Of a stretch of DNA of 63,112 bases, positions 1 through 63,112 are shown in pieces. The stretch spans positions 1 to 63,112 of the forward strand of contig CAINRW010000024.1 in assembly GCA_903852815.1 (NCBI GenBank). Reading direction: 5' to 3'. The stretch comes from an uncultured Actinomycetes bacterium (GTDB taxonomy: Bacteria; Actinomycetota; Actinomycetes; Nanopelagicales; Nanopelagicaceae). How positions within the stretch are numbered: position 1 is the first letter of the stretch; each line of letters starts with the position of its first letter. The position numbers and the translations under genes were made by a program. A model generated the notes under the pieces. That model did no database searches, had not been told where the DNA came from, and saw nothing but the letters and a program-made list of their open reading frames with translations.

Positions 1-1
1 A

Positions 2-2734
2 TTTACGAATGCAAATGTCCAAGTACATGGTTGGTCAATCACAAGCCCTGATTACATCAACGGTTTGAGTTCACAACTTTCTGCGAGCCCAGGTTGGAAC
101 AAGGTAATTCCAAATGTAACTGTTTCTGGTTACACACAAACTCTAGGAACTTCTTCTGGAAATTACTTGCTACTAGATCGCGCTATCGATTGGATCTCTG
201 TTGGATCAGCAGTTTCAATTGGCGGTAATGCTCTAGTGGATACCAACGGCGACGTGATTACGGTTACCGGCGTTTATGGTGAATCTGTTTCACTTTCTGC
301 CACACCAACTGTGATTCCGGGTGTATTCCCAACGACAGCGTCATTTACTCCAAACGGCACCTTCTCTGGTGGAAACATTATGTTTGGTGGAGCCGGCGAT
401 GACATTCTTTATAGCCAAGGCGGCGATAACGTTATTGATGGTGAGGCATACGTTCATACATGCATCGTGGTAACAAATGCTGATGGCTCAGCTTTTGAAA
501 CTGGTGCGGATCAGGATTGCGGAACCGGCCGAGGTTATTCATCGCTGCACTTGCTTAATGATTATGCAGGCCAGGGAATAATCAATTCAGGAAACATGAA
601 TATCGTTCGTGAAATTAAGTCTCCTGCCACACCATGCGGTTACACATGTAACACCTTGGTTTACAGCGGACTACAGAATCAGTACACAATCACTCCAATG
701 GTTAACCCAATGGGTGAAATTCAGTACTTACAAATCACAAAGCCAGACGGTGTCGATATCGTCCGTAATGTAAAGACAATTCAATTTGGAAATCCAACGA
801 TTAATTTCTTGGATCCATTTGCAGCAATGTGGAATGGATTGTGTACTGGCGGAGTAGCTTGTATAACTCTTTCAAGTAACTATCCACCTATTTCATCCAC
901 ATGTCTTTCAGTGTGTCCAGCACCAAATGTCAACTCATTCGCACCACCAACAGTTGCATCAGTTGCACCTGCAGGTGGCGGAGCCGGAACACTGGTAACA
1001 ATTACTGGAACTAACTTCCGCACAGTTGGTGGGGGAACAACAGTTACATTCAATGGCGTACAGGCAACGGATGTGACGGTCTTGGATACGATGACATTGA
1101 CATGCCGAACACCAGTAAACGTAACAACAGGTCCAATCGTCGTTACAACACTTGGTGGAAGCGCTACGTCTCCAACATCATTCACGGTAGTTCCAGCTCC
1201 AACAATCACTAAGTTGAGCGTAGTTACAGGTACGTCAGGAACAGCCGTGACAGTCACTGGAACTAACTTGACCTACTTGGTAAGCGTTGATATCAACGGC
1301 GCACCTGCACTAGTTCGTACTAAGACAGCTACAACTATTGGTATAACTGTTCCAAATAACGCATCAACTGGTGCAGTTCACGTAATCACAACTAGCGGTA
1401 CTGCTACAAGTGCGAACTTCACAGTTAAGCCAACAATTACAACTCTGACACCTGCAACTGGTGCCCGTGGAAGTTCAGTGACAATTACTGGAACAAACTT
1501 CACCGGAACAACTGCAGTGACAGTGGGCGGAATTGCTGTTGTGAGTGGAAACATTCGCGTGGTTTCACCAACATCGCTCATGATCACTGTGCCAAACACG
1601 GCCATCACTGGACGTGTCGTTGTAACAAACGCGGGTGGAATAGCAACCTCGGCTGCGAACTACACAGTCGTGATTCCACCAGCATTTAACGGTGCGAACC
1701 CATTCTGCGTATCTTCAGCTGCAACTGCGCCGGTTCCATGTACTACTAGTGGTCCAGCAGGATCTGTTGTTACTGCGTACGGAACAACTCTTACCGGTTC
1801 TTCACTAGTCAAGATTGGCAATGTTGTAGCACCAATTGCAGCAGTCACCGGTTCTACAGCAGTTCGTTTCACGATTCCGACTGGTGCTCCTCTTGGCGCA
1901 CAACGAATTGCGATTACGACTCCTGGTGGAACAATCACCTCTGCTACGAGCTTCACGGTTACAAACCCAGCTCCAACAATTAGCACATTTACTGCTAACA
2001 CTGGCGGCGGATTTACTACAGTGAAAATCAACGGAACAAACTTCACTGGTGTAACAGCCGTGAAGTTCGGTGGATCAGCGGGAACAGCAGCTTCATACAA
2101 GGTAATTAACTCGACCTTGATTATTGCTGATGCACCTGCTGGCTTAGCAACAGCTTCACATGCAATCTATGTCGCAGCTGCCGGTGGTTCTGTAACCTCA
2201 GGTTCAACTTTTGCGAAGACCGCTGGAACCGCAGCTGCACCAACAATCGCATCCATCTCTCCATCACTTGGTAGCGTAGGAAGCACGGTAACCATCACGG
2301 TTCCCGGTACTTCATACCTAGCCAGCTTGGTTGCAGTGAAGTTCGGTGCAGTAACCGCCCCATTCACAATCACCTCAGCAACATCAATTCTGACTGCAGT
2401 GCCTGCAGGTGCCACAACAAATAACATCACACTGGTTTACCCAGGATCTGTTGTTTCTAATGGCGCCTCATTTACGGTGAGTGGAGCTACAGCTGCACCA
2501 ACGTTGACTACTTTCTCTCCAAATCAAGCATCAATTGGAGCGACAATAACTGCCTCAGGAACAAATCTTGCAGGAACTACGGGTGTCTCTTTCAAGGGAA
2601 TACCAGTTTCATACAAGGTTAACTCTGCGACATCAATTTCCTTCGTTGTTCCAGTTGGAGCAACTACTGGAACACTTACAGTTGTTACAACCGGAGGTTC
2701 TACAACCTCTACATCAACTGTTTCGATTCTGTAG
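2..2734 (+). CDS. TIG/IPT-repeat surface protein, 5'-partial
   Basis: The frame is open to the left window edge (…VHGWSITSPDYINGL precedes the listed TTG), so the gene is truncated by the window and its N-terminus is unknown. The N-terminal part carries a glycine/aspartate-rich stretch, GGAGDDILYSQGGDNVIDGE, resembling RTX-type calcium-binding nonapeptides. From about residue 290 of the listed ORF, seven TIG/IPT-like immunoglobulin folds follow, each with a 'P.I....P..G..G..VTITGTNF' signature. The repeats are Thr/Ser/Gly-rich and have few cysteines, which fits an extracellular adhesive or structural protein. No LPXTG motif or C-terminal membrane segment is visible; the protein ends in a Ser/Thr-rich tail, so how it is anchored is unclear. 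The family is known for beta-sandwich adhesins; the exact role here is unknown. Confidence 0.85.
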   Translation, partial: FTNANVQVHGWSITSPDYINGLSSQLSASPGWNKVIPNVTVSGYTQTLGTSSGNYLLLDRAIDWISVGSAVSIGGNALVDTNGDVITVTGVYGESVSLSATPTVIPGVFPTTASFTPNGTFSGGNIMFGGAGDDILYSQGGDNVIDGEAYVHTCIVVTNADGSAFETGADQDCGTGRGYSSLHLLNDYAGQGIINSGNMNIVREIKSPATPCGYTCNTLVYSGLQNQYTITPMVNPMGEIQYLQITKPDGVDIVRNVKTIQFGNPTINFLDPFAAMWNGLCTGGVACITLSSNYPPISSTCLSVCPAPNVNSFAPPTVASVAPAGGGAGTLVTITGTNFRTVGGGTTVTFNGVQATDVTVLDTMTLTCRTPVNVTTGPIVVTTLGGSATSPTSFTVVPAPTITKLSVVTGTSGTAVTVTGTNLTYLVSVDINGAPALVRTKTATTIGITVPNNASTGAVHVITTSGTATSANFTVKPTITTLTPATGARGSSVTITGTNFTGTTAVTVGGIAVVSGNIRVVSPTSLMITVPNTAITGRVVVTNAGGIATSAANYTVVIPPAFNGANPFCVSSAATAPVPCTTSGPAGSVVTAYGTTLTGSSLVKIGNVVAPIAAVTGSTAVRFTIPTGAPLGAQRIAITTPGGTITSATSFTVTNPAPTISTFTANTGGGFTTVKINGTNFTGVTAVKFGGSAGTAASYKVINSTLIIADAPAGLATASHAIYVAAAGGSVTSGSTFAKTAGTAAAPTIASISPSLGSVGSTVTITVPGTSYLASLVAVKFGAVTAPFTITSATSILTAVPAGATTNNITLVYPGSVVSNGASFTVSGATAAPTLTTFSPNQASIGATITASGTNLAGTTGVSFKGIPVSYKVNSATSISFVVPVGATTGTLTVVTTGGSTTSTSTVSIL

Positions 2735-2753
2735 AGTCGATACTTAATTCACG

Positions 2754-3926
2754 ATGACTGCAATTGCGAGCATCTGGAGTTCTCTTACCCACGGTAAGAA
2801 AATTTCCAGGGCCGCAATTGCAGTCATATTAATTTCCGGGCTTTTTGCAACATCCAACGCCGTAGCAGCTCCGACTCCTACTCCCTCACCAAAGTTAACT
2901 CTTTCAGTAAAGATTCCTAAAGGCGCTATTGGGCCTTCATATGGAATCGTCTTCAACCCTTCTGCAAAGAAAGTTGTAGACATTTGGGAAGATTACCAAT
3001 GCCCAAAGTGCGCTGTTTTTGAGTCAATAAATCGAGGCAACATCGCTCAACTTATTAAGACTAAAGGCGTTCGAGTCGTTTTTCACCCACTCTCATTCAT
3101 TGGAATTGAGTCAGAACGCGCAGCAATGGTTGCTGCTTGTGCATCTGATCAAGGCAAGTTCTTGCAAGCCAACGAACTACTATTTAAGTCTCAAGCAACA
3201 AAAGAAAACAGCGGTCGTTGGACATATGTTTATTTGCTCAAAAAGATGGCCACTATTGGCCTTAAGAGCACAGCTTTTAAGAACTGTGTAAGCAGTGAGA
3301 AATATTCATCTTGGAAGTCTACGGCTCAACAATCTGTTGTGAATACATCTGTAGTTGCTACTCCAACTGTTGTTGTTAACGGTATTCAGTTAAACCGAAG
3401 TACCGATTACTCAGACCCTGCAGCTTTTATGAAGGCAATTTCAAATCCAGCAAGTATTGCAACTGCAACACCAACACCTTCTCCCACCCAATTCGAATTA
3501 ACTTTTAGCATCAGTAAAGAAATGGGAGTTGAACCAACAATTGGCAAGCCAACTGGGGCCGCTCCGAAGACTTTAGTGTTGGGTGATTTAGTTGCTGGCA
3601 ATGGGGATACAGTAAAAGCTGGTGACACCGTGACTGTGCAATATGTCTTAATGGATTGGGCCACCGGCAAAGTCTTGGAATCTTCTTGGAAGAGCACTCC
3701 AGCAACGTTTGCACTCTCATCTGTTATTTCAGCATGGCAGCGCGGTATTCCAGGAATGAAAGTTGGAGGGCGGCGCTTGCTGATCGCTCCACCAGATTGG
3801 GCATATGGCGCAAATGGAAATGGAAAAGTTGGCGCTAATGCCAATCTAGTTTTTGTAGTTGATCTACTCGCGATTCCTTCACGTGTGATTCCATCTGCAA
3901 CACCATCGCCAACATCATCAAAATAA
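2754..3926 (+). CDS. Secreted DsbA-like thioredoxin fused to FKBP prolyl isomerase
   Basis: 390 aa, starting 19 nt after the TIG protein. Residues about 20-40 form a membrane/signal segment ending near NAVAA, followed by a Pro/Thr linker. Residues about 50-230 are a DsbA/Thioredoxin_4-like domain: EDYQCPKCAVFE holds the CxxC active site (CPKC) and VVATPTVVVNG supplies the cis-proline loop. Residues about 270-380 are an FKBP-type peptidyl-prolyl isomerase: GDTVTVQYVLMDWATGK, AWQRGIPGMKVGGRR and the final VFVVDLL strand. The C-terminus is Pro/Ser-rich. The protein should act outside the membrane on folding of secreted proteins, joining disulfide chemistry and proline isomerisation in one chain. 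Its neighbours are secreted proteins, which suits that role. The domain assignments are solid; the substrates are inferred. Confidence 0.82.
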   Translation: MTAIASIWSSLTHGKKISRAAIAVILISGLFATSNAVAAPTPTPSPKLTLSVKIPKGAIGPSYGIVFNPSAKKVVDIWEDYQCPKCAVFESINRGNIAQLIKTKGVRVVFHPLSFIGIESERAAMVAACASDQGKFLQANELLFKSQATKENSGRWTYVYLLKKMATIGLKSTAFKNCVSSEKYSSWKSTAQQSVVNTSVVATPTVVVNGIQLNRSTDYSDPAAFMKAISNPASIATATPTPSPTQFELTFSISKEMGVEPTIGKPTGAAPKTLVLGDLVAGNGDTVKAGDTVTVQYVLMDWATGKVLESSWKSTPATFALSSVISAWQRGIPGMKVGGRRLLIAPPDWAYGANGNGKVGANANLVFVVDLLAIPSRVIPSATPSPTSSK

Positions 3927-3954
3927 TATAATTAAATTTAATAAGAAACTAACG

Positions 3955-4028
3955 TGGCTTGGGCCGGGATCGAACCGGCGACCTAACGATTTTCAGTCGT
4001 TCGCTCGTACCAACTGAGCTACCAAGCC
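3955..4028 (-). tRNA. tRNA-Phe (GAA)
   Basis: On the minus strand the sequence folds as a full cloverleaf: acceptor GGCTTGG/CCAAGCC with discriminator A, anticodon loop CTGAAAA (anticodon GAA), and T-arm GGTTCGATCC. The 3' CCA is not encoded. It is the most distal of three adjacent minus-strand tRNA genes (Glu, Asp, Phe), possibly one transcript. Confidence 0.95.
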
Positions 4029-4079
4029 AAACAAGGTTTCAATCTCGGCCACCATAAGCGTACGAAACCAAAACCTTTG

Positions 4080-4153
4080 CGACCCGGACGGGACTTGAAC
4101 CCGCGACCTCCGCCGTGACAGGGCGGCGCGCTAACCAACTGCGCTACCGGGCC
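4080..4153 (-). tRNA. tRNA-Asp (GTC)
   Basis: Minus-strand cloverleaf with acceptor GGCCCGG/CCGGGTC (one G·U pair), discriminator G as expected for Asp, and anticodon stem CCGCC/GGCGG with loop CTGTCAC (anticodon GTC). CCA is not encoded. It sits 51 nt from tRNA-Phe. Confidence 0.95.
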
Positions 4154-4242
4154 TTGAAAAAATATTGTTTTAATATCTCTGTCACATAAGTGGCTCTTAT
4201 GTCACCTTCAAAGCCGTTACTACTTGTCTAACTTGTCGTGCG

Positions 4243-4315
4243 TGCCCCCAACGGGATTCGAACCCGTGTTACCGCCGTGAAAGGGCGATGTCCTAGGCCC
4301 CTAGACGATGGGGAC
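4243..4315 (-). tRNA. tRNA-Glu (TTC)
   Basis: Minus-strand cloverleaf with acceptor GTCCCCA/TGGGGGC, discriminator A, and anticodon loop CTTTCAC (anticodon TTC). It is the first gene of the three-tRNA cluster on this strand. Confidence 0.95.
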
Positions 4316-4400
4316 GTTTGAGGCTTGGCAATCTTACCCGTTAATCAATAGGAGACCAAACCCGATTATTGAGGGCACTCGCCTCGAATTAAGCCCGCAT

Positions 4401-4439
4401 ATACAAAAGCAGGGCTACCCATTTCGGAATAGCCCTGCC
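4401..4439 (-). terminator. Rho-independent terminator of the SIMPL gene
   Basis: Perfect 9-bp stem GCAGGGCTA/TAGCCCTGC (4409-4417 with 4430-4438) and a 12-nt loop. On the minus strand it is followed by CTTTTGTAT. It lies about 23 nt beyond the stop of the minus-strand SIMPL gene, so it ends that transcript before the tRNA cluster. Confidence 0.8.
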
Positions 4440-4461
4440 TTGGTTTTAACTCTTTATTTGA

Positions 4462-5181
4462 TTACAACGCCCAATGAATGGTGACTGAAACAGTAACTTT
4501 TTGTTCACCGAGGTCAACTTGAGTTGCCATTCCATCAGCCTTGGCTGCAGATGCATAAACTGGGTAATAAGTAGGAGTTGAGCTCTCTTCGAAGAAGATG
4601 ATCTTTCCTAGTTTGATTCCAAGTAGAGATGCATAAGTCTTTGCCTTTGCCTTTGCAGTTTTAACTGCTGCTGCGCGTGCGCTCACTGTTGCCTTTGTAT
4701 CATCTAATACAAATGGGCTCACACCATTGATTTGAACATTATCTCCGCCTGCTTCAACAATTGCATCAACAACATCGCCTGCAGTTGCAGTTGCGCGAAC
4801 CACGATATTAAAGCTTTGTGAAGCACGGTAGCCAGAAATTACTGGATTCGAATTCGCTGGATATGTGTATTCAGGATAAACAGTGATTGACTGAGTTGAG
4901 AAATCCTTCTTAGAAATCTTATTAGCAACCAATACTGCGCGGACTGCTGCTGAAGAAGTACTTGCACTGGCAAGGGCCTCTTTGCTTGTCGCACCAACAA
5001 CGGAAACATTGGCATTAATACGAACTGCATCAGGCACAACACTGGTTGAACCAGTAGCGCTGATCGTGATGTAGTGAGTGGCGGTCTCTGCGGCAGAGGC
5101 TGGTACTGCAAGGCCTGCGCCGGCAAAGAGTGAGAGTGCAATTGCACTAATTACGAAGGTACGAGAGTTTTTTAGTTTCAT
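4462..5181 (-). CDS. SIMPL domain (DUF541/YggE-like) secreted protein
   Basis: 239 aa with a classical signal peptide (basic start, hydrophobic core, cleavage near PASAAE). The mature part matches the SIMPL/DUF541 architecture: an N-terminal ITISATGSTSVVPDAVRINANVSV strand pattern, a central SGYRASQSFNIVVR strand, and a C-terminal ARAAAVKTAKAKAKTYASLLG helix followed by the LGKIIFFEESS strand. Family members (YggE, BP26) are periplasmic or secreted oligomeric proteins of uncertain biochemical role, some linked to oxidative stress. The gene is monocistronic with its own terminator and points away from the Sua5 gene; the divergent starts are 68 nt apart. Confidence 0.85.
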   Translation of the reverse strand: MKLKNSRTFVISAIALSLFAGAGLAVPASAAETATHYITISATGSTSVVPDAVRINANVSVVGATSKEALASASTSSAAVRAVLVANKISKKDFSTQSITVYPEYTYPANSNPVISGYRASQSFNIVVRATATAGDVVDAIVEAGGDNVQINGVSPFVLDDTKATVSARAAAVKTAKAKAKTYASLLGIKLGKIIFFEESSTPTYYPVYASAAKADGMATQVDLGEQKVTVSVTIHWAL

Positions 5182-5249
5182 GCGTCAATTATTGCCTATT
5201 GGATGAAAAAGTTGTTAATGGAACCTGTGAAAAGTGAGAGAATTGGCCA

Positions 5250-6260
5250 GTGACCCCATCGCAATTTGTATCGCAATGCACTGCATCTGCAATGAGTGAT
5301 GCTGCAAAGCTTTTGCATGATGGCGGGCTTGTGGCCTTTCCCACTGAAACGGTTTATGGATTAGGGGCCGATGCCTGCAACGACCAAGCCGTAGCCAAAA
5401 TTTATGAGGTTAAAGGCCGCCCATCTGACCATCCATTAATAGTTCACGTATCTTCGATGAATCACTTAGGACAATGGGCTAGCGAAATTCCGGATTTCGC
5501 AATTAAGTTGGCACGCGATTTTTGGCCTGGTCCAATGACATTGATTCTCAAGAGATCAGAGTTTGCTAAAGATTTCATTACTGGTGGCCAAGACACTGTG
5601 GGCGTTCGAGTACCTAATCATGTCGTTGCCTTGGCCCTTTTAGAGGCGGCAGAACAGATAGGAATAAAAGGTATAGCAGCTCCAAGTGCAAACCGATTTG
5701 GTCATGTGTCTCCAACGAGTGCGGCCGCGGTTCAAGCAGAGCTAGGCGCCTTTATGAATGAAACAGATTTAGTACTAGATGGCGGCTCATGTGCAGTCGG
5801 TGTTGAATCCACAATTATTGATTGCACGGGCGATATCCCACGAGTTTTAAGACCTGGTGCAATAACTGATGAGATGATCGTTGAAAGCACGGGGCTTAAA
5901 ATTTTCCGTAATGACAGATTTATTGATGGCGGCGAAGGTTTTGTTTTTGTACAACCCAAAGAAGAGATTCGAGTCAGTGGCTCTTTAGAGAATCACTATT
6001 CGCCAGATGCAACAGTAATTCTTGATCAACAACCGACAGTAGGACAGGGTTTTATTGCGCTCGCAAGTATTGCCACCCCAGAGGGCGTAATTCGCTTGGC
6101 CGCCCCCACTACCAATGAGGAATTCGCGCAGCATTTATATACGGCTTTGCGTGAGGGTGATAATCAAGGATTGCAGCAGATTGTTGTGGTTCAGCCAGAG
6201 GGTTCGGGCATTGCAGTAGCAGTCAGGGATCGACTATCCCGTGCAGCAAACGGGCGATAA
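5250..6260 (+). CDS. Threonylcarbamoyl-AMP synthase (Sua5 type)
   Basis: 336 aa. The N-terminal YrdC fold (about residues 15-205) shows GGLVAFPTETVYGLGADA and the KGRPSDHPLIVHV nucleotide/threonine-binding segment, and includes VESTIIDC. The C-terminal Sua5 domain follows a linker containing SGSLENHYSPDA, so this is the long Sua5 form rather than the short TsaC. It makes threonylcarbamoyl-AMP from threonine, bicarbonate and ATP for t6A37 modification of ANN-decoding tRNAs, in the cytoplasm. The listed start is GTG with a weak GAGAG upstream. An ATG about 14 codons further in (MSDAAKLLHDGG) is a credible alternative that still keeps the whole domain. tRNA-Lys, an expected t6A substrate, lies just downstream. 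Confidence 0.92.
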   Translation: MTPSQFVSQCTASAMSDAAKLLHDGGLVAFPTETVYGLGADACNDQAVAKIYEVKGRPSDHPLIVHVSSMNHLGQWASEIPDFAIKLARDFWPGPMTLILKRSEFAKDFITGGQDTVGVRVPNHVVALALLEAAEQIGIKGIAAPSANRFGHVSPTSAAAVQAELGAFMNETDLVLDGGSCAVGVESTIIDCTGDIPRVLRPGAITDEMIVESTGLKIFRNDRFIDGGEGFVFVQPKEEIRVSGSLENHYSPDATVILDQQPTVGQGFIALASIATPEGVIRLAAPTTNEEFAQHLYTALREGDNQGLQQIVVVQPEGSGIAVAVRDRLSRAANGR

Positions 6261-6340
6261 CCAGGTTTAGCGCACTCCACTTTCTCCGATACGATTGCCC
6301 CTCGCACTTGCTGAGAAATTCTTGGATGCAAGTGAAAGTG

Positions 6341-6413
6341 GGGCCTATAGCTCAGTCGGTAGAGCAACGGACTTTTAATCCGTGGGTCGACGGTTCGAGC
6401 CCGTCTGGGCCCA
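6341..6413 (+). tRNA. tRNA-Lys (TTT)
   Basis: Cloverleaf with acceptor GGGCCTA/TGGGCCC, discriminator A, anticodon loop CTTTTAA (anticodon TTT) and T-loop TTCGAGC. CCA is not encoded. A run of five T follows directly and may aid termination. Confidence 0.95.
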
Positions 6414-6524
6414 CTTTTTGAAAAACTCACAGAAAATCCCAAGAGGCTAGCGTCAATACTTCGGCTGGAATCTTCCTGGCTATCTGCGATAATTAATTTC
6501 TAACCCCCAGTTTCAAGGAGATCC

Positions 6525-8669
6525 ATGAGAATCAGTTTTAAGTCAATTGCTGTCCTTACATTGTCTGCCATTTTTGCAGCCACTCTGGGATTTTTGCCGA
6601 TTGCCCAAGCAGAAGAATCTCATGGATCAAATAACATCCGCGAAAATCACTACAGCGCTGATGATCCTGAGCATCTGAGTGCACCAAACAAAATTGTTGC
6701 AATGTCCACCAAGCCTGCCGCAGTAGCCCCTGCAGTAATTGCAGGAAATATTAATTACGTGTACGGAACTCCAGTCATGATCGATCCAACTGTTTATGTA
6801 ATTTGGTATGGAACGTGGACAAACCCTTGTGCTGCAACTGGCGATAATTCAACGCCCGCGATTGTTAATGATTTTCTTAAAGGTGTTGGAGTAACGCCAT
6901 GGTATGGAATCAACACGCGTTATTACCAACAGGCAAATTCAACTGCCCCAAAAACTTATGTAACTAGCACAGTCAACTGGGGCGGATGCACATATGACAA
7001 TGCGTCTTTAGGTACTTCAATCGATGGTGCAACAGGAACACAATCCGGTGACATCGTTAATGCAGCTCTGACAAACAACACATTGCCACGCGATCCAAAT
7101 GGTCTCTACTTTGTGTTTACAAGCAGCAATATAAATGCAACAGGCTTCTTAACTTCTTGGTGCGGATATCACTCTTACCTAAATCCTTCATACAACGTCA
7201 CTCATAACATTAAGTATTCATTTGTTGGTGATCCATCATCATCTCTTGCAAGTTGCAACGGCCAAACAACTCCTGGAGTTTCTCCTAATTCAAACCCACC
7301 AGCCGATGCAATGACTAGCGTAATTGCGCACGAATTAGTTGAAGCCGTTTCAGATCCAATGCTAAACACTTGGTTTGATGCAGGCGGAAATGAAAATGCA
7401 GACAAGTGTTCATGGACTTTCGGAACACAATCAACTGCTACCAATGGTGCTAAGTACAACATGGTGGCATCAGGGCGTCAGTATTTGATTCAACAAAACT
7501 GGATTCCAGATGCTCCACAGGGATGCGGTATGAGTTACACAGCACCGGCATTAACTGCAACAACTGCTACGGCTACTGTGACCCTGACTCAAGGAACAGC
7601 AGTGCCGGGTACGGTTATTCCTGTTACTGCAATTGGTGGAACTTCGCCGTACACCTATGCAATATCACCGACTTTGCCAGCAGGCCTGACTTTCAATACA
7701 ACTACAGGTCGTATCACCGGCACAGCAACAGTTTCACAGACAACAACAGTGCAAACTGTCACAGTTACTGATTCTTTAAGTGCAACTAGTAGTTCAAGTT
7801 TTAATTTAATTGTTAAGCCACCTGCTCCTATTGCAACCAAAGCAGTAGCTACCGTTGCATTGTTGACTGGTCGCGCAATTACTCCTGTTACTCCAATTAC
7901 GGCAAGTGCTGGAACTGCGCCATACACTTTCGCAATTTCTCCAGCGCTTCCTACCGGATTGTCATTTAATACAACTACAGGACAAATAACTGGCACTCCA
8001 ACTGCAAATCTCACAAGTCGCTTACAGACAGTGACAATTACAGATGCAAATGCGGCTAAAGCGACATCAACATTTACGTTGGCGATTACAACTCCTGCTG
8101 CTTTGAGTAGAACAGTTGCCGTTGCGACGAAGAAGTTAATGATTAATAAAGTTGCGGCCGCATTCACACCTGTAACTTCTGCGGGTGGCTACCCTGCAAA
8201 GGTATTCACGGTTAACCCAGCACTTCCGACAGGTTTGATTCTTAATTCTGCAACTGGAGCAATCACTGGAACGCCTACGGCATCACAAGCTCCAACCTCA
8301 CATACCATTACGGTTACAGATGCAGCAGGCACAGCCGTGTCAGGTGCGTTCACATTAGAAGTTAGCCCAGCACTTGTTGCAATAGCTGCAATTCCGGCAA
8401 CTACGATTGTGCACAGGAGCCCAGCAGTTGCAATCACAGCATTTACTCCAGTAACTGCGAGCGGATCAACTTTCACGGCTTATCGATATGCAATCACTCC
8501 AGCGTTGCCAACCGGATTAACTTTCAGCACAACAACTGGTGCGATTTCTGGTCGTACACCTACCGTTGCAAGCGCACTCAAGACCTACACAGTCACAGTT
8601 ACTGATGCCGCACCTACTACGGTCGGAGCATCATCAGTGAAGGTAACTTTCACGCTAACAATTAGCTAG
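6525..8669 (+). CDS. Secreted Exordium/PHI-1-like metalloprotein with four putative Ig repeats
   Basis: 714 aa, with SD AAGGAG six nt before the ATG and a signal peptide ending near AQAEE. Residues about 60-335 resemble the phosphate-induced-1/Exordium family: VYVIWYGTW near the front, WCGYHSYL, then IAHELVEAVSDPMLNTWFD and ENADKCSWTFG. The HE…E pattern looks like a zinc-binding or degenerate metalloprotease site. After residue about 340 come four repeats of about 90 residues of the He_PIG (putative Ig) type, each with 'Y.ISP.LP.GL.FN..TG.I.G.P' and ending VTVTD. Plant Exordium proteins are secreted and growth- or phosphate-responsive; the bacterial function is not established. The following gene begins 5 nt downstream, so the two are probably co-transcribed. 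Confidence 0.78.
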   Translation: MRISFKSIAVLTLSAIFAATLGFLPIAQAEESHGSNNIRENHYSADDPEHLSAPNKIVAMSTKPAAVAPAVIAGNINYVYGTPVMIDPTVYVIWYGTWTNPCAATGDNSTPAIVNDFLKGVGVTPWYGINTRYYQQANSTAPKTYVTSTVNWGGCTYDNASLGTSIDGATGTQSGDIVNAALTNNTLPRDPNGLYFVFTSSNINATGFLTSWCGYHSYLNPSYNVTHNIKYSFVGDPSSSLASCNGQTTPGVSPNSNPPADAMTSVIAHELVEAVSDPMLNTWFDAGGNENADKCSWTFGTQSTATNGAKYNMVASGRQYLIQQNWIPDAPQGCGMSYTAPALTATTATATVTLTQGTAVPGTVIPVTAIGGTSPYTYAISPTLPAGLTFNTTTGRITGTATVSQTTTVQTVTVTDSLSATSSSSFNLIVKPPAPIATKAVATVALLTGRAITPVTPITASAGTAPYTFAISPALPTGLSFNTTTGQITGTPTANLTSRLQTVTITDANAAKATSTFTLAITTPAALSRTVAVATKKLMINKVAAAFTPVTSAGGYPAKVFTVNPALPTGLILNSATGAITGTPTASQAPTSHTITVTDAAGTAVSGAFTLEVSPALVAIAAIPATTIVHRSPAVAITAFTPVTASGSTFTAYRYAITPALPTGLTFSTTTGAISGRTPTVASALKTYTVTVTDAAPTTVGASSVKVTFTLTIS

Positions 8670-8674
8670 TTGAA

Positions 8675-9100
8675 ATGAGTAAACAACTGCGCGCTCGCAC
8701 TTTGGGTGTTCTCTCGGTCTTACTCATTTCGCTGCTAGCGCCTATGCACAGCGCACAGGCGGCCGGCAAAATTTCACTTGCCGATGCTGACAACAAGCGA
8801 AATATTTCGATAAAGCTAAATACAAGCATCACAATTGCTTTGGCATCGACATATTGGCTAGATGCTAAGACAACCAATCTGAAAGTGGTTAAGGCCAAAA
8901 ACGTAGTGCCAATTCCTTTTGGTCCCACCGCTCCCGAAGGCTGTCAGCATCCGGGCACCGGGTGTGGAACGTCGATGTGGGTCTTTAAAGCCTCTAAAAA
9001 AGGCAAAGCCAGTTTCACCGTGACCCGTGATTCATGCGGAGAGGCCATGCGCTGCACGCCTGATCAAGCTACTTACAAACTTCGCTTCACCGTTAAGTAA
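8675..9100 (+). CDS. Small secreted protein, unknown function
   Basis: 141 aa, beginning 5 nt after the Exordium-like gene and so probably in the same transcript. A clear signal peptide ends at SAQAA. The mature protein is about 110 residues and contains four cysteines in two pairs (EGCQHPGTGCG and DSCGEAMRC), suggesting two disulfides, and ends in beta-strand-like TYKLRFTVK. The central MWVFKASKKGKASFTVTRD faintly recalls the chagasin/I42 inhibitor fold, but this is a weak impression. An accessory role or inhibitor function for the neighbouring metalloprotein is possible and unproven. Confidence 0.7.
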   Translation: MSKQLRARTLGVLSVLLISLLAPMHSAQAAGKISLADADNKRNISIKLNTSITIALASTYWLDAKTTNLKVVKAKNVVPIPFGPTAPEGCQHPGTGCGTSMWVFKASKKGKASFTVTRDSCGEAMRCTPDQATYKLRFTVK

Positions 9101-9130
9101 TAGCGCAACGCCAACGTGGCTTTGGCAATA

Positions 9131-9232
9131 TGTCCGTATTGTCCGTACTCCGCTACATGGGGGTATCTCTAGCGTAGAAGTAAATAGAGGGACGCTTCTA
9201 AGAACGTAGTAATCCATAAGGACGCTTCTACG
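9131..9232 (+). promoter_or_regulatory. Conserved leader of sigma copy 1 with paired and inverted motifs
   Basis: It contains two TGTCCGT boxes nine bases apart (9131 and 9140), then AGCGTAGAAG at 9171, exactly 31 bases after the second box as in copy 2. GGACGCTTCTA follows at 9190 and again at 9220. GCGTAGAAG and CTTCTACG form an inverted pair. The spacing conservation between copies indicates a functional promoter or operator; the binding protein is unknown, and autoregulation by the sigma factor is one possibility. Confidence 0.6.
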
Positions 9233-9248
9233 ATCAAGATTGGTCCAA

Positions 9249-10589
9249 GTGACTAACAAGAGCACGGCTCCACAAGGTTGGACCGTCGGCGACCTAGGCA
9301 GTTTTTATGCCGAGCACCGGTCAGAGCTCCACGCCCATGCCTCTCGCGTATTGAAAGACTCAATCAAGGCTCAAGAAATCACTCAAGATGCCTTAATCAA
9401 ATTCATGATGGCTGCTCCAGAGCTTGAATCTGCCGAACATGCGCTCTCTTATCTTCATCGCACTATTGAAAACCTTTGCATCGATTTCTTCCGCGCCGAA
9501 GGCCGTCGCCCTAATCTTGTTGTTCTAGATGATGCAACTGCAGAAATAGAAGCACATTGGCAAGACAGCGGAGATCACTCTGCGGCAATGTCAGCAGCTG
9601 AAGATGCAGCGATTATTCGCCAGGCACTTGCTTTGCTTTCTCCTGCAGAGCGCGCAGCTCTTGTTATGTGGGAAATCGAAGGTCGCTCTACAAGTGAGAT
9701 CGCGACAGAACTTGGCATTAAAGAAAGTGCAGTGCGCCATACCGTTTCACGTGCTCGTGTATCACTTCGTAAAGTTCTTGCAACGCTTGTTATTAATGAA
9801 GAGACCGGTCTTACTGCCCTCGATGCATTATCAACGACATACAAAAAAGCTGCAGAGCTTGCACAGAAATCATCTAAAGCTGCCCTCTCATTGCTTCTTA
9901 TCGTTACTGCTTTCTTTGGTTTTAACTCTATAAAAGGAACGCCTATCGCGATCGTCGAAACAACTACCGCGCCAACAGCTATTTCACAACCAACAGATCC
10001 ATCTGCTTCGGCTTCTCCTTCCATCACTGCTTCACAGAGTGCTGCAGCGGCAGCTGCTGAAAAGAAGGCGCAGATCGATGCACTTAACGTTAAAGCCGCA
10101 CCTATCTCTTTCTATGGTCTAGATAAAGCCGGTATTCCAACTGCTTTCACCGTGACTGATGAATCAAATGTTGCAGGAATTGGCCGAGTTACTAAGGGTG
10201 TTACATCTCTTGGAAATATCGGAATCATCATCAACAACCAGTTCATCACCGGCTCTGTTGGTCCAAACGTTCTTATCGATCAAGTCATCACAATTGATGG
10301 AACAGGTACTCACTACTCAGCAAACAGTGTCTCAGTCGGTTTTGTTAGCAACTGGAACGCTATTGAAGTAAACAGCATCGACACGATCATCGAGCGATTA
10401 GGTAATGGCACGTATTTGCTAAGCGCAACTTTCAACATCGGCTATCTCACTCCAACTGACTTTGCTTACCCAGTTGGAAATCGTGGAAGCGATCTAGCCG
10501 ATGCACCGAAAACAATCACAACGAAAATTTTAATGAATGCAGGAAAGACACAGGTACTTGCGCAAGCTGTTCAGGTGATTAACAAATAA
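9249..10589 (+). CDS. ECF-like sigma factor with membrane anchor and external C-terminal domain, copy 1
   Basis: 446 aa from GTG 9249; the listed TTG at 9240 adds only MVQ. GTG is chosen because the paralogue aligns there (caaGTG…aagagcacggc) and has an SD at that spot. Residues about 15-85 form sigma region 2 (ITQDALIKFMMAAP, LHRTIENLCIDFFRAEGRRP). Residues about 125-180 are region 4 with a helix-turn-helix (LSPAERAALVMWEIEGRSTSEIATELGIKESAVRHTVSRAR). A single hydrophobic helix, AALSLLLIVTAFFGF, lies near 211-229, followed by a Thr/Ser/Ala linker and a domain of about 160 residues (AAPISFYGLDKAG … AQAVQVINK). That implies a cytoplasmic sigma part and an outward-facing sensor-like domain. No anti-sigma gene is adjacent. 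The likely target is the surface protein gene just downstream (inference). Confidence 0.85.
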   Translation: MTNKSTAPQGWTVGDLGSFYAEHRSELHAHASRVLKDSIKAQEITQDALIKFMMAAPELESAEHALSYLHRTIENLCIDFFRAEGRRPNLVVLDDATAEIEAHWQDSGDHSAAMSAAEDAAIIRQALALLSPAERAALVMWEIEGRSTSEIATELGIKESAVRHTVSRARVSLRKVLATLVINEETGLTALDALSTTYKKAAELAQKSSKAALSLLLIVTAFFGFNSIKGTPIAIVETTTAPTAISQPTDPSASASPSITASQSAAAAAAEKKAQIDALNVKAAPISFYGLDKAGIPTAFTVTDESNVAGIGRVTKGVTSLGNIGIIINNQFITGSVGPNVLIDQVITIDGTGTHYSANSVSVGFVSNWNAIEVNSIDTIIERLGNGTYLLSATFNIGYLTPTDFAYPVGNRGSDLADAPKTITTKILMNAGKTQVLAQAVQVINK

Positions 10590-10632
10590 AAAAATTTCCT
10601 CATCGCAACCGGATAGTCGATGGGGAATTTGG

Positions 10633-10653
10633 TGAATCAGCACGTGCGATTCA
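10633..10653 (+). promoter_or_regulatory. Palindrome upstream of surface protein 1
   Basis: TGAATC-N9-GATTCA with CACGTG in the spacer, preceded by GGGGAATTTGG. The block is repeated nearly base-for-base before surface protein 2. It may be an operator or part of the promoter read by the neighbouring sigma factor. Confidence 0.5.
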
Positions 10654-10708
10654 TCGAACCGAGTTAGTGATTTTCTCGCCAAGTACGAGCTCATCACAAA
10701 ACTCAAGC

Positions 10709-10733
10709 CGACTCTCGGATCGTCCGAGAATCG
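10709..10733 (+). promoter_or_regulatory. 5' leader hairpin of surface protein 1
   Basis: CGAcTCTCGGA-tcg-TCCGAGAaTCG: seven perfect pairs plus three more beyond one mismatch, with a 3-nt loop. It lies 19 nt before the ATG, just upstream of the AAAGGAAAC ribosome site. Copy 2 has the identical hairpin. No T-run follows, so it is not a terminator; an mRNA-stabilising leader or translational control element is more likely. Confidence 0.6.
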
Positions 10734-10752
10734 ACTAATCGAAAGGAAACAA

Positions 10753-12441
10753 ATGTCTACAAAGACAACTTTCAAGCGCATCGCGCTTGTAACTGTTGCA
10801 GCGTTGGGTCTCAGCCTTGTTGCTGTAGCTCCATCACAAGCAGTTGTGGTTGACCTAACTTGTACTGTTGCAGGAAATATCGCAACATCTACAACATGCA
10901 GCCAAAACTCAGGTGCAAACAATTACGTAGTTCTAACAGCTGGTTCAGCTGACATCTACATCACAATCGCTGGTGGATCAATCGTTGGTGGAGGATCATC
11001 AAAGGTAGTTACACATGACACTTCAGTAGCAATCGCTACACCAATAGTTGGAACAATTACTGTTACAGGTTATACATTTGCACTTGGTGCTCAGTCAGCA
11101 ACAGCAACAGATACTGTCGTAATCACAGTGACTGATGCAGTAGCTACGGCTCTTACTGCAGCTCGTATCGCTGGTACTTACTACGATCACTCAACTGCAT
11201 TTATCAAGTCAAGTTCACTTGGCTCAGAAGCAACTGTTGATTCAACAGGAATTACATCTATTAAAGATGCTTCTGCAACTCCTGTAGCTCGTGTAACTGT
11301 TAAGCAATATTCATCAACTGATGCTACTTACTTCATGACACCACTCAGCGCAAAGCTAGTGACTGTTGCTGTTGTTGGTGGAGCAGGTTATGTTTCAACA
11401 GCAAGCAACGGAACACTTTCTGGTCCATCAGCAAGCGTTACTGCAGATGAAAGTTCAGACTTCTATGTTTATCCAAATGGCAATGCAGGCGTTGCGTCAG
11501 TAACAGTTACTGTTAATGGTGTCCTACTTGCTACAAAGTCAGTTACTTTCTACGGAACTGCTACAGCACTCACAGCTGCAGTAGCAACAACTGTTCTTAA
11601 AATCGGATCAAACGCAGCAGCAGTAGTAGTTACTGCAAAAGACTCACTAGGTAACATTGTGCCAAACACACCTGTTTATCTAGTTTCAGATACAGCAGCT
11701 TCTATTGCAACAGGTACATCACTTGGTACAACAGATTCAACTGGAACACTTACAGCGGCCATTTCAGGTGTTGCTGCAGGATTAGCTTCACTTACATTTG
11801 CTAACGGAACAGATACAGCCGCAGTCGGTTATGTTGTTTCTGGTGCAACAGCAGTTCGCGTAAGTGCTGCCACATCTTCAACTGCAACTGGTGTAGTTCT
11901 TGCATTCGACAAGGACTCATACCTTCCAGGTGAAGTTGCAACTGTTACAGCAACTGTTACAGATGCATCTGGTGCTGTTCCAAGTGGAATTGGTTATGTT
12001 GTATTAACAGCAGGTATCACTTCATCTCTAGTAATGACTTCAGGTTCCCTAACTCTTGGAGCAATTACAACAACAATCACACCAACAGGTAATGCTGGAG
12101 CACAATCATTCACAGTCAACATGCCTTTATCAGCAGGTACAGTGACTCTTAGTGCTACTGGAGTTACTGGTGTAACTGTTACAAATGCAACAGCAGTAGT
12201 TGCTAATGATTCAACTGCAGCAGATGCAGCAGCAGAGGCAACTGATGCAGCTAACGCAGCAACTGATGCAGCTAACGCAGCAGCTGAAGCAGCAGATGCA
12301 GCAACAGCTGCAGCACAAGATGCAGCAGATGCAGTAGCTGCTCTTTCAGCACAGGTTGCGACTCTGATTGCTGGCCTAAAGGCTCAGCTAACAGCTCTAA
12401 CAAACCTAGTAATCAAGATCCAGAAGAAGGTAAAGGCATAA
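10753..12441 (+). CDS. Secreted surface-layer-like protein, copy 1
   Basis: 562 aa, with AAAGGAAAC before the ATG and a signal peptide cleaved near APSQA. The mature chain is Ala/Thr/Val/Ser-rich with very few charged residues. The middle has Ig-like modules: VTAKDSLGNIVPNTPVYLVSD (Big_1-like) and FDKDSYLPGEVATVTATVTDASG (MG2/Ig-like). The last 77 residues are an Ala/Asp-rich heptad-like coiled coil (TDAANAATDAANAAAEAAD) ending LTNLVIKIQKKVKA. Length equals copy 2 exactly. Signal peptide and tail are almost identical between copies while the middle differs. An abundant cell-envelope or S-layer protein is the best reading; no anchoring motif other than the coiled coil is visible. Confidence 0.8.
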   Translation: MSTKTTFKRIALVTVAALGLSLVAVAPSQAVVVDLTCTVAGNIATSTTCSQNSGANNYVVLTAGSADIYITIAGGSIVGGGSSKVVTHDTSVAIATPIVGTITVTGYTFALGAQSATATDTVVITVTDAVATALTAARIAGTYYDHSTAFIKSSSLGSEATVDSTGITSIKDASATPVARVTVKQYSSTDATYFMTPLSAKLVTVAVVGGAGYVSTASNGTLSGPSASVTADESSDFYVYPNGNAGVASVTVTVNGVLLATKSVTFYGTATALTAAVATTVLKIGSNAAAVVVTAKDSLGNIVPNTPVYLVSDTAASIATGTSLGTTDSTGTLTAAISGVAAGLASLTFANGTDTAAVGYVVSGATAVRVSAATSSTATGVVLAFDKDSYLPGEVATVTATVTDASGAVPSGIGYVVLTAGITSSLVMTSGSLTLGAITTTITPTGNAGAQSFTVNMPLSAGTVTLSATGVTGVTVTNATAVVANDSTAADAAAEATDAANAATDAANAAAEAADAATAAAQDAADAVAALSAQVATLIAGLKAQLTALTNLVIKIQKKVKA

Positions 12442-12480
12442 TCGCCCCCCCTTTGATCTGAATAAGATCTAGAACCAAAG

Positions 12481-12510
12481 CCCGGTTCCTCTTCGGAGGG
12501 GCCGGGTTTT
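12481..12510 (+). terminator. UUCG-loop terminator of cassette 1
   Basis: CCCGGTTCCTC-TTCG-GAGGGGCCGGG: an 11-bp stem with two T·G pairs, a TTCG tetraloop, then TTTT. It is identical in cassette 2. Confidence 0.92.
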
Positions 12511-12550
12511 GGCTTTCTGGGGGCTTGAATCACGCTCGCTAATCATAAAA

Positions 12551-12622
12551 TGTCCGTTTTGTCCGTTCTCCACCACAAATTGACCAGTCCAGCGTAGAAG
12601 CAGATTGAAGGACGCTTTTACG
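12551..12622 (+). promoter_or_regulatory. Conserved leader of sigma copy 2
   Basis: TGTCCGT boxes at 12551 and 12560, AGCGTAGAAG at 12591 (31 bases after the second box), nine bases, then GGACGCTTTTACG at 12610. Spacings are the same as in copy 1 although the sequence between is different. It has one GGACGCTT box rather than two. AGCGTAGAAG and CTTTTACG form an imperfect inverted pair. Confidence 0.6.
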
Positions 12623-12637
12623 AATGGAGAAATTCAA

Positions 12638-13975
12638 GTGGCTAAAAAGAGCACGGCACCACATGTGTGGACCGTTGGCGATCTTGGCAGTTTTTATGCC
12701 GAGCATCGTTCAGAGCTCCATGCCCATGCCTCCCGTGTTTTGAAGAATTCAGCTAAAGCTGAAGAAATCACTCAAGATGCCTTAATCAAATTTATGATGG
12801 CTGCTCCAGAGCTTGAATCTGCTGAGCACGCACTTGCATATCTACACCGCACTATTGAAAACCTTTGCATCGATTTCTTCCGTGCCGAAGGCCGTCGCCC
12901 CAACCTTGTTGTTCTAGATGATGCAACTGCAGAGGTTGAAGCACAGTGGCAAGACAATGGCGACTATTCAGCAACGATGTCAGCTGCTGAAGATGCAGCG
13001 ATTATTCGCCAGGCACTTGCATTGCTTTCTCCAGCAGAGCGCGCAGCGCTTGTTATGTGGGAAATCGAAGGTCGCTCCACAAGTGAGATCGCGACAGAAC
13101 TTGGCATTAAAGAATCTAATGTTCGATACACAGTCTCACGTGCCCGCGCATCACTTCGTAAAGTTCTTGCAACGCTTGTTATTAATGAAGAGACTGGTCT
13201 TACTGCTCTCGATGCATTATCAACGACATACAAGAAAGCTGCAGAGCTTGCACAAAAATCATCTAAAGCTGCGCTCTCACTTCTTCTTATCGTTACTGCG
13301 TTCTTCGGTTTTAACTCACTTAAGGGAACACCTTCTACAATCGTCGATGCAACTTCATCAACGACAAACTCTGCAGAAGCTACTCCTTCACAATCTGCAT
13401 CACCTTCTATCTCTGCCTCACAGAGCGCTGCTGCGGCAGCTGCTGCAAAGAAGGCGCAGATTGATGCACTTAACGTTAAAGCTGCACCTATCTCTTTCTA
13501 CGGTCTAGATAAAGCCGGAATACCAACTGCTTTCACTGTAACTGATGAAACAAATGTTGCAGGTATCGGCCGTGTTACTAAGGGTGTTACATCCCTTGGA
13601 AATATTGGAATCATCATCAACAACCAATTCATCACCGGCTCTGTTGGTCCAAACGTTCTCATCGATCAAGTCATCACAATTGATGGAACAGGTACTCACT
13701 ATTCAGCGAATACCGTCAGTGTTGGTTTTGCCGAGAGCTGGAACGGCGTTGAAATAAACAGCATCGATTCATCGATTGAGCGCCTAGGAAATGGCACTCA
13801 TCTCATCACAGCAACTTTTGATATCGGTTATCTCAAGCCAACTGATTTTTCATTCCCAGTTGGAAACCGCGGAAGCGATCTTGCCGATGCACCAAAAACA
13901 ATTACTACGAAAATTTTAATGAATGCAGGAAAGACACAGGTGCTTGCGCAAGCAGTTCAGGTGACTAACAAATAA
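12638..13975 (+). CDS. ECF-like sigma factor with membrane anchor and external C-terminal domain, copy 2
   Basis: 445 aa from GTG 12638, preceded by TGGAGAAATTCAA (SD GGAG); the listed ATG at 12605 lies within the conserved leader motif and is unlikely. Layout matches copy 1: sigma region 2 (ITQDALIKFMMAAP), region 4 (STSEIATELGIKESNVRYTVSRAR), one membrane helix (AALSLLLIVTAFFGF), a Ser/Thr/Ala linker (TPSQSASPSISASQSAAAA) and an external domain of about 160 residues. Differences from copy 1 cluster in the linker and in one stretch of the external domain (AESWNGVE for VSNWNAIE, HLITATFDIGYLKP for YLLSATFNIGYLTP). The helix-turn-helix has small changes (SNVRY for SAVRH) that could alter promoter choice. 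Release by regulated proteolysis is possible but not visible. Confidence 0.85.
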   Translation: MAKKSTAPHVWTVGDLGSFYAEHRSELHAHASRVLKNSAKAEEITQDALIKFMMAAPELESAEHALAYLHRTIENLCIDFFRAEGRRPNLVVLDDATAEVEAQWQDNGDYSATMSAAEDAAIIRQALALLSPAERAALVMWEIEGRSTSEIATELGIKESNVRYTVSRARASLRKVLATLVINEETGLTALDALSTTYKKAAELAQKSSKAALSLLLIVTAFFGFNSLKGTPSTIVDATSSTTNSAEATPSQSASPSISASQSAAAAAAAKKAQIDALNVKAAPISFYGLDKAGIPTAFTVTDETNVAGIGRVTKGVTSLGNIGIIINNQFITGSVGPNVLIDQVITIDGTGTHYSANTVSVGFAESWNGVEINSIDSSIERLGNGTHLITATFDIGYLKPTDFSFPVGNRGSDLADAPKTITTKILMNAGKTQVLAQAVQVTNK

Positions 13976-14018
13976 ATAGCTTTCCCTATCGCGTCCGGAT
14001 ACACGATGGGGAATTTGG

Positions 14019-14039
14019 TGAATCAGCACGTGCGATTCA
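14019..14039 (+). promoter_or_regulatory. Palindrome upstream of surface protein 2
   Basis: TGAATCAGCACGTGCGATTCA is identical to the element before surface protein 1 and preceded by the same GGGGAATTTGG. Conservation across the duplicated non-coding sequence argues for function. Confidence 0.5.
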
Positions 14040-14060
14040 TCGAATCGAGTGAGAAGCGCT

Positions 14061-14119
14061 TTCGCGAAACGCGAAGGAGTTTTAAAACTCAAGCCGACTC
14101 TCGGATCGTCCGAGAATCG
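14061..14119 (+). promoter_or_regulatory. 5' leader hairpins of surface protein 2
   Basis: Two hairpins. TTCGCG-aaa-CGCGAA (14061-14075) is present only in this copy. CGAcTCTCGGA-tcg-TCCGAGAaTCG (14095-14119) is identical to copy 1 and again lies 19 nt before the ATG. Confidence 0.55.
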
Positions 14120-14138
14120 ACTAATCGAAAGGAAACAA

Positions 14139-15827
14139 ATGTCTACAAAGACAACTTTCAAGCGCATCGCGCTTGTAACTGTTGCAGCGTTGGGACTCAG
14201 CCTTGTTGCTGTTGCTCCATCACAAGCAGCATATAACGCACTTGCATGTACTGTTGCAGGTTCAGGCGCTGGTTCATCATCAGTTGCTTGCAGCCAGAAC
14301 TCAGGTGTAAACAACTACGTAGTTCTATCTGCTAACAACTCAAAAGATCTATACATCACAATTGCTGGTGGATCAATGGTTGGCGGAGGATCAGTAAAGG
14401 TAGTTACAGCAGGCGGTTCAGTTGCAATTGCAACACCAACAGTTGGAACAATCACAGTAACTGGTTACACATTTACTGCTGGTGCTCAGGCAACAACAGC
14501 TACAGATACTGTAGTAATCACAGTAACTGATGCAGCTGCTGTAGCTCTTGCTGCAGCTCGCGCAGCTGGTACTTACTTTGAGCGCTCAACAGCATTCATC
14601 GGTGCAGGTTCATCACCTGTTTCTTCAGATACAGCTAATTTAGTTGCTCCAAAGGCAGCTTCATCAACTCCTGTTGCTAACATCGAAGTTATTCAGTACT
14701 CAACAGCTACTGGCGTTTCTCCAGCAGTTATGATGCAGAACGCAAGTGCAAAGCTAGTAACAGTTTCTGTTGCTGGTGGAGCAGGTTACGTTTCAACAGC
14801 TAGCAACGGAACTCTTGCTGGACCATCTGCAAGTGCAACTGGTGCTGCAGATTCTGATTTCTACATCTACTCAAACGGTAATGCAGGAGTAGCTTCAATC
14901 ACAGTATCTGTTAACGGATCAGTAGTTGCTACAAAGTCAGTAACTTTCTACGGAACAGTTGCTTCACTAACTGTTGCGCCAGCACAGTCACTATTTTGGA
15001 ACGGCTACTCAACTCCTAATGCAACTGTGATCACTGCAAAGGATTCATTGGGTAACGTAGTTCCTAACGTTGACATCTACACTGTTTCAGATGCAACAAC
15101 AGTAATTGCTGATAAGAATTATGTTGGATACACAGATTCAAAGGGTGTTCTCAGTGCAACCATCGCCAGCCTTGCAGTTGGTACAGCATCATTAGCTTTT
15201 GCTAATGGAACTGATTCAACAGCGGCTGGTTATGTAGCTACATCAGCAACAGCAGTTCGCGTAAGCGATGGTTCTGGTGATATCTCTGTCGTAGTTTCAT
15301 TCGACAAGGACACATACCTTCCAGGTGAAGTTGCAACAGTTACATACACTGTTTCAAACGCAGCTGGTCCAGTTCCAGCATGGAGCTCTGCTTCTGGTTA
15401 TGTGAATGACACAACATCATCACTAGCTCTTACAACGAATAACCTACCTTCTTATTATTTGAATATTAAGGGTGATAAGGGTCAGGCTTCATACAAGGTC
15501 AACATGCCTCTATCAGCAGGTACAGTTGAACTTTCAACTACTCCTTACTCAGACTCAGTCAAGGTAACTAATGCATCAGCAACAGTTGCTCTAGATACAA
15601 CTGCAGCAGATGCAGCAGCAGAGGCAACAGATGCAGCTAACGCAGCAACTGATGCAGCTAACGCAGCAGCAGAAGCAGCAGATGCAGCAACAGCTGCAGC
15701 ACAAGATGCAGCAGATGCAGTAGCTGCTCTTTCAGCACAGGTTGCAGATCTAATCGCTGGCCTAAAGGCACAGCTAACAGCTCTAACAAACCTAGTAATC
15801 AAGATCCAGAAGAAGGTAAAGGCATAA
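14139..15827 (+). CDS. Secreted surface-layer-like protein, copy 2
   Basis: 562 aa from ATG 14139. The listed 14049 start adds 30 residues encoded by the conserved leader hairpins and is rejected; the AAAGGAAAC site precedes 14139 as in copy 1. The signal peptide MSTKTTFKRIALVTVAALGL… matches copy 1 exactly. The centre has the same Ig-like plan (VITAKDSLGNVVPNVDIYTVSD, FDKDTYLPGEVATVTYTVSN) but many substitutions and small length changes that cancel to give the same total length. The C-terminal Ala/Asp coiled coil and LTNLVIKIQKKVKA tail differ from copy 1 at only two positions of 77. Likely a cell-surface protein exposed in the middle and anchored or oligomerised by the tail. Confidence 0.8.
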   Translation: MSTKTTFKRIALVTVAALGLSLVAVAPSQAAYNALACTVAGSGAGSSSVACSQNSGVNNYVVLSANNSKDLYITIAGGSMVGGGSVKVVTAGGSVAIATPTVGTITVTGYTFTAGAQATTATDTVVITVTDAAAVALAAARAAGTYFERSTAFIGAGSSPVSSDTANLVAPKAASSTPVANIEVIQYSTATGVSPAVMMQNASAKLVTVSVAGGAGYVSTASNGTLAGPSASATGAADSDFYIYSNGNAGVASITVSVNGSVVATKSVTFYGTVASLTVAPAQSLFWNGYSTPNATVITAKDSLGNVVPNVDIYTVSDATTVIADKNYVGYTDSKGVLSATIASLAVGTASLAFANGTDSTAAGYVATSATAVRVSDGSGDISVVVSFDKDTYLPGEVATVTYTVSNAAGPVPAWSSASGYVNDTTSSLALTTNNLPSYYLNIKGDKGQASYKVNMPLSAGTVELSTTPYSDSVKVTNASATVALDTTAADAAAEATDAANAATDAANAAAEAADAATAAAQDAADAVAALSAQVADLIAGLKAQLTALTNLVIKIQKKVKA

Positions 15828-15865
15828 TCTGCCCCCTTTGATCTGAATAAGATCTAGAACCAAAG

Positions 15866-15895
15866 CCCGGTTCCTCTTCGGAGGGGCCGGGTTTT
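15866..15895 (+). terminator. UUCG-loop terminator of cassette 2
   Basis: Same 11-bp stem, TTCG loop and TTTT as in cassette 1, together with the flanking AATAAGATCTAGAACCAAAG. Confidence 0.92.
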
Positions 15896-15974
15896 GGCTT
15901 TTCTGGAAGGCTTTCTCGACTGGCACGCAGACAAGGTTCAGGCAGTTCTCAGGAAAAAGGTATCTAATATCCAC

Positions 15975-17327
15975 ATGACTACTCCAACACGCATCTATAA
16001 GCACTCAGGCGCTGGTACAGACTGGGCCGCGCTGGTTCTGGGCCTTGGGTTGGGCTTCACAATAGCTTTGGAGTTAACAACGGTACGCAAAAGTGACTTC
16101 ATATCTGTCTATGCCTCGATAGCTACTTTTTCTCGAATTTCTGCATTAGTAGGAACGTATCTGGCAATCGTAGGAATCTTTTTAGTAGCTCGAATCCCCT
16201 GGGTTGAAAAAGGTGTTGGTCATGATCGATTGGTTACCTGGCACCGCAATTTAGGTCCATGGTCTTTGTATGCAATTGGTGCACATGTTGCTTTTATTAT
16301 TTTATCTTTCGCAGGTCAAGATTCAATTCCTCTGTATAAAGAATTATGGCGAATGCTCAATACTTTCGACTGGATGTGGTTTGCTTTAGCAGGATTTATT
16401 CTGATGGTTTTAGCTGGAGTTACTTCATATAAAAAAGCACGGGCAAAGATGAGTTATGAAACGTGGTGGATTATTCACGTTTACACATACTTGGCAGTTG
16501 CTGCATCCTTTATGCACCAAGTTATTAATGGTCAGATGTTTATTGGTCACCCATTAAACCGTGCTTATTGGACCGCGTTATATATTTTCATGGCATTCTC
16601 AATTATTTATTGGCGCTTTGGTGTTCCACTGGTGCGATCTCTAAAGATTAATTTGCGAGTCGAGAAAGTTGTAGTTGAAGGCCCAGGAGTAATTTCAGTA
16701 ATCATGAAGGGCCGTAATCTGCACACATTAGGTGCACAAGGTGGTCAATTCTTCGGTTGGCGTTTTCTTACTCGCGGCCATTTCTTGATGTCACATCCTT
16801 ATTCACTTTCGGCAGCACCGACTGAACATTTGATGCGAATTACAGTCAAGGACTTAGGTGATCACTCACGTTCATTAGCATTTATTAAGCCTGGTACCCG
16901 TGTATTTGTTGAAGGTCCATACGGTGCCTTTACTGCAGGGCGAAGTACACGACCACATGTTGTTTTAGTTGGTGGCGGGGTTGGAATCACTCCGATTCGC
17001 GCAATCATGGAAGAACTAAGTGGCGGCGTGCAGATGGATGTTATTTTCCGAGCATCAAAAGAAGAAGATTTAGTTTTGAAAAAAGAACTTGATTACATGG
17101 CATTTAATAGCGGTGGGTCTATCCGTATTCATTACTTAGTGGGATCACGCAAGAAGCACCCAATGGATGTTTATGCAATGCGCCGACTAGTCCCACAGTT
17201 TGCAGATTCAGACGTTTACATCTGTGGACCAGAGCCATTGGTAAGTGCAGTTCGTGAAGCTTTTGAAAAGGCTGGTGGATCAAAGAATCGCTTCCATGAC
17301 GAGGCATTTGCTTTCCACCGCGAATAA
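15975..17327 (+). CDS. Ferric-reductase-like membrane flavocytochrome oxidoreductase
   Basis: 450 aa from ATG 15975; the listed 15894 start reads through the upstream terminator. The N-terminal half has about six membrane helices with histidines suited to two haems (WHRNLGPWSLYAIGAHVAFI and WWIIHVYTYLAVAASFMHQVI), as in the ferric-reductase-like transmembrane domain. The C-terminal half is a ferredoxin-NADP reductase module: HPYSLSAAP for FAD, FVEGPYGAF, VVLVGGGVGITPIRAIM for the NAD(P) pyrophosphate and VYICGPEPLV. It would carry electrons from cytoplasmic NAD(P)H across the membrane. The next two genes encode a flavinylated acceptor and its flavin transferase, so the acceptor is probably FMN rather than only iron. 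Confidence 0.88.
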   Translation: MTTPTRIYKHSGAGTDWAALVLGLGLGFTIALELTTVRKSDFISVYASIATFSRISALVGTYLAIVGIFLVARIPWVEKGVGHDRLVTWHRNLGPWSLYAIGAHVAFIILSFAGQDSIPLYKELWRMLNTFDWMWFALAGFILMVLAGVTSYKKARAKMSYETWWIIHVYTYLAVAASFMHQVINGQMFIGHPLNRAYWTALYIFMAFSIIYWRFGVPLVRSLKINLRVEKVVVEGPGVISVIMKGRNLHTLGAQGGQFFGWRFLTRGHFLMSHPYSLSAAPTEHLMRITVKDLGDHSRSLAFIKPGTRVFVEGPYGAFTAGRSTRPHVVLVGGGVGITPIRAIMEELSGGVQMDVIFRASKEEDLVLKKELDYMAFNSGGSIRIHYLVGSRKKHPMDVYAMRRLVPQFADSDVYICGPEPLVSAVREAFEKAGGSKNRFHDEAFAFHRE

Positions 17328-17391
17328 AACACGCAGGTGTATATGCGATTGCCTTAAGAATTTTCTCAGGGAGATGGCGTTTAGTAGGCAT

Positions 17392-17423
17392 TAAGACAAG
17401 CAAGATTGGTAAGACAAGCAAGA
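17392..17423 (+). repeat. Two 14-bp direct repeats before the FMN-binding gene
   Basis: TAAGACAAGCAAGA occurs at 17392 and 17410 with an 18-nt period, within the 124-nt gap before the FMN-binding gene. It could be a regulator site or a chance slippage duplication. Confidence 0.6.
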
Positions 17424-17451
17424 CGGATGTGACAAACGAGAGGTAGCGAAG

Positions 17452-18108
17452 ATGAAAAGAGCACTGTTAATAGCAGGCGGCACTTTAGGTGGACTCGGCG
17501 CAGTAATGGCAATTACACCGCCACAATTATCTTCAACTAACTCATTAGGCCTTATAGGAGCAGGTGCAATCGGGGCACCTGCCGTGACTGATACTTCAAC
17601 GGCTTCTGCTACACCTACTGCGTCGTCAACCAAAGCTGCAACCACAAAACCAGTAGCGACCAAGAAGGCAACACCAGCTGCAACGAAGAAGGCAACACCA
17701 GTGGCAAGTAAGAGTGCAACCGCGCAAGCTACTGCAACAGCCAGTGCCAGTGCATCGGCAACGCCGGCTGCGACTCCAACAAAAACAGCAACGCCTGTCG
17801 CAACTAAAACAACAGCACCTGTCGTTACGAAATCTACAAGTGGAACATTTGCTGGTCCAGCAATTTTCGTGAACTACGGAACAGTTCAAGTTCAAATTAC
17901 TGTAAATAATGGAAAGATCACTGATGCAAAGGCGCTTCAAGCACCTAACGGTCGCAGTCAGCGTTGGACAGATATGGCAGTTCCAACTTTGCGTCAGCAA
18001 ACATTGAGTGCACAATCAGCAAATATCCAAGGTGCATCAGGTGCTTCATACACTTCTTATGGTTGGTATAAATCTTTACAGGGGGCTCTCGCTAAAGCTG
18101 GTCTCTAA
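17452..18108 (+). CDS. Secreted FMN-binding domain protein with long Ala/Thr/Lys linker
   Basis: 218 aa, with SD GAGAGG upstream. Residues 1-20 form an N-terminal hydrophobic segment. Residues about 45-130 are a low-complexity linker of Ala/Thr/Lys/Pro (TKKATPAATKKATPVASK), long enough to cross the cell wall. Residues about 138-218 are an FMN_bind domain: VNYGTVQVQITVNNGKITDA and then IQGASGASYTSYGWYKSLQGAL, in which SGASYTS matches the ApbE flavinylation motif (the modified residue is the Thr or Ser near the end). It probably shuttles electrons on the outer face, taking them from the preceding reductase. apbE follows 21 nt downstream. Confidence 0.87.
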   Translation: MKRALLIAGGTLGGLGAVMAITPPQLSSTNSLGLIGAGAIGAPAVTDTSTASATPTASSTKAATTKPVATKKATPAATKKATPVASKSATAQATATASASASATPAATPTKTATPVATKTTAPVVTKSTSGTFAGPAIFVNYGTVQVQITVNNGKITDAKALQAPNGRSQRWTDMAVPTLRQQTLSAQSANIQGASGASYTSYGWYKSLQGALAKAGL

Positions 18109-18129
18109 AGTATTAGATAGGCTCTAGCA

Positions 18130-18900
18130 ATGAACCACGTACGCAGACAGTTTCCTGTTTGGGGAACCATCATTGACGTGGATTGTTCTTCTCAAGTAAT
18201 TGATTCAAACCAGTTAAACAACGCAGTACAAGACATCCGAGATTTTTGTGTAACAGCTGATGAGGATTTTTCAACCTACATTGATTCGTCTTGGGTCACT
18301 CGATTACGCCGAGGAAAAGTAGAGATTCACGATTGTCCCAAAAACATTCAAGCGGTTTGGAACCTTTGCGAACAGGCAAAATACTTAAGTGACGACGCTT
18401 TCGATCCTTGGGCCGTGGAGGGTGGTTTCGATCCTTCTGGATTAGTAAAAGGTTGGGCAGCAGATATTTGCGCCGACATGTTGGTCTCTGCTGGCGCGCA
18501 GCATGTACAAATTAATGCCGCCGGTGATTTAGCATTGCGCGGCGGATATTTTGATTCTGCAGATGGCGTGATTAAGCCTTGGAAAATCGGGGTCGTTAAT
18601 CCAGATAACAAGCAAGAAATATTACAAACTTTTGAAATTACTGATGGCGCGATTGCAACATCAGGGACATACGAACGCGGTGCGCACATCACCGACCCAT
18701 ATACGGGCATGATTGCCATCGGTGCAAAATCTGCAACTGTTGTTGGGCCAGATGGGTGGCTGTGTGATGCTTTGGCAACAGGATTAATGGTTGCTGGTCA
18801 GGATGCAGCAAAGTGGTTTGGCCAGGAAGAGTTAGCCGACTATAAAGTTTGGGTGATTGATCGACATGAAAATAATGCATGGAGTATTGGTGACGAGTGA
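18130..18900 (+). CDS. apbE: FAD:protein FMN transferase
   Basis: 256 aa. ApbE signatures: VEGGFDPSGLVKGWAAD, VQINAAGDLALRGG, GAIATSGTYERGAHITDP for FAD and Mg binding, and CDALATGLMVAG. The enzyme transfers FMN from FAD to Ser/Thr of FMN_bind proteins; the adjacent FMN-binding protein is the obvious substrate. No signal peptide is evident at the N-terminus (MNHVRRQFPVWGT), so it may act in the cytoplasm or be exported by a weak signal; that is unsettled. The gene overlaps the next one by four bases (GTGA), implying translational coupling. Confidence 0.9.
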   Translation: MNHVRRQFPVWGTIIDVDCSSQVIDSNQLNNAVQDIRDFCVTADEDFSTYIDSSWVTRLRRGKVEIHDCPKNIQAVWNLCEQAKYLSDDAFDPWAVEGGFDPSGLVKGWAADICADMLVSAGAQHVQINAAGDLALRGGYFDSADGVIKPWKIGVVNPDNKQEILQTFEITDGAIATSGTYERGAHITDPYTGMIAIGAKSATVVGPDGWLCDALATGLMVAGQDAAKWFGQEELADYKVWVIDRHENNAWSIGDE

Positions 18901-21557
18901 CAAATAAAAAATTGAAAGTGAATCGACGTCTTGCCTATGCATTTACCGCGCTCTTTGCTTTTATTTCGATAGGTCTCACACCTGCGTACGCACTTGATGA
19001 ACGAACTATCGATGTTGTTTCAGTTACTTGGAAAGGTGCAGCAGCTCTTCCGACCACGGTTAGCGATATTGCTACAGCAATCAATACAAATGTAAATGCA
19101 CGATGGAAGTCTTATACAACTTTAGTTGGAGCACCAACTGATCGAACAATTTCTTTTATCTCCGGAAATGTCATAACCGAACCCATAACCGTAGCGGCAC
19201 AGATGCCTTGTTCTGGAACTGGTGCAAGTGTTTTTATGGGTGATGTTCGCGTTGAGGCATACAAGCGATTGGGTATCTCCGATTCGAGTAAGCGATATTT
19301 AGTTATCGCAGTTCCTCGATCTGGTTGTGCGTGGTCAGGTCGCGCACCGTTGGGAGAAGCAACTTCTACTAGTGGCACGATAGTTTTACATGAACCTGAC
19401 ACGGACGCGGCATTTGTAATTGCTCACGAACTTGGTCACACATTTGGTTTAGGCCATACAAATTTTCTCAGCTGTACGTCAGGTGCAAAAGATGGCCCAT
19501 GGGGCGATGACTGCAGTGCAGTCGAATATGGTGGAGTAGTTGACGTCATGGGCAACCAAGATACAAACTCAACATTTAATACGTATCACCAATGGCGCAT
19601 GGGTTATCTTGATGATTCCCAAGTTAAACAAGTGTGGCAAAGTGAAACGCTAACTTTATCTCCCAGTGATTTTGCAACTGGTTTAAAGGCAATCTATCTG
19701 CGAGATGGAAACTCGGCATACTGGATTGAATATCGCAGATCTAATCCATTAGTTTCATATCGAGAAGGTCTTGTTGTTTTTCGATTAGACCCACCCCCAA
19801 TAACAAACGTTGTGTCCCCAAATCCTGAAGATGCGTTAGCAAATGAATTTAGTGATGCTTTAGGTACCGATGTGTGGATGCTCAATATGGATAACTATCG
19901 TTACTCATTTTCACGTGGTTCGGGTTCAATGACTACCAAGAATGCTGCAACATATTCAGGAAAAACTTCAATCAGCGCAACAACTTCACCTACAGGTGCT
20001 GTCGTAACAATTACGCGAACACCAGATGCCACACCGCCACCAACACCAGAGCTTCTAAATATCAACGAGTGGCGCTATCCAAGCATCGAAATTGTGAATC
20101 CCGAGCAAGATGCAGACACAGTCATTACGGGCTATGAAGGCTCGTTCGATGGAGTCATCAAAACCCTTGAAGGATCAGCGCCTGAAAATTGGTATCCAAC
20201 TGTGCTCAATCCTTTTACGGTTCCAAAAGTTTTACATGTTCGCGATTTACCTGAAGGCAGCTATACATTTGCGCTTCGAGCAATAGATTTAGCAGGAAAT
20301 AAAAGCGAATGGTCAAAGCCAGTAAAAGTTGTCATCGATCGTGGACATCCAACCGTTACACCAGATTTCTCGCTCTCTTCAATTAATGCAAACCAAGTAA
20401 CTCTGGCATGGAACGGAGCGAAAGATTCGGGCAGCGGCCTGTGTCAGACAAATTTAGTAAATCAAGAGGGTCTAGTGTTTCAAAGTAGTAGTGAAAATAC
20501 TTCACCTCATTTTATAAATACTGTCGGAAATACTTTGAATACTTTTGCTCAGGTATTTGATTGCACCGGCAATGGAGTTACGGGCGAACTTTCTTTGGTC
20601 GATAAAATCATCCCGGCTAATACTCTGACTAAAACAGGCAAGTGGATTGCGGCAGCTTCTTCTTATGGAGCGGGTGCAATCAAGTGCACAGGAAAATGCA
20701 CCGCAAGCTTTATTACTAAGGGAAAATTTGATGTCCTTGTCGGCGCAGGGGCGAGCACAATTAAATCGGGAAAGAAAACGTTGGCAACAGTTCCCCTTTC
20801 TAAGTCAACGAAAATTCGAATTGGTGCGGCAATAGATTTAGGCAGTTCAAATAAGACTGTGCAGATTTCAGGCTCAAATTTCGTTGTTGTAGGCGTTCAT
20901 ACGGTTAGTGCCGCCTTTAATAATCAGAAAGATCTGGACCGCATTCCTGCTCCAAATGATTCATCACTCAATGATGATGCCCAGCTCATTCTTTCTAAAT
21001 ATGGCTTTAATCCCGGCGACTTTAGCCAAGAGTGGAGCGTTCTTCCGATGGGTGGAGGAACGACAACTAACGATGCGACTCTGGATCTATGTAACGCAGA
21101 GTATCCATCTGAAAAAAATAGAGTAGAACGCCGTCAAGTAGTGGTAACCAGAACGGGTTCCCCATATTCATTTCTCTCTTCAGAAGTCGTGCGGTACTCA
21201 TCAGAAACTGCTGCTGCCGGAGCTTTGAAAGAGTTACTTTCAACAATTGAAACTTGTAAAACTGAAGGTGGATATAAGGACAGTACTGGCGCATTGGTCC
21301 CCTACACGTTTACCGAGATTACGAATATTCCAAATGGAGTCGCACCGTATGATTCTCGATTATTTGTTCGAGCCACAATTAATTTTGGAAGTCGAGTAAG
21401 CCAATTACTTGGTTTTTATCAATACGACGGTGCGCTTTATACAGGTCTATATGTAATGCGGGATTCTGATGTTGCATATACCGATGCCGAAGTTTCGACA
21501 TGGATGCAGGTCGCTGTAACTATGGCAACTCGCCTTAAGAAACAATCACTGTTTTAG
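18897..21557 (+). CDS. Secreted M11-like zinc metalloprotease, multidomain
   Basis: 886 aa, GTG start overlapping the apbE stop. The signal peptide ends near TPAYA. The catalytic domain spans about residues 35-350, with AHELGHTFGLGH giving the full HExxHxxGxxH zinc site, then VDVMGNQ and STFNTYHQWRMGYL, which fit the gametolysin (M11) pattern with its Met-turn. After a Pro-rich link, residues about 380-480 form a fibronectin-like fold (EGSYTFALRAIDLAGNKSEW) and about 490-570 another. The last 190 residues (from about PAPNDSSLNDDAQLILSKYG) resemble extracellular PknH_C-like sensor domains with paired cysteines. The protease assignment is firm; the substrate is unknown. Confidence 0.83.
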   Translation: MTNKKLKVNRRLAYAFTALFAFISIGLTPAYALDERTIDVVSVTWKGAAALPTTVSDIATAINTNVNARWKSYTTLVGAPTDRTISFISGNVITEPITVAAQMPCSGTGASVFMGDVRVEAYKRLGISDSSKRYLVIAVPRSGCAWSGRAPLGEATSTSGTIVLHEPDTDAAFVIAHELGHTFGLGHTNFLSCTSGAKDGPWGDDCSAVEYGGVVDVMGNQDTNSTFNTYHQWRMGYLDDSQVKQVWQSETLTLSPSDFATGLKAIYLRDGNSAYWIEYRRSNPLVSYREGLVVFRLDPPPITNVVSPNPEDALANEFSDALGTDVWMLNMDNYRYSFSRGSGSMTTKNAATYSGKTSISATTSPTGAVVTITRTPDATPPPTPELLNINEWRYPSIEIVNPEQDADTVITGYEGSFDGVIKTLEGSAPENWYPTVLNPFTVPKVLHVRDLPEGSYTFALRAIDLAGNKSEWSKPVKVVIDRGHPTVTPDFSLSSINANQVTLAWNGAKDSGSGLCQTNLVNQEGLVFQSSSENTSPHFINTVGNTLNTFAQVFDCTGNGVTGELSLVDKIIPANTLTKTGKWIAAASSYGAGAIKCTGKCTASFITKGKFDVLVGAGASTIKSGKKTLATVPLSKSTKIRIGAAIDLGSSNKTVQISGSNFVVVGVHTVSAAFNNQKDLDRIPAPNDSSLNDDAQLILSKYGFNPGDFSQEWSVLPMGGGTTTNDATLDLCNAEYPSEKNRVERRQVVVTRTGSPYSFLSSEVVRYSSETAAAGALKELLSTIETCKTEGGYKDSTGALVPYTFTEITNIPNGVAPYDSRLFVRATINFGSRVSQLLGFYQYDGALYTGLYVMRDSDVAYTDAEVSTWMQVAVTMATRLKKQSLF

Positions 21558-21580
21558 TTCTCTAGAATTTAGTTTCTTGT

Positions 21581-21603
21581 AACTCCGCGAAAACCGCGAA
21601 GTT
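21581..21603 (+). terminator. Possible weak terminator after the metalloprotease
   Basis: Nine-base stem with one mismatch, AACTcCGCG/CGCGaAGTT, loop AAAAC, followed by only TGATTCT. It lies 24 nt past the stop. Without a strong T-run it could also act in mRNA stabilisation. Confidence 0.4.
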
Positions 21604-21623
21604 TGATTCTCATGAAATTCCAA

Positions 21624-21776
21624 TTAGATCTCGCGACGAGTGAATGTGATTTTGTCCTTCTCTGGAACTTCAAGGGAAGCCAAAGTATCTATAACGAAAT
21701 TAACTGGCAAATCTGGATTGTCGATGCAGGCTCTTCCAACTTTCGCCCAGAACCCAAATCTGACTGGCATGCTCAT
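21624..21776 (-). CDS. Candidate 50-aa small protein
   Basis: A minus-strand ORF missed by the track (under 60 aa), in an otherwise unexplained gap: MSMPVRFGFWAKVGRACIDN… ending DKITFTRREI. Its composition is protein-like (charged, aromatic and NPDLPVNF turns) and codon use is ordinary for the window. No clear SD precedes the first ATG; the second Met two codons later is an alternative. It would lie downstream of the aldo/keto reductase on the same strand. No family is recognised. Confidence 0.4.
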   Translation of the reverse strand: MSMPVRFGFWAKVGRACIDNPDLPVNFVIDTLASLEVPEKDKITFTRREI

Positions 21777-21840
21777 AAGAGTAATTTACTACATTTGTAG
21801 CAAAGCCATACCCACTTACATTGTGGAGAAGTGGTTGGAC

Positions 21841-22767
21841 CTAAGAAATCGTTGTGAGCAGATCTACTTCCTCATTAGTCAGATCAACAACCTGAATAAT
21901 TTCATTTAGTTGAGCAACCGTACGTGCCGATGCGATTGGGGCACTGACTGTTGGTTGTGCACGTAACCACGCCAAAGCAATTGCAGATAACGATGCATTG
22001 TGCGCTTTCGCAATTCCATCCATCGCTGCCAGGATTGCAAAATTCTTATCCGTTGCATGCTCTAGCGCACCTTGTGCACGCAAGGAGTCCACATCGGTTA
22101 CCCCTGGGCGATATTTTCCAGAGAGAAATCCGCGAGCGATTCCATAGAAAGGAATATTTGAAAGACCAAGTTCGGCAACGGCTTGTGACATCTCGCCCTC
22201 ATACTCAGTGCGATTAACTAAGTTATATAAATCCTGAACTGCAACGTAGGCAGGCAGATTATTGTCTTCGCTAAATTTAATAGATTCACGGAGACGGGCT
22301 GGCGTAAAATTTGAAGCCGCGATGTAGCGAACTTTGCCTTGCGCAATTAACTGTGCATAAGCACCTAAAGTTTCTTCTAGTGATACGTTCAAGTCATCTT
22401 CATGGCTGTAATACAAATCGATGTAATCGCTTTGTAGACGATCAAGTGATTCTTCACATGCCGCAAAAATATTCTTAGCTGATAATCCGGGGCGACGATC
22501 CATTTTAGAAACTTTCGTCGCAATCACCATGGACTCACGGTTACCTCGTGATGCCATCCAAGAACCGATGATGGTTTCAGATTCACCACCAACATGGCCA
22601 TCTACCCACTGGTTATACATATCGGCGGTATCTATGAAATTGCCACCTTGATCAAAATAGGCGTTCATTACCGCGTGGGACTGCGCTTCATCAGCGTTGC
22701 TTCCAAAAATATTGCTACCGAGACATAATGGGTGAACGACAAGGTCAGTTTCTGGAATGGTGATCAT
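21841..22767 (-). CDS. Aldo/keto reductase
   Basis: 308 aa from ATG 22767; the listed 22773 start is a TTG two codons upstream. It has the TIM-barrel AKR pattern: LCLGSNIFG, GGNFIDTADMYNQW with the catalytic Asp and Tyr, VIATKVSK with the Lys, and IDLYYSHEDD with the His. KVRYIAASNFTPARLRES and IALAWLRAQP are typical of the AKR11-14-like branch. It reduces or oxidises carbonyl compounds with NADP(H); the substrate is undefined. It is divergent from the sugar-kinase operon, with starts only 27 nt apart, so the two may share regulation and substrate. Confidence 0.92.
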   Translation of the reverse strand: MITIPETDLVVHPLCLGSNIFGSNADEAQSHAVMNAYFDQGGNFIDTADMYNQWVDGHVGGESETIIGSWMASRGNRESMVIATKVSKMDRRPGLSAKNIFAACEESLDRLQSDYIDLYYSHEDDLNVSLEETLGAYAQLIAQGKVRYIAASNFTPARLRESIKFSEDNNLPAYVAVQDLYNLVNRTEYEGEMSQAVAELGLSNIPFYGIARGFLSGKYRPGVTDVDSLRAQGALEHATDKNFAILAAMDGIAKAHNASLSAIALAWLRAQPTVSAPIASARTVAQLNEIIQVVDLTNEEVDLLTTIS

Positions 22768-22794
22768 GCGCAAATATTAAGGCACAATTACGCC

Positions 22795-23286
22795 ATGGTT
22801 GAAACGACAGGTGGATTTACAAGTGCGGGTTTGGCGCTAGAAGCCAAAACGTTAGAGCTGCCATCACTGTCGCACAAAGAAGCAATTGAAATCGGTGAGA
22901 TTGCCTTGGATTTGGGTTTCGATCGCAATGTTGCAATTGCCGTTGAAGTTCGTTTGAAAGATTGGACAGTTTTTCATGCATCGCTGCCCGGAACGTCAGC
23001 AGATAATGATGCATGGATTGCACGTAAAGCCCGCGTTGTTTTGGCAACTGGAAACTCAACAATGTTTGAAAGAGTTTTAGCCGAAGAGCAGGGAATAGAT
23101 TGGTATGCAACACATGGGTTACCAGAAGAAACGCATGCGATACATGGCGGCGGATTACCGCTCAATGTTGCCGGTTTCGGTTGCATGGGCGTCTTACTTA
23201 TAAGTGGGTTGCCCCAAGTACAAGATCACTTATTAGGAGTAGAAGTTTTAACCGAATTCCTTGCGCGCAAAGGAGAACTGCCATGA
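22795..23286 (+). CDS. UPF0303 / GlcG-HbpS-like family protein
   Basis: 163 aa from ATG 22795; the upstream listed start overlaps the divergent reductase. Family pattern: VAIAVEVRLKDWTVFHASLPGTSADNDAWIARKARVV and IHGGGLPLNVAGFGCMGVLLISGLPQ, matching the UPF0303 (DUF336-related, 'haem-degrading domain') group. Biochemical function in this branch is not established. It is the first gene of a five-gene operon and overlaps the PfkB kinase by four bases (ATGA), which suggests a role in the same sugar pathway. Confidence 0.82.
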   Translation: MVETTGGFTSAGLALEAKTLELPSLSHKEAIEIGEIALDLGFDRNVAIAVEVRLKDWTVFHASLPGTSADNDAWIARKARVVLATGNSTMFERVLAEEQGIDWYATHGLPEETHAIHGGGLPLNVAGFGCMGVLLISGLPQVQDHLLGVEVLTEFLARKGELP

Positions 23287-24185
23287 GTATCTGGGTTTGC
23301 GGAGAAGTTTTGATTGATATTTTGCCAACCGGCCCGGTTGTGGGCGGCGGTCCAGCCAATACAGCCAAGGCTTTAGCACGTTTAGGTTACGACGTAGATT
23401 TTATTGATGGAATCTCAAGTGATGAATTTGGTGCGAGTGCAAGAAAAGAATTACTGCGCGACGGAGTGGGTTTAGAACTATCACTTGCCAGCGAGAAGCC
23501 AACGTGCACCGCAACCGTTACTTTGGATTCCAAGGGGAGTGCGAGTTACGAATTCTTAATAGATGGCACAGCAACTTTTGATTTTAACGCTTCTTGGTTG
23601 CCAGATCCCGAACGATTAAAACCTTCAGTTCTGCACATTGGAACTTTAGTAACAATTATCGAACCAGGAGCAAGCGTTCTATTTGATTGGACAGTAAACG
23701 TTGGAGAATTTGCGCCAATAGTTTTTGATCCAAACATTCGCCCATCAGTTATGGGTGATCGCGAAAAATACGCAGCCGCAGTAGAAAAATGGGTTGGGAT
23801 TTCAGCTGTAGTTAAAGTAAGTGACGATGATATTAATTGGCTGTATCCAAGCGAATCTCTGGACGCAGTAGCCAATCGTTGGATTGCTAACGGCGTACGT
23901 TGTGTAGTTGTTACACGAGGTGCACACGGGCTTATTGGCTTTACTGAAAACGGTATGGAAGAAGTTGATGGAGCCAAAGTTGTAGTTGTTGACACTGTCG
24001 GTGCTGGAGATACTGTTGGTGCAATCGTTGTTGAAGGAATAATCAAGCATTCAGTTCAAGGATTACAGGGACATGTCTTAAACGAGGTTTTACACAAAGC
24101 AGCGATTGCTGCAGGAATTACTTGTTCACGTGCAGGCGCTCAGCCTCCACGCACGCACGAATTACTAGAAGCGATGGAAAAATAA
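23283..24185 (+). CDS. PfkB-family carbohydrate kinase
   Basis: 300 aa from ATG 23283; the longer listed frame belongs to the overlap with the previous gene. N-terminal WVCGEVLIDILPTG and VGGGPANTAKALARLGYDVDFI are the PfkB substrate lid and motif 1. C-terminal DTVGAGDTVGAIVVEGII is motif 2, with the catalytic Asp and anion hole; Val replaces the usual Phe after GAGD. It phosphorylates a ketose or keto-sugar (fructokinase or KDG kinase are possibilities). It is translationally coupled to the genes on both sides: ATGA before, TAATG after. Confidence 0.9.
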   Translation: MSIWVCGEVLIDILPTGPVVGGGPANTAKALARLGYDVDFIDGISSDEFGASARKELLRDGVGLELSLASEKPTCTATVTLDSKGSASYEFLIDGTATFDFNASWLPDPERLKPSVLHIGTLVTIIEPGASVLFDWTVNVGEFAPIVFDPNIRPSVMGDREKYAAAVEKWVGISAVVKVSDDDINWLYPSESLDAVANRWIANGVRCVVVTRGAHGLIGFTENGMEEVDGAKVVVVDTVGAGDTVGAIVVEGIIKHSVQGLQGHVLNEVLHKAAIAAGITCSRAGAQPPRTHELLEAMEK

Positions 24186-24952
24186 TGCAATTTATTGATG
24201 ATGCTGAATTTCAAATTGCAATAGACGATGACAATGGTGCTCGCATTACTTCACTGAAGTGGCGAGATAATGAGTTCGCAGTTCCATTTCGTGGTCAAGT
24301 ACATACATCTGGTTGGTATGCCATGGCACCATGGGCAGGTCGTATCAATGAAGGCCTCATTAAAGATTCCGCAGGTCAAGAGTTTCAACTACCAGCAACT
24401 ATTGATCCGCCACATGCATTGCATGGTTTTGGTCTAATTTCATCGTGGCAAGAAATCGGTCCTGGCAGATCACTTCTGCATTTGCCAGCTCCTTATAACG
24501 GTGCAACTGTCGAGCAATCCATCGAAGTGCTTGATGATGCAATTCGTTGGTCGCTCGAATACGAACCAAACGGTTGCGAATTACCAGCTTGGATGGGTTT
24601 TCATCCATGGTTTGCCCGAGACCTTGATCGTGGAGGCAGTGCCGAAGTTGAATTTTCTGCGACAGAGATGTTGATTCGAGGAAGTGATGGAATTCCAACA
24701 GGCAAGCGAAGTGCGCCGACTCATCAACCTTGGGACGATGCATTTACTGGAATTAAAGGAACACCTGCGGTTGTTTGGGAGGATTTTGCCCGCATTTCAA
24801 TTGAATGCGATGCACCGTGGTGGGTTGTGTTCACTGAAGATCCAGAAGGTGTTTGTATTGAGCCACAAACCGCGCCGCCAGATGCACAAAATTTAGGAAT
24901 TAGTGGGGAGAACTACATTGAAGCTCTCTTTGTTTTCGAATCTCTTGAATAA
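24185..24952 (+). CDS. Aldose 1-epimerase family protein
   Basis: 255 aa from ATG 24185, sharing one base with the kinase stop. Mutarotase fold markers: MAPWAGRINEG (substrate Arg-Asn region), DPPHALHGFG with the catalytic His, WMGFHPWFARDL with the second His, and CIEPQTAPPDAQN with the catalytic Glu. It interconverts sugar anomers. Together with the PfkB kinase it indicates uptake and catabolism of a free hexose or related sugar. Confidence 0.9.
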   Translation: MQFIDDAEFQIAIDDDNGARITSLKWRDNEFAVPFRGQVHTSGWYAMAPWAGRINEGLIKDSAGQEFQLPATIDPPHALHGFGLISSWQEIGPGRSLLHLPAPYNGATVEQSIEVLDDAIRWSLEYEPNGCELPAWMGFHPWFARDLDRGGSAEVEFSATEMLIRGSDGIPTGKRSAPTHQPWDDAFTGIKGTPAVVWEDFARISIECDAPWWVVFTEDPEGVCIEPQTAPPDAQNLGISGENYIEALFVFESLE

Positions 24953-24961
24953 GATTGCATA

Positions 24962-26311
24962 ATGATAAATCGCACACGCCTTTCTGAACTTCGAAAAAAA
25001 GAAGACGCACGCTTTCTTGAACTACATCCAACTTCAGGTGAGCTATTTAAAGCAGGACAAGCCCATATGCCTGGCGGAGTTCCAATGTCTTGGATGGCTA
25101 AATGGCCTGGTGCGTATCCAGTATTTGTGAAAGAGGCAAAAGGTGCGCGATTTACAGATGTTGATGGAAATACGTACATAGATTTTTGCCTTGGTGATAC
25201 AGGTTCTATGACGGGTCATTCACCTGACGCAACGGTTGCAGCAATTCGCGAGCAAGTTGGCAAGGGAATTACAGCAATGTTGCCAACGGCAGATGCGGCA
25301 ATTGTTTCTAGCGAACTTGCACGTCGCTTCGGTTTACCTTTGTGGCAATTTACTGTTTCAGCAACTGATGCCAATCGACATGTTATTAGATATAGCAGAT
25401 TAATAACTGGTCGTGCAAAAATTATCGTAATCGATCGTTGCTACCACGGTTCTGTTGATGAAACCTTTGCAACTTTGGATTCGGCGGGAAATACAGTGGC
25501 CCGTGAAGGAAATATCGGAGCGCCAGTTGCCTTGGATCAAACAACTCGCGTTGTTGAATTTAACGATATTGCAGGAATGGAAAAGGCATTAGCACATGGA
25601 GATGTCGCTGCAATTTTGATGGAACCAGCAATGACCAACGTTGGAATTGTTTTGCCTCAAGCAGGTTATTTAGAAGCTGTTCAAGAGTTAGCTAAGAAGT
25701 ACGGAACTATTTTAATTATTGATGAGACTCACACAATTTCTGTAGGCCCTGGTGGAATGACTGCGGATCGTGGTTTGAAACCAGATTTCCTAACAATTGG
25801 AAAAGCGATTGCTGGCGGAATTCCAACTGGAACTTTTGGTATGACTCATAAAATTGCAGACGACATCAAACGTATGGTCGAGTTAGAAATTATTGATACT
25901 GGCGGCATTGGTGGAACTCTGGCCGGAAATGCTCTTTCCCTCGCATCAATGCGCGCGACTTTGACGCAAGTCCTTACCCAAGAAAATTTCGATCGAATGA
26001 TTGACTTGGGTACACGTTGGTCTGATGGAGTGGATGCAGCGATTACTGAATTTGATTTGCCGTGGACGTGTAATCGACTTGGCGCACGCGGTGAATATAT
26101 GTTTGGTAAAACTGCCCCAATAACTGGCGCAGATGCAAACAATGCTGGGGATTTTGAACTTGAACAGTACATACATTTGCGCATGCTCAACGATGGATTT
26201 CTAATCACGCCATTCCACAATATGGCGCTTATGTGCCCAGATACAACTGCATCCGATGTAGATGCACATACTCATGCCTTCAGGGTTATGTGCGCCGAAC
26301 TCGTCCAGTGA
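24962..26311 (+). CDS. Class III aminotransferase (glutamate-1-semialdehyde aminomutase-like)
   Basis: 449 aa, nine bases after the mutarotase. Fold type I PLP enzyme: DVDGNTYIDFCLGDTGSMTGHSP near the front, ILIIDETHTISVGPGG for the PLP-binding Asp, and FLTIGKAIAGGIPTG with the Schiff-base Lys. It resembles the GSA aminomutase/transaminase branch, but no haem genes are near, and its place in a sugar operon favours transamination of an unknown keto compound. A true hemL function is less likely. Confidence 0.88.
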   Translation: MINRTRLSELRKKEDARFLELHPTSGELFKAGQAHMPGGVPMSWMAKWPGAYPVFVKEAKGARFTDVDGNTYIDFCLGDTGSMTGHSPDATVAAIREQVGKGITAMLPTADAAIVSSELARRFGLPLWQFTVSATDANRHVIRYSRLITGRAKIIVIDRCYHGSVDETFATLDSAGNTVAREGNIGAPVALDQTTRVVEFNDIAGMEKALAHGDVAAILMEPAMTNVGIVLPQAGYLEAVQELAKKYGTILIIDETHTISVGPGGMTADRGLKPDFLTIGKAIAGGIPTGTFGMTHKIADDIKRMVELEIIDTGGIGGTLAGNALSLASMRATLTQVLTQENFDRMIDLGTRWSDGVDAAITEFDLPWTCNRLGARGEYMFGKTAPITGADANNAGDFELEQYIHLRMLNDGFLITPFHNMALMCPDTTASDVDAHTHAFRVMCAELVQ

Positions 26312-26323
26312 TAATCTGCGGGA

Positions 26324-27526
26324 ATGACTTATGACGTTGAGAAAATTCGGGCACATTTTCCCGCACTAAATACTGGCTTGGCATATTTTGACGGACCTGG
26401 TGGCAGTCAAGTGCCCGATGTTGTTGGTGCGGCAATTGCCGAAGCAATCACTAAACCAATATCAAATCGAAACGTCAATACTGAGTCGGAAAAAAATGCC
26501 GAAGAATATGTTTTAGGTTTTCGTCAGGCAGTCGGAGATTTGATTGATGTAGATCCACGTGGTGTTGTTTATGGCCGTTCCTGGACCCAGCTTTCTTATG
26601 ACTTTTCGCGCACCTTAGCGAAGAGTTGGAAACCTGGTGATGAAATCGTCGTGAGTCGACTCGATCATGATTCAAATATTCGCCCGTGGATTCAAGCCGC
26701 TGAAGCGGTTGGTGCAACAGTGCGATGGGCAGAATTTGATGTGAATACCTCAGAACTAACTGTTGCTGCCGTTGAAGCAGTTCTAACTAGCAACACAAAA
26801 TTAGTTGCAGTAACGGGAGCCGGAAATACAATAGGGACGCGTCCGGATTTGAAAGCCATTGGGGACGCAGTCCATAAAGTCGGCGCACTGTTTTATGTTG
26901 ATGGCGTTCATTTAACTCCGCACGCAGCAATAAGCGCTAGAGAGATTGGCGCAGATTTCTACGGTTTTTCATTTTATAAATTGATGGGGCCTCACTGCGC
27001 AGCGTTGGCGGCTTCACCCGCACTCCTTGAAACACTTAATAATGACAAGTTATTACCAGCAACAAATAATGTTCCAGAACGCTTTGAATTTGGAACTTTG
27101 CCATATGAATTAATGGCTGGATGCATTGCCGCTGTTGATTTTATTGCTGACATGGCACCAGGTAGTGGTACTACTCGTCGTGAAAGAATTGTAAATTCAA
27201 TGAACGCTCTAGAAAAATATGAAGATGATTTATTGGAATACCTAGAGCGCGAAATTAAGAGCCTGCCTGGAGTTACGACATATGGACATGCGCAACATCG
27301 CACACCAACAATTTATTTCTCTTTTGCCAACAAAGACAGTGTTGAAATTTATAAAGCAATGGCGTTAAAGAAAGTTACCTTGCCTGCATCTAATTTCTAT
27401 GCCTTAGAGGTTTCCAGAAAACTCGGTCTTGGTGATGCTGGAGCACTTCGGGCTGGGCTTGCGCCATATTCGACCAAAGAAGATGTGGATCGCTTGATTT
27501 CAGGCCTAAAAGAGTTAATCGCGTAA
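26324..27526 (+). CDS. Class V aminotransferase, cysteine-desulfurase-like
   Basis: 400 aa, 12 bases after the class III enzyme. Motifs: YFDGPGGSQVP at the start, VVSRLDHDSNIRPW, FYVDGVHLTPHAAI for the PLP Asp and His, and FYGFSFYKLMGPHCA with the PLP Lys. It belongs to the cysteine desulfurase-like family with the GGSQ N-terminus and has no obvious IscS active-site Cys loop, so it is probably not an Fe-S cluster enzyme. Last gene of the operon; the substrate is unknown. Confidence 0.87.
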   Translation: MTYDVEKIRAHFPALNTGLAYFDGPGGSQVPDVVGAAIAEAITKPISNRNVNTESEKNAEEYVLGFRQAVGDLIDVDPRGVVYGRSWTQLSYDFSRTLAKSWKPGDEIVVSRLDHDSNIRPWIQAAEAVGATVRWAEFDVNTSELTVAAVEAVLTSNTKLVAVTGAGNTIGTRPDLKAIGDAVHKVGALFYVDGVHLTPHAAISAREIGADFYGFSFYKLMGPHCAALAASPALLETLNNDKLLPATNNVPERFEFGTLPYELMAGCIAAVDFIADMAPGSGTTRRERIVNSMNALEKYEDDLLEYLEREIKSLPGVTTYGHAQHRTPTIYFSFANKDSVEIYKAMALKKVTLPASNFYALEVSRKLGLGDAGALRAGLAPYSTKEDVDRLISGLKELIA

Positions 27527-27628
27527 GTTTTGACAAGTAATTCACATGAAAGCTTGAGTCACCGCACAATCCAAGGCTCTATTTTTCACTTAGCAAATTA
27601 ATGAAGTAATCGATTGAAAGGGAGCCAC

Positions 27629-27994
27629 ATGAACACAATTAAGCGAAGTATCGCAGCCATTACTGCTGCGGGTTTGATTACTCTGGCAGGAGCGACATCG
27701 GCAAGCGCAGCTGAAAACGTAGTTCCTAGCGTTAAGAAAGTCGCGCTGACGGCAGAGCAACGTGCCAGTTTCGATGCAGCAAAAATCGCTTTTCATAACG
27801 CTCGAGCAGCTCGTCAAAGTGCGATTGCAACTTCGGTTACAACTATCGCTTCCGCACGGGCAGTTCGTGACGCAGCTATAGCAAGTGCAACCACACCAGA
27901 GGCAAAGAAAGCTGCACGCGCAGCCTTTAAAGCTGCAGTTGCCACTATCAAAGCAAGCATTCCTGCTAAACCGGTTAAACCTGTTCGACCTTAA
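27629..27994 (+). CDS. Small secreted alanine-rich helical protein
   Basis: 121 aa from ATG 27629, with SD AAGGGAG; the listed start 15 bases upstream has no support. The signal peptide ends near SASAAE. The mature chain is about 90 residues, Ala/Lys/Arg-rich and predicted helical (LTAEQRASFDAAKIAFHNARAAR, TPEAKKAARAAFKAAVATIKAS), with a Pro/Lys tail KPVKPVRP. Basic and probably extracytoplasmic. No family recognised; a DNA- or polyanion-binding or wall-associated role is only a guess. Confidence 0.75.
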   Translation: MNTIKRSIAAITAAGLITLAGATSASAAENVVPSVKKVALTAEQRASFDAAKIAFHNARAARQSAIATSVTTIASARAVRDAAIASATTPEAKKAARAAFKAAVATIKASIPAKPVKPVRP

Positions 27995-28002
27995 AAAGTG
28001 GG

Positions 28003-28038
28003 AAGAAAAAAAGGAGCCAGTTCCCCTGGCTCCTTTTT
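28003..28038. terminator. Bidirectional terminator between convergent genes
   Basis: GGAGCCAG-TTCCC-CTGGCTCC with TTTTT on the plus side and an A-run (TTTTTTTCTT on the minus strand) before it. It sits between the alanine-rich protein gene and the converging acetyltransferase gene and can serve both. Confidence 0.9.
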
Positions 28039-28045
28039 CTTTGTC

Positions 28046-28522
28046 TTAATTAAAACCAAGCGATTGATAAAGTTTTAAACCTTTTTCATTATCTGCATCC
28101 ACATAAAGCATTGCATGCTTGAGATTCTTTGAAACAAAATAATTGATTGCCTCAACCGATAACGCGCGAGCTATTCCACGACCATGGTGCAGGGGATGTG
28201 TTCCCACAACATATAACTCACCAACAGGATCTTGATTAACCAAATCTTGATGAATTTTTGTCCAGACGAAACCTTGCATAACTCCATTTTGGGTTGCTAA
28301 GAAAAAACCTTCAGAATCAAACCATGGTTCAGAGATTCGATTTTCTAGATCAGCCATTGCCCAATTTCCTTGATCGGGATGGTTTGCGAAAATCAGATTA
28401 TTTAAATCGAGCCATGCCTGCCTATGTGTTTCGGGATTGAATAATTCAATCGCATAGTCATGATGTGCTTGAGGAAGTGAATCCCTATTTAAATCGCGAT
28501 GAAGCTCGAGAATATGACGCAT
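28046..28522 (-). CDS. MshD-like GNAT acetyltransferase, single domain
   Basis: 158 aa. The sequence matches the C-terminal half of mycothiol synthase: AWLDLNNLIFANHPDQGNW, NRISEPWFDSEGFFLA, GFVWTKIH, GELYVVGTHPLHHGRGIARAL (acetyl-CoA loop) and HAMLYVDADNEKGLKLYQSLGF. Canonical MshD is about 300 aa with two GNAT domains; the first is missing here, and the gene begins three bases after the response regulator stop, so no upstream fragment exists. It may acetylate Cys-GlcN-Ins to mycothiol. The gene order glnR-mshD is the actinobacterial norm, and mshA lies 4.5 kb away. Confidence 0.85.
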   Translation of the reverse strand: MRHILELHRDLNRDSLPQAHHDYAIELFNPETHRQAWLDLNNLIFANHPDQGNWAMADLENRISEPWFDSEGFFLATQNGVMQGFVWTKIHQDLVNQDPVGELYVVGTHPLHHGRGIARALSVEAINYFVSKNLKHAMLYVDADNEKGLKLYQSLGFN

Positions 28523-28525
28523 GAT

Positions 28526-29206
28526 TTATGCATCGACAGTGAAGCGATATCCCACATTTCGAACGGTTCCAATAATCGCCTCAAACTCGGGACCTAATTT
28601 AGAACGTAAGCGTCGGATATGAACATCAACTGTACGAGTACCTCCGAAATAGTCGTACCCCCAAATTTCTTGCAAGAGTTGGGCGCGAGTGAATACACGT
28701 CCTGGGTGTTGTGCTAAATATTTTAAAAGTTCGAACTCTTTAAAAGTTAAATCGAGAACTTCACCTTTTAAGCGAGCTGTGTAAGTTGATTCATCTATAG
28801 CAACATCACCACTTCTTATTTCACCGCTATGAGGATCACTTTCAAGGGCAGCAGCAGCTTGCTTTCCTAAAACAATTCGGATGCGTGCATCAACTTCTGC
28901 AGGACCGGCAGTATCAAGCATTACATCGCTAATTCCCCAGTCAGCGTTAAATGCTGACAAACCACCTTCTGTAGTGATTGCAATGATTGGGCAACCAATT
29001 CCAGTAGTTGTAATTAATTTTGTTAATGATTTTGCTGCAGGTAAATCTCGTCGTGCATCAATGAGTAAAACATCAACATCAGGTGCATCAACCAAAACCG
29101 AAGCTTCCGCAGGCAAGATGCGAACAAGATGCTGTAGCAAACCAAGTGCAGGTAAAACTTCCGCGCTGGCACCAAGAGTGTTCGTGAGTAGCAGAACCTT
29201 GGCCAT
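28526..29206 (-). CDS. glnR: GlnR-type orphan response regulator
   Basis: 226 aa. N-terminal receiver-like domain ([16 protein letters not shown] keeps an Asp at the usual spot, but the C-terminal switch region [19 protein letters not shown] lacks the conserved Lys-Pro). Residues about 128-224 are an OmpR/PhoB winged helix: [34 protein letters not shown] and [15 protein letters not shown]. Atypical receiver plus position beside mshD match GlnR, the nitrogen regulator of actinobacteria, which works without a partner kinase; no kinase gene is near. Direct control of nitrogen genes here is inferred. Divergent from thiX, with 17 bases between the starts. Confidence 0.85.
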
Positions 29207-29223
29207 TGGTACAGACTACCCTC

Positions 29224-29631
29224 GTGAAATCAATGCTTCCAGTCGTCATCGTGCTCGCAATCTCGAGTGCATATGGCCTTTGGTACAAGCGGTCCAGAGG
29301 TGTCATAAGGGCTAAGAACAAGGCCGAACTGCTTACTCCAGAGATGATTGGTAGCGCGCTTGGCACACGAGCCACACTGGTGCAATTCTCGTCGGCTTTC
29401 TGCACTCCGTGCCGTGCCACTCGCTCAATTCTTCAAAATATTGTGGAAAGCCATTCCGATGTTGTCCATGTAGATATTGATGCTGAGGATCACTTGGAGC
29501 TAGTTCGTACATTAAATATTTTGAGTACCCCAACAACTCTATTTCTTAATTCAAGTGGACAAGAAATTGGAAGGGCAGTTGGCGCACCAAAACGTGAACA
29601 AGTGATTAACGCACTTGCCGCAATTAGATAG
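29224..29631 (+). CDS. Membrane-anchored thioredoxin-like protein (ThiX-like)
   Basis: 135 aa from GTG 29224. The listed TTG 29206 overlaps the divergent regulator start and is unlikely; an ATG three codons further in is another option. An N-terminal membrane helix (MLPVVIVLAISSAYGLWY) is followed by a thioredoxin fold: LVQFSSAFCTPCRATRS with active site CTPC, HVDIDAEDHLELVRTLNI, and STPTTLFLNSSG with the cis-Pro. In mycobacteria the same neighbourhood (thiX, DUF4395, glnR, mshD) occurs. Probably reduces envelope or membrane thiols. Confidence 0.85.
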   Translation: MKSMLPVVIVLAISSAYGLWYKRSRGVIRAKNKAELLTPEMIGSALGTRATLVQFSSAFCTPCRATRSILQNIVESHSDVVHVDIDAEDHLELVRTLNILSTPTTLFLNSSGQEIGRAVGAPKREQVINALAAIR

Positions 29632-29687
29632 TTTGTGCGAATTCTTCGCAACTCGCATTTTGATTTTTCATTCTTTATTCTTCATCA

Positions 29688-30137
29688 ATGCAAACATTAG
29701 AAATAAATAAAGAAACTAGAAATGTAATTGATGCACGCGGACCACGCTTTAGTGCAGTAATAACTACGTTAGTTCTAGCAGCCGCACTGGCTACCAACAA
29801 CCTCTGGGTAATTGTTATGCAAGCAATTATTTTTGCAATTGGCGCCTTTCGTGGTCCACAGTTCACACCGTATGCGGCGATCTTCCGCGTTGTAATTAAG
29901 CCACGACTTAAGAGTGCCGCTGTGACAGAAGATGTTCGCCCTCCCCAGTTCGCACAAAGCGTGGGATTACTTTTTGCCTTAACTGCTATTACCGGGCTGG
30001 TTATAGGAATCAACGCACTTTTCTTAATTGCAGTTTCATTTGCTTTAGCTGCTGCATTTCTAAACGCTGCATTCAATTTCTGCCTAGGTTGTGAGATCTA
30101 CTTACTGATTCTGCGAGTACGATTAGCACATGGCTGA
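29688..30137 (+). CDS. DUF4395 membrane protein
   Basis: 149 aa. DUF4395 hallmarks: RGPRFSAVITTLVLAAA near the front, RPPQFAQSVGLLFA in the middle, and AAFLNAAFNFCLGCEIYLLI with a conserved CLGC pair at the end of the last helix. About four membrane helices. Members sit beside thioredoxin-like genes, as here, and the intramembrane cysteine pair suggests a thiol relay with the preceding protein. Overlaps the Fur gene by eight bases. Confidence 0.85.
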   Translation: MQTLEINKETRNVIDARGPRFSAVITTLVLAAALATNNLWVIVMQAIIFAIGAFRGPQFTPYAAIFRVVIKPRLKSAAVTEDVRPPQFAQSVGLLFALTAITGLVIGINALFLIAVSFALAAAFLNAAFNFCLGCEIYLLILRVRLAHG

Positions 30138-30534
30138 TAAGCATGAATTGCGAGACAAAGGGCTTCGGTTAACACCTCAGCGTGAATTAGTTTTAGCGGC
30201 AGTACGAGAACTAGGGCATTCAACTCCAGAAGAAGTTGCCGAAAAAGTTCGTCTGACACATCCGGGAATTAATCTCTCGACGGTTTATCGAAACCTTGAA
30301 ACTCTAGAAAACGTTGGGCTCGTACAGCACACACATTTAGGTCACGGCGGCGCGACGTATCATGCAGCAGAAGAGCTCACCCATTTGCATTTAGTCTGCG
30401 GAAAATGTGAAGCCGTAGGGGATGCACCTCTTGATGTTGCCGCGAATTTTGTTAACGCACTCTCTGACGAATATGGTTTCAAAACCGATGTCAGTCACTT
30501 CGCGATTTATGGAACTTGTTCTAACTGTCAATGA
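30130..30534 (+). CDS. Fur-family metalloregulator
   Basis: 134 aa. Winged helix LTPQRELVLAAVRELGHSTPEEVAEKVR and NLSTVYRNLETLENVGLV, then a metal-binding dimerisation half: HLGHGGATYH, HLHLVCGKCEAV and a final CSNC. The two CxxC pairs form the structural zinc site. Fur or Zur cannot be separated by eye. The start overlaps the DUF4395 gene and the stop overlaps ygfZ by four bases (ATGA), so it lies in a redox/metal operon. Confidence 0.9.
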   Translation: MADKHELRDKGLRLTPQRELVLAAVRELGHSTPEEVAEKVRLTHPGINLSTVYRNLETLENVGLVQHTHLGHGGATYHAAEELTHLHLVCGKCEAVGDAPLDVAANFVNALSDEYGFKTDVSHFAIYGTCSNCQ

Positions 30535-31430
30535 GTGCAGTACTTGTTGAAGATGGTCCTGATAAGGGTGCCATCTGGCATTTTGGTGAACCAGTAAAAG
30601 AACAGCGCGCACTTGAAGCTGGAACCGCTTGGGCCGACTTATCGCACTTATCGGTTGTGATTGTCAGCGGAGAAGATCGTTTGAAGTGGTTACATGATTT
30701 AACTACTCAATTCTTAAACAACCTTGAAGTTGGAGTTTGGAAATCTGCATTGATCCTTGATCCTCAAGGTCATGTGGAGTACCAATTCAATTTAGTTGAT
30801 GATGGTTCGCAGGTCTACATATCTCTAGATAAGGCCTACGCAGAAAACTTAATCACTTATTTAACTAAGATGAAATTTATGTTGAATGTAGATGTCCGTG
30901 ATGCAAGTTATGAGTTTGTTGTTTTGCGAGCTCCAGGAAAAACCACTGATATTGGCGGCCCATTTGCTTTAGTCCCACGTGCTGAACTTAGCGAGATGGC
31001 CAAAAATTTCAATGAAGTTGCAACACAGGTAGGAACGTGGGCCCTTGATGCAGAGCGAGTTGCTGCGGGCCGACCTCGAATTGGTTTTGAAACTGATCAC
31101 AAAACTATCCCAAATGAAATTGCGCTATTAAACACTGCAGTACATATGAATAAGGGTTGCTATCGCGGTCAAGAAACTGTGGCCAAGATTTTCAATCTAG
31201 GTAACCCACCTCGTCGATTAGTGATGTTGCATCTTGATGGCAGCGATGTAGGCTTTCCTGCAACAGGAACAGCGATTGAAAATAATGGAACAGTGGTAGG
31301 GTTCATTGGAACCGTCGCTCGCCACCATGAACTTGGAACTATTGCATTGGCAATTGTTAAACGAAATACACCAATCGAGGCAACGCTTTCAGTTGATGGA
31401 ATTCCAGCAGCACAGCAGGTGATTGTTTAA
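30531..31430 (+). CDS. ygfZ: YgfZ/GcvT-like folate-binding protein
   Basis: 299 aa. The family motif KGCYRGQETVAKI with its conserved Cys is present near residue 205, preceded by RPRIGFETDHKTIPNE and followed by the C-terminal barrel (GNPPRRLVMLHLDG). N-terminal WADLSHLSVVIVSGEDRLKWLHDLTT is the tetrahydrofolate-binding GcvT-like part. YgfZ assists Fe-S cluster enzyme maturation. Translationally coupled to the Fur gene. Confidence 0.92.
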   Translation: MSAVLVEDGPDKGAIWHFGEPVKEQRALEAGTAWADLSHLSVVIVSGEDRLKWLHDLTTQFLNNLEVGVWKSALILDPQGHVEYQFNLVDDGSQVYISLDKAYAENLITYLTKMKFMLNVDVRDASYEFVVLRAPGKTTDIGGPFALVPRAELSEMAKNFNEVATQVGTWALDAERVAAGRPRIGFETDHKTIPNEIALLNTAVHMNKGCYRGQETVAKIFNLGNPPRRLVMLHLDGSDVGFPATGTAIENNGTVVGFIGTVARHHELGTIALAIVKRNTPIEATLSVDGIPAAQQVIV

Positions 31431-31447
31431 CCGCTACGATTTAGCCT

Positions 31448-31576
31448 ATGGAGCTATTTACTTCAATCATTCTTGGCTTGTCAGCCACTGGTTTAGGTAT
31501 TGCGCTCATTTTTTATGCTTTCCGCGGACGTCAGTCACAGGCTCGTCGTTCGCCTCGATTTAGAGGGCGTCCATAA
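31448..31576 (+). CDS. Small 42-aa membrane peptide
   Basis: Too short for the track. ATG 31448 to TAA 31576, with the stop touching the nitrobindin ATG. One membrane helix (SIILGLSATGLGIALIFYAF) then a strongly basic tail RGRQSQARRSPRFRGRP, so positive-inside topology places the tail in the cytoplasm. It fills the gap between ygfZ and nitrobindin exactly, which argues it is real. No family recognised. Confidence 0.65.
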   Translation: MELFTSIILGLSATGLGIALIFYAFRGRQSQARRSPRFRGRP

Positions 31577-32074
31577 ATGGTTTTCACTATCCCAGAAGGT
31601 TTACATCCTGACCTCAATCCACTTGCGTGGTTAGTAGGAACTTGGCGCGGTAAAGGACGTGGAGATTATCCTGGCATTGAAAGTTTTGAATTTAATCATG
31701 AAGTTGTTTTTAATCATGACGGCCGCGATTTTCTGAATTATTTTTCCCGTTCTTGGATTTTAAATGCCGATGGTGAAATAGTTAAACCCGGACCATCAGA
31801 AGTTGGATTTTGGCGCGTTAAACCAAACAATATTCTTGAAGTATTGATTTCGCACAGTACTGGAATTACTGAAGGTTGGGTCGGTCATTTCGATGGACCA
31901 AAAATGCAACTAGTTATGGATCAACCGTATTCATCGCCAACTGCAAAAATAGTTACTGAAGGTGTGCGTTTATATGGCCTTGTCGAAGGTGAATTATTTT
32001 TTGCATATGACATGGCAACACCAGAAAAAGAATTGCAAGCACATATCTGGTCAACGATGCCGCGATCCGAATAA
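31577..32074 (+). CDS. Nitrobindin-like haem-binding beta-barrel (FABP-like)
   Basis: 165 aa. The opening motif LNPLAWLVGTWRGKGRGDYPGI is characteristic of nitrobindin/DUF1794, followed by alternating strands (FEFNHEVVFN, VGFWRVKPNNILEVLISHSTG) and the C-terminal ELQAHIWSTMPR, whose His is the expected axial haem ligand. Family members bind ferric haem and NO or isomerise peroxynitrite. Mycobacteria carry a homologue in the same general region. The asparaginase ATG overlaps its stop by one base. Confidence 0.88.
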   Translation: MVFTIPEGLHPDLNPLAWLVGTWRGKGRGDYPGIESFEFNHEVVFNHDGRDFLNYFSRSWILNADGEIVKPGPSEVGFWRVKPNNILEVLISHSTGITEGWVGHFDGPKMQLVMDQPYSSPTAKIVTEGVRLYGLVEGELFFAYDMATPEKELQAHIWSTMPRSE

Positions 32075-32988
32075 TGATTTCCGGCGAAGTTTTAGCTGAA
32101 GTAACTCGTGGTGGCGAAGTTGAATCCGTTCATGCTGGGCATGTAGTTGCATTAAATTCCGACGGATCTATTCTTTTTCAAAAAGGTAATCCAACTTTGC
32201 CGATGTACTCTCGCTCTTCCTTAAAATCGGTTCAAGCATCAGCGATGGTGCGTGAAGGTCTTGATCTCGAGCCTCGTCTCTTGGCATTGGTTTGCGCTTC
32301 ACATGCCGGTACGCAAAAACATCAAAATGGAGTTCAATCTATTTTGGCAAAGGCTGGGTTGGATGAGCATTCTCTTCAATGCGTAATGGATCGTCCATTA
32401 GATGAAGAACTCAGGAGAACTTCCCAACCAACACGTTTAGCCATGAACTGCAGTGGAAAACATGCGGGGATGCTTGTTACGTGCCACATTAATGGTTGGC
32501 CAACAGAGTCATATTTGAATCCCGAACATCCACTTCAACAGCTGATTGCACAAGAAATTGAAATGTTAAGCGGGGAAACTATCTCGCATACAACAGTTGA
32601 TGGATGTGGTGCTCCACTTTTTATGTTTTCTTTGCTGGGATTAGCCAGGGCAATTCGCACACTCACAATTTCAAGTGATTCCGTGCACCAACTAGTTGTA
32701 CAAGCTTGTCGGGATTTTCCTGAGATGGTTTCAGGCGAAGGCCGTTTAGCGACGCGAATGATGCAAAATATCGATGGGTTATTTATGAAAGATGGAGCAG
32801 AAGCGGTAAATGTGGCCTCACTCCACGATGGTCGCACTTTTGCTATAAAAATCAGCGATGGAAATGCCCGCGCAATTCCAACTGTTACTGCGGCGACTTT
32901 GAAACTTTTCGGGGTCGAGCCCCATGAAGTTGACGAAAATATTTTGGGTGGCGGTAAACCCGTAGGCACCATTCGCGCAACCTTCTAA
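32074..32988 (+). CDS. Asparaginase II-family protein
   Basis: 304 aa. Matches the R. etli-type asparaginase family (COG4448): PMYSRSSLKSVQASAMV, LALVCASHAGTQKH, MNCSGKHAGMLVTC and DGCGAPLFMFSLLGLARA. This family hydrolyses asparagine and is unrelated to the E. coli type I/II enzymes; the active-site Ser and Lys lie in the SxK-like RSSLKS segment. One-base overlap with nitrobindin indicates co-transcription. The C-terminal end is slightly short (ending GTIRATF) but has no sign of breakage. Confidence 0.88.
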   Translation: MISGEVLAEVTRGGEVESVHAGHVVALNSDGSILFQKGNPTLPMYSRSSLKSVQASAMVREGLDLEPRLLALVCASHAGTQKHQNGVQSILAKAGLDEHSLQCVMDRPLDEELRRTSQPTRLAMNCSGKHAGMLVTCHINGWPTESYLNPEHPLQQLIAQEIEMLSGETISHTTVDGCGAPLFMFSLLGLARAIRTLTISSDSVHQLVVQACRDFPEMVSGEGRLATRMMQNIDGLFMKDGAEAVNVASLHDGRTFAIKISDGNARAIPTVTAATLKLFGVEPHEVDENILGGGKPVGTIRATF

Positions 32989-33007
32989 TAGCCCGTACCC
33001 TTAATTC

Positions 33008-34264
33008 ATGAACGGCCGCATTGCCACCTTGATGGTGCATACATCCCCATTAGATCAGCCAGGAATTGGTGATGCCGGCGGAATGAATATTTATGTTGTG
33101 GAATCTGCACAACGAATGGCGGCAATGGGTGTCGAAGTTGATATTTTTACTCGGCGAACAAATGCTGATCAACCCGAAATCGTGGATATTTCACCGGGAG
33201 TTCGAGTTCGACATTTTGATTGTGGTCACGGAGCGCTAACTAAAGAGCAACTCCCAATTCATATCGCAGGACTCTCTAAAGAGTTTTTACGAATTGCTAA
33301 AAATGAAAATTACGATGTCATTCATTCGCATTATTGGATCTCAGGAAAAGTTGCCATGAATGCTGCAAAAGAATTAGGAATTCCGCTGGTGCACACAATG
33401 CACACAATGGCACGAGTGAAGAATTTAAATCTTGCCGAAGGTGAAGTTCCGGAACCAATGATTCGCGTACAAGGTGAAACTCAAGTTGTCGCCGCCGCAC
33501 AAGCTCTAATTGCAAATACAGATGCCGAAGCAGCAAGTTTAGTTTCCCTTTATGACGCCTGTCCCGACACCGCGCACGTAGTAACACCAGGTGTTGATCT
33601 TTATACATTTACGCCTGGAGCTGGACGAAAGTCAGCACGTGAATTCATCGGAGTTAAAGAAGATGCACTTGTGATTAGTTTTGTGGGACGGATTCAACCG
33701 CACAAAGGCCCTGAGGTGCTCATTCGTGCAACTTCGGAGTTAGTAAAACACTCACCTCTACTTCGGCCCAAACTAGTTGTAAATATTATTGGTGGAGCAT
33801 CTGGAGCCAATACTGAAGAAGTTGAACGTTTAAAAGAGTTAACAACATGGCTTGGAATCGATGATGTTGTTAGTTTTACTCCGCCGGTAACACGTGCAGA
33901 TTTGCCACAGTGGTACCGCGCTGCTGATTTAGTGTGCGTTCCAAGTTATTCAGAGAGTTTCGGTTTAGTCGCACTTGAGGCTCAAGCATGTGCAACACCA
34001 GTGGTTGCTACTGCAGTTGGAGGCTTACGAACTGCGGTTGCTGATGGAATTTCAGGCGTATTAGTTGATGGGCATGATGCAAAAGCTTGGTCATCTGTAA
34101 TTGCTCGTTTGCTTATGGAGCCACAACGTCGTGTACTTCTTTCAATGGGCGCAGTAGAACATGCATCTCACTTTGGTTGGGATGCAACTGCACGTGGAAC
34201 TTTAGATATTTACGATCAAGTAATTACTGAAAATAATGCTGCTCGTAAAATTGCTGGTGAGTAG
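33008..34264 (+). CDS. mshA: D-inositol-3-phosphate glycosyltransferase
   Basis: 418 aa GT4 enzyme. MshA-specific features: HTSPLDQPGIGDAGGMNIYV (UDP-GlcNAc and inositol-phosphate site), IHSHYWISGKVA, and the HTMHTMARVKNLNLAEGE loop. C-terminal Rossmann half: ISFVGRIQPHKGPEVLI, SYSESFGLVALEAQACATPVVATAVGGL with the catalytic Glu. It transfers GlcNAc to inositol-3-phosphate, the first step of mycothiol synthesis. mshD-like lies upstream in the window; mshB and mshC are not here. Followed with no gap by the YbjN gene. Confidence 0.93.
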   Translation: MNGRIATLMVHTSPLDQPGIGDAGGMNIYVVESAQRMAAMGVEVDIFTRRTNADQPEIVDISPGVRVRHFDCGHGALTKEQLPIHIAGLSKEFLRIAKNENYDVIHSHYWISGKVAMNAAKELGIPLVHTMHTMARVKNLNLAEGEVPEPMIRVQGETQVVAAAQALIANTDAEAASLVSLYDACPDTAHVVTPGVDLYTFTPGAGRKSAREFIGVKEDALVISFVGRIQPHKGPEVLIRATSELVKHSPLLRPKLVVNIIGGASGANTEEVERLKELTTWLGIDDVVSFTPPVTRADLPQWYRAADLVCVPSYSESFGLVALEAQACATPVVATAVGGLRTAVADGISGVLVDGHDAKAWSSVIARLLMEPQRRVLLSMGAVEHASHFGWDATARGTLDIYDQVITENNAARKIAGE

Positions 34265-34747
34265 ATGGCAGCCATAGATCCACGAATAATTATTGAAGAG
34301 TTCTTAGATTCACATGATTTAGAGTTTGATAGAAAAGATGAAAATACTTTCTTAATAACTTTGCCCGGTGAAAAGAAATTGCAAACTCATTGTGCACTTG
34401 TGGTTGGAGATCATTCATTGAGCATCAATGCATTCGTCATTAGAAAACCCGATGATAATGAGGCAGCTATTCATGCTTGGTGCATGGCAAAAAATGCCTC
34501 CCTGTATGGAATAGCTTTTGCAATCAATGAAGTGCGGGATATTTTCCTTGTAGGTCGCCTACCTATTTCAGCCGTTACCGACCGTGAAATCGATCGATTA
34601 GTGGGCTCGGTCTTGCAAATCTCTGATGCATCATTTAACCCGTTGCTTGAACTCGGCTTTGCGAATGCAATTCGCCGTGAGTGGGCTTGGCGTATTTCTC
34701 GCGGAGAGTCACTGGCAAATTTAGAGGCTTTCAAACATTTGGTTTAG
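34265..34747 (+). CDS. YbjN-domain protein
   Basis: 160 aa, beginning directly after the mshA stop. Type III secretion chaperone-like/YbjN fold: IIIEEFLDSHDLEFDRKDENTFLITLPGEKK and MAKNASLYGIAFAIN with DIFLVGRLPISAVTDREIDRLVGSVLQ. The order mshA-YbjN-gpm is the same as in mycobacteria. Function is unknown, perhaps a folding or stress factor. Confidence 0.85.
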   Translation: MAAIDPRIIIEEFLDSHDLEFDRKDENTFLITLPGEKKLQTHCALVVGDHSLSINAFVIRKPDDNEAAIHAWCMAKNASLYGIAFAINEVRDIFLVGRLPISAVTDREIDRLVGSVLQISDASFNPLLELGFANAIRREWAWRISRGESLANLEAFKHLV

Positions 34748-34756
34748 GATGTCTCC

Positions 34757-35500
34757 ATGAGTAACTTTGAACTAATCCTTTTGCGCCATGGTGAATCTGA
34801 ATGGAACGCCAAAAATCTATTTACTGGCTGGGTGGATGTTCGCCTGTCCGATAAAGGTGAAGCCGAAGCGCGTCGCGGTGGTTCACTCTTGGCCGAGCGA
34901 GGCTTGCTGCCAGATTTAGTTCACACTTCACTTCTTCGCCGCGCGATTCATACCTCGCAATTGGCACTTGATGCGTGCGATCGCCATTGGATTCCAGTTA
35001 AGCGTTCGTGGCGCTTAAACGAGCGTCATTACGGCGCACTTCAAGGCAAAGATAAGGCTCAGACTCTTGCTCAATACGGTGAAGAGCAGTTTCAGTTATG
35101 GCGTCGCTCTTTTGACGTACCGCCACCACCAATCGAAGACAATGATGAGTTTTCTCAGGTACATGATGCACGTTATGCCGATATAACAACGCCTAAGACT
35201 GAATGCCTCAAAGACGTTGTAGAGCGAATGCTGCCTTACTGGCATGAATCGATTGTTCCTGATCTCAAGGCTGGAAAGCGTGTGCTTGTAACTGCACATG
35301 GAAATTCTTTGCGTGCTTTGGTTAAGCATCTTGATGGAATCAGTGATGCAGATATTGCTGGTTTAAATATTCCAACTGGAATTCCTCTGTACTACAAACT
35401 GGATGCAGATTTGATGCCGACGCAAAAAGGTGGCGAGTATTTAGATCCAGAAGCTGCTAAAGAGGCTATTGCAGCCGTTGCTAATCAGGGTAAAAAGTAA
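34757..35500 (+). CDS. gpmA: 2,3-bisphosphoglycerate-dependent phosphoglycerate mutase
   Basis: 247 aa. Catalytic [21 protein letters not shown] with the phospho-His, [32 protein letters not shown] with the acid Glu, and [22 protein letters not shown] with the second His. Converts 3- to 2-phosphoglycerate in glycolysis. Convergent with the lipoprotein gene, with two bases between stops. Confidence 0.95.
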
Positions 35501-35502
35501 AT

Positions 35503-35982
35503 TTACTTTGAAGTGATTCCGGCGTAAGTATCGCGCTGGTCACGGATTAGTGCCTGAACATTTACTTGGCCAGCACGTGCAAAGAACATCGAGATTTCAA
35601 CGCGTTGACCAGCTTTAGCACCAAGGGCATTTACGACTGCCTTTGCATTAGCGCTCGCACCTTCAAAAATAATTGGCTGATTCTGCGCTAAAACATTTTT
35701 TCCAGTTAATTGCGCAAGCTGACCATTAATAGTTAAACCTAATAACGCATCTTCAGTTGGATTTGAATTAACTATTGTTCCAACCAGAACTCCGGCACCA
35801 TCTGCCGTATCTACCAAAAGAATATTTACCAACTTAATATTGTTTTCATTTGACGTGATCGAAGCTTCGACGCCGTCAGTTACTTGATTGACTTGTCGCG
35901 TAGATGCATTTAGACCAGCACCACAAGCAGTTAATGATGCAGATAAAATTAGAACTGAAAATGCAGTAAGTGTGCGACGCAT
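35503..35982 (-). CDS. Putative lipoprotein near carD (LpqE-like position)
   Basis: 159 aa. Lipobox LSASLTACGAG near residue 20 gives a lipidated Cys. The mature part has strands VNILLVDTADGAGVLVGTIVNSNPTEDALLGLTIN and QRVEISMFFARAGQVNVQALI, an Ig-like/PCuAC-type beta fold. Mycobacterial lpqE sits in the same place, divergent from carD, so it is likely an LpqE relative. Sequence identity could not be tested here. Function unknown. Confidence 0.75.
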   Translation of the reverse strand: MRRTLTAFSVLILSASLTACGAGLNASTRQVNQVTDGVEASITSNENNIKLVNILLVDTADGAGVLVGTIVNSNPTEDALLGLTINGQLAQLTGKNVLAQNQPIIFEGASANAKAVVNALGAKAGQRVEISMFFARAGQVNVQALIRDQRDTYAGITSK

Positions 35983-36036
35983 AGGCCAAATTATCTCACA
36001 TCAAATAAGTAGTGTTTAACGCTGATTATTCGCAGG

Positions 36037-36065
36037 TTTTCTGATAGTGAATATGCTGGTAGAAT
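36037..36065 (+). promoter_or_regulatory. Likely carD promoter
   Basis: Extended -10 TGGTAGAAT (TG 36057, TAGAAT 36060-36065) with a weak -35 TTTTCT at 36037, spacing 17. The start of carD lies 24 nt downstream of the -10. Confidence 0.5.
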
Positions 36066-36089
36066 CGTCCCCCTAGCGAAGGGCATCAC

Positions 36090-36572
36090 ATGACATTTAA
36101 GGTCGGCGAAACCGTTGTTTATCCTCATCACGGGGCTGCATTAATCGAAGCTATTGAAACACGCGTGATCAAGGGTGAAGAAAAAACCTACCTAGTGTTA
36201 AAAGTTGCTCAAGGCGATTTAACTGTTCGAGTTCCTGCAGACAATGTAGATCTCGTCGGAGTTCGCGATGTCGTTGATTCTGCTGGATTGGATCGTGTTT
36301 TCAACGTTCTTCGCCAGCCTTACACAGAAGAACCAACTAACTGGTCACGTCGCTACAAAGCCAATCTTGAAAAACTCGCCTCAGGTGATGTTATTAAAGT
36401 TGCTGAAGTTGTTCGCGATTTATATCGTCGCGACTTAGATCGTGGACTTTCAGCTGGTGAAAAGCGCATGCTCGCCAAGGCGAAGCAGATCCTTATCTCA
36501 GAGCTTGCTCTTGCTGAGCGCACTGATGAAGAAAAGGCTGCAGTAATCCTTGACGAGGTTCTCGCTTCGTAA
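36090..36572 (+). CDS. carD: CarD-family transcription regulator
   Basis: 160 aa. N-terminal RNA polymerase-interacting Tudor-like domain ([53 protein letters not shown]) and C-terminal DNA-binding helices containing [32 protein letters not shown], with the conserved Trp that wedges at the -10 upstream edge. It stabilises open promoter complexes, notably at rRNA and housekeeping promoters. Heads carD-ispDF-cysS-rlmB, the usual actinobacterial order. Confidence 0.95.
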
Positions 36573-36574
36573 CA

Positions 36575-37693
36575 ATGGTCATTAGTGCCATCATCGCTGC
36601 CGCCGGCAGTGGTGAACGTTTTGGCGCTGGCTATCCAAAAGCTCTCATCCAGTTACTGGATCGCACTTTATTAGAGCACGCGATTTCTTCACTTGCGCCA
36701 GTAGCAGACCAAATAATCGTCACAGCTCCAGCAGGGTTTGAAAAAACAGTAAGTGACATTGTAGGCGACGGCGTAATTGTTGTTACAGGTGGCGCAACAC
36801 GTTCTGCCAGTGTGCGAAATGCTTTAGCGGTTGTCACGGGTGATTTCGTCTTAATCCATGATGCGGCAAGGGCATTGGCAAGTACAGAACTTGCTTCACG
36901 AGTTATTTCTGAACTTGAAAACGGTTCAACTGCAGTTGTGCCAGCACTTGCAGTCATCGACACAATAAAAATCATCAATTCGGCGGGCGAAGTTATTTCA
37001 ACTCCAGATCGCGCAAATTTAGTTGCAGTTCAAACCCCACAAGGATTCATCACCTCTGAATTAAGAACTGCCCATGCAAGCGCACTTGAAGCAACCGATG
37101 ATGCAGCTTTAATTGAATCAAATGGTGGAGTAGTTAAAACTATTCCGGGGGAAGAGCGCGCATTTAAAATAACAACTCCTTCAGATTTAAATACTGCGCT
37201 TTCTTATTTAACTTCTGGAAGAGAAATTCGCACAGGTATTGGAACCGATGCTCATGCATTTGGTGTTGGTCGCCCACTGTGGCTGGCAGGTTTATTTTGG
37301 CCCGATCAAGAAGGTGTTGATGGGCATTCAGATGGTGACGTCGCTGCGCATGCAATTTGTGACGCATTATTTGCTGCAACAAAACTTGGTGATTTGGGTA
37401 GTAATTTTGGAACGGACCGCCCTGAATATGCAGGTGCATCTGGAACGCAATTACTACAAGAAGCTTTTTCAATGATTACTAAAGCTGGATTTACAATCTC
37501 AAATGTGAGCGTCCAAATTATTGGTAATCGTCCAAAAATCGGAACTCGTCGCGCTGAAGCAATTGATGCAATTTCACTCGCCCTTGGTGGCGCAGAGGTA
37601 TCGGTCTCAGCAACTACCACCGACGGCATGGGCTTAACGGGTGAGGGCAAAGGCATCGCAGCCATTGCAAGTGCCCTGGTTTATAAGCAGTAG
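36575..37693 (+). CDS. ispDF: Bifunctional IspD-IspF (MEP pathway)
   Basis: 372 aa. N-terminal IspD (about 1-210): [20 protein letters not shown] cytidylyltransferase loop, [13 protein letters not shown], and AVQTPQGF. C-terminal IspF (about 213-370): [21 protein letters not shown] with the metal Asp/His, [20 protein letters not shown], and [17 protein letters not shown]. Catalyses CTP transfer to methylerythritol phosphate and later cyclisation to MEcPP. Actinobacteria more often have separate ispD and ispF genes, so the fusion is notable. Two bases after carD. Confidence 0.95.
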
Positions 37694-37702
37694 AATTAGC
37701 AA

Positions 37703-39106
37703 ATGTCCGCACTGAATCTATATGACACTGCAACGCGAGAAGTAGGCGAATTTCAGCCACTTATCCCGGGTGAAGTTTCAATCTATGTGTGTGGCGCAAC
37801 AGTTCAAGCAGCCCCACATATTGGACATGTTCGTAGCGCAGTCAATTTTGATATTTTGCGCCGTTGGTTAATCTGGAGTGGCTACGAGGTAACTTTTATT
37901 CGAAACGTCACCGATATCGATGACAAGATTTTGCAAAAAGCTGTAATTGAGAAAATGCAATGGTGGGCACTCGCCATGAAATACGAGCGAATCTTCAGTG
38001 CAGCATATGCTTCGCTCAATGTTTTGCCACCAACATATGAGCCACGTGCAACTGGGCATGTAACTCAGATGATCGAACTTATGGAAACTTTAATTGCAAA
38101 TGGCGCAGCTTATGCTCCAGGTAATGGTGATGTTTATTTGGAAGTACGCAAACTAAAACGCTATTTAACTTTGTCAGGTCAGAAACTTGATGACTTGCAA
38201 CCAGCAGGTGACGTTGATGCCAATAATTCGAAAAAGCGCGATCCACGCGATTTCGCGCTTTGGAAGGCTGCAAAAATTGGTGAACCTTCATGGCCGACTC
38301 CTTGGGGAGCAGGGCGTCCGGGTTGGCATCTTGAATGTTCAGCAATGGCTCACACATATTTGGGTGAAGCTTTTGATATTCACGCTGGAGGTCTTGACTT
38401 AATTTTCCCTCATCACGAAAATGAAATTGCACAATCTGAAGCTGCAGGTCACAAGTTTGCAAATCGATGGTTGCACAATGCTTGGGTCACACAGTCTGGC
38501 GAAAAAATGAGTAAGTCGCTAGGAAATACTTTGCAGGTTGATGTTATTTTGCAACGTGTCCGCGGAATTGAACTTCGTTGGTACCTTGGAAGCGCGCACT
38601 ACCGTTCTATGTTGGAATATTCCGAAGCGGCCCTTGATGAATCTGCAGTTGCATTTCGCAGAATCGAGCACTTCTTAAATCGTGCAACTGAAATTCTTGG
38701 TACACACCCAGCACCTGTCGTAAACGATGCATTTTGTGCAGCCATGAATGATGATTTAGCTGTTCCAGCTGCACTTGCAGGAATTTCTGAAAATCTTAGA
38801 GTTGGAAATCAAGCAATAACTGATGGTGACAAAGATGCTATTGGTAAGAATGCAAGTGAAATTCGTGGCGCTCTTTCGATACTTGGTTGCGACCCCTTTG
38901 ATCCAAATTACACTTTAGAAAACTCCACAAATCTGAGTGATGCGCTTAATGGCGTTATAACTCTGGCACTCAAGGAGCGCACCGCCGCTAGAGAGCGCAA
39001 AGACTTCGCTGCATCGGATGCAATTCGTGATGGGCTATTGGAATTAGGAATTACAATTGAAGACACAGCACAAGGGCCGCGTTGGTCGATGACGGAAAAG
39101 AGCTAA
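37703..39106 (+). CDS. cysS: Cysteinyl-tRNA synthetase
   Basis: 467 aa class I synthetase. YVCGATVQAAPHIGHVRSAV contains the zinc Cys and HIGH-type motif (PHIGH); FIRNVTDIDDKI; GRPGWHLECSAMAHTYLG and FPHHENEIAQSEAA for zinc ligands; KMSKSLGN is the KMSKS loop. The C-terminal DALR-type helical part ends in RKDFAASDAIRDGLLELGI. Charges tRNA-Cys. Starts nine bases after ispDF. Confidence 0.96.
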   Translation: MSALNLYDTATREVGEFQPLIPGEVSIYVCGATVQAAPHIGHVRSAVNFDILRRWLIWSGYEVTFIRNVTDIDDKILQKAVIEKMQWWALAMKYERIFSAAYASLNVLPPTYEPRATGHVTQMIELMETLIANGAAYAPGNGDVYLEVRKLKRYLTLSGQKLDDLQPAGDVDANNSKKRDPRDFALWKAAKIGEPSWPTPWGAGRPGWHLECSAMAHTYLGEAFDIHAGGLDLIFPHHENEIAQSEAAGHKFANRWLHNAWVTQSGEKMSKSLGNTLQVDVILQRVRGIELRWYLGSAHYRSMLEYSEAALDESAVAFRRIEHFLNRATEILGTHPAPVVNDAFCAAMNDDLAVPAALAGISENLRVGNQAITDGDKDAIGKNASEIRGALSILGCDPFDPNYTLENSTNLSDALNGVITLALKERTAARERKDFAASDAIRDGLLELGITIEDTAQGPRWSMTEKS

Positions 39107-39108
39107 CG

Positions 39109-40086
39109 ATGGCTGGTAATTCATCTCGCAAAGGCGCAATCCGCCAATCCAAAAAAGGTCCATCAGCAGGTACGGGTGGAAAAAATAAAAAGCGCCTTGA
39201 AGGAAAAGGTCCTACGCCAAAGGCTGAAGATCGTCCGTATCACGCTGCGGCTAAACGTAAAAAAGCTGCAGAGAAAAAAGCAACTCGAAGCACTAGTCCA
39301 CGTGCAACAACCTTGACTCGTTCGGCTCCGTCGCGTGCACCTCGTGGTGAACGTCCACGCGGTGAAATCGTCGCCGGGCGTAACGCAGTTTTAGAAGCTT
39401 TGCGAGAAGCAGTCCCAGCAACTGAATTATTAGTCGCACGAAGTATTGACGTTGATGATCGAGTCGCAGAATCTCTTAAACTTGCATTGCACTTAGGTCT
39501 TCCAATTCGCGAAGCACATCGCGCAGAAGTTGAAGGAATTTCTCCTAATAGCCAAGGAATTATTCTTGCAATTAAACCTTTCCAATATTCATCTTTTGAA
39601 GAAATTATGCAACGTGCAAAGTACCCAGCGTTGATTGTCGCACTCGATGGCGTAACAGATCCACGTAACTTAGGTGCCATTGTTAGAAGTGCGGCCGCTT
39701 TTGGTGCTGCAGGAGTTTTGATGACTGAACGCCGTGCTGCAGCAATGACAGCCTCTGCTTGGAAAGCATCTGCAGGCGCCGCCGCTCGTTTACCAATCGC
39801 ACAAGTAACAAATTTGGCGCGGACAATTGACGCCGCGAAAAAAGAGGGATTATTTGTTGTTGGTCTTGATGGTGAATCAGAAGACACAATCTCGGCCATG
39901 AAAATTGCAACGGAGCCGGTAATGGTTGTTGTTGGTAGCGAAGGAAAAGGTTTAGCTCGCTTAACACGTGAGAAATGCGACCTCGTAATTTCTATTCCAA
40001 TTAGCGCAACAACTGAATCGCTCAATGCAAGCGTGGCGACTTCAATCGCACTCTTCCATATAGATCAGGCACGTCGTAAGGGGTAA
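39109..40086 (+). CDS. rlmB: 23S rRNA 2'-O-methyltransferase (RlmB, TrmH/SpoU family)
   Basis: 325 aa from ATG 39109; the listed 39082 start overlaps cysS and is unlikely. Residues 1-85 are a basic, low-complexity extension (SRKGAIRQSKKGPSAGTGGKNKKR). Then the substrate-binding domain (GEIVAGRNAVLEALREAVP) and the SPOUT knot: LDGVTDPRNLGAIVRSAAAFGAAGV (motif 1), VMVVVGSEGKGLARLTREKCD (motif 2) and SIPISATTESLNASVATSIAL (motif 3). Methylates G2251 of 23S rRNA in E. coli terms. Two bases after cysS. Confidence 0.93.
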   Translation: MAGNSSRKGAIRQSKKGPSAGTGGKNKKRLEGKGPTPKAEDRPYHAAAKRKKAAEKKATRSTSPRATTLTRSAPSRAPRGERPRGEIVAGRNAVLEALREAVPATELLVARSIDVDDRVAESLKLALHLGLPIREAHRAEVEGISPNSQGIILAIKPFQYSSFEEIMQRAKYPALIVALDGVTDPRNLGAIVRSAAAFGAAGVLMTERRAAAMTASAWKASAGAAARLPIAQVTNLARTIDAAKKEGLFVVGLDGESEDTISAMKIATEPVMVVVGSEGKGLARLTREKCDLVISIPISATTESLNASVATSIALFHIDQARRKG

Positions 40087-40090
40087 TTCC

Positions 40091-40876
40091 ATGATTTATT
40101 CTCGTTTTATCGCCCTCGGAGATTCATTTACTGAGGGCATGTGTGATGAAAAGAGATACGGAAATTATCGGGGCTGGGCAGACCGCGTGGCAGATGTAAT
40201 GGCAACAGCCCACAGTGATTTTACGTATGCCAACTTAGCCATTCGTGGAAAATTAGTTAGCCAAGTAATTGACGAACAAATTTCTGCAGCTTTAGATCAA
40301 GTAACTGGTCCAGAAACTCTCATCTCATTTCATGCGGGTGCAAACGATGTAATTCGCCCTGGATATAAACCTGAAATCATTTTGCCAATGTACTCCGATG
40401 CAGTTCGTCGATTAGCTGCCTCGGGTGCCACCATCATGGTATTTACTGTGCTCGAAAAAACTGGAAATTCCGGAAAATCTGCCCAAATGTGGCAAGCCAG
40501 ATTTAACGTATTTAATAAAAATATCAGAGCAGTAGCAAATGAAGTTGGTGCAATTGTTGTTGATGCAAACGAAGAAGAATCCTTTAGCGACAAAAGATTC
40601 TTAGCTTTTGATCGACTTCACTTAAATCCCATGGGACATGATCGTGTGGCACAAGCTGTATTAGAAGTAATCGGTTTACCTTTTGATGCCAAGTGGCGCG
40701 AACCGCTGCCTGATGCAAAACCTGAACCAAAGATTTTACGTGCAGCAGTAACAACGATTTGGTTCATTACCTTTGCTTTGCCATGGTTATGGCGACGCGC
40801 TCGCGGTAAATCTTCAGGTGATGGTCGCTCTTGCAAATATCCAATAGCGATTCATTGGCCACTTAATTTAGATTGA
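40091..40876 (+). CDS. SGNH/GDSL-family hydrolase
   Basis: 261 aa. Block I FIALGDSFTEGM with the catalytic Ser, block III HAGANDVI, block V FDRLHLNPMGHDRVAQ with the catalytic Asp and His. C-terminal hydrophobic stretch AAVTTIWFITFALPWLWRRARG may be a membrane anchor. No signal peptide, so it probably acts on a cytoplasmic or membrane ester. Convergent with lacZ; stops overlap by nine bases. Confidence 0.87.
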   Translation: MIYSRFIALGDSFTEGMCDEKRYGNYRGWADRVADVMATAHSDFTYANLAIRGKLVSQVIDEQISAALDQVTGPETLISFHAGANDVIRPGYKPEIILPMYSDAVRRLAASGATIMVFTVLEKTGNSGKSAQMWQARFNVFNKNIRAVANEVGAIVVDANEEESFSDKRFLAFDRLHLNPMGHDRVAQAVLEVIGLPFDAKWREPLPDAKPEPKILRAAVTTIWFITFALPWLWRRARGKSSGDGRSCKYPIAIHWPLNLD

Positions 40877-43800
40877 AGTAACGCCCCATTCCCAGGTATG
40901 AACCCCAGGTTTGATTAGATATTTTGGTAAAGTATCTGGACCGCATGAAGATGTACCAACTCCACGATGTGCGCCATCAATATGTACAACCACGGTTCCA
41001 CTTGGTTGAACTTCAACATCATGTGTGGCATCTGCTAAATCAACTGCCCGATTAGGTGTCACGGAAATTTGCAGCGGCTTCTTCATAAAGAATCTAAGAC
41101 CATGTCCTGTTGAATCTGTTAGTTCAAACCATCGAGTAGCGTTGTGTCCACCATTTTCTTGTGGTCGAACATAAGGGACGTACTGTGCGGCGACAGTCGA
41201 TATATATTTATTGATTCGTGCAATTTTGCGATCAGGATACGTTTCATGAGGTCCTGAACCAAACCATGTGAAATTACCGAGAGCTCCATTTAGTTCAAAG
41301 TTAATTCCGATACGTGCGAGATCATCTAATTCTTTTGGAACTACTACCTTTTCAATTACATTAAAACCATCCACCACAGGTGTTATTACTTGAGTATGAA
41401 CGATTGTGAAGCCAGTGCTTGTTTGCCACGTATTCGTAACAGTAACTTCGCTTGGATCCTGTGAAACTTCGCAGTCAATTCGTTCAAGGTCGCGAACCCC
41501 CCAGCGATTCCATTTCGTTGCCATATGACCAATACGATCATTATCCGTAGGGGCGCGCCATAAAGAAAGTTTTGGCGCCATTACTGCCATAGGAAGAACT
41601 ATCTGGCCATATTCATCAATTACATTATTGAACTCATCGGAACTTTCAGCTTCACCGTAGGCAATAATGCGAGAAGGTAGAGGAAGTTGACTCCATCCTG
41701 ATTCAAACATCATGGGCGACCACACTGTGCTTGCAACACGAATGATCGAGAAGTTAATAAAGCGCTCACCAATTGAACTTGAGCGATTTAGGAAATCAGA
41801 GTCAATTCTAAAAGTTGCTTTCTTGCGCGGAGCAACTTTAGGAAGTTTCGCCTTTCCGCTGTCGCTAATCACGCCATCACATGTAATTGACCAATGCACT
41901 TCGTACTCGCTTAAATCTTTAAAGAAATGCTTATTAAAGATTTGGAATACGCCGCTCGAAGCTTTTTCCGAAGTAATTGTTGCTGGTGCGGCAATTACTT
42001 TGAATTCAGACATTGCTGGCTTAGCTGTGCGATCTGGGAAAACCATGCCATCACAGCAGAAATTTCCATCATGCTTTTTCTCGCCGTAATCGCCACCGTA
42101 GGCATTTCGCTGTGAACCATCAGGCAAAGTTTGAACAGGACCGTGATCCCAGAACTCCCAAATGAATCCACCCTGTAAGCCGCGTGTAGATTCAATTACT
42201 TCCCAATATTCGGCCAACGTGCCATTGCTATTTCCCATCGCGTGCGAGTACTCACACATAATGAGTGGACGGTCGGCTTTATTAGAAGTTGCATACTCTT
42301 TAATCGCAGATATTGATGGATACATCGGACAGATCACGTCAGTTAATGAATGGCTTCCCATCCAATTGCCGCGAATACCACCTTCATAATGAAGTGGTCG
42401 GGAAGGATCGAAAGCCCGAACAAAAGCAGCTGCAGCTTCATGATTTGTTCCAGCGCCAGATTCATTTCCGAGTGACCACATAACTGCAGATGGATGATGG
42501 ATATCTCGTTGAACCATTCGGCCAATTCGATCAACGAAGGCAGTCAAATAACGTGTGTCATCGCAAATTGAGGCAATAAATGCGTGAGATTCGATATTTG
42601 CTTCACCGATAACGTAAAAACCTAGTTCATCACATAAATCCAAAAAGGCTGCATCGTTTGGGTAATGCGAAGTTCGTATTGCATTGAAGTTCCAACGCTT
42701 TAATTCGTATAAATCTTCGCGCATATTGTCGCGAGTAAGGGCGCGGCCGGTATAACGATTGAAGTCATGGCGATTGATTCCATAAAATATTACTGGCTTA
42801 CCGTTAACGAGAAAATCTTGACCTTTAATTTCAATTGATCTAAAACCGATTTTTTGCTGCGAAATTTCAACAATATTTCCATCTGGATCAATAAGTTCAA
42901 TGTGAAGGGTATACATATGTGGCGCTTCAGCCGACCAAGCTTTAATGCCTTCAATCTTTGTTTTCAACGCAATCTTGCCGGCAGGCCAAGGCTCATTTTC
43001 TAATATCGCTTTCAAGGCATCGGCAGGCATCTCGCCATCCCAGAATTTGCCATGAAAATACTCATCACTGCGCTTTTTGAGTGCTTCATCTCGCTCGGTC
43101 CATTTTGGAGCAACAAAAGTTTTGAGAGTAGCTGAGAGTTTCGTAGATTCAACATCCGGGAGTTCTTCAATAGAAGTTCGCAATGTGTAATTATGTGTTG
43201 AAAGGTTTTCAACTGAAGCGATGTGTGCACGAATATCTAACGTGCCTGTTGTTCCATCACTTTCAAGACCTGCAGTTGTATAAAACTTTTCGATGAAAAC
43301 TTTATTGGTTACATACAGTTTTACAGAGCGAGTTATTCCACCATGCCACCATTGATCTTGGTCCTCAATAAAAGTTGCATCTGACCATTTAGTTACATCA
43401 ATGCGTAACACATTGCTTCCATGTCGAATAAATTTTGTAATATCAAATTCAGCGGCAAGGCGTGAATCTTTCGTTAAACCAACTTCAACGCCATTGATAA
43501 AAACAAGTGCAACAGATTCATATCCACCAAGTTGTAGAACAACTCTTTTTCCAACCCAACTTTCTGGAAGTTCGAAATCGCGCTCATAGACTCCGTGAGG
43601 GTTTTGTTCTGGAACAAATGGTGGTTGTTCTTCAAAAGGCATTTGAGTATTTGTATAAATCGGTTGATCAAAAAATACTTCGCTCTCGGGTTGCATGGTC
43701 CAAAGCCCAGGAACGGGAATCGATGACCATTTACGACCTAAAGCCTCGCGAGGACTTCGCAACAACTGAAAACGCCAGGTGCCATCAAGGCTAATCTTCT

Positions 43801-43954
43801 CAAAATGCTCGATATTGAGCATGGGGAGTCGATTGACCGAAGTGGTCTCTGGGCTCATCCAGTAGTTGGTAATCATGGTCATTAGTGTGCCATTGCTAGA
43901 AATCTTGCGCCAATCGCCCTTGATTAGCCGCATTGTCGCCAAATGGTTACTCAC
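40868..43954 (-). CDS. lacZ: Beta-galactosidase, glycoside hydrolase family 2
   Basis: Up to 1028 aa. The listed start is GTG 43954; ATGs at 43933, 43882 and 43876 are possible, and the conserved family N-terminus (YWMSPETTSVNRLPML) begins only after residue 30, so the true start is uncertain. Domains: jelly-roll sugar-binding (ISLDGTWRFQLL), Ig-like, the TIM barrel with acid/base VMWSLGNESGAGTNHE and nucleophile PLIMCEYSHAMGNSNG, and the C-terminal Bgal small-chain domain (LSLWRAPTDNDRIGH to FTWFGSGPHETYPDR). No signal peptide, so it acts inside the cell. No transporter is next to it. Divergent from ppk. Confidence 0.94.
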   Translation of the reverse strand: MSNHLATMRLIKGDWRKISSNGTLMTMITNYWMSPETTSVNRLPMLNIEHFEKISLDGTWRFQLLRSPREALGRKWSSIPVPGLWTMQPESEVFFDQPIYTNTQMPFEEQPPFVPEQNPHGVYERDFELPESWVGKRVVLQLGGYESVALVFINGVEVGLTKDSRLAAEFDITKFIRHGSNVLRIDVTKWSDATFIEDQDQWWHGGITRSVKLYVTNKVFIEKFYTTAGLESDGTTGTLDIRAHIASVENLSTHNYTLRTSIEELPDVESTKLSATLKTFVAPKWTERDEALKKRSDEYFHGKFWDGEMPADALKAILENEPWPAGKIALKTKIEGIKAWSAEAPHMYTLHIELIDPDGNIVEISQQKIGFRSIEIKGQDFLVNGKPVIFYGINRHDFNRYTGRALTRDNMREDLYELKRWNFNAIRTSHYPNDAAFLDLCDELGFYVIGEANIESHAFIASICDDTRYLTAFVDRIGRMVQRDIHHPSAVMWSLGNESGAGTNHEAAAAFVRAFDPSRPLHYEGGIRGNWMGSHSLTDVICPMYPSISAIKEYATSNKADRPLIMCEYSHAMGNSNGTLAEYWEVIESTRGLQGGFIWEFWDHGPVQTLPDGSQRNAYGGDYGEKKHDGNFCCDGMVFPDRTAKPAMSEFKVIAAPATITSEKASSGVFQIFNKHFFKDLSEYEVHWSITCDGVISDSGKAKLPKVAPRKKATFRIDSDFLNRSSSIGERFINFSIIRVASTVWSPMMFESGWSQLPLPSRIIAYGEAESSDEFNNVIDEYGQIVLPMAVMAPKLSLWRAPTDNDRIGHMATKWNRWGVRDLERIDCEVSQDPSEVTVTNTWQTSTGFTIVHTQVITPVVDGFNVIEKVVVPKELDDLARIGINFELNGALGNFTWFGSGPHETYPDRKIARINKYISTVAAQYVPYVRPQENGGHNATRWFELTDSTGHGLRFFMKKPLQISVTPNRAVDLADATHDVEVQPSGTVVVHIDGAHRGVGTSSCGPDTLPKYLIKPGVHTWEWGVTSI

Positions 43955-43984
43955 TGTTCACTCTTTCACGACACAATTAGTCAT

Positions 43985-46042
43985 ATGAAGATTCAAAACA
44001 TTACTGACCGAGAGCTGAGTTGGCTTTCATTCAATCAAAGAGTATTGGAACTCGCCGAGGACCCAACAATTCCTCTCCTTGAGCGTGCAAGGTTTCTAGC
44101 GATTTTTTCTTCAAATCTAGATGAATTCTTCATGGTGAGAGTCGCGACGTTAATGACAAAGTTAGAAAATGCGATTACTGCACCGAATGTCGCGGGAATT
44201 ACTCCAAAACAATTAATGCAGGAAATTTCAACCCGAACAAGCTCTCTTTTAGCACGTCAGTCTAGAATTTTTCGAGATGAAATAAGACCGCAGTTGAAAA
44301 ATGAAGGAATCGAATTTATTCATTGGGATGAACTCACGGAGATTGAGCGCAGTTACGTTACGCGACTTTTTCACGAGCGAATTTTTCCAGTATTAACTCC
44401 GCTTGCAGTAGATCCTTCACACCCTTTTCCGTATATCTCAGGATTATCTTTGAATCTGGCAGTTATTGTTAAAAATCCAAACTCACATGAAGAGTTTTTT
44501 GCCAGAGTAAAAGTTCCAGAAATATTGCCTCGCTTTGTTGCGACAGCTAGAAGTGGTTCCACAAGATTTCTTTCTCTCGAAGAGCTCATCTCCATTCATC
44601 TTCAAGAACTCTTTCCAGGAATGATTATTGAGGATCATTACACTTTTCGTGTTACACGAAATCAAGATTTAGAACTAGATGAAGAAGAATCTGAAGATAT
44701 TTTAATCTCGTTAGAACAGGAATTAGCTCGACGTCGCTTTGGGCCCCCTGTGCGCTTAGAGATTGAAAGTGGCGTTGATGAAGGTTTGGTTAACAAACTT
44801 TCATCAGAATTGGGAATTAACCCTGAAAATATTTTTCAAATTGAATCTCCACTTGATTTAACCTCACTAAACAAAATTGCCGACTTAGAATTCGCACACT
44901 TACGATTTGAGCCATTCAGATCTAAAACTGCTAAAGCGTTATCTGAAGTTGATCCAGAAGATCCAGATTTATTCTTTTCAGCAATTCGACAGGGCGAAAT
45001 TCTTCTCCATCACCCTTATGAGTCGTTTACATCATCAGTAGTTCATTTTCTTCAAAATGCAGCGCAAGATCCCCATGTTTTGGCAATTAAGCAGACGCTA
45101 TATCGGACATCAGGTGATTCTCCGATTGTCGAAGCGCTTATTGAGGCAGCAGAGGCGGGAAAGCAAGTCTTGGCAGTTATCGAGATTCGCGCACGATTTG
45201 ATGAACAAGCAAATGTGCGCTGGGCTAGAAAGTTGGAAGCTTCTGGAGTTCACGTTGTTTATGGATTAATGGGATTAAAGACGCACGCCAAACTCTCGTT
45301 AGTAATCCGTGATGAGCCAAGTGGAATACGCCGCTACTGCCATTTGGGTACTGGTAACTACAACCCGAAGACAGCTCGGATGTATGAAGATTTAGGAATC
45401 CTTAGTTCTGATGCAGTACTCACTGAAGATCTAACTCGACTATTCAATCAGCTTTCAGGATTTGCGCCTCAATCAACTTATTCTCGCTTACTTGTAGCTC
45501 CAGCAACTTTACGTTCTGGACTTATTGAACGCATTGATAGAGAAATTGCTAATCAAAAAGAAGGTAAGGCATCTGGAATTCAATTTAAGTTGAACTCAAT
45601 TCTTGATGAAAGTTTCGTCGCAAAACTTTATGAGGCATCACAAGCAGGTGTGCCAATTCAATTATTAGTTCGGGGAATTTGTGCCGTTCAACCTGGTATT
45701 CCTGGAGTTTCGGAAAATATAGTTGTTAAGTCGGTACTGGGACGCTTCTTAGAACACTCACGCATTTTCCATTTTACAAATGAAGGAAATGATGAATACT
45801 GGATTGGAAGTGCTGATTTAATGGCAAGAAATCTAGATAAGAGAGTTGAAAGTTTGGTACGCATAGACAAGAAAGATCATCAACGCCGACTTCAGGAGAT
45901 TCTAGATCTTGGGTTAAGTGATGAGAGTTCTGGCTGGACCCTAACTGGTGCTGATTGGGAACGAAAAAACAAAAACTCTCGCAGCGAAGCTTTGTTAGAT
46001 GTACATGCTGCCCTCATCCACCAATATTCAATGGAGCGATAG
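43985..46042 (+). CDS. ppk: Polyphosphate kinase 1
   Basis: 685 aa from ATG 43985; the 14 extra listed residues overlap the lacZ region. PPK1 layout: N domain (RELSWLSFNQRVLELAEDP), head (FARVKVPEILPRF), and C1/C2 domains with IKQTLYRTSGDSPIVEAL, GLKTHAKLSLVIRDE with the autophosphorylated His, and RRYCHLGTGNYNPKTARMYEDLG. Makes polyphosphate reversibly from ATP at the membrane. Followed two bases later by the MutT1-like gene; ppx is convergent just beyond. Confidence 0.96.
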   Translation: MKIQNITDRELSWLSFNQRVLELAEDPTIPLLERARFLAIFSSNLDEFFMVRVATLMTKLENAITAPNVAGITPKQLMQEISTRTSSLLARQSRIFRDEIRPQLKNEGIEFIHWDELTEIERSYVTRLFHERIFPVLTPLAVDPSHPFPYISGLSLNLAVIVKNPNSHEEFFARVKVPEILPRFVATARSGSTRFLSLEELISIHLQELFPGMIIEDHYTFRVTRNQDLELDEEESEDILISLEQELARRRFGPPVRLEIESGVDEGLVNKLSSELGINPENIFQIESPLDLTSLNKIADLEFAHLRFEPFRSKTAKALSEVDPEDPDLFFSAIRQGEILLHHPYESFTSSVVHFLQNAAQDPHVLAIKQTLYRTSGDSPIVEALIEAAEAGKQVLAVIEIRARFDEQANVRWARKLEASGVHVVYGLMGLKTHAKLSLVIRDEPSGIRRYCHLGTGNYNPKTARMYEDLGILSSDAVLTEDLTRLFNQLSGFAPQSTYSRLLVAPATLRSGLIERIDREIANQKEGKASGIQFKLNSILDESFVAKLYEASQAGVPIQLLVRGICAVQPGIPGVSENIVVKSVLGRFLEHSRIFHFTNEGNDEYWIGSADLMARNLDKRVESLVRIDKKDHQRRLQEILDLGLSDESSGWTLTGADWERKNKNSRSEALLDVHAALIHQYSMER

Positions 46043-46044
46043 CA

Positions 46045-46944
46045 ATGGCTGAGACAACCCAAGTAATTTACGCAGCAGGTGCAGTTTTATGGCGCCAAGT
46101 TTCAAAGAAAAAAATTGAGATTGCCGTTATACATCGCCCTCGCTATGACGATTGGTCGTTGCCCAAAGGTAAATTAGATCCCAACGAGAGCATGATTGCG
46201 TGTGCTTATCGTGAAGTAATGGAAGAAACAGGTTACGCGCCTGTTTTTGGGCCTGAGATTGGTGAGGCTACTTACGAAGTGGCTGAAGGAGAGAAATTAG
46301 TTAAGTACTGGGCAGCCGAAGCGGTCGGTGAGCCAGTCGGTACTATCGATCCATCCGAGGTTGATGAACTTCTTTGGCTTGATCCAGCCAGTGCCAGGGA
46401 CAAACTCACACTCGATGATGACAAGCAATTAATTGACTTCTTTTTAGAGTTTGATTCTGGAACTACACCATTGGTTTTATTGCGCCATGCCAAAGCAGTT
46501 AAACGCGAAGATTGGGATGGAGATGATGGTGATCGCCCACTTGCACGGTTAGGACAGCTGCAAGCTAAGCGCTTATTACCGCTTTATCTTCCTTACGCTA
46601 TCGCTGAAATTCATTCATCCGATGCACAGCGCTGCATTGAAACTATTGAATCAATCTCACGTTCTTTTGAAATGAATCCAATTTATTCCGCGGACTTAAG
46701 CGAGTATGGCTTTGAAAAAGATAAAGATGCGCCTTTAGATTATGTCCAAAACTTAATGGATCAAGGCAAGAGCGCAATTGTTTGCAGCCATAATCCAATT
46801 CTTCCTAAGATGCTCAAAAAACTAATTGGAAAGAAGAATTTTAAGCAATTGGACCAAAAGCTAGAACCAGGCGAGGCATGGGTTTTGCATTATCGAGACG
46901 GTGAAATCATTGCAGTTGATTGGCTGGAAGCACCGCAAGTTTAA
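46045..46944 (+). CDS. Nudix hydrolase fused to histidine phosphatase (MutT1-like)
   Basis: 299 aa from ATG 46045; the listed earlier start runs inside ppk. N-terminal Nudix domain with box GKLDPNESMIACAYREVMEETGY (GX5EX7REUXEEXGU intact). C-terminal about 140 residues are an RHG-type phosphatase (LVLLRHAKAVKREDWDG, RPLARLGQLQAKRLLP, IVCSHNPILPKML). Mycobacterial MutT1 has this two-domain plan, hydrolyses 8-oxo-(d)GTP and diadenosine polyphosphates, and lies beside ppk, as here. The 3' end overlaps ppx by four bases. Confidence 0.93.
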   Translation: MAETTQVIYAAGAVLWRQVSKKKIEIAVIHRPRYDDWSLPKGKLDPNESMIACAYREVMEETGYAPVFGPEIGEATYEVAEGEKLVKYWAAEAVGEPVGTIDPSEVDELLWLDPASARDKLTLDDDKQLIDFFLEFDSGTTPLVLLRHAKAVKREDWDGDDGDRPLARLGQLQAKRLLPLYLPYAIAEIHSSDAQRCIETIESISRSFEMNPIYSADLSEYGFEKDKDAPLDYVQNLMDQGKSAIVCSHNPILPKMLKKLIGKKNFKQLDQKLEPGEAWVLHYRDGEIIAVDWLEAPQV

Positions 46945-47864
46945 TTATTGAGCCAATCTAACCGCCTCAACACAATTCCTTCACGCAGTGCCCAAGGGCA
47001 TATTTCAACTCTGTCTATTTCAAGCGTCGCCATAACTGATTGGGCGACAATCGCTCCCGCAACTATTTGTTGGGCCCGACTCATTGAAACTCCAGGAAGA
47101 TCTGCTCTCGATTTATTACTCATGCTCGCAAGTTTGGAGGTCATAGCTTTTAGATTTCCACGTTCCAAGAATTTTGGATTCTCGTCGAACATGTAACCAG
47201 AAAGTCGTGCCAAAGTTCTAAACGTCTTACTGGTTGCTACGAAATGATTTGCATCGTGTGCTCGTAATATTGTTGGAAGTTCCGAATTAATTTTATTTGC
47301 AACGAATTCTTCTAGAACTTTGATTCCTTTTGTGTTGTAAGGATCTCCACTTAGGAATTCTCGCGTAAGTCGGGCAGCACCAAGTGGTAATGAAATGGTG
47401 GCCTCAGGATTTTCATCTATACCTGACGCAATCTCTAATGAACCGCCACCAATATCTAGTACCAAGAGTTTTCCTGCCGACCAACCTAACCAACGGCGTA
47501 CGGCCAAGAAGGTCATTCGGGCTTCTTCATCTCCAGTTAAAATCTGTAAATCAATGTTATGTCGCTGATTAACTTCTTCAATAATCTGCGAACCATTTTT
47601 AGCCTCACGGATAGCAGAGGTAGCAAAAGCGAGAATTTCATCAGTCTCGTTTTGATGCGCGTGGTTAACAGCCCCACCAATTGCCTGATGGAGTTGGTTA
47701 ATTCCCTCGCTTGAAATCGACCCTGTGGGATCTAGGTACTCTGTCAGGCGCAGCTCAACCTTGAAATTCGTGGCTGGTGCGGGCCGGGCACCGGGATGGG
47801 CATCCATTACTTGCAGGTGGATGGTATTTGAACCCACATCCAGGACGCCTAATCTCACGGGCAT
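46941..47864 (-). CDS. ppx: Ppx/GppA-family exopolyphosphatase
   Basis: 307 aa, ASKHA fold. LGVLDVGSNTIHLQVMD is the phosphate-1 motif, EILAFATSAIREAKNG, and LLVLDIGGGSLEIASG the phosphate-2 motif. Shorter than the roughly 500-aa E. coli PPX because the C-terminal HD-like part is missing, as is normal in actinobacteria. Degrades polyphosphate or pppGpp; located beside ppk, the polyphosphate role is favoured. Confidence 0.9.
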   Translation of the reverse strand: MPVRLGVLDVGSNTIHLQVMDAHPGARPAPATNFKVELRLTEYLDPTGSISSEGINQLHQAIGGAVNHAHQNETDEILAFATSAIREAKNGSQIIEEVNQRHNIDLQILTGDEEARMTFLAVRRWLGWSAGKLLVLDIGGGSLEIASGIDENPEATISLPLGAARLTREFLSGDPYNTKGIKVLEEFVANKINSELPTILRAHDANHFVATSKTFRTLARLSGYMFDENPKFLERGNLKAMTSKLASMSNKSRADLPGVSMSRAQQIVAGAIVAQSVMATLEIDRVEICPWALREGIVLRRLDWLNN

Positions 47865-47897
47865 AACCTACCGCTGAGCCTTGCTCATCCGTACGAT

Positions 47898-47926
47898 TTC
47901 AAGTTTTGCCGTTCCACTGCCATAAT
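47898..47926 (+). promoter_or_regulatory. Possible promoter of tRNA-Thr
   Basis: TTCAAG-N17-CATAAT (47898-47903 and 47921-47926), 38 nt before the tRNA. Only moderate matches to sigma-70 consensus. Confidence 0.4.
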
Positions 47927-47946
47927 TGCCGCTGGTCGAAAGACCA

Positions 47947-47964
47947 CTATGTGCTTGCACATAG
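47947..47964 (+). promoter_or_regulatory. Perfect 18-bp palindrome abutting tRNA-Thr
   Basis: CTATGTGC-TT-GCACATAG ends exactly one base before the first base of tRNA-Thr. As RNA it can form seven pairs with a CUUG loop; as DNA it looks like a dimer-binding operator. It may guide RNase P or processing of the 5' leader, or bind a regulator. Confidence 0.5.
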
Positions 47965-48036
47965 GCCTCTCTAGCTCAGTGGTAGAGCAGCGCACTTGTA
48001 ATGCGCAGGTCGTCAGTTCAATCCTGACGGGGGGCT
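47965..48036 (+). tRNA. tRNA-Thr (TGT)
   Basis: Cloverleaf with acceptor GCCTCTC/GGGGGGC (two T·G wobbles), discriminator T, anticodon stem GCGCA/TGCGC with loop CTTGTAA (anticodon TGT), and T-arm GTCAG/CTGAC. CCA is not encoded. A T6 run follows eight bases later. Confidence 0.95.
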
Positions 48037-48062
48037 CGTAGTTTTTTTGGAGGGAGCATTAA

Positions 48063-48575
48063 TTGTCTACCTTTCCTCATGATGAATTTTCCGATGCGCT
48101 CGCAGCTAATGATGAATACATCAAAACTTTTAAGTATTCAGATTTAACTGGCGTTGCTCAAAGAGGTTTAGCAATCGTTACATGCATGGATTCGCGAATT
48201 AATCCACTTTCAGTAATTGGAATGCGATCAGGTGATGCCAAAATTTTGCGCAATGCTGGTGCGCGCGTTACTGAGGATGTTTTACGTACTCTGGTTCTTG
48301 CAACATATTTACTTGGTGTGAAAAGAATTTTAATCATGCCGCACACAAACTGCCGAATGGCACAAGTGGATGAAGCTGAAATTCATAGAGAGATTGATTC
48401 CAAATATGGAATTGATACTTCAGAACTAGAATTCAAAACAGTTGCTGATCAACAACAAGCTTTAATTGAAGATGTTCAAAAGGTACGAAATTATCATTTG
48501 CTTAATTCTGGCGTTTCAGTCGGTGGCGCAATTTACGATGTCGCAACTGGAAAAATTACTCCTATAGATTGTTAG
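48063..48575 (+). CDS. Beta-class carbonic anhydrase
   Basis: 170 aa. TTG start supported by GGAGGG eight bases upstream. Zinc ligands: CMDSR (Cys and the Asp/Arg dyad) and MPHTNCRM (His and Cys, HxxC). NAGARVTEDVLRTLVLATYLLG is typical of the short type II beta-CA branch. Interconverts CO2 and bicarbonate. Convergent with the hydrolase; the 3' ends overlap by 14 bases. Confidence 0.9.
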   Translation: MSTFPHDEFSDALAANDEYIKTFKYSDLTGVAQRGLAIVTCMDSRINPLSVIGMRSGDAKILRNAGARVTEDVLRTLVLATYLLGVKRILIMPHTNCRMAQVDEAEIHREIDSKYGIDTSELEFKTVADQQQALIEDVQKVRNYHLLNSGVSVGGAIYDVATGKITPIDC

Positions 48576-49332
48576 TGCGACGTATCGGTTGTCGCGTTAC
48601 GGGATAACTTAAATTTTCAAGGAACTGAGTAATAATCGCCAACATCAAATCTGGTTTTTCTTTCACTAAGCCATGAGAAGTACCAGGCAAAATCGCCAAT
48701 TGGCCTAAAGGTATGTTTTCATACAAAGCAATCGTATGTTCATGTTTAATCACATCATCATCGCCAGCCATAACTAAGACTGGGCATTGAATCGAAGAAA
48801 TTTCAGAAAGTGAAATATCTGGTTCAGTTTTCCAAATTTGATTCATTCGCTTGGTTTTTTCAAGCAATGTATGAGGCGCATCTGGTGAAATTAAGTTGTA
48901 TTCAGCTTGATCTTCTTCGCTGACAAAGGCTTCAGTGAAATCACTTAAAGGTGCGCTGTAATGAAAATTCGCCCCGATGGCGACTATGGATTTCACTAAC
49001 TCAGGACGAGCAATAGCCACCATCAAAGCGATAATTCCACCATCGCTGTAACCAATTAAATGTGCGGGTTCCTTCACCACATCTTCTAAATAAGCAATTG
49101 CTTCATGTGCTTGGAATTCAAAATGCAAACTTCCGGCTTGGTCTCCCGTAAAACCATGCCCAGTTCGATCATAGGCAAAAAGGTGAAATTCATCTTCAAG
49201 TGCGGGAACCATGAGGTAATCCCAACTTGATGTTTTGCTTAAGCCGCCGTGGAGAAGAAGTAAAGCTTCACCATCGTTATCCCACTCGTAGTTATAAAGC
49301 TGATGTCCACGCAGGTTTACGTACTCTGGCAT
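48562..49332 (-). CDS. Alpha/beta hydrolase
   Basis: 256 aa. LLLLHGGLSKTSSW oxyanion-hole region, nucleophile elbow LIGYSDGGI, acid in VLVMAGDDDVIKHEH, and catalytic His in LPGTSHGLVKEKP. The substrate is unknown; esterase or lactonase are possible. Its start shares one base with the NDH-2 stop, so the two are co-transcribed. Confidence 0.9.
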   Translation of the reverse strand: MPEYVNLRGHQLYNYEWDNDGEALLLLHGGLSKTSSWDYLMVPALEDEFHLFAYDRTGHGFTGDQAGSLHFEFQAHEAIAYLEDVVKEPAHLIGYSDGGIIALMVAIARPELVKSIVAIGANFHYSAPLSDFTEAFVSEEDQAEYNLISPDAPHTLLEKTKRMNQIWKTEPDISLSEISSIQCPVLVMAGDDDVIKHEHTIALYENIPLGQLAILPGTSHGLVKEKPDLMLAIITQFLENLSYPVTRQPIRRTNNL

Positions 49333-50567
49333 TAGAGCGTGTCCATGATGTGGCGATTACCGCGATCAAAAGTTAAATAATTCCAAGTCCAATCAGCCAT
49401 GGTGCCAATCTTATTGCGACCGCCAAGCAAATAAAATAAATGAAGAAATAGCCACGCATACCAAGCTGGAATTCCAACTAACCGCAATTTCTTCACTTCT
49501 ACGATTGCTTTGTGACGGCCAATTGTCGCCATTGAACCTTTGTCAATGTATTTAAATGCCACTAAGTCTTGTCCTGCAATTAGTTTCTTAATCTGTCGTG
49601 CAACATGTCTACCTTGTTGCATAGCAACAGGTGCAACCATCGGTAAAAAGCGTCCGTTGGCTCCAACAAAACCTGCGATGTCTCCGATAGCAAAAATATG
49701 AGGATGATGTTTTACCTGCAAAGTTTGATCGACATCGATTCGAGTATTGACTAGAGGAAGATTTAATTTCATGGCAGTTGGTTCGCCCATAACTCCAGCG
49801 GCCCAAATAGTGACTTCAGAAGGAAGTGATTGACCAGCAACGGTTTCAATTTTTCGAGATTTAATCTCTTTTACTGCGGTATTGACTTGAACTTCTACCC
49901 CTAACTTTTCTAAATCTTTGCGTGCTCGATCAGAGAGTTTTGCTGAAAACATCGGCAAAATTCGCGGCCCCGCTTCAATTAAGCGAACCCGAATATGAGC
50001 AGCGGCGTGCGCTTGGTCATTTTTTAATGGCCCTCGGACCAGTTCGGCAAAAGCTCCAGCCATTTCAACCCCGGTTGGCCCACCACCTACTACCGAAATT
50101 GAAAAGATAGTGTCATCTTCAAATCGACAGAGATCTTCAAAGCGCCGCATGACTTGGGCACGGATGGCAATCGCCTCATTAACACTTTTCATTCCTAGCG
50201 CATGTTCATTAACTCCAGGGATTCCAAAATCCGCAGTCGCCGAACCAAGGGCCACTATCAAGTAATCAAAATCAAGGACTTCGCTGCTATCGAGCTTTAC
50301 AGATTTATTTTTGTGGTCGATAAATATGGGCGAAGCCATTCGAAATTTAACGTTTGTCTTTCTTAGGGCACTTCGAATCGGATGGGCAACATGGTCAGCC
50401 GCAAGACCAGCAGTTGAGACTTGATAGAGAAGCGGAAGAAAAGTTTGGAAGTTGTGGCGATCAATTACAGTGACATCAGCAAAGTCAGCCATGGCTTTTG
50501 CTGCAGTAAGTCCACCGAATCCTGCACCAAGAATTACAACTCGAGGTTTCTGAGGTGCGATTTGCAT
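49332..50567 (-). CDS. ndh: Type II NADH dehydrogenase (NDH-2)
   Basis: 411 aa from ATG 50567; the listed 50609 start overlaps the divergent gene. N-terminal FAD site VVILGAGFGGLTAAKAM, HNFQTFLPLLYQVSTAGL, NADH-binding ISVVGGGPTGVEMAGAFAEL, and PHIFAIGDIAGFVG with the second FAD contact. C-terminal amphipathic/membrane stretch WYAWLFLHLFYLLGGRNKI attaches it to the membrane. Oxidises NADH to the quinone pool without pumping protons. Confidence 0.93.
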   Translation of the reverse strand: MQIAPQKPRVVILGAGFGGLTAAKAMADFADVTVIDRHNFQTFLPLLYQVSTAGLAADHVAHPIRSALRKTNVKFRMASPIFIDHKNKSVKLDSSEVLDFDYLIVALGSATADFGIPGVNEHALGMKSVNEAIAIRAQVMRRFEDLCRFEDDTIFSISVVGGGPTGVEMAGAFAELVRGPLKNDQAHAAAHIRVRLIEAGPRILPMFSAKLSDRARKDLEKLGVEVQVNTAVKEIKSRKIETVAGQSLPSEVTIWAAGVMGEPTAMKLNLPLVNTRIDVDQTLQVKHHPHIFAIGDIAGFVGANGRFLPMVAPVAMQQGRHVARQIKKLIAGQDLVAFKYIDKGSMATIGRHKAIVEVKKLRLVGIPAWYAWLFLHLFYLLGGRNKIGTMADWTWNYLTFDRGNRHIMDTL

Positions 50568-50591
50568 GAAAGTAAGTCTAGGCTTGAATGC

Positions 50592-52070
50592 ATGAGCATG
50601 CTCAATCAAAATCGTAAATTTCTCATTACCGGGGCATCTGGATATGTAGGCGGCCGGCTAGTGAGAACGCTAGTTGCCGAAAACTGTGATGTCCGAGTTT
50701 TTGTGCGTGATAGAAATAAAGTCAATGGGCAATCGTGGGCCGACAAAGTTGAGATTGCCGTGGGAAGTGCAAATAATCGGGAAGAAGTTAGCAAGGCGTT
50801 AGTTGGAATCCACACGGCTTATTATTTATTGCACTCAATTAACTTAGGTCCTAAATTTGATGAAATCGAAGCACAGATGGCCTGTCAATTTGCAGAGTGC
50901 GCAGAAGCTGCAGGCGTGAAGCAAATTGTTTATCTCGGTGGCATCGCAAATGATAAAAACATTAGTAAGCATTTAGCATCACGCGTTAGTACTGGTGCAG
51001 AACTAGCGTCAACTTCGGTGCCCGTAATGGAACTTCGCGCCGGAATAATTATTGGTTCCGGATCTGCTTCTTTTGAAATGTTACGTCACTTAACTCATCG
51101 TCTTCCGATTATGACAACACCAAAATGGGTGATGAACAAAACGCACCCCATCGCAATTCGTGACATTTTGTATTATTTGAAAAAAGCTGCATTTCTAGAA
51201 AAACCCATCAACAAAATTTTCGATATCGGTGGTCCAGAAGTGCTTACGTATGCGGACATGATGCAGAAATTTGCAAGCCTTTCCGGTTTAAAAAAACGTT
51301 GGATTATTAAGGTCCCCGTTTTAACTCCTGGACTATCTTCACTCTGGATTGGTTTAGTAACACCAGTGCCAACAGCTCTTGCAAGACCACTTGTTGGTTC
51401 TCTGATTAGCGAGGTAGTTGCAGATCCAGCCAAATCCATCAATGACGTCATCGCCCTTCCACCTGAAGGTTTAACCGATGTTGCAACTGCGATTAATTTG
51501 GCGCTCTCACGGATAACTGAACATCAAGTTGAAACAAGATGGTCGGATGCAACGATTCCAACTGCACCTTGGCAAAAAGCACAAGGTGATCCAGATTGGG
51601 CAGGCGAAGCGGTTTTACGTGATCGGCGTGAGCGAACAACTGATATTCCTGCAGAAAAGATTTGGAAGCAAATCGAAAGTATTGGTGGAGAAAATGGTTG
51701 GTTTGGATCAGATTTTCTGTGGTGGGGCCGAGGAGTAATTGATCGTTTCGTTGGAGGAGTAGGCCTTCGACGCGGTCGTCGGGATCCAGATTTCCTGCGC
51801 GTTGGTGAAAGCCTGGATTTTTGGCGTGTGGAAGTTTTAGAAAGAGGGCACCGTTTAAAGTTGTATGCAGAGATGATTTTGCCCGGTAAAGCATGGTTGG
51901 AATTCATCGTTGAGGAACGCGACGGTAAGACCCATGTAATTCAAGAAGCAACGTTCAACCCACGAGGTTTGGGTGGTCAGTTGTATTGGTATGTGATTTC
52001 TCCATTTCATCTTTTTGTTTTTCCAACTATGTTAAGAAATATAGTGAAAAGAGCGGCTAAAGATGCATGA
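50592..52070 (+). CDS. NAD(P)-binding epimerase-like protein with DUF2867/SRPBCC C-terminus
   Basis: 492 aa from ATG 50592 (MSMLNQNRKF); a second ATG two codons later is also possible. Residues about 8-230 are a Rossmann NmrA/extended SDR domain: FLITGASGYVGGRLVRTLV with GxxGxxG. Residues about 340-490 match the DUF2867 type (IWKQIESIGGENGWFGSDFLWWGRGVIDRFVGGVGLRRGRR, SLDFWRVEVLERGHRLKLYAEM), a START-like ligand pocket. Function unproven; a membrane-lipid or quinone-related role is speculative. Its start is 24 bases from the divergent NDH-2 start. Overlaps the decarboxylase by eight bases. Confidence 0.85.
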   Translation: MSMLNQNRKFLITGASGYVGGRLVRTLVAENCDVRVFVRDRNKVNGQSWADKVEIAVGSANNREEVSKALVGIHTAYYLLHSINLGPKFDEIEAQMACQFAECAEAAGVKQIVYLGGIANDKNISKHLASRVSTGAELASTSVPVMELRAGIIIGSGSASFEMLRHLTHRLPIMTTPKWVMNKTHPIAIRDILYYLKKAAFLEKPINKIFDIGGPEVLTYADMMQKFASLSGLKKRWIIKVPVLTPGLSSLWIGLVTPVPTALARPLVGSLISEVVADPAKSINDVIALPPEGLTDVATAINLALSRITEHQVETRWSDATIPTAPWQKAQGDPDWAGEAVLRDRRERTTDIPAEKIWKQIESIGGENGWFGSDFLWWGRGVIDRFVGGVGLRRGRRDPDFLRVGESLDFWRVEVLERGHRLKLYAEMILPGKAWLEFIVEERDGKTHVIQEATFNPRGLGGQLYWYVISPFHLFVFPTMLRNIVKRAAKDA

Positions 52071-53409
52071 GTTCACACCTGAGGTTGAGGCCTTAGCTGC
52101 TGAAGTTTTGGCTTACAGTCTGGATCGTTTAAAAAACGATCCACCCCTTGATGGTCCAAGGACTGCTGAAGATTTATTTAGTGAAGTGGGAAATACCATT
52201 ACTGCGCGCGGACTTGGCGGTCATGATGCTTTAGAAGTTTTCACTTCTGTTCTAGCTAAAGCATGTATTTCGACAGACCATCCCCGAAATTTAGCTTTCA
52301 TTCCCTCAGCTCCAAGTGAGTACGCAAACCTTTTTGATTTAGTTGTTGGTGCAAGTGCTTTGTATGGCGGATCTTGGCAAGAAGGTGCAGGTGCGGTTTT
52401 TGCAGAAAATCAAGCACTTCGGTGGATTGCAGATCTAGCTGGACTTCCTGCAGAGGCGGGCGGAGTTTTTGTTCAAGGTGGAACAATTGGAAATCTTTCA
52501 GCGCTAGTAGTTGCACGCGCACAAGGGCGCAAAAATCATCCAGGTGCGACCAGGTGGGTGATTGCTTGCAGCGAGGAAGCGCATTCATCAATTGTGAGTG
52601 CAGCTAATGTTATGGATGTTGATGTTCTGAAAGTTCCAGTTGCTTCAAATGGAAAATTGATGGGGGATGCAGTTGCACATGCAATTGATCATTTGCATGA
52701 CACAACAACGCACAGAGTTTTTGCCGTAGTTGCAACGGCAGGCACCACTAATCTGGGAATCATCGATGACTTACAAGGTATTGGTACCGAGGCGCATAAA
52801 CGCAATATTTGGTTCCATGTTGATGGTGCTTATGGTTTAGCCGCCCTTTGTGCGCCATCGGTTCGCTCGCATTTTGATGGAGTGGAAACTGCGGATTCAT
52901 TAATAGTCGATCCACACAAATGGTTATTTGCTCCATATGATGCGTGTGCACTTATTTATCGCGAGCCAGAGTTAGCACGACAAGTGCATTCCCAACATGC
53001 ATCGTATTTAGATACTTTAAAAGATGGCGCATGGTCTCCATCAGATTATGCAATTCAATTGACTCGCAGAACGCGCGGCTTACCTTTTTGGTTTTCACTT
53101 GCTGCGCACGGTACTGATGCTTATACCGAAGCAATGGAGCACTCGCTCTTAGTTGCACGACAAGCTGCTGAATTAGTAAAGGCAGATCCGAATTTGGAAT
53201 TAATCTGCGAACCAGAACTTTCAATCGTTGCTTTTATCCGCAAAGGTTGGGATTCAAGCGATTATCAGAAGTGGTCTGAAAAATTATTGGCCGATCAAAT
53301 TGGTTTTATCCCACCAAGTTCACATCACGGTCAACCAATTCTGCGTTTTGCCATAGTTAATCCATGGACAAAAATTGCCGACATTGAAATGATTCTTGCC
53401 ACTTTGTAA
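52063..53409 (+). CDS. Group II PLP-dependent decarboxylase (aromatic amino acid/glutamate decarboxylase family)
   Basis: 448 aa. VFVQGGTIGNLSALVVAR, FHVDGAYGLAALC for the PLP Asp, and SLIVDPHKWLFAPYDACALIYRE with the Schiff-base Lys. Typical length for AADC-type enzymes; the substrate (aromatic L-amino acid, glutamate or another) cannot be told by eye. The start overlaps the preceding NAD(P)-binding gene by eight bases, indicating one operon. Confidence 0.9.
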   Translation: MHEFTPEVEALAAEVLAYSLDRLKNDPPLDGPRTAEDLFSEVGNTITARGLGGHDALEVFTSVLAKACISTDHPRNLAFIPSAPSEYANLFDLVVGASALYGGSWQEGAGAVFAENQALRWIADLAGLPAEAGGVFVQGGTIGNLSALVVARAQGRKNHPGATRWVIACSEEAHSSIVSAANVMDVDVLKVPVASNGKLMGDAVAHAIDHLHDTTTHRVFAVVATAGTTNLGIIDDLQGIGTEAHKRNIWFHVDGAYGLAALCAPSVRSHFDGVETADSLIVDPHKWLFAPYDACALIYREPELARQVHSQHASYLDTLKDGAWSPSDYAIQLTRRTRGLPFWFSLAAHGTDAYTEAMEHSLLVARQAAELVKADPNLELICEPELSIVAFIRKGWDSSDYQKWSEKLLADQIGFIPPSSHHGQPILRFAIVNPWTKIADIEMILATL

Positions 53410-53458
53410 TCGAGAGCAAATCCCACACTTTTCTTTGCCGTCAGATAGTCTTTTGCCT

Positions 53459-53722
53459 ATGTCTGCACAAGAAGAATCCGTGATGTCCACTAGCCTTAGC
53501 GACCTTGAACTTCGCATCCTGGATTTTGAAGGCAGTTGGTGGCGCTATGCAGGGGCCAAAGAGGCGGCAATTAAAGAGCTTTTCGATCTCTCTGCCGCCC
53601 GCTATTACCAACTTCTCAATGATTTGATTGACCGCGACGATGCCCTCGAGGCTTCGCCCATGCTGGTTAAGCGTCTTCGCCGCCTGCGTGAAGCCCGCAT
53701 GAACACCCGCATCGCCCGCTAA
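53459..53722 (+). CDS. DUF3263 helix-turn-helix protein
   Basis: 87 aa from ATG 53459; an internal ATG eight codons later is possible. [68 protein letters not shown] matches DUF3263, an actinobacterial small protein with a helix-turn-helix-like segment, often located upstream of groEL as here. Function unknown; likely DNA-binding. Confidence 0.9.
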
Positions 53723-53734
53723 ACCCTTCTCGTT

Positions 53735-53763
53735 TTGCGTCCTTGGAATACCTCCCGTAGATT
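53735..53763 (+). promoter_or_regulatory. groEL promoter
   Basis: TTGCGT (53735) - N17 - TAGATT (53758-53763), a good housekeeping match placed just ahead of the CIRCE operator. Confidence 0.6.
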
Positions 53764-53768
53764 TGGCG

Positions 53769-53795
53769 TTAGCACTCTCGGGGTGCGAGTGATAA
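53769..53795 (+). promoter_or_regulatory. CIRCE operator (HrcA binding site)
   Basis: TTAGCACTC-N9-GAGTGATAA. Consensus is TTAGCACTC-N9-GAGTGCTAA, so there is a single mismatch. It overlaps the expected transcription start, so HrcA would repress groEL until heat or unfolded-protein stress. Confidence 0.92.
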
Positions 53796-53828
53796 AGCCC
53801 CCGCACATGAACGATTAAACGAAAGTGA

Positions 53829-55460
<1,632 letters not shown>

Positions 55461-55489
55461 GTTCGCTTATTTAACCAATAGTTACGCCT

Positions 55490-55530
55490 AACGCCGCTCT
55501 CGATTAACACGGGAGCGGCGTTCTGCTTTA
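55490..55530 (+). terminator. Terminator-like hairpin after groEL
   Basis: AACGCCGCTC/GAGCGGCGTT, a perfect 10-bp stem with a 13-nt loop, followed by CTGCTTTA. The T-run is weak, but its place 30 nt past the stop fits a terminator. Confidence 0.65.
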
Positions 55531-55534
55531 CCCT

Positions 55535-56278
55535 ATGCAGATGGCAAAGAAGATATTGGGAAAAAAATCGCCCAAAAACCAGACACCAACCGCATCTGCT
55601 AGCGGGTTTGATGCGAAAAATCTTGCCCACACTGCGATTTTGGATCATGCAGAAAAACGTGACCACGTCGGTTCATTTATTTCAGTTGAATATGATGATG
55701 ACAATCGCGTCGCAACTTATTTATTTGAAGCAAAACTTTCTGGATATAAAGGCTGGCGTTGGTGCGTCACAATCGCAAAAGTTGATGCCGATTCAATTCC
55801 TACTGTTTGTGATTTAGTTGCTCTTCCTGGCCCTGATGCATTGCTTGCACCAGATTGGATTCCGTATCGCGATCGTATTCAACCTGGCGATGTCGGTGTC
55901 GGTGACATCGTTCCAAGTTCACTCGAAGACACCCGCTTAGTTCCAGGACAAGCAGCGTTGCCGCAGGATGAAGATTTAGATACTGCGTTGGCAGTTGAAT
56001 TAGGTTTCGGTCGTGCACGTGTGATGTCTATTGAAGGTCGCGATCAAGCTGCAAAGCGTTGGTATGACGGCGACCGCGGCCCTAAATCCCCATTGGCCCA
56101 ATCTGCCCCCAAGCCTTGTCACTCATGTGGATTCTTTATTCCAATTGCTGGCTCATTACGCGCAACTTTTGGCGTATGCGCCAATGCAATCTCACCCGAG
56201 GATGCCCGTGTGGTCTCAGTTGATCATGGTTGTGGTGCTCACTCCGAAGCGACCTTCAATGAACCGGTGATAAACTAA
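55535..56278 (+). CDS. DUF3027 protein
   Basis: 247 aa (ATG 55535, with a second ATG two codons later). DUF3027 pattern: HVGSFISVEYDDDNRVATYLFEAKLSGYKGWRWCVTIAKV, ALLAPDWIPYRDRIQPGDVGVGDIVP, then a C-terminal CHSCGFFIPIAGSLRATFGVCANAISP … HGCGAHSE four-cysteine cluster likely binding zinc. Conserved in actinobacteria and commonly near cold-shock and MFS genes, as here. Function unknown. Confidence 0.9.
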   Translation: MQMAKKILGKKSPKNQTPTASASGFDAKNLAHTAILDHAEKRDHVGSFISVEYDDDNRVATYLFEAKLSGYKGWRWCVTIAKVDADSIPTVCDLVALPGPDALLAPDWIPYRDRIQPGDVGVGDIVPSSLEDTRLVPGQAALPQDEDLDTALAVELGFGRARVMSIEGRDQAAKRWYDGDRGPKSPLAQSAPKPCHSCGFFIPIAGSLRATFGVCANAISPEDARVVSVDHGCGAHSEATFNEPVIN

Positions 56279-56340
56279 CGACCTGCCCGCAAACCCCGCG
56301 GCTTGAACGAGTAATCAGAAATTAGCAAGGAGCCCTCCCC

Positions 56341-56724
56341 ATGCCTACAGGACGCGTTAAATGGTTCTCCCTAGAAAAAGGTTTTGGTTTCATTGCAAAT
56401 GATGAAGGTGAAGATGTTTATCTTGCTGCCTCTTCACTTCCAGAAGGTGTTGCAACAGTAAAGCCAGGAACAAAACTTGAATTTAGCATTGCCGATTCTC
56501 GTCGCGGACCTCAAGCTTTATCAGTGCACATTATTGATGCGCCACCATCATTGGCTGAAAACTCTCGTGTCAATGCCGATGATTTAGCGGCAATGATTGA
56601 AGACACAATTAAAATTTTAGATCGCGTTGGAAATGGTCTGCGCTCTGGACGTCATCCATCTGCAACTGAAGCAGAGCGATTAGGTCGCGTACTTCGCGGC
56701 ATTGCATCACAACTAGAAGCGTAA
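56341..56724 (+). CDS. Cold-shock-domain protein with C-terminal extension
   Basis: 127 aa, with SD AAGGAG upstream. Residues 1-65 form a CSD: TGRVKWFSLEKGFGFIANDEGEDVYLAASSL with the RNP1 KGFGFI; RNP2-like VYLAAS replaces VFVHFS. Residues about 75-127 are a helical extension (DDLAAMIEDTIKILDRVGNGL), absent from classic 67-aa CspA. Binds single-stranded RNA or DNA. Located between DUF3027 and the MFS gene, a typical actinobacterial grouping. Confidence 0.92.
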   Translation: MPTGRVKWFSLEKGFGFIANDEGEDVYLAASSLPEGVATVKPGTKLEFSIADSRRGPQALSVHIIDAPPSLAENSRVNADDLAAMIEDTIKILDRVGNGLRSGRHPSATEAERLGRVLRGIASQLEA

Positions 56725-56725
56725 A

Positions 56726-56914
56726 TTAAATTCCGCTGCGTTTATTGCGGCGAATTGAATAACGAATTCCAGTTAAGCCAAGAATCGCTCCAACGATGCA
56801 GGTCCAAATCACTTTGCCTTGCGCGCCTACCGCTAAGGCAATTACAAGGGCAACCATCCAGCAGATGACGCCAATTACTACTAGGGTTACAACCGAGCGA
56901 ATATTTGAAGCCAT
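56726..56914 (-). CDS. Small two-helix membrane protein (DUF2530-like)
   Basis: 62 aa. Two hydrophobic helices (SVVTLVVIGVICWMVALVIALAVG and WTCIVGAILGLTGIRYSI) and a basic tail RRNKRSGI. Size, the Trp positions and the neighbourhood match DUF2530. Divergent from the MFS gene, with starts 12 bases apart. Function unknown. Confidence 0.7.
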   Translation of the reverse strand: MASNIRSVVTLVVIGVICWMVALVIALAVGAQGKVIWTCIVGAILGLTGIRYSIRRNKRSGI

Positions 56915-56926
56915 GAGAGAAGCGTA

Positions 56927-58192
56927 ATGGGATTTAAGGTAAAAGAGGATGGTAATTGGCGTTCATTTCGTCACCGTAATTACCGCATACTTTTTCCTGC
57001 CAACACAATTTCAAATATTGGAAGCTGGGCACAACGTGTTGCACAAGATTGGTTAGTTTTAGAACTCACTCATAGCGGAACTTATTTAGGAATTGTTACG
57101 GCGATTCAATTTACGCCAGTGCTGTTTTTTTCACTTCACGGGGGCGCACTTGCCGATCGGTTCAATAAACGAAAATTATTGATGGGAACTAATGCTCTCG
57201 GTGCATTTTCCGCCCTTGCGCTTGGCGCATTAGTTATGTCCCACCATATTGCGCTCTGGCACGTATTTGTTCTAGCCGGCGTACTTGGAATCTCTTCAGC
57301 AATTGATGCACCAGTTCGCCAATCATTTGCTGCCGAAATAGTTGGCCATGATGATTTACCGAACGCAGTAAGTTTGAACTCAGCAAATTTCAATGCCGGA
57401 AGGCTTGTGGGTCCGGGTCTATCAGGTTTGCTCATCGCAGCTTTTGGAACTGGTCCATCCTTTATTGTGAACGGAGTTTCTTATTTATTTGCCATAGGTG
57501 CATTGATGCTGATGAATGAAAAAGAGTTTTTCCAGCATGAGCGCCCAAAGTCAATGACGAATGTGCGCGAAGGTTTGCGTTATGCAATGGCACGACCGGA
57601 TATATATGTTGTGATGTTGATGGTTTTCTTTCTTGGAACTTTCGGCCTAAATTTCCAAATATTCAATGCGCTAATGGCTACCAAAGAATTCGGTAAAGGT
57701 CCTGCTTCATATGGTTTGCTCGGAACTTTTGTTGCAATCGGCTCATTTACTGGTGCCATCGCATCGGCTCGTCTTGAGCGTTTCCGCAAAACTAGATTTG
57801 TAATTTTAGCTGGTGGTTTTTTTGCTTTTGCCTTAATTGTGCTTTCAATAATGCCCAACTACACAACATATGCAATTTTCTTGCCAATCTGTGGAGTAAC
57901 GGCACTAACAACAATGATTACAGCAAATTCAATCGTGCAAGTAAATAGCGATCCAGCCATCAGAGGGCGCGTCATGGGAATCTATTTGCTTATTTTTATG
58001 GGAGGCACACCAGTCGGATCACCGTTAATTGGCATTATGGCTGAAGTGGTGGGTATTCGTTGGACAATTGCTGGGTGTGGAGCGATTGCTTTAATTGCAA
58101 CGATAACAATTTGGTTTATCTATAAAGATCGCGTTGAAGTTCCAGTTGATATTTCAGTTGATACGATATTAAAAACTTCGAATAGCAATTAA
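56927..58192 (+). CDS. MFS transporter (MFS_3/EntS-like)
   Basis: 421 aa, about 12 membrane helices. Opening WRSFRHRNYRILFPANTISNIGSWAQRVAQDWLVL is typical of EntS/MFS_3 exporters; GGALADRFNKRKLLMG is motif A. Probably exports small molecules, such as a drug or metabolite; the substrate is unknown. The start is separated from the divergent DUF2530-like gene by 12 bases. Confidence 0.9.
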   Translation: MGFKVKEDGNWRSFRHRNYRILFPANTISNIGSWAQRVAQDWLVLELTHSGTYLGIVTAIQFTPVLFFSLHGGALADRFNKRKLLMGTNALGAFSALALGALVMSHHIALWHVFVLAGVLGISSAIDAPVRQSFAAEIVGHDDLPNAVSLNSANFNAGRLVGPGLSGLLIAAFGTGPSFIVNGVSYLFAIGALMLMNEKEFFQHERPKSMTNVREGLRYAMARPDIYVVMLMVFFLGTFGLNFQIFNALMATKEFGKGPASYGLLGTFVAIGSFTGAIASARLERFRKTRFVILAGGFFAFALIVLSIMPNYTTYAIFLPICGVTALTTMITANSIVQVNSDPAIRGRVMGIYLLIFMGGTPVGSPLIGIMAEVVGIRWTIAGCGAIALIATITIWFIYKDRVEVPVDISVDTILKTSNSN

Positions 58193-58249
58193 AACAAGAA
58201 GTCCAATAAGAACGACTAGAGTAACTATGCGCCGGGTTTTATAATTCAT
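58169..58249 (-). CDS. 26-aa membrane peptide downstream of MFS transporter
   Basis: Below the ORF-track limit. ATG 58249 to TAA 58169 encodes MNYKTRRIVTLVVLIGLLVLIAIRSF: basic start, one hydrophobic helix and a short tail. The ATG is three bases after the stop of the MFS gene on the same strand, so it is likely translationally coupled. Size and position recall the 'SGM_5486 family transporter-associated' peptides of Streptomyces; sequence relation is unproven. The last 24 nt overlap the other MFS gene in antisense. Confidence 0.6.
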   Translation of the reverse strand: MNYKTRRIVTLVVLIGLLVLIAIRSF

Positions 58250-58252
58250 CTC

Positions 58253-59407
58253 TCAGACTTTCACTGGCTGTGAGGGAGTTAATTTAATAATCAAAAATGC
58301 AATAATTATTAAAACTGGAACCATGATGTAAGCGCGGGAAATTCCAAAATTATCGCCAAGGAAACCTAAAAGAAATGGTGCGCCTGCGATTGCAATGCCA
58401 GCACCTAATGAAGAGCGGCCAACTGCAAGATCTGGACGGTCATCGCTAAAACCAACGAGCCTGATCGCAGAAAGTGCGAACTGCATTGAAATTCCAAGGC
58501 CAACCAACAGTAAGCAAATTAATGAAATTATCATTGTGTGCGAAAGCCAAAACATTGAAAATCCTATGAGTTGGAGCGTCACAAGTAGCAGCAATTGAGT
58601 ATCAAGTTTAAAATTCTTGAGCAACAAACCACCGTACCAGCGGCCAATTCCCATGCCAGTGCCTAAAGCAACGATGGCTACAGTTGAAATTGCTGCACTC
58701 GACCCGACGCGATCTTTCAGTAGTGCTGCCGACCAAAATGAGGTGGCAAACTCTGAAGAAATACATGCAACAAAACCAAACCAAGCCAGCCAAAATGTCG
58801 CTGACATCTTTCCACTTTGTGGACCACTTACATCAGGAACATGTTCCTCTTTACCCTTATCGCGTCCAATTAAAACTAGAACAAGGGCAACAGGAAGTGC
58901 GAGTAATAAACCTAAACGCCAAAAATCTCTAAATTGTGTTGCGATGGTTCCAATTACTGCAGTTCCCGTAACAAATCCAACCGAGGCGATTCCATTTGCT
59001 TGTGGGATTGCAACTTCCGCCGCTTTTCCATAGTGATGCGACATTGAAGTCAGCATTGTGTTAATCACTATTGATGTACCAAAACCAGTAATTAATGTGG
59101 CTGGAAGGGTCAAAGAGACTGGGGGAGAAATGACAAACAAAAGTAGACCGGTTGAGAATATTCCTAAACCAATCCACTGAGATTTTGCTCGTCCATACTT
59201 ATGCGCAAGATGAGGGTTTACATAACCTGCAGCAATTGAAGCGATTCCCATAACTGTTCCATGCAGACCTGCAATAGTTAAAGATGTTCCTTGATCTGCT
59301 CTTAATAGAGATTGTGCAGGACCAAATCCACCCAAATAGAAATTAACGATGGCGGTTTGGGTAGCCGTAATCCAAAAGAATCGATCTCGCTGAAATGATT
59401 TAGGCAT
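58253..59407 (-). CDS. MFS transporter (MFS_1)
   Basis: 384 aa, about 12 helices. Early ATQTAIVNFYLGGFGPAQSLLRADQGTSLTIAGLHGT, then HLAHKYGRAKSQWIG as motif A. A hydrophilic loop (GRDKGKEEHVPDVSGPQSGKM) divides the halves. Substrate unknown. Six bases after serC and coupled to the 26-aa peptide at its end. Confidence 0.88.
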   Translation of the reverse strand: MPKSFQRDRFFWITATQTAIVNFYLGGFGPAQSLLRADQGTSLTIAGLHGTVMGIASIAAGYVNPHLAHKYGRAKSQWIGLGIFSTGLLLFVISPPVSLTLPATLITGFGTSIVINTMLTSMSHHYGKAAEVAIPQANGIASVGFVTGTAVIGTIATQFRDFWRLGLLLALPVALVLVLIGRDKGKEEHVPDVSGPQSGKMSATFWLAWFGFVACISSEFATSFWSAALLKDRVGSSAAISTVAIVALGTGMGIGRWYGGLLLKNFKLDTQLLLLVTLQLIGFSMFWLSHTMIISLICLLLVGLGISMQFALSAIRLVGFSDDRPDLAVGRSSLGAGIAIAGAPFLLGFLGDNFGISRAYIMVPVLIIIAFLIIKLTPSQPVKV

Positions 59408-59413
59408 TATTTT

Positions 59414-61235
<1,822 letters not shown>

Positions 61236-61324
61236 GAGTGCATCCTCTTGGACCTGTGGTCGCGAACACCCCTTGGTTAGGGGCAGAATTAGCGGCGCAG
61301 AAACCACAATTAAGGGAGCTCAAC

Positions 61325-62440
61325 GTGTCAGATGATTTCAAGCCAGGCCTTGAAGGTGTAATTGCTTTTGAATCTGAAATTGCAGAGCCCGATAAAGAAG
61401 GTAGCGCGCTTCGCTACCGTGGTGTTGATATTGAAGATCTAGTTGGACGCGTTTCATTTGGAAATGTGTGGGGACTTCTTGTTGATGATCAATTCAATCC
61501 AGGTCTTCCAAATGCAGAAAAATTTCCATTACCTGTTCACTCTGGTGATGTGCGCGTAGATGTACAAGCTGCGATTTCAATGTTGGCACCAGCATGGGGA
61601 TTTAAACCACTTTTAGATATTGATGATGCAGAGGCGCGCAGCAATCTCGCGCGTGCATCTGTAATGGTGCTCTCTTATTTAGCCCAAGCAGCACGCGGAC
61701 AAATTGCACCATCTGTTCCAGAAACTGAAATTGATAAAGCACACACAGTTGTCGAGCGAATGATGATTCGTTGGCGCGGTGAGCCAGATCCTGCACATGT
61801 TCGCGCAATTGATGCTTACTTTGTTTCAGCTGCAGAGCATGGAATGAATGCTTCAACATTTACTGCGCGCGTAATTGCATCTACTGGTGCAGATGTTGCT
61901 GCAGCGCTTTCAGGTGCAATTGGTGCAATGTCAGGTCCGCTCCATGGCGGTGCACCTTCACGTGTATTGCACATGATTGAAGAAGTTGAAAAAACTGGCG
62001 ATGCAACTGCATACGTCAAGGGATTGTTAGATCGCAAAGAACGTTTGATGGGATTTGGTCACCGCGTTTACCGCGCAGAAGATCCACGCGCACGTACTCT
62101 GCGTCGCACTGCTAAGGAATTAAACGCACCGCGTTACGCAGTTGCTGAAGCCCTTGAGCAAGCAGCGCTACAAGAACTTCGCGAGCGCCAACCAGATCGT
62201 GTTCTTGAAACAAATGTTGAATTTTGGGCAGCAATCATTTTAGATTTTGCAGAAGTTCCTGCACATCTATTTACTTCTATGTTTACAGCTGCTCGCACTG
62301 CAGGTTGGTCTGCACATATCTTGGAGCAAAAGCGCACTGGTCGATTGATTCGCCCATCTGCTCGCTACATTGGCAAGGGTCCACGCAAACCTGAAGCCGT
62401 AGATGGCTGGGATGGCACTGTCGAACAGCTTCACAAGTAG
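61325..62440 (+). CDS. Citrate synthase
   Basis: 371 aa from GTG 61325, preceded by AAGGGAGCTCAAC; the listed 61238 start overlaps pdxH. Catalytic His regions SGPLHGGAPSRVLHMIEE and MGFGHRVYRAEDPRAR, and the Asp in TNVEFWAAIILDFAEVP. The opening LEGVIAFESEIAEPDKEGSALRYRGVDIEDL is typical of the actinobacterial citrate synthase 2 type. Condenses acetyl-CoA and oxaloacetate. Divergent from pdxH-serC. Confidence 0.94.
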   Translation: MSDDFKPGLEGVIAFESEIAEPDKEGSALRYRGVDIEDLVGRVSFGNVWGLLVDDQFNPGLPNAEKFPLPVHSGDVRVDVQAAISMLAPAWGFKPLLDIDDAEARSNLARASVMVLSYLAQAARGQIAPSVPETEIDKAHTVVERMMIRWRGEPDPAHVRAIDAYFVSAAEHGMNASTFTARVIASTGADVAAALSGAIGAMSGPLHGGAPSRVLHMIEEVEKTGDATAYVKGLLDRKERLMGFGHRVYRAEDPRARTLRRTAKELNAPRYAVAEALEQAALQELRERQPDRVLETNVEFWAAIILDFAEVPAHLFTSMFTAARTAGWSAHILEQKRTGRLIRPSARYIGKGPRKPEAVDGWDGTVEQLHK

Positions 62441-62491
62441 GCTCTGCAATAGCCCCTGTAAATGTAAGGCTTTATAACAATCAGATAAAAG

Positions 62492-62525
62492 AGCCTCCAA
62501 AGGGGGCTAGTTCAGCCTTTTAGAT
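62492..62525 (+). terminator. Possible terminator after citrate synthase
   Basis: AGCCTCC-AAA-GGGGGCT, seven pairs with one wobble, with a CCTTTTAGATTT tract 8-15 nt later. Suboptimal but suitably placed. Confidence 0.45.
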
Positions 62526-62540
62526 TTGATTACTCGCGCA

Positions 62541-62583
62541 TTCACGTGTGAAATAGCCTCAATAGCGCATGCCCTCGTATGCG
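62541..62583 (+). promoter_or_regulatory. Possible operators upstream of the sugar-binding protein gene
   Basis: Two inverted repeats: TTCAC-GT-GTGAA at 62541-62552 and CGCAT-N8-ATGCG at 62566-62583, the second 26 nt before the ATG. They may bind a LacI- or ROK-type sugar regulator; none is encoded in the window. Confidence 0.35.
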
Positions 62584-62608
62584 TGTTTTCCATCCATGGA
62601 GGATATAA

Positions 62609-63112
62609 ATGAATACAAAGCGTTTCGGATTTGCTGGCGTTTTCGCAGCATTCGCGCTTGCGGTTTCAACACTTGTAGCACCATCAGCAAGTGCGACTTC
62701 ACAGATCGTTGTGTGGGCAGATGAATCTCGCGGGCCAAACCTAACTAAAGTAATTGCAGCAAAAGGTGACTGGGTTCCTGGTTACACAATCAAGGTTGTA
62801 ACTTTCTCAAGCTTTGATGCTTTGAAGGCTGCATTTGATATTGCTACAGATGCATCTGGTCCAGACATCGTTGTTGGTGGAAATGACTGGGTTCCAACTG
62901 GAGCTAAGAGCGGAAAGCTTGCACCACTCGTACTTTCTGCATCAGTTAAGGCACGTTTCAATCCAACACAGTTCCTTGATTTAACATACAAGGGCAAGTT
63001 GTACGGCGTTCCTGTAGACATCAACAACGTTGCAATGATCTACAACACCAAGCTTGTTTCAAGTGCACCAGAAACTTTTGGTGACATGGTTAATTACTAC
63101 ACAGCTAACAAA
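62609..63112 (+). CDS. Sugar ABC transporter substrate-binding protein, 3'-partial
   Basis: Not in the track because it is cut by the window end; 168 codons are present, from ATG 62609 with SD GGAGGAT. The signal peptide ends near SASAT, without a lipobox Cys. The mature start SQIVVWADESRGPNL, then GPDIVVGGNDWVP and YKGKLYGVPVDINNVAMIYNTK, match the MalE/maltodextrin-type family 1 binding fold. Collects oligosaccharides for an ABC importer, whose permeases should follow downstream outside the window. Confidence 0.9.
   Translation, partial: MNTKRFGFAGVFAAFALAVSTLVAPSASATSQIVVWADESRGPNLTKVIAAKGDWVPGYTIKVVTFSSFDALKAAFDIATDASGPDIVVGGNDWVPTGAKSGKLAPLVLSASVKARFNPTQFLDLTYKGKLYGVPVDINNVAMIYNTKLVSSAPETFGDMVNYYTANK

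Follow-up and report, generated by a model that had tools for sequence, protein, structure and literature searches.

The MsrQ-like systems surveyed by Meheust et al. (2021) comprise 1797 gene clusters from 1468 genomes and, in the part of the survey devoted to them, are described as broadly conserved in Actinobacteria (PMC8238504). According to the same part, the NAD-binding domain PF00175 is encoded in 1437 of the 1797 clusters, making NAD(P)H the likely electron donor, and a role in iron handling has been suggested for the 153 clusters that contain VIT1 (PMC8238504). The closest characterised flavin domain belongs to SaFMN3 of Streptomyces azureus, which carries covalent FMN on a threonine with an E0' of -184 mV (PMC10339131). 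The canonical motif recognised by the flavin transferase ApbE is D-x-x-[S/T]-G-A-[S/T], in which the Asp has been termed strictly conserved, although the effects of D-to-A substitutions were minor in tests and Ser proved a poorer acceptor than Thr (PMC12052999). Here, we describe a three-gene locus which is real, belongs to the MsrQ-like type and is ordinary for the phylum, yet departs from the canonical picture in its acceptor motif and in the form of its ApbE.

Gene content and surroundings of the locus

The window, that is, the whole 63,112-nucleotide stretch of DNA that was analysed, is contig C24 of a 1.63-Mb genome with a completeness of 94.7%. The nearest named relatives are IMCC19121 and SCGC AAA044-N04, along with genomes assembled from lake metagenomes, and other matches are labelled Candidatus Nanopelagicaceae. 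We take IMCC19121 and IMCC26103 to be isolates of the acI Actinobacteria, which are among the most abundant bacteria of lakes.

Three genes in tandem on the forward strand (15975-17327, 17452-18108, and 18130-18900, with gaps of 124 and 21 nt) encode a ferric-reductase/NOX-type flavocytochrome, an FMN-binding protein of 218 residues, and ApbE, an FAD:protein FMN transferase of 256 residues. The first-pass annotation had placed a transmembrane flavocytochrome, an FMN-binding protein and ApbE together, and Pfam matches confirm all 3 assignments: PF01794 (Ferric_reduct, 3.5e-16), PF00175 (NAD_binding_1, 9e-10) and, slightly below the family cut-off, PF08022 (FAD_binding_8, 2e-4) for the first gene, PF04205 (FMN_bind, 7e-6) for the second, and PF02424 (ApbE, 3e-32) for the third. 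ApbE and FMN_bind are each present in a single copy in this genome. The flavocytochrome gene starts at ATG 15975; a TTG at 15894 was rejected as the start because relatives give it no support. A strong intrinsic-terminator-like hairpin on the forward strand (15860-15897; a 17-pair stem followed by a T run) separates the triad from a secreted-protein gene on its 5' side.

The N-terminal half of the flavocytochrome contains 6 hydrophobic membrane segments, as judged by hydropathy, and the C-terminal part carries the NAD-binding domain PF00175. Two pairs of putative heme-ligand histidines, His90/His104 (13 residues between them) and His168/His181 (12 residues), are invariant among 14 relatives, as are core positions within HPYSLS (FAD motif), GGGVGITP (NAD(P)H motif) and CGP. 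In comparisons with PDB sequences, the protein produced weak matches to NOX2, NOX5 and DUOX and stronger ones to NADH-dependent FAD reductases, which fits its reading as a bis-heme flavocytochrome carrying domains for FAD and NAD(P)H. HemB was not found in the 94.7% complete genome, suggesting that the hemes of the cytochrome are probably scavenged; members of Planktophila have been reported to be heme-auxotrophic (PMC12381374).

The genes surrounding the triad vary between lineages. At the window's locus, apbE is followed by a gene for an M6-like metalloprotease (18897-21557, forward strand), the GTG start of which overlaps the apbE stop by 4 bp. Among 20 long neighbourhoods, the protease was found only in the window's genome and 2 close relatives and was rejected as a conserved part of the module. 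In several genera, genes for an HlyD-type protein, an ABC ATPase and a MacB-type permease lie 3' of apbE (L047, L050, L053, L055, L056, and L057), which suggests that the apbE locus is shared with a tripartite-like transporter there. In several other genera, a small protein with an N-terminal anchor resembling that of FMN_bind and a tail rich in Asp and Glu adjoins the FMN_bind gene (L049 9040-9369, L114 2356-2640, L138 5715-6014, and L139 3606-3881). The tail is also rich in His in L138 and L139, hinting at a possible metal-binding accessory; the 2 examples tested had no Pfam match, and the protein is absent at the window's locus. Elsewhere in the window, a two-gene unit is duplicated in tandem (9240-12441 and 12605-15827), each copy consisting of an ECF-type sigma factor that has a long extension at its C-terminus (88% identity between copies) followed by a secreted Ala-rich protein (66%). 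A similar sigma factor/Ala-rich pair lies near the module in genome G114 (L057).

A noncanonical acceptor motif and an ApbE without a signal peptide

The FMN-binding protein begins with a hydrophobic anchor (residues 4-22), followed by a linker of Ala, Thr, Ser and Lys. In the AlphaFold model, the N-terminal part is disordered, whereas the C-terminal domain (about residues 130-216) is predicted with confidence. The window's protein has a single N-terminal hydrophobic segment, as do 87 of the 88 complete FMN_bind proteins from the order, so that hydropathy predicts the protein to be tethered outside the cytosol, as in the MsrQ-like system. The linker had been described as long enough to span the wall, with the flavinylation motif at its end. 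Both descriptions need correction: across 88 relatives, the linker is not conserved in length (about 22-185 residues, median 102), and the motif sits within the folded domain, C-terminal to the disordered linker. The best structural match of this domain is domain 2 of SaFMN3 (PDB 8p2a; TMt 0.93, rmsd 1.0, 52% identity), which was also retrieved by sequence, and the flavin-contact residues Tyr14, Ile45 and Tyr73 of SaFMN3 align with Tyr142, Trp172 and Tyr200.

Alignment with SaFMN3 domain 2 places the flavinylation motif, QGASGASYT, at 18028-18054 (forward strand). The predicted ApbE acceptor is Ser199 (codon 18046-18048), which directly follows SGA and aligns with the Thr of SaFMN3. The flavinylation motif recognised in the first pass is present as S-G-A-S, but the annotation did not remark that the motif (Q-G-A-S-G-A-S) has Gln in place of the canonical Asp and hence departs from D-x-x-[S/T]-G-A-[S/T]. 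Of 97 FMN_bind domains from the order, 88 have Ser and 9 have Thr at the acceptor position; a single one retains the canonical Asp, and 10 carry Gln or Arg instead of the central Gly. Loss of the Asp as a peculiarity of the order was rejected, because Gln, Asn, Ala or His occupies this position also in Acidimicrobiia and other Actinobacteria, many with intact triads. The noncanonical motif is thus part of a wider drift rather than an oddity of the window. An FMN_bind subtype with 2 cysteines, in which CRS[QR]AS[FY]T replaces SGA[ST], still adjoins ApbE (L040, L041, L042, L094, L112, and L132) and occurs alone or in tandem in several genomes.

The window's ApbE lacks a stretch of about 50 residues present in longer ApbEs (Pfam positions about 75 to 125). 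Its predicted structure (pLDDT 91.5) nevertheless has the ApbE fold, with TM scores of 0.74-0.88 to solved ApbE/Ftp structures, and His186, Asp213 and Thr217 of the catalytic and Mg/FAD sites are conserved, His186 aligning with Vibrio cholerae His257, the residue altered in the H257G structure. When 101 ApbEs from the order were aligned, 99 had the catalytic His.

According to a review, ApbE is typically membrane-anchored and periplasmic, with cytosolic cases known, and the SaFMN3 study speaks of extracellular membrane-bound flavin transferases (PMC10339131). By contrast, the first conserved motif of the order's 101 ApbEs comes after a median of only 11 residues, leaving no room for a signal peptide. 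A clearly hydrophobic N-terminal stretch was detected in 1 of these proteins, probably owing to a mis-set start, and in none of 47 from other Actinobacteria. The window's ApbE accordingly shows neither the secretion signal nor the outside anchor that are typical, if not universal, of the family. This combination of a signal-less transferase and a membrane-anchored substrate had gone unremarked in the first-pass annotation, and the useful point that it raises is the site of flavinylation. To judge from hydropathy, either flavinylation would precede export or ApbE would leave the cell by an unrecognised route. It is conceivable, although we regard it as rather doubtful, that in this order and probably in Actinobacteria more widely the short, signal-less ApbE attaches the flavin in the cytosol and the flavinylated FMN_bind protein is then exported. 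If so, a flavinylated protein would cross the membrane, reversing the usual view of ApbE acting outside. The window's genome encodes TatC; of 88 FMN_bind proteins, which usually start with MKR and in some cases with MKK, no more than 7 have a twin Arg among their first 20 residues, and Tat export of the folded holoprotein does not appear to be supported as a solution. The signal-less ApbE makes the site of flavinylation in Actinobacteria directly testable.

Distribution, co-retention and loss of the module

Because a PF04205 search misses diverged FMN_bind domains (20 of 60 genomes detected), the census was based on ApbE and local alignments. Of 201 genomes in the order, 111 encode ApbE, including 72 of 108 near-complete ones, and 15 of 16 genera are represented. 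The full triad is present at 85 of 101 apbE loci, the window's included, whereas contig ends hide part of the locus in 14 cases and only 2 are true exceptions; in one genus, the gene order is ApbE, flavocytochrome, FMN_bind. The triad was also found in Acidimicrobiia, Frankia, Streptomyces and Thermoleophilia. Recurrence of the same triad within and beyond the order argues against chance co-location of the 3 genes. Both exceptional loci have lost both partners of apbE, and they are exactly those in which ApbE has lost its catalytic His segment (L101 2301-3029 in G133 and L110 2384-3115 in G156). In the flavocytochrome tree, the order's 33 sequences form one group (support 98/91), arguing for vertical descent. 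Recent import was considered as a source of the module, and the tree bears no sign of it. In genome G193 (L143 791-3212), a second, longer ApbE adjoins a protein of the ferric-reductase type that ends in a 2Fe-2S domain; this is a distinct flavin-linked system within the same genus.

Within the window's genus, the module is patchy, with ApbE encoded in 8 of the 13 closed genomes of the sample and missing from 5. Neither FMN_bind nor an intact flavocytochrome is present in any of the 8 near-complete ApbE-less genomes tested, which include these 5. Two closed genomes retain scars of the loss. In G064, the 5' part of the flavocytochrome gene runs in frame into the final 45 codons of apbE (L231 5401-5690), and in G070 only the first ~50 flavocytochrome codons are left (L230 5357-5551), the deletion extending beyond an aldo/keto reductase gene. 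The different breakpoints indicate that the three genes are lost together and that the module can be dispensed with. The sequenced strains IMCC26103 and IMCC19121, which carry the module, and the closed module-less genomes offer a natural comparison.

Electron path, rival readings and known systems

We interpret the locus as operon-like and as encoding an MsrQ-like flavinylation system in which NAD(P)H drives electron transfer across the membrane, through a covalent FMN, to an extracytosolic acceptor, and assign this reading a probability of about 0.85. In the predicted topology and direction of electron flow, cytosolic NAD(P)H would reduce FAD in the flavocytochrome's C-terminal half, and electrons would traverse the membrane via 2 stacked b hemes (His90/104 and His168/181) to reach an FMN which ApbE had linked covalently to Ser199. 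The FMN_bind domain, fixed to the membrane's outer surface through its N-terminal anchor and flexible linker, would then swing and deliver electrons to an acceptor outside the cytosol, with ferric iron or some other small oxidant of the envelope as the likeliest. Speaking against this model are the motif without Asp, the Ser acceptor, the ApbE without an export signal, and the dispensability of the module in the genus. The first-pass proposal of flavin-based extracytosolic electron transfer in a planktonic freshwater cell of the acI group agrees with the composition of the locus, although it is no surprise for the phylum, the type being already described.

As to the acceptor, ferric iron as the main one is a tentative choice, to which we give somewhat less than even odds. 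Iron reduction, one of the functions first proposed, stays a candidate and gains no specific support, as VIT1 and FTR1 are present with and without the module. Of the 201 genomes of the order, 193 encode VIT1 and 154 encode FTR1, among them all 5 closed module-less genomes of the genus, so that an iron link by co-occurrence was rejected as uninformative: the 2 genes are near-ubiquitous and do not track the module. The triad lacks the adjacent or co-distributed Fe(II) transporter, such as VIT1, that would mark an assimilatory ferric reductase; VIT1 of the window's genome lies on another contig (C19). Among the neighbourhood genes, none points to an acceptor, nor does any lend support to relief of redox stress, the other function proposed at first.

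Three other readings deserve consideration. The module might feed an extracytosolic enzyme of its own, encoded at another locus, much as MsrQ feeds the periplasmic methionine sulfoxide reductase MsrP, and thus serve envelope repair or processing rather than iron. Its membrane core is homologous to MsrQ, going by the MsrQ-like section of the survey (PMC8238504), and the varied, lineage-specific neighbours (the M6-like protease, the HlyD/ABC/MacB-type transporter, and the Asp/Glu/His-rich small anchored protein) would accommodate such a role; however, no partner gene accompanies the triad throughout the order, and we consider this reading unlikely. A chain ending on dioxygen, which would release superoxide or peroxide outside or consume O2 near the membrane and make iron irrelevant, appears less likely still. 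The heme-ligand spacing is that of NOX/FRE proteins, NOX2, NOX5 and DUOX are among the weak PDB matches, the habitat is oxic lake water, and reduced SaFMN3 is reoxidised by O2 (PMC10339131). Yet reduced flavins react with O2 in general, which shows no function, and NOX enzymes do not need a covalent extracellular flavin. Peroxide output would also seem costly; catalase is included in media for culturing Planktophila and other lake bacteria (PMC12381374).

Finally, the noncanonical FMN_bind domain might no longer be flavinylated in this lineage and might act as a passive or decaying remnant, as the lost Asp, the replacement of the central Gly in 10 of 97 domains and the repeated loss of the module could suggest. 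This is very improbable: Ser or Thr is kept at the acceptor position in 97 of 97 domains and the catalytic His in 99 of 101 ApbEs, ApbE decays only where its partners are gone, many other Actinobacteria with intact triads also lack the Asp, and D-to-A effects were minor in tests (PMC12052999). If the electron-transfer reading is correct, a conserved yet optional chain that uses scavenged heme and flavin to reduce an acceptor outside the cell would provide a strain-variable link to the iron and oxygen chemistry of lakes.

A partial literature search found no paper combining flavinylation and this order. The locus resembles the MsrQ-like system, as characterised in the part of the survey describing it, in combining a six-helix bis-heme PF01794 protein with a C-terminal PF00175 domain, FMN_bind and ApbE in one cluster. 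It is set apart from that description by the acceptor motif without Asp, the Ser acceptor and the ApbE without a signal peptide and, unlike the VIT1-linked clusters, has no adjacent VIT1. With SaFMN3 (PMC10339131; PDB 8p2a) it shares the FMN_bind fold (about 52% identity), the N-terminal anchor and a flavin transferase gene alongside, but SaFMN3 has 3 flavin domains with FMN on Thr in Asp-x-x-SGAT, whereas the window's protein has a single domain with QGASGAS. As in Listeria (Ndh2/EetAB/PplA/FmnB), an ApbE-dependent flavin is predicted on an anchored extracytosolic protein. Extracellular electron transfer in Listeria is a quinone-linked chain with lipoproteins, whereas the module described here is proposed to draw electrons directly from NAD(P)H through one flavocytochrome. 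Finally, the flavocytochrome resembles NADPH oxidases and ferric reductases in the 2 His pairs in TM3 and TM5 and in its FAD and NAD(P)H domains, predicted to be cytosolic, but in contrast to these enzymes its electrons are expected to go to a separate, covalent flavoprotein.
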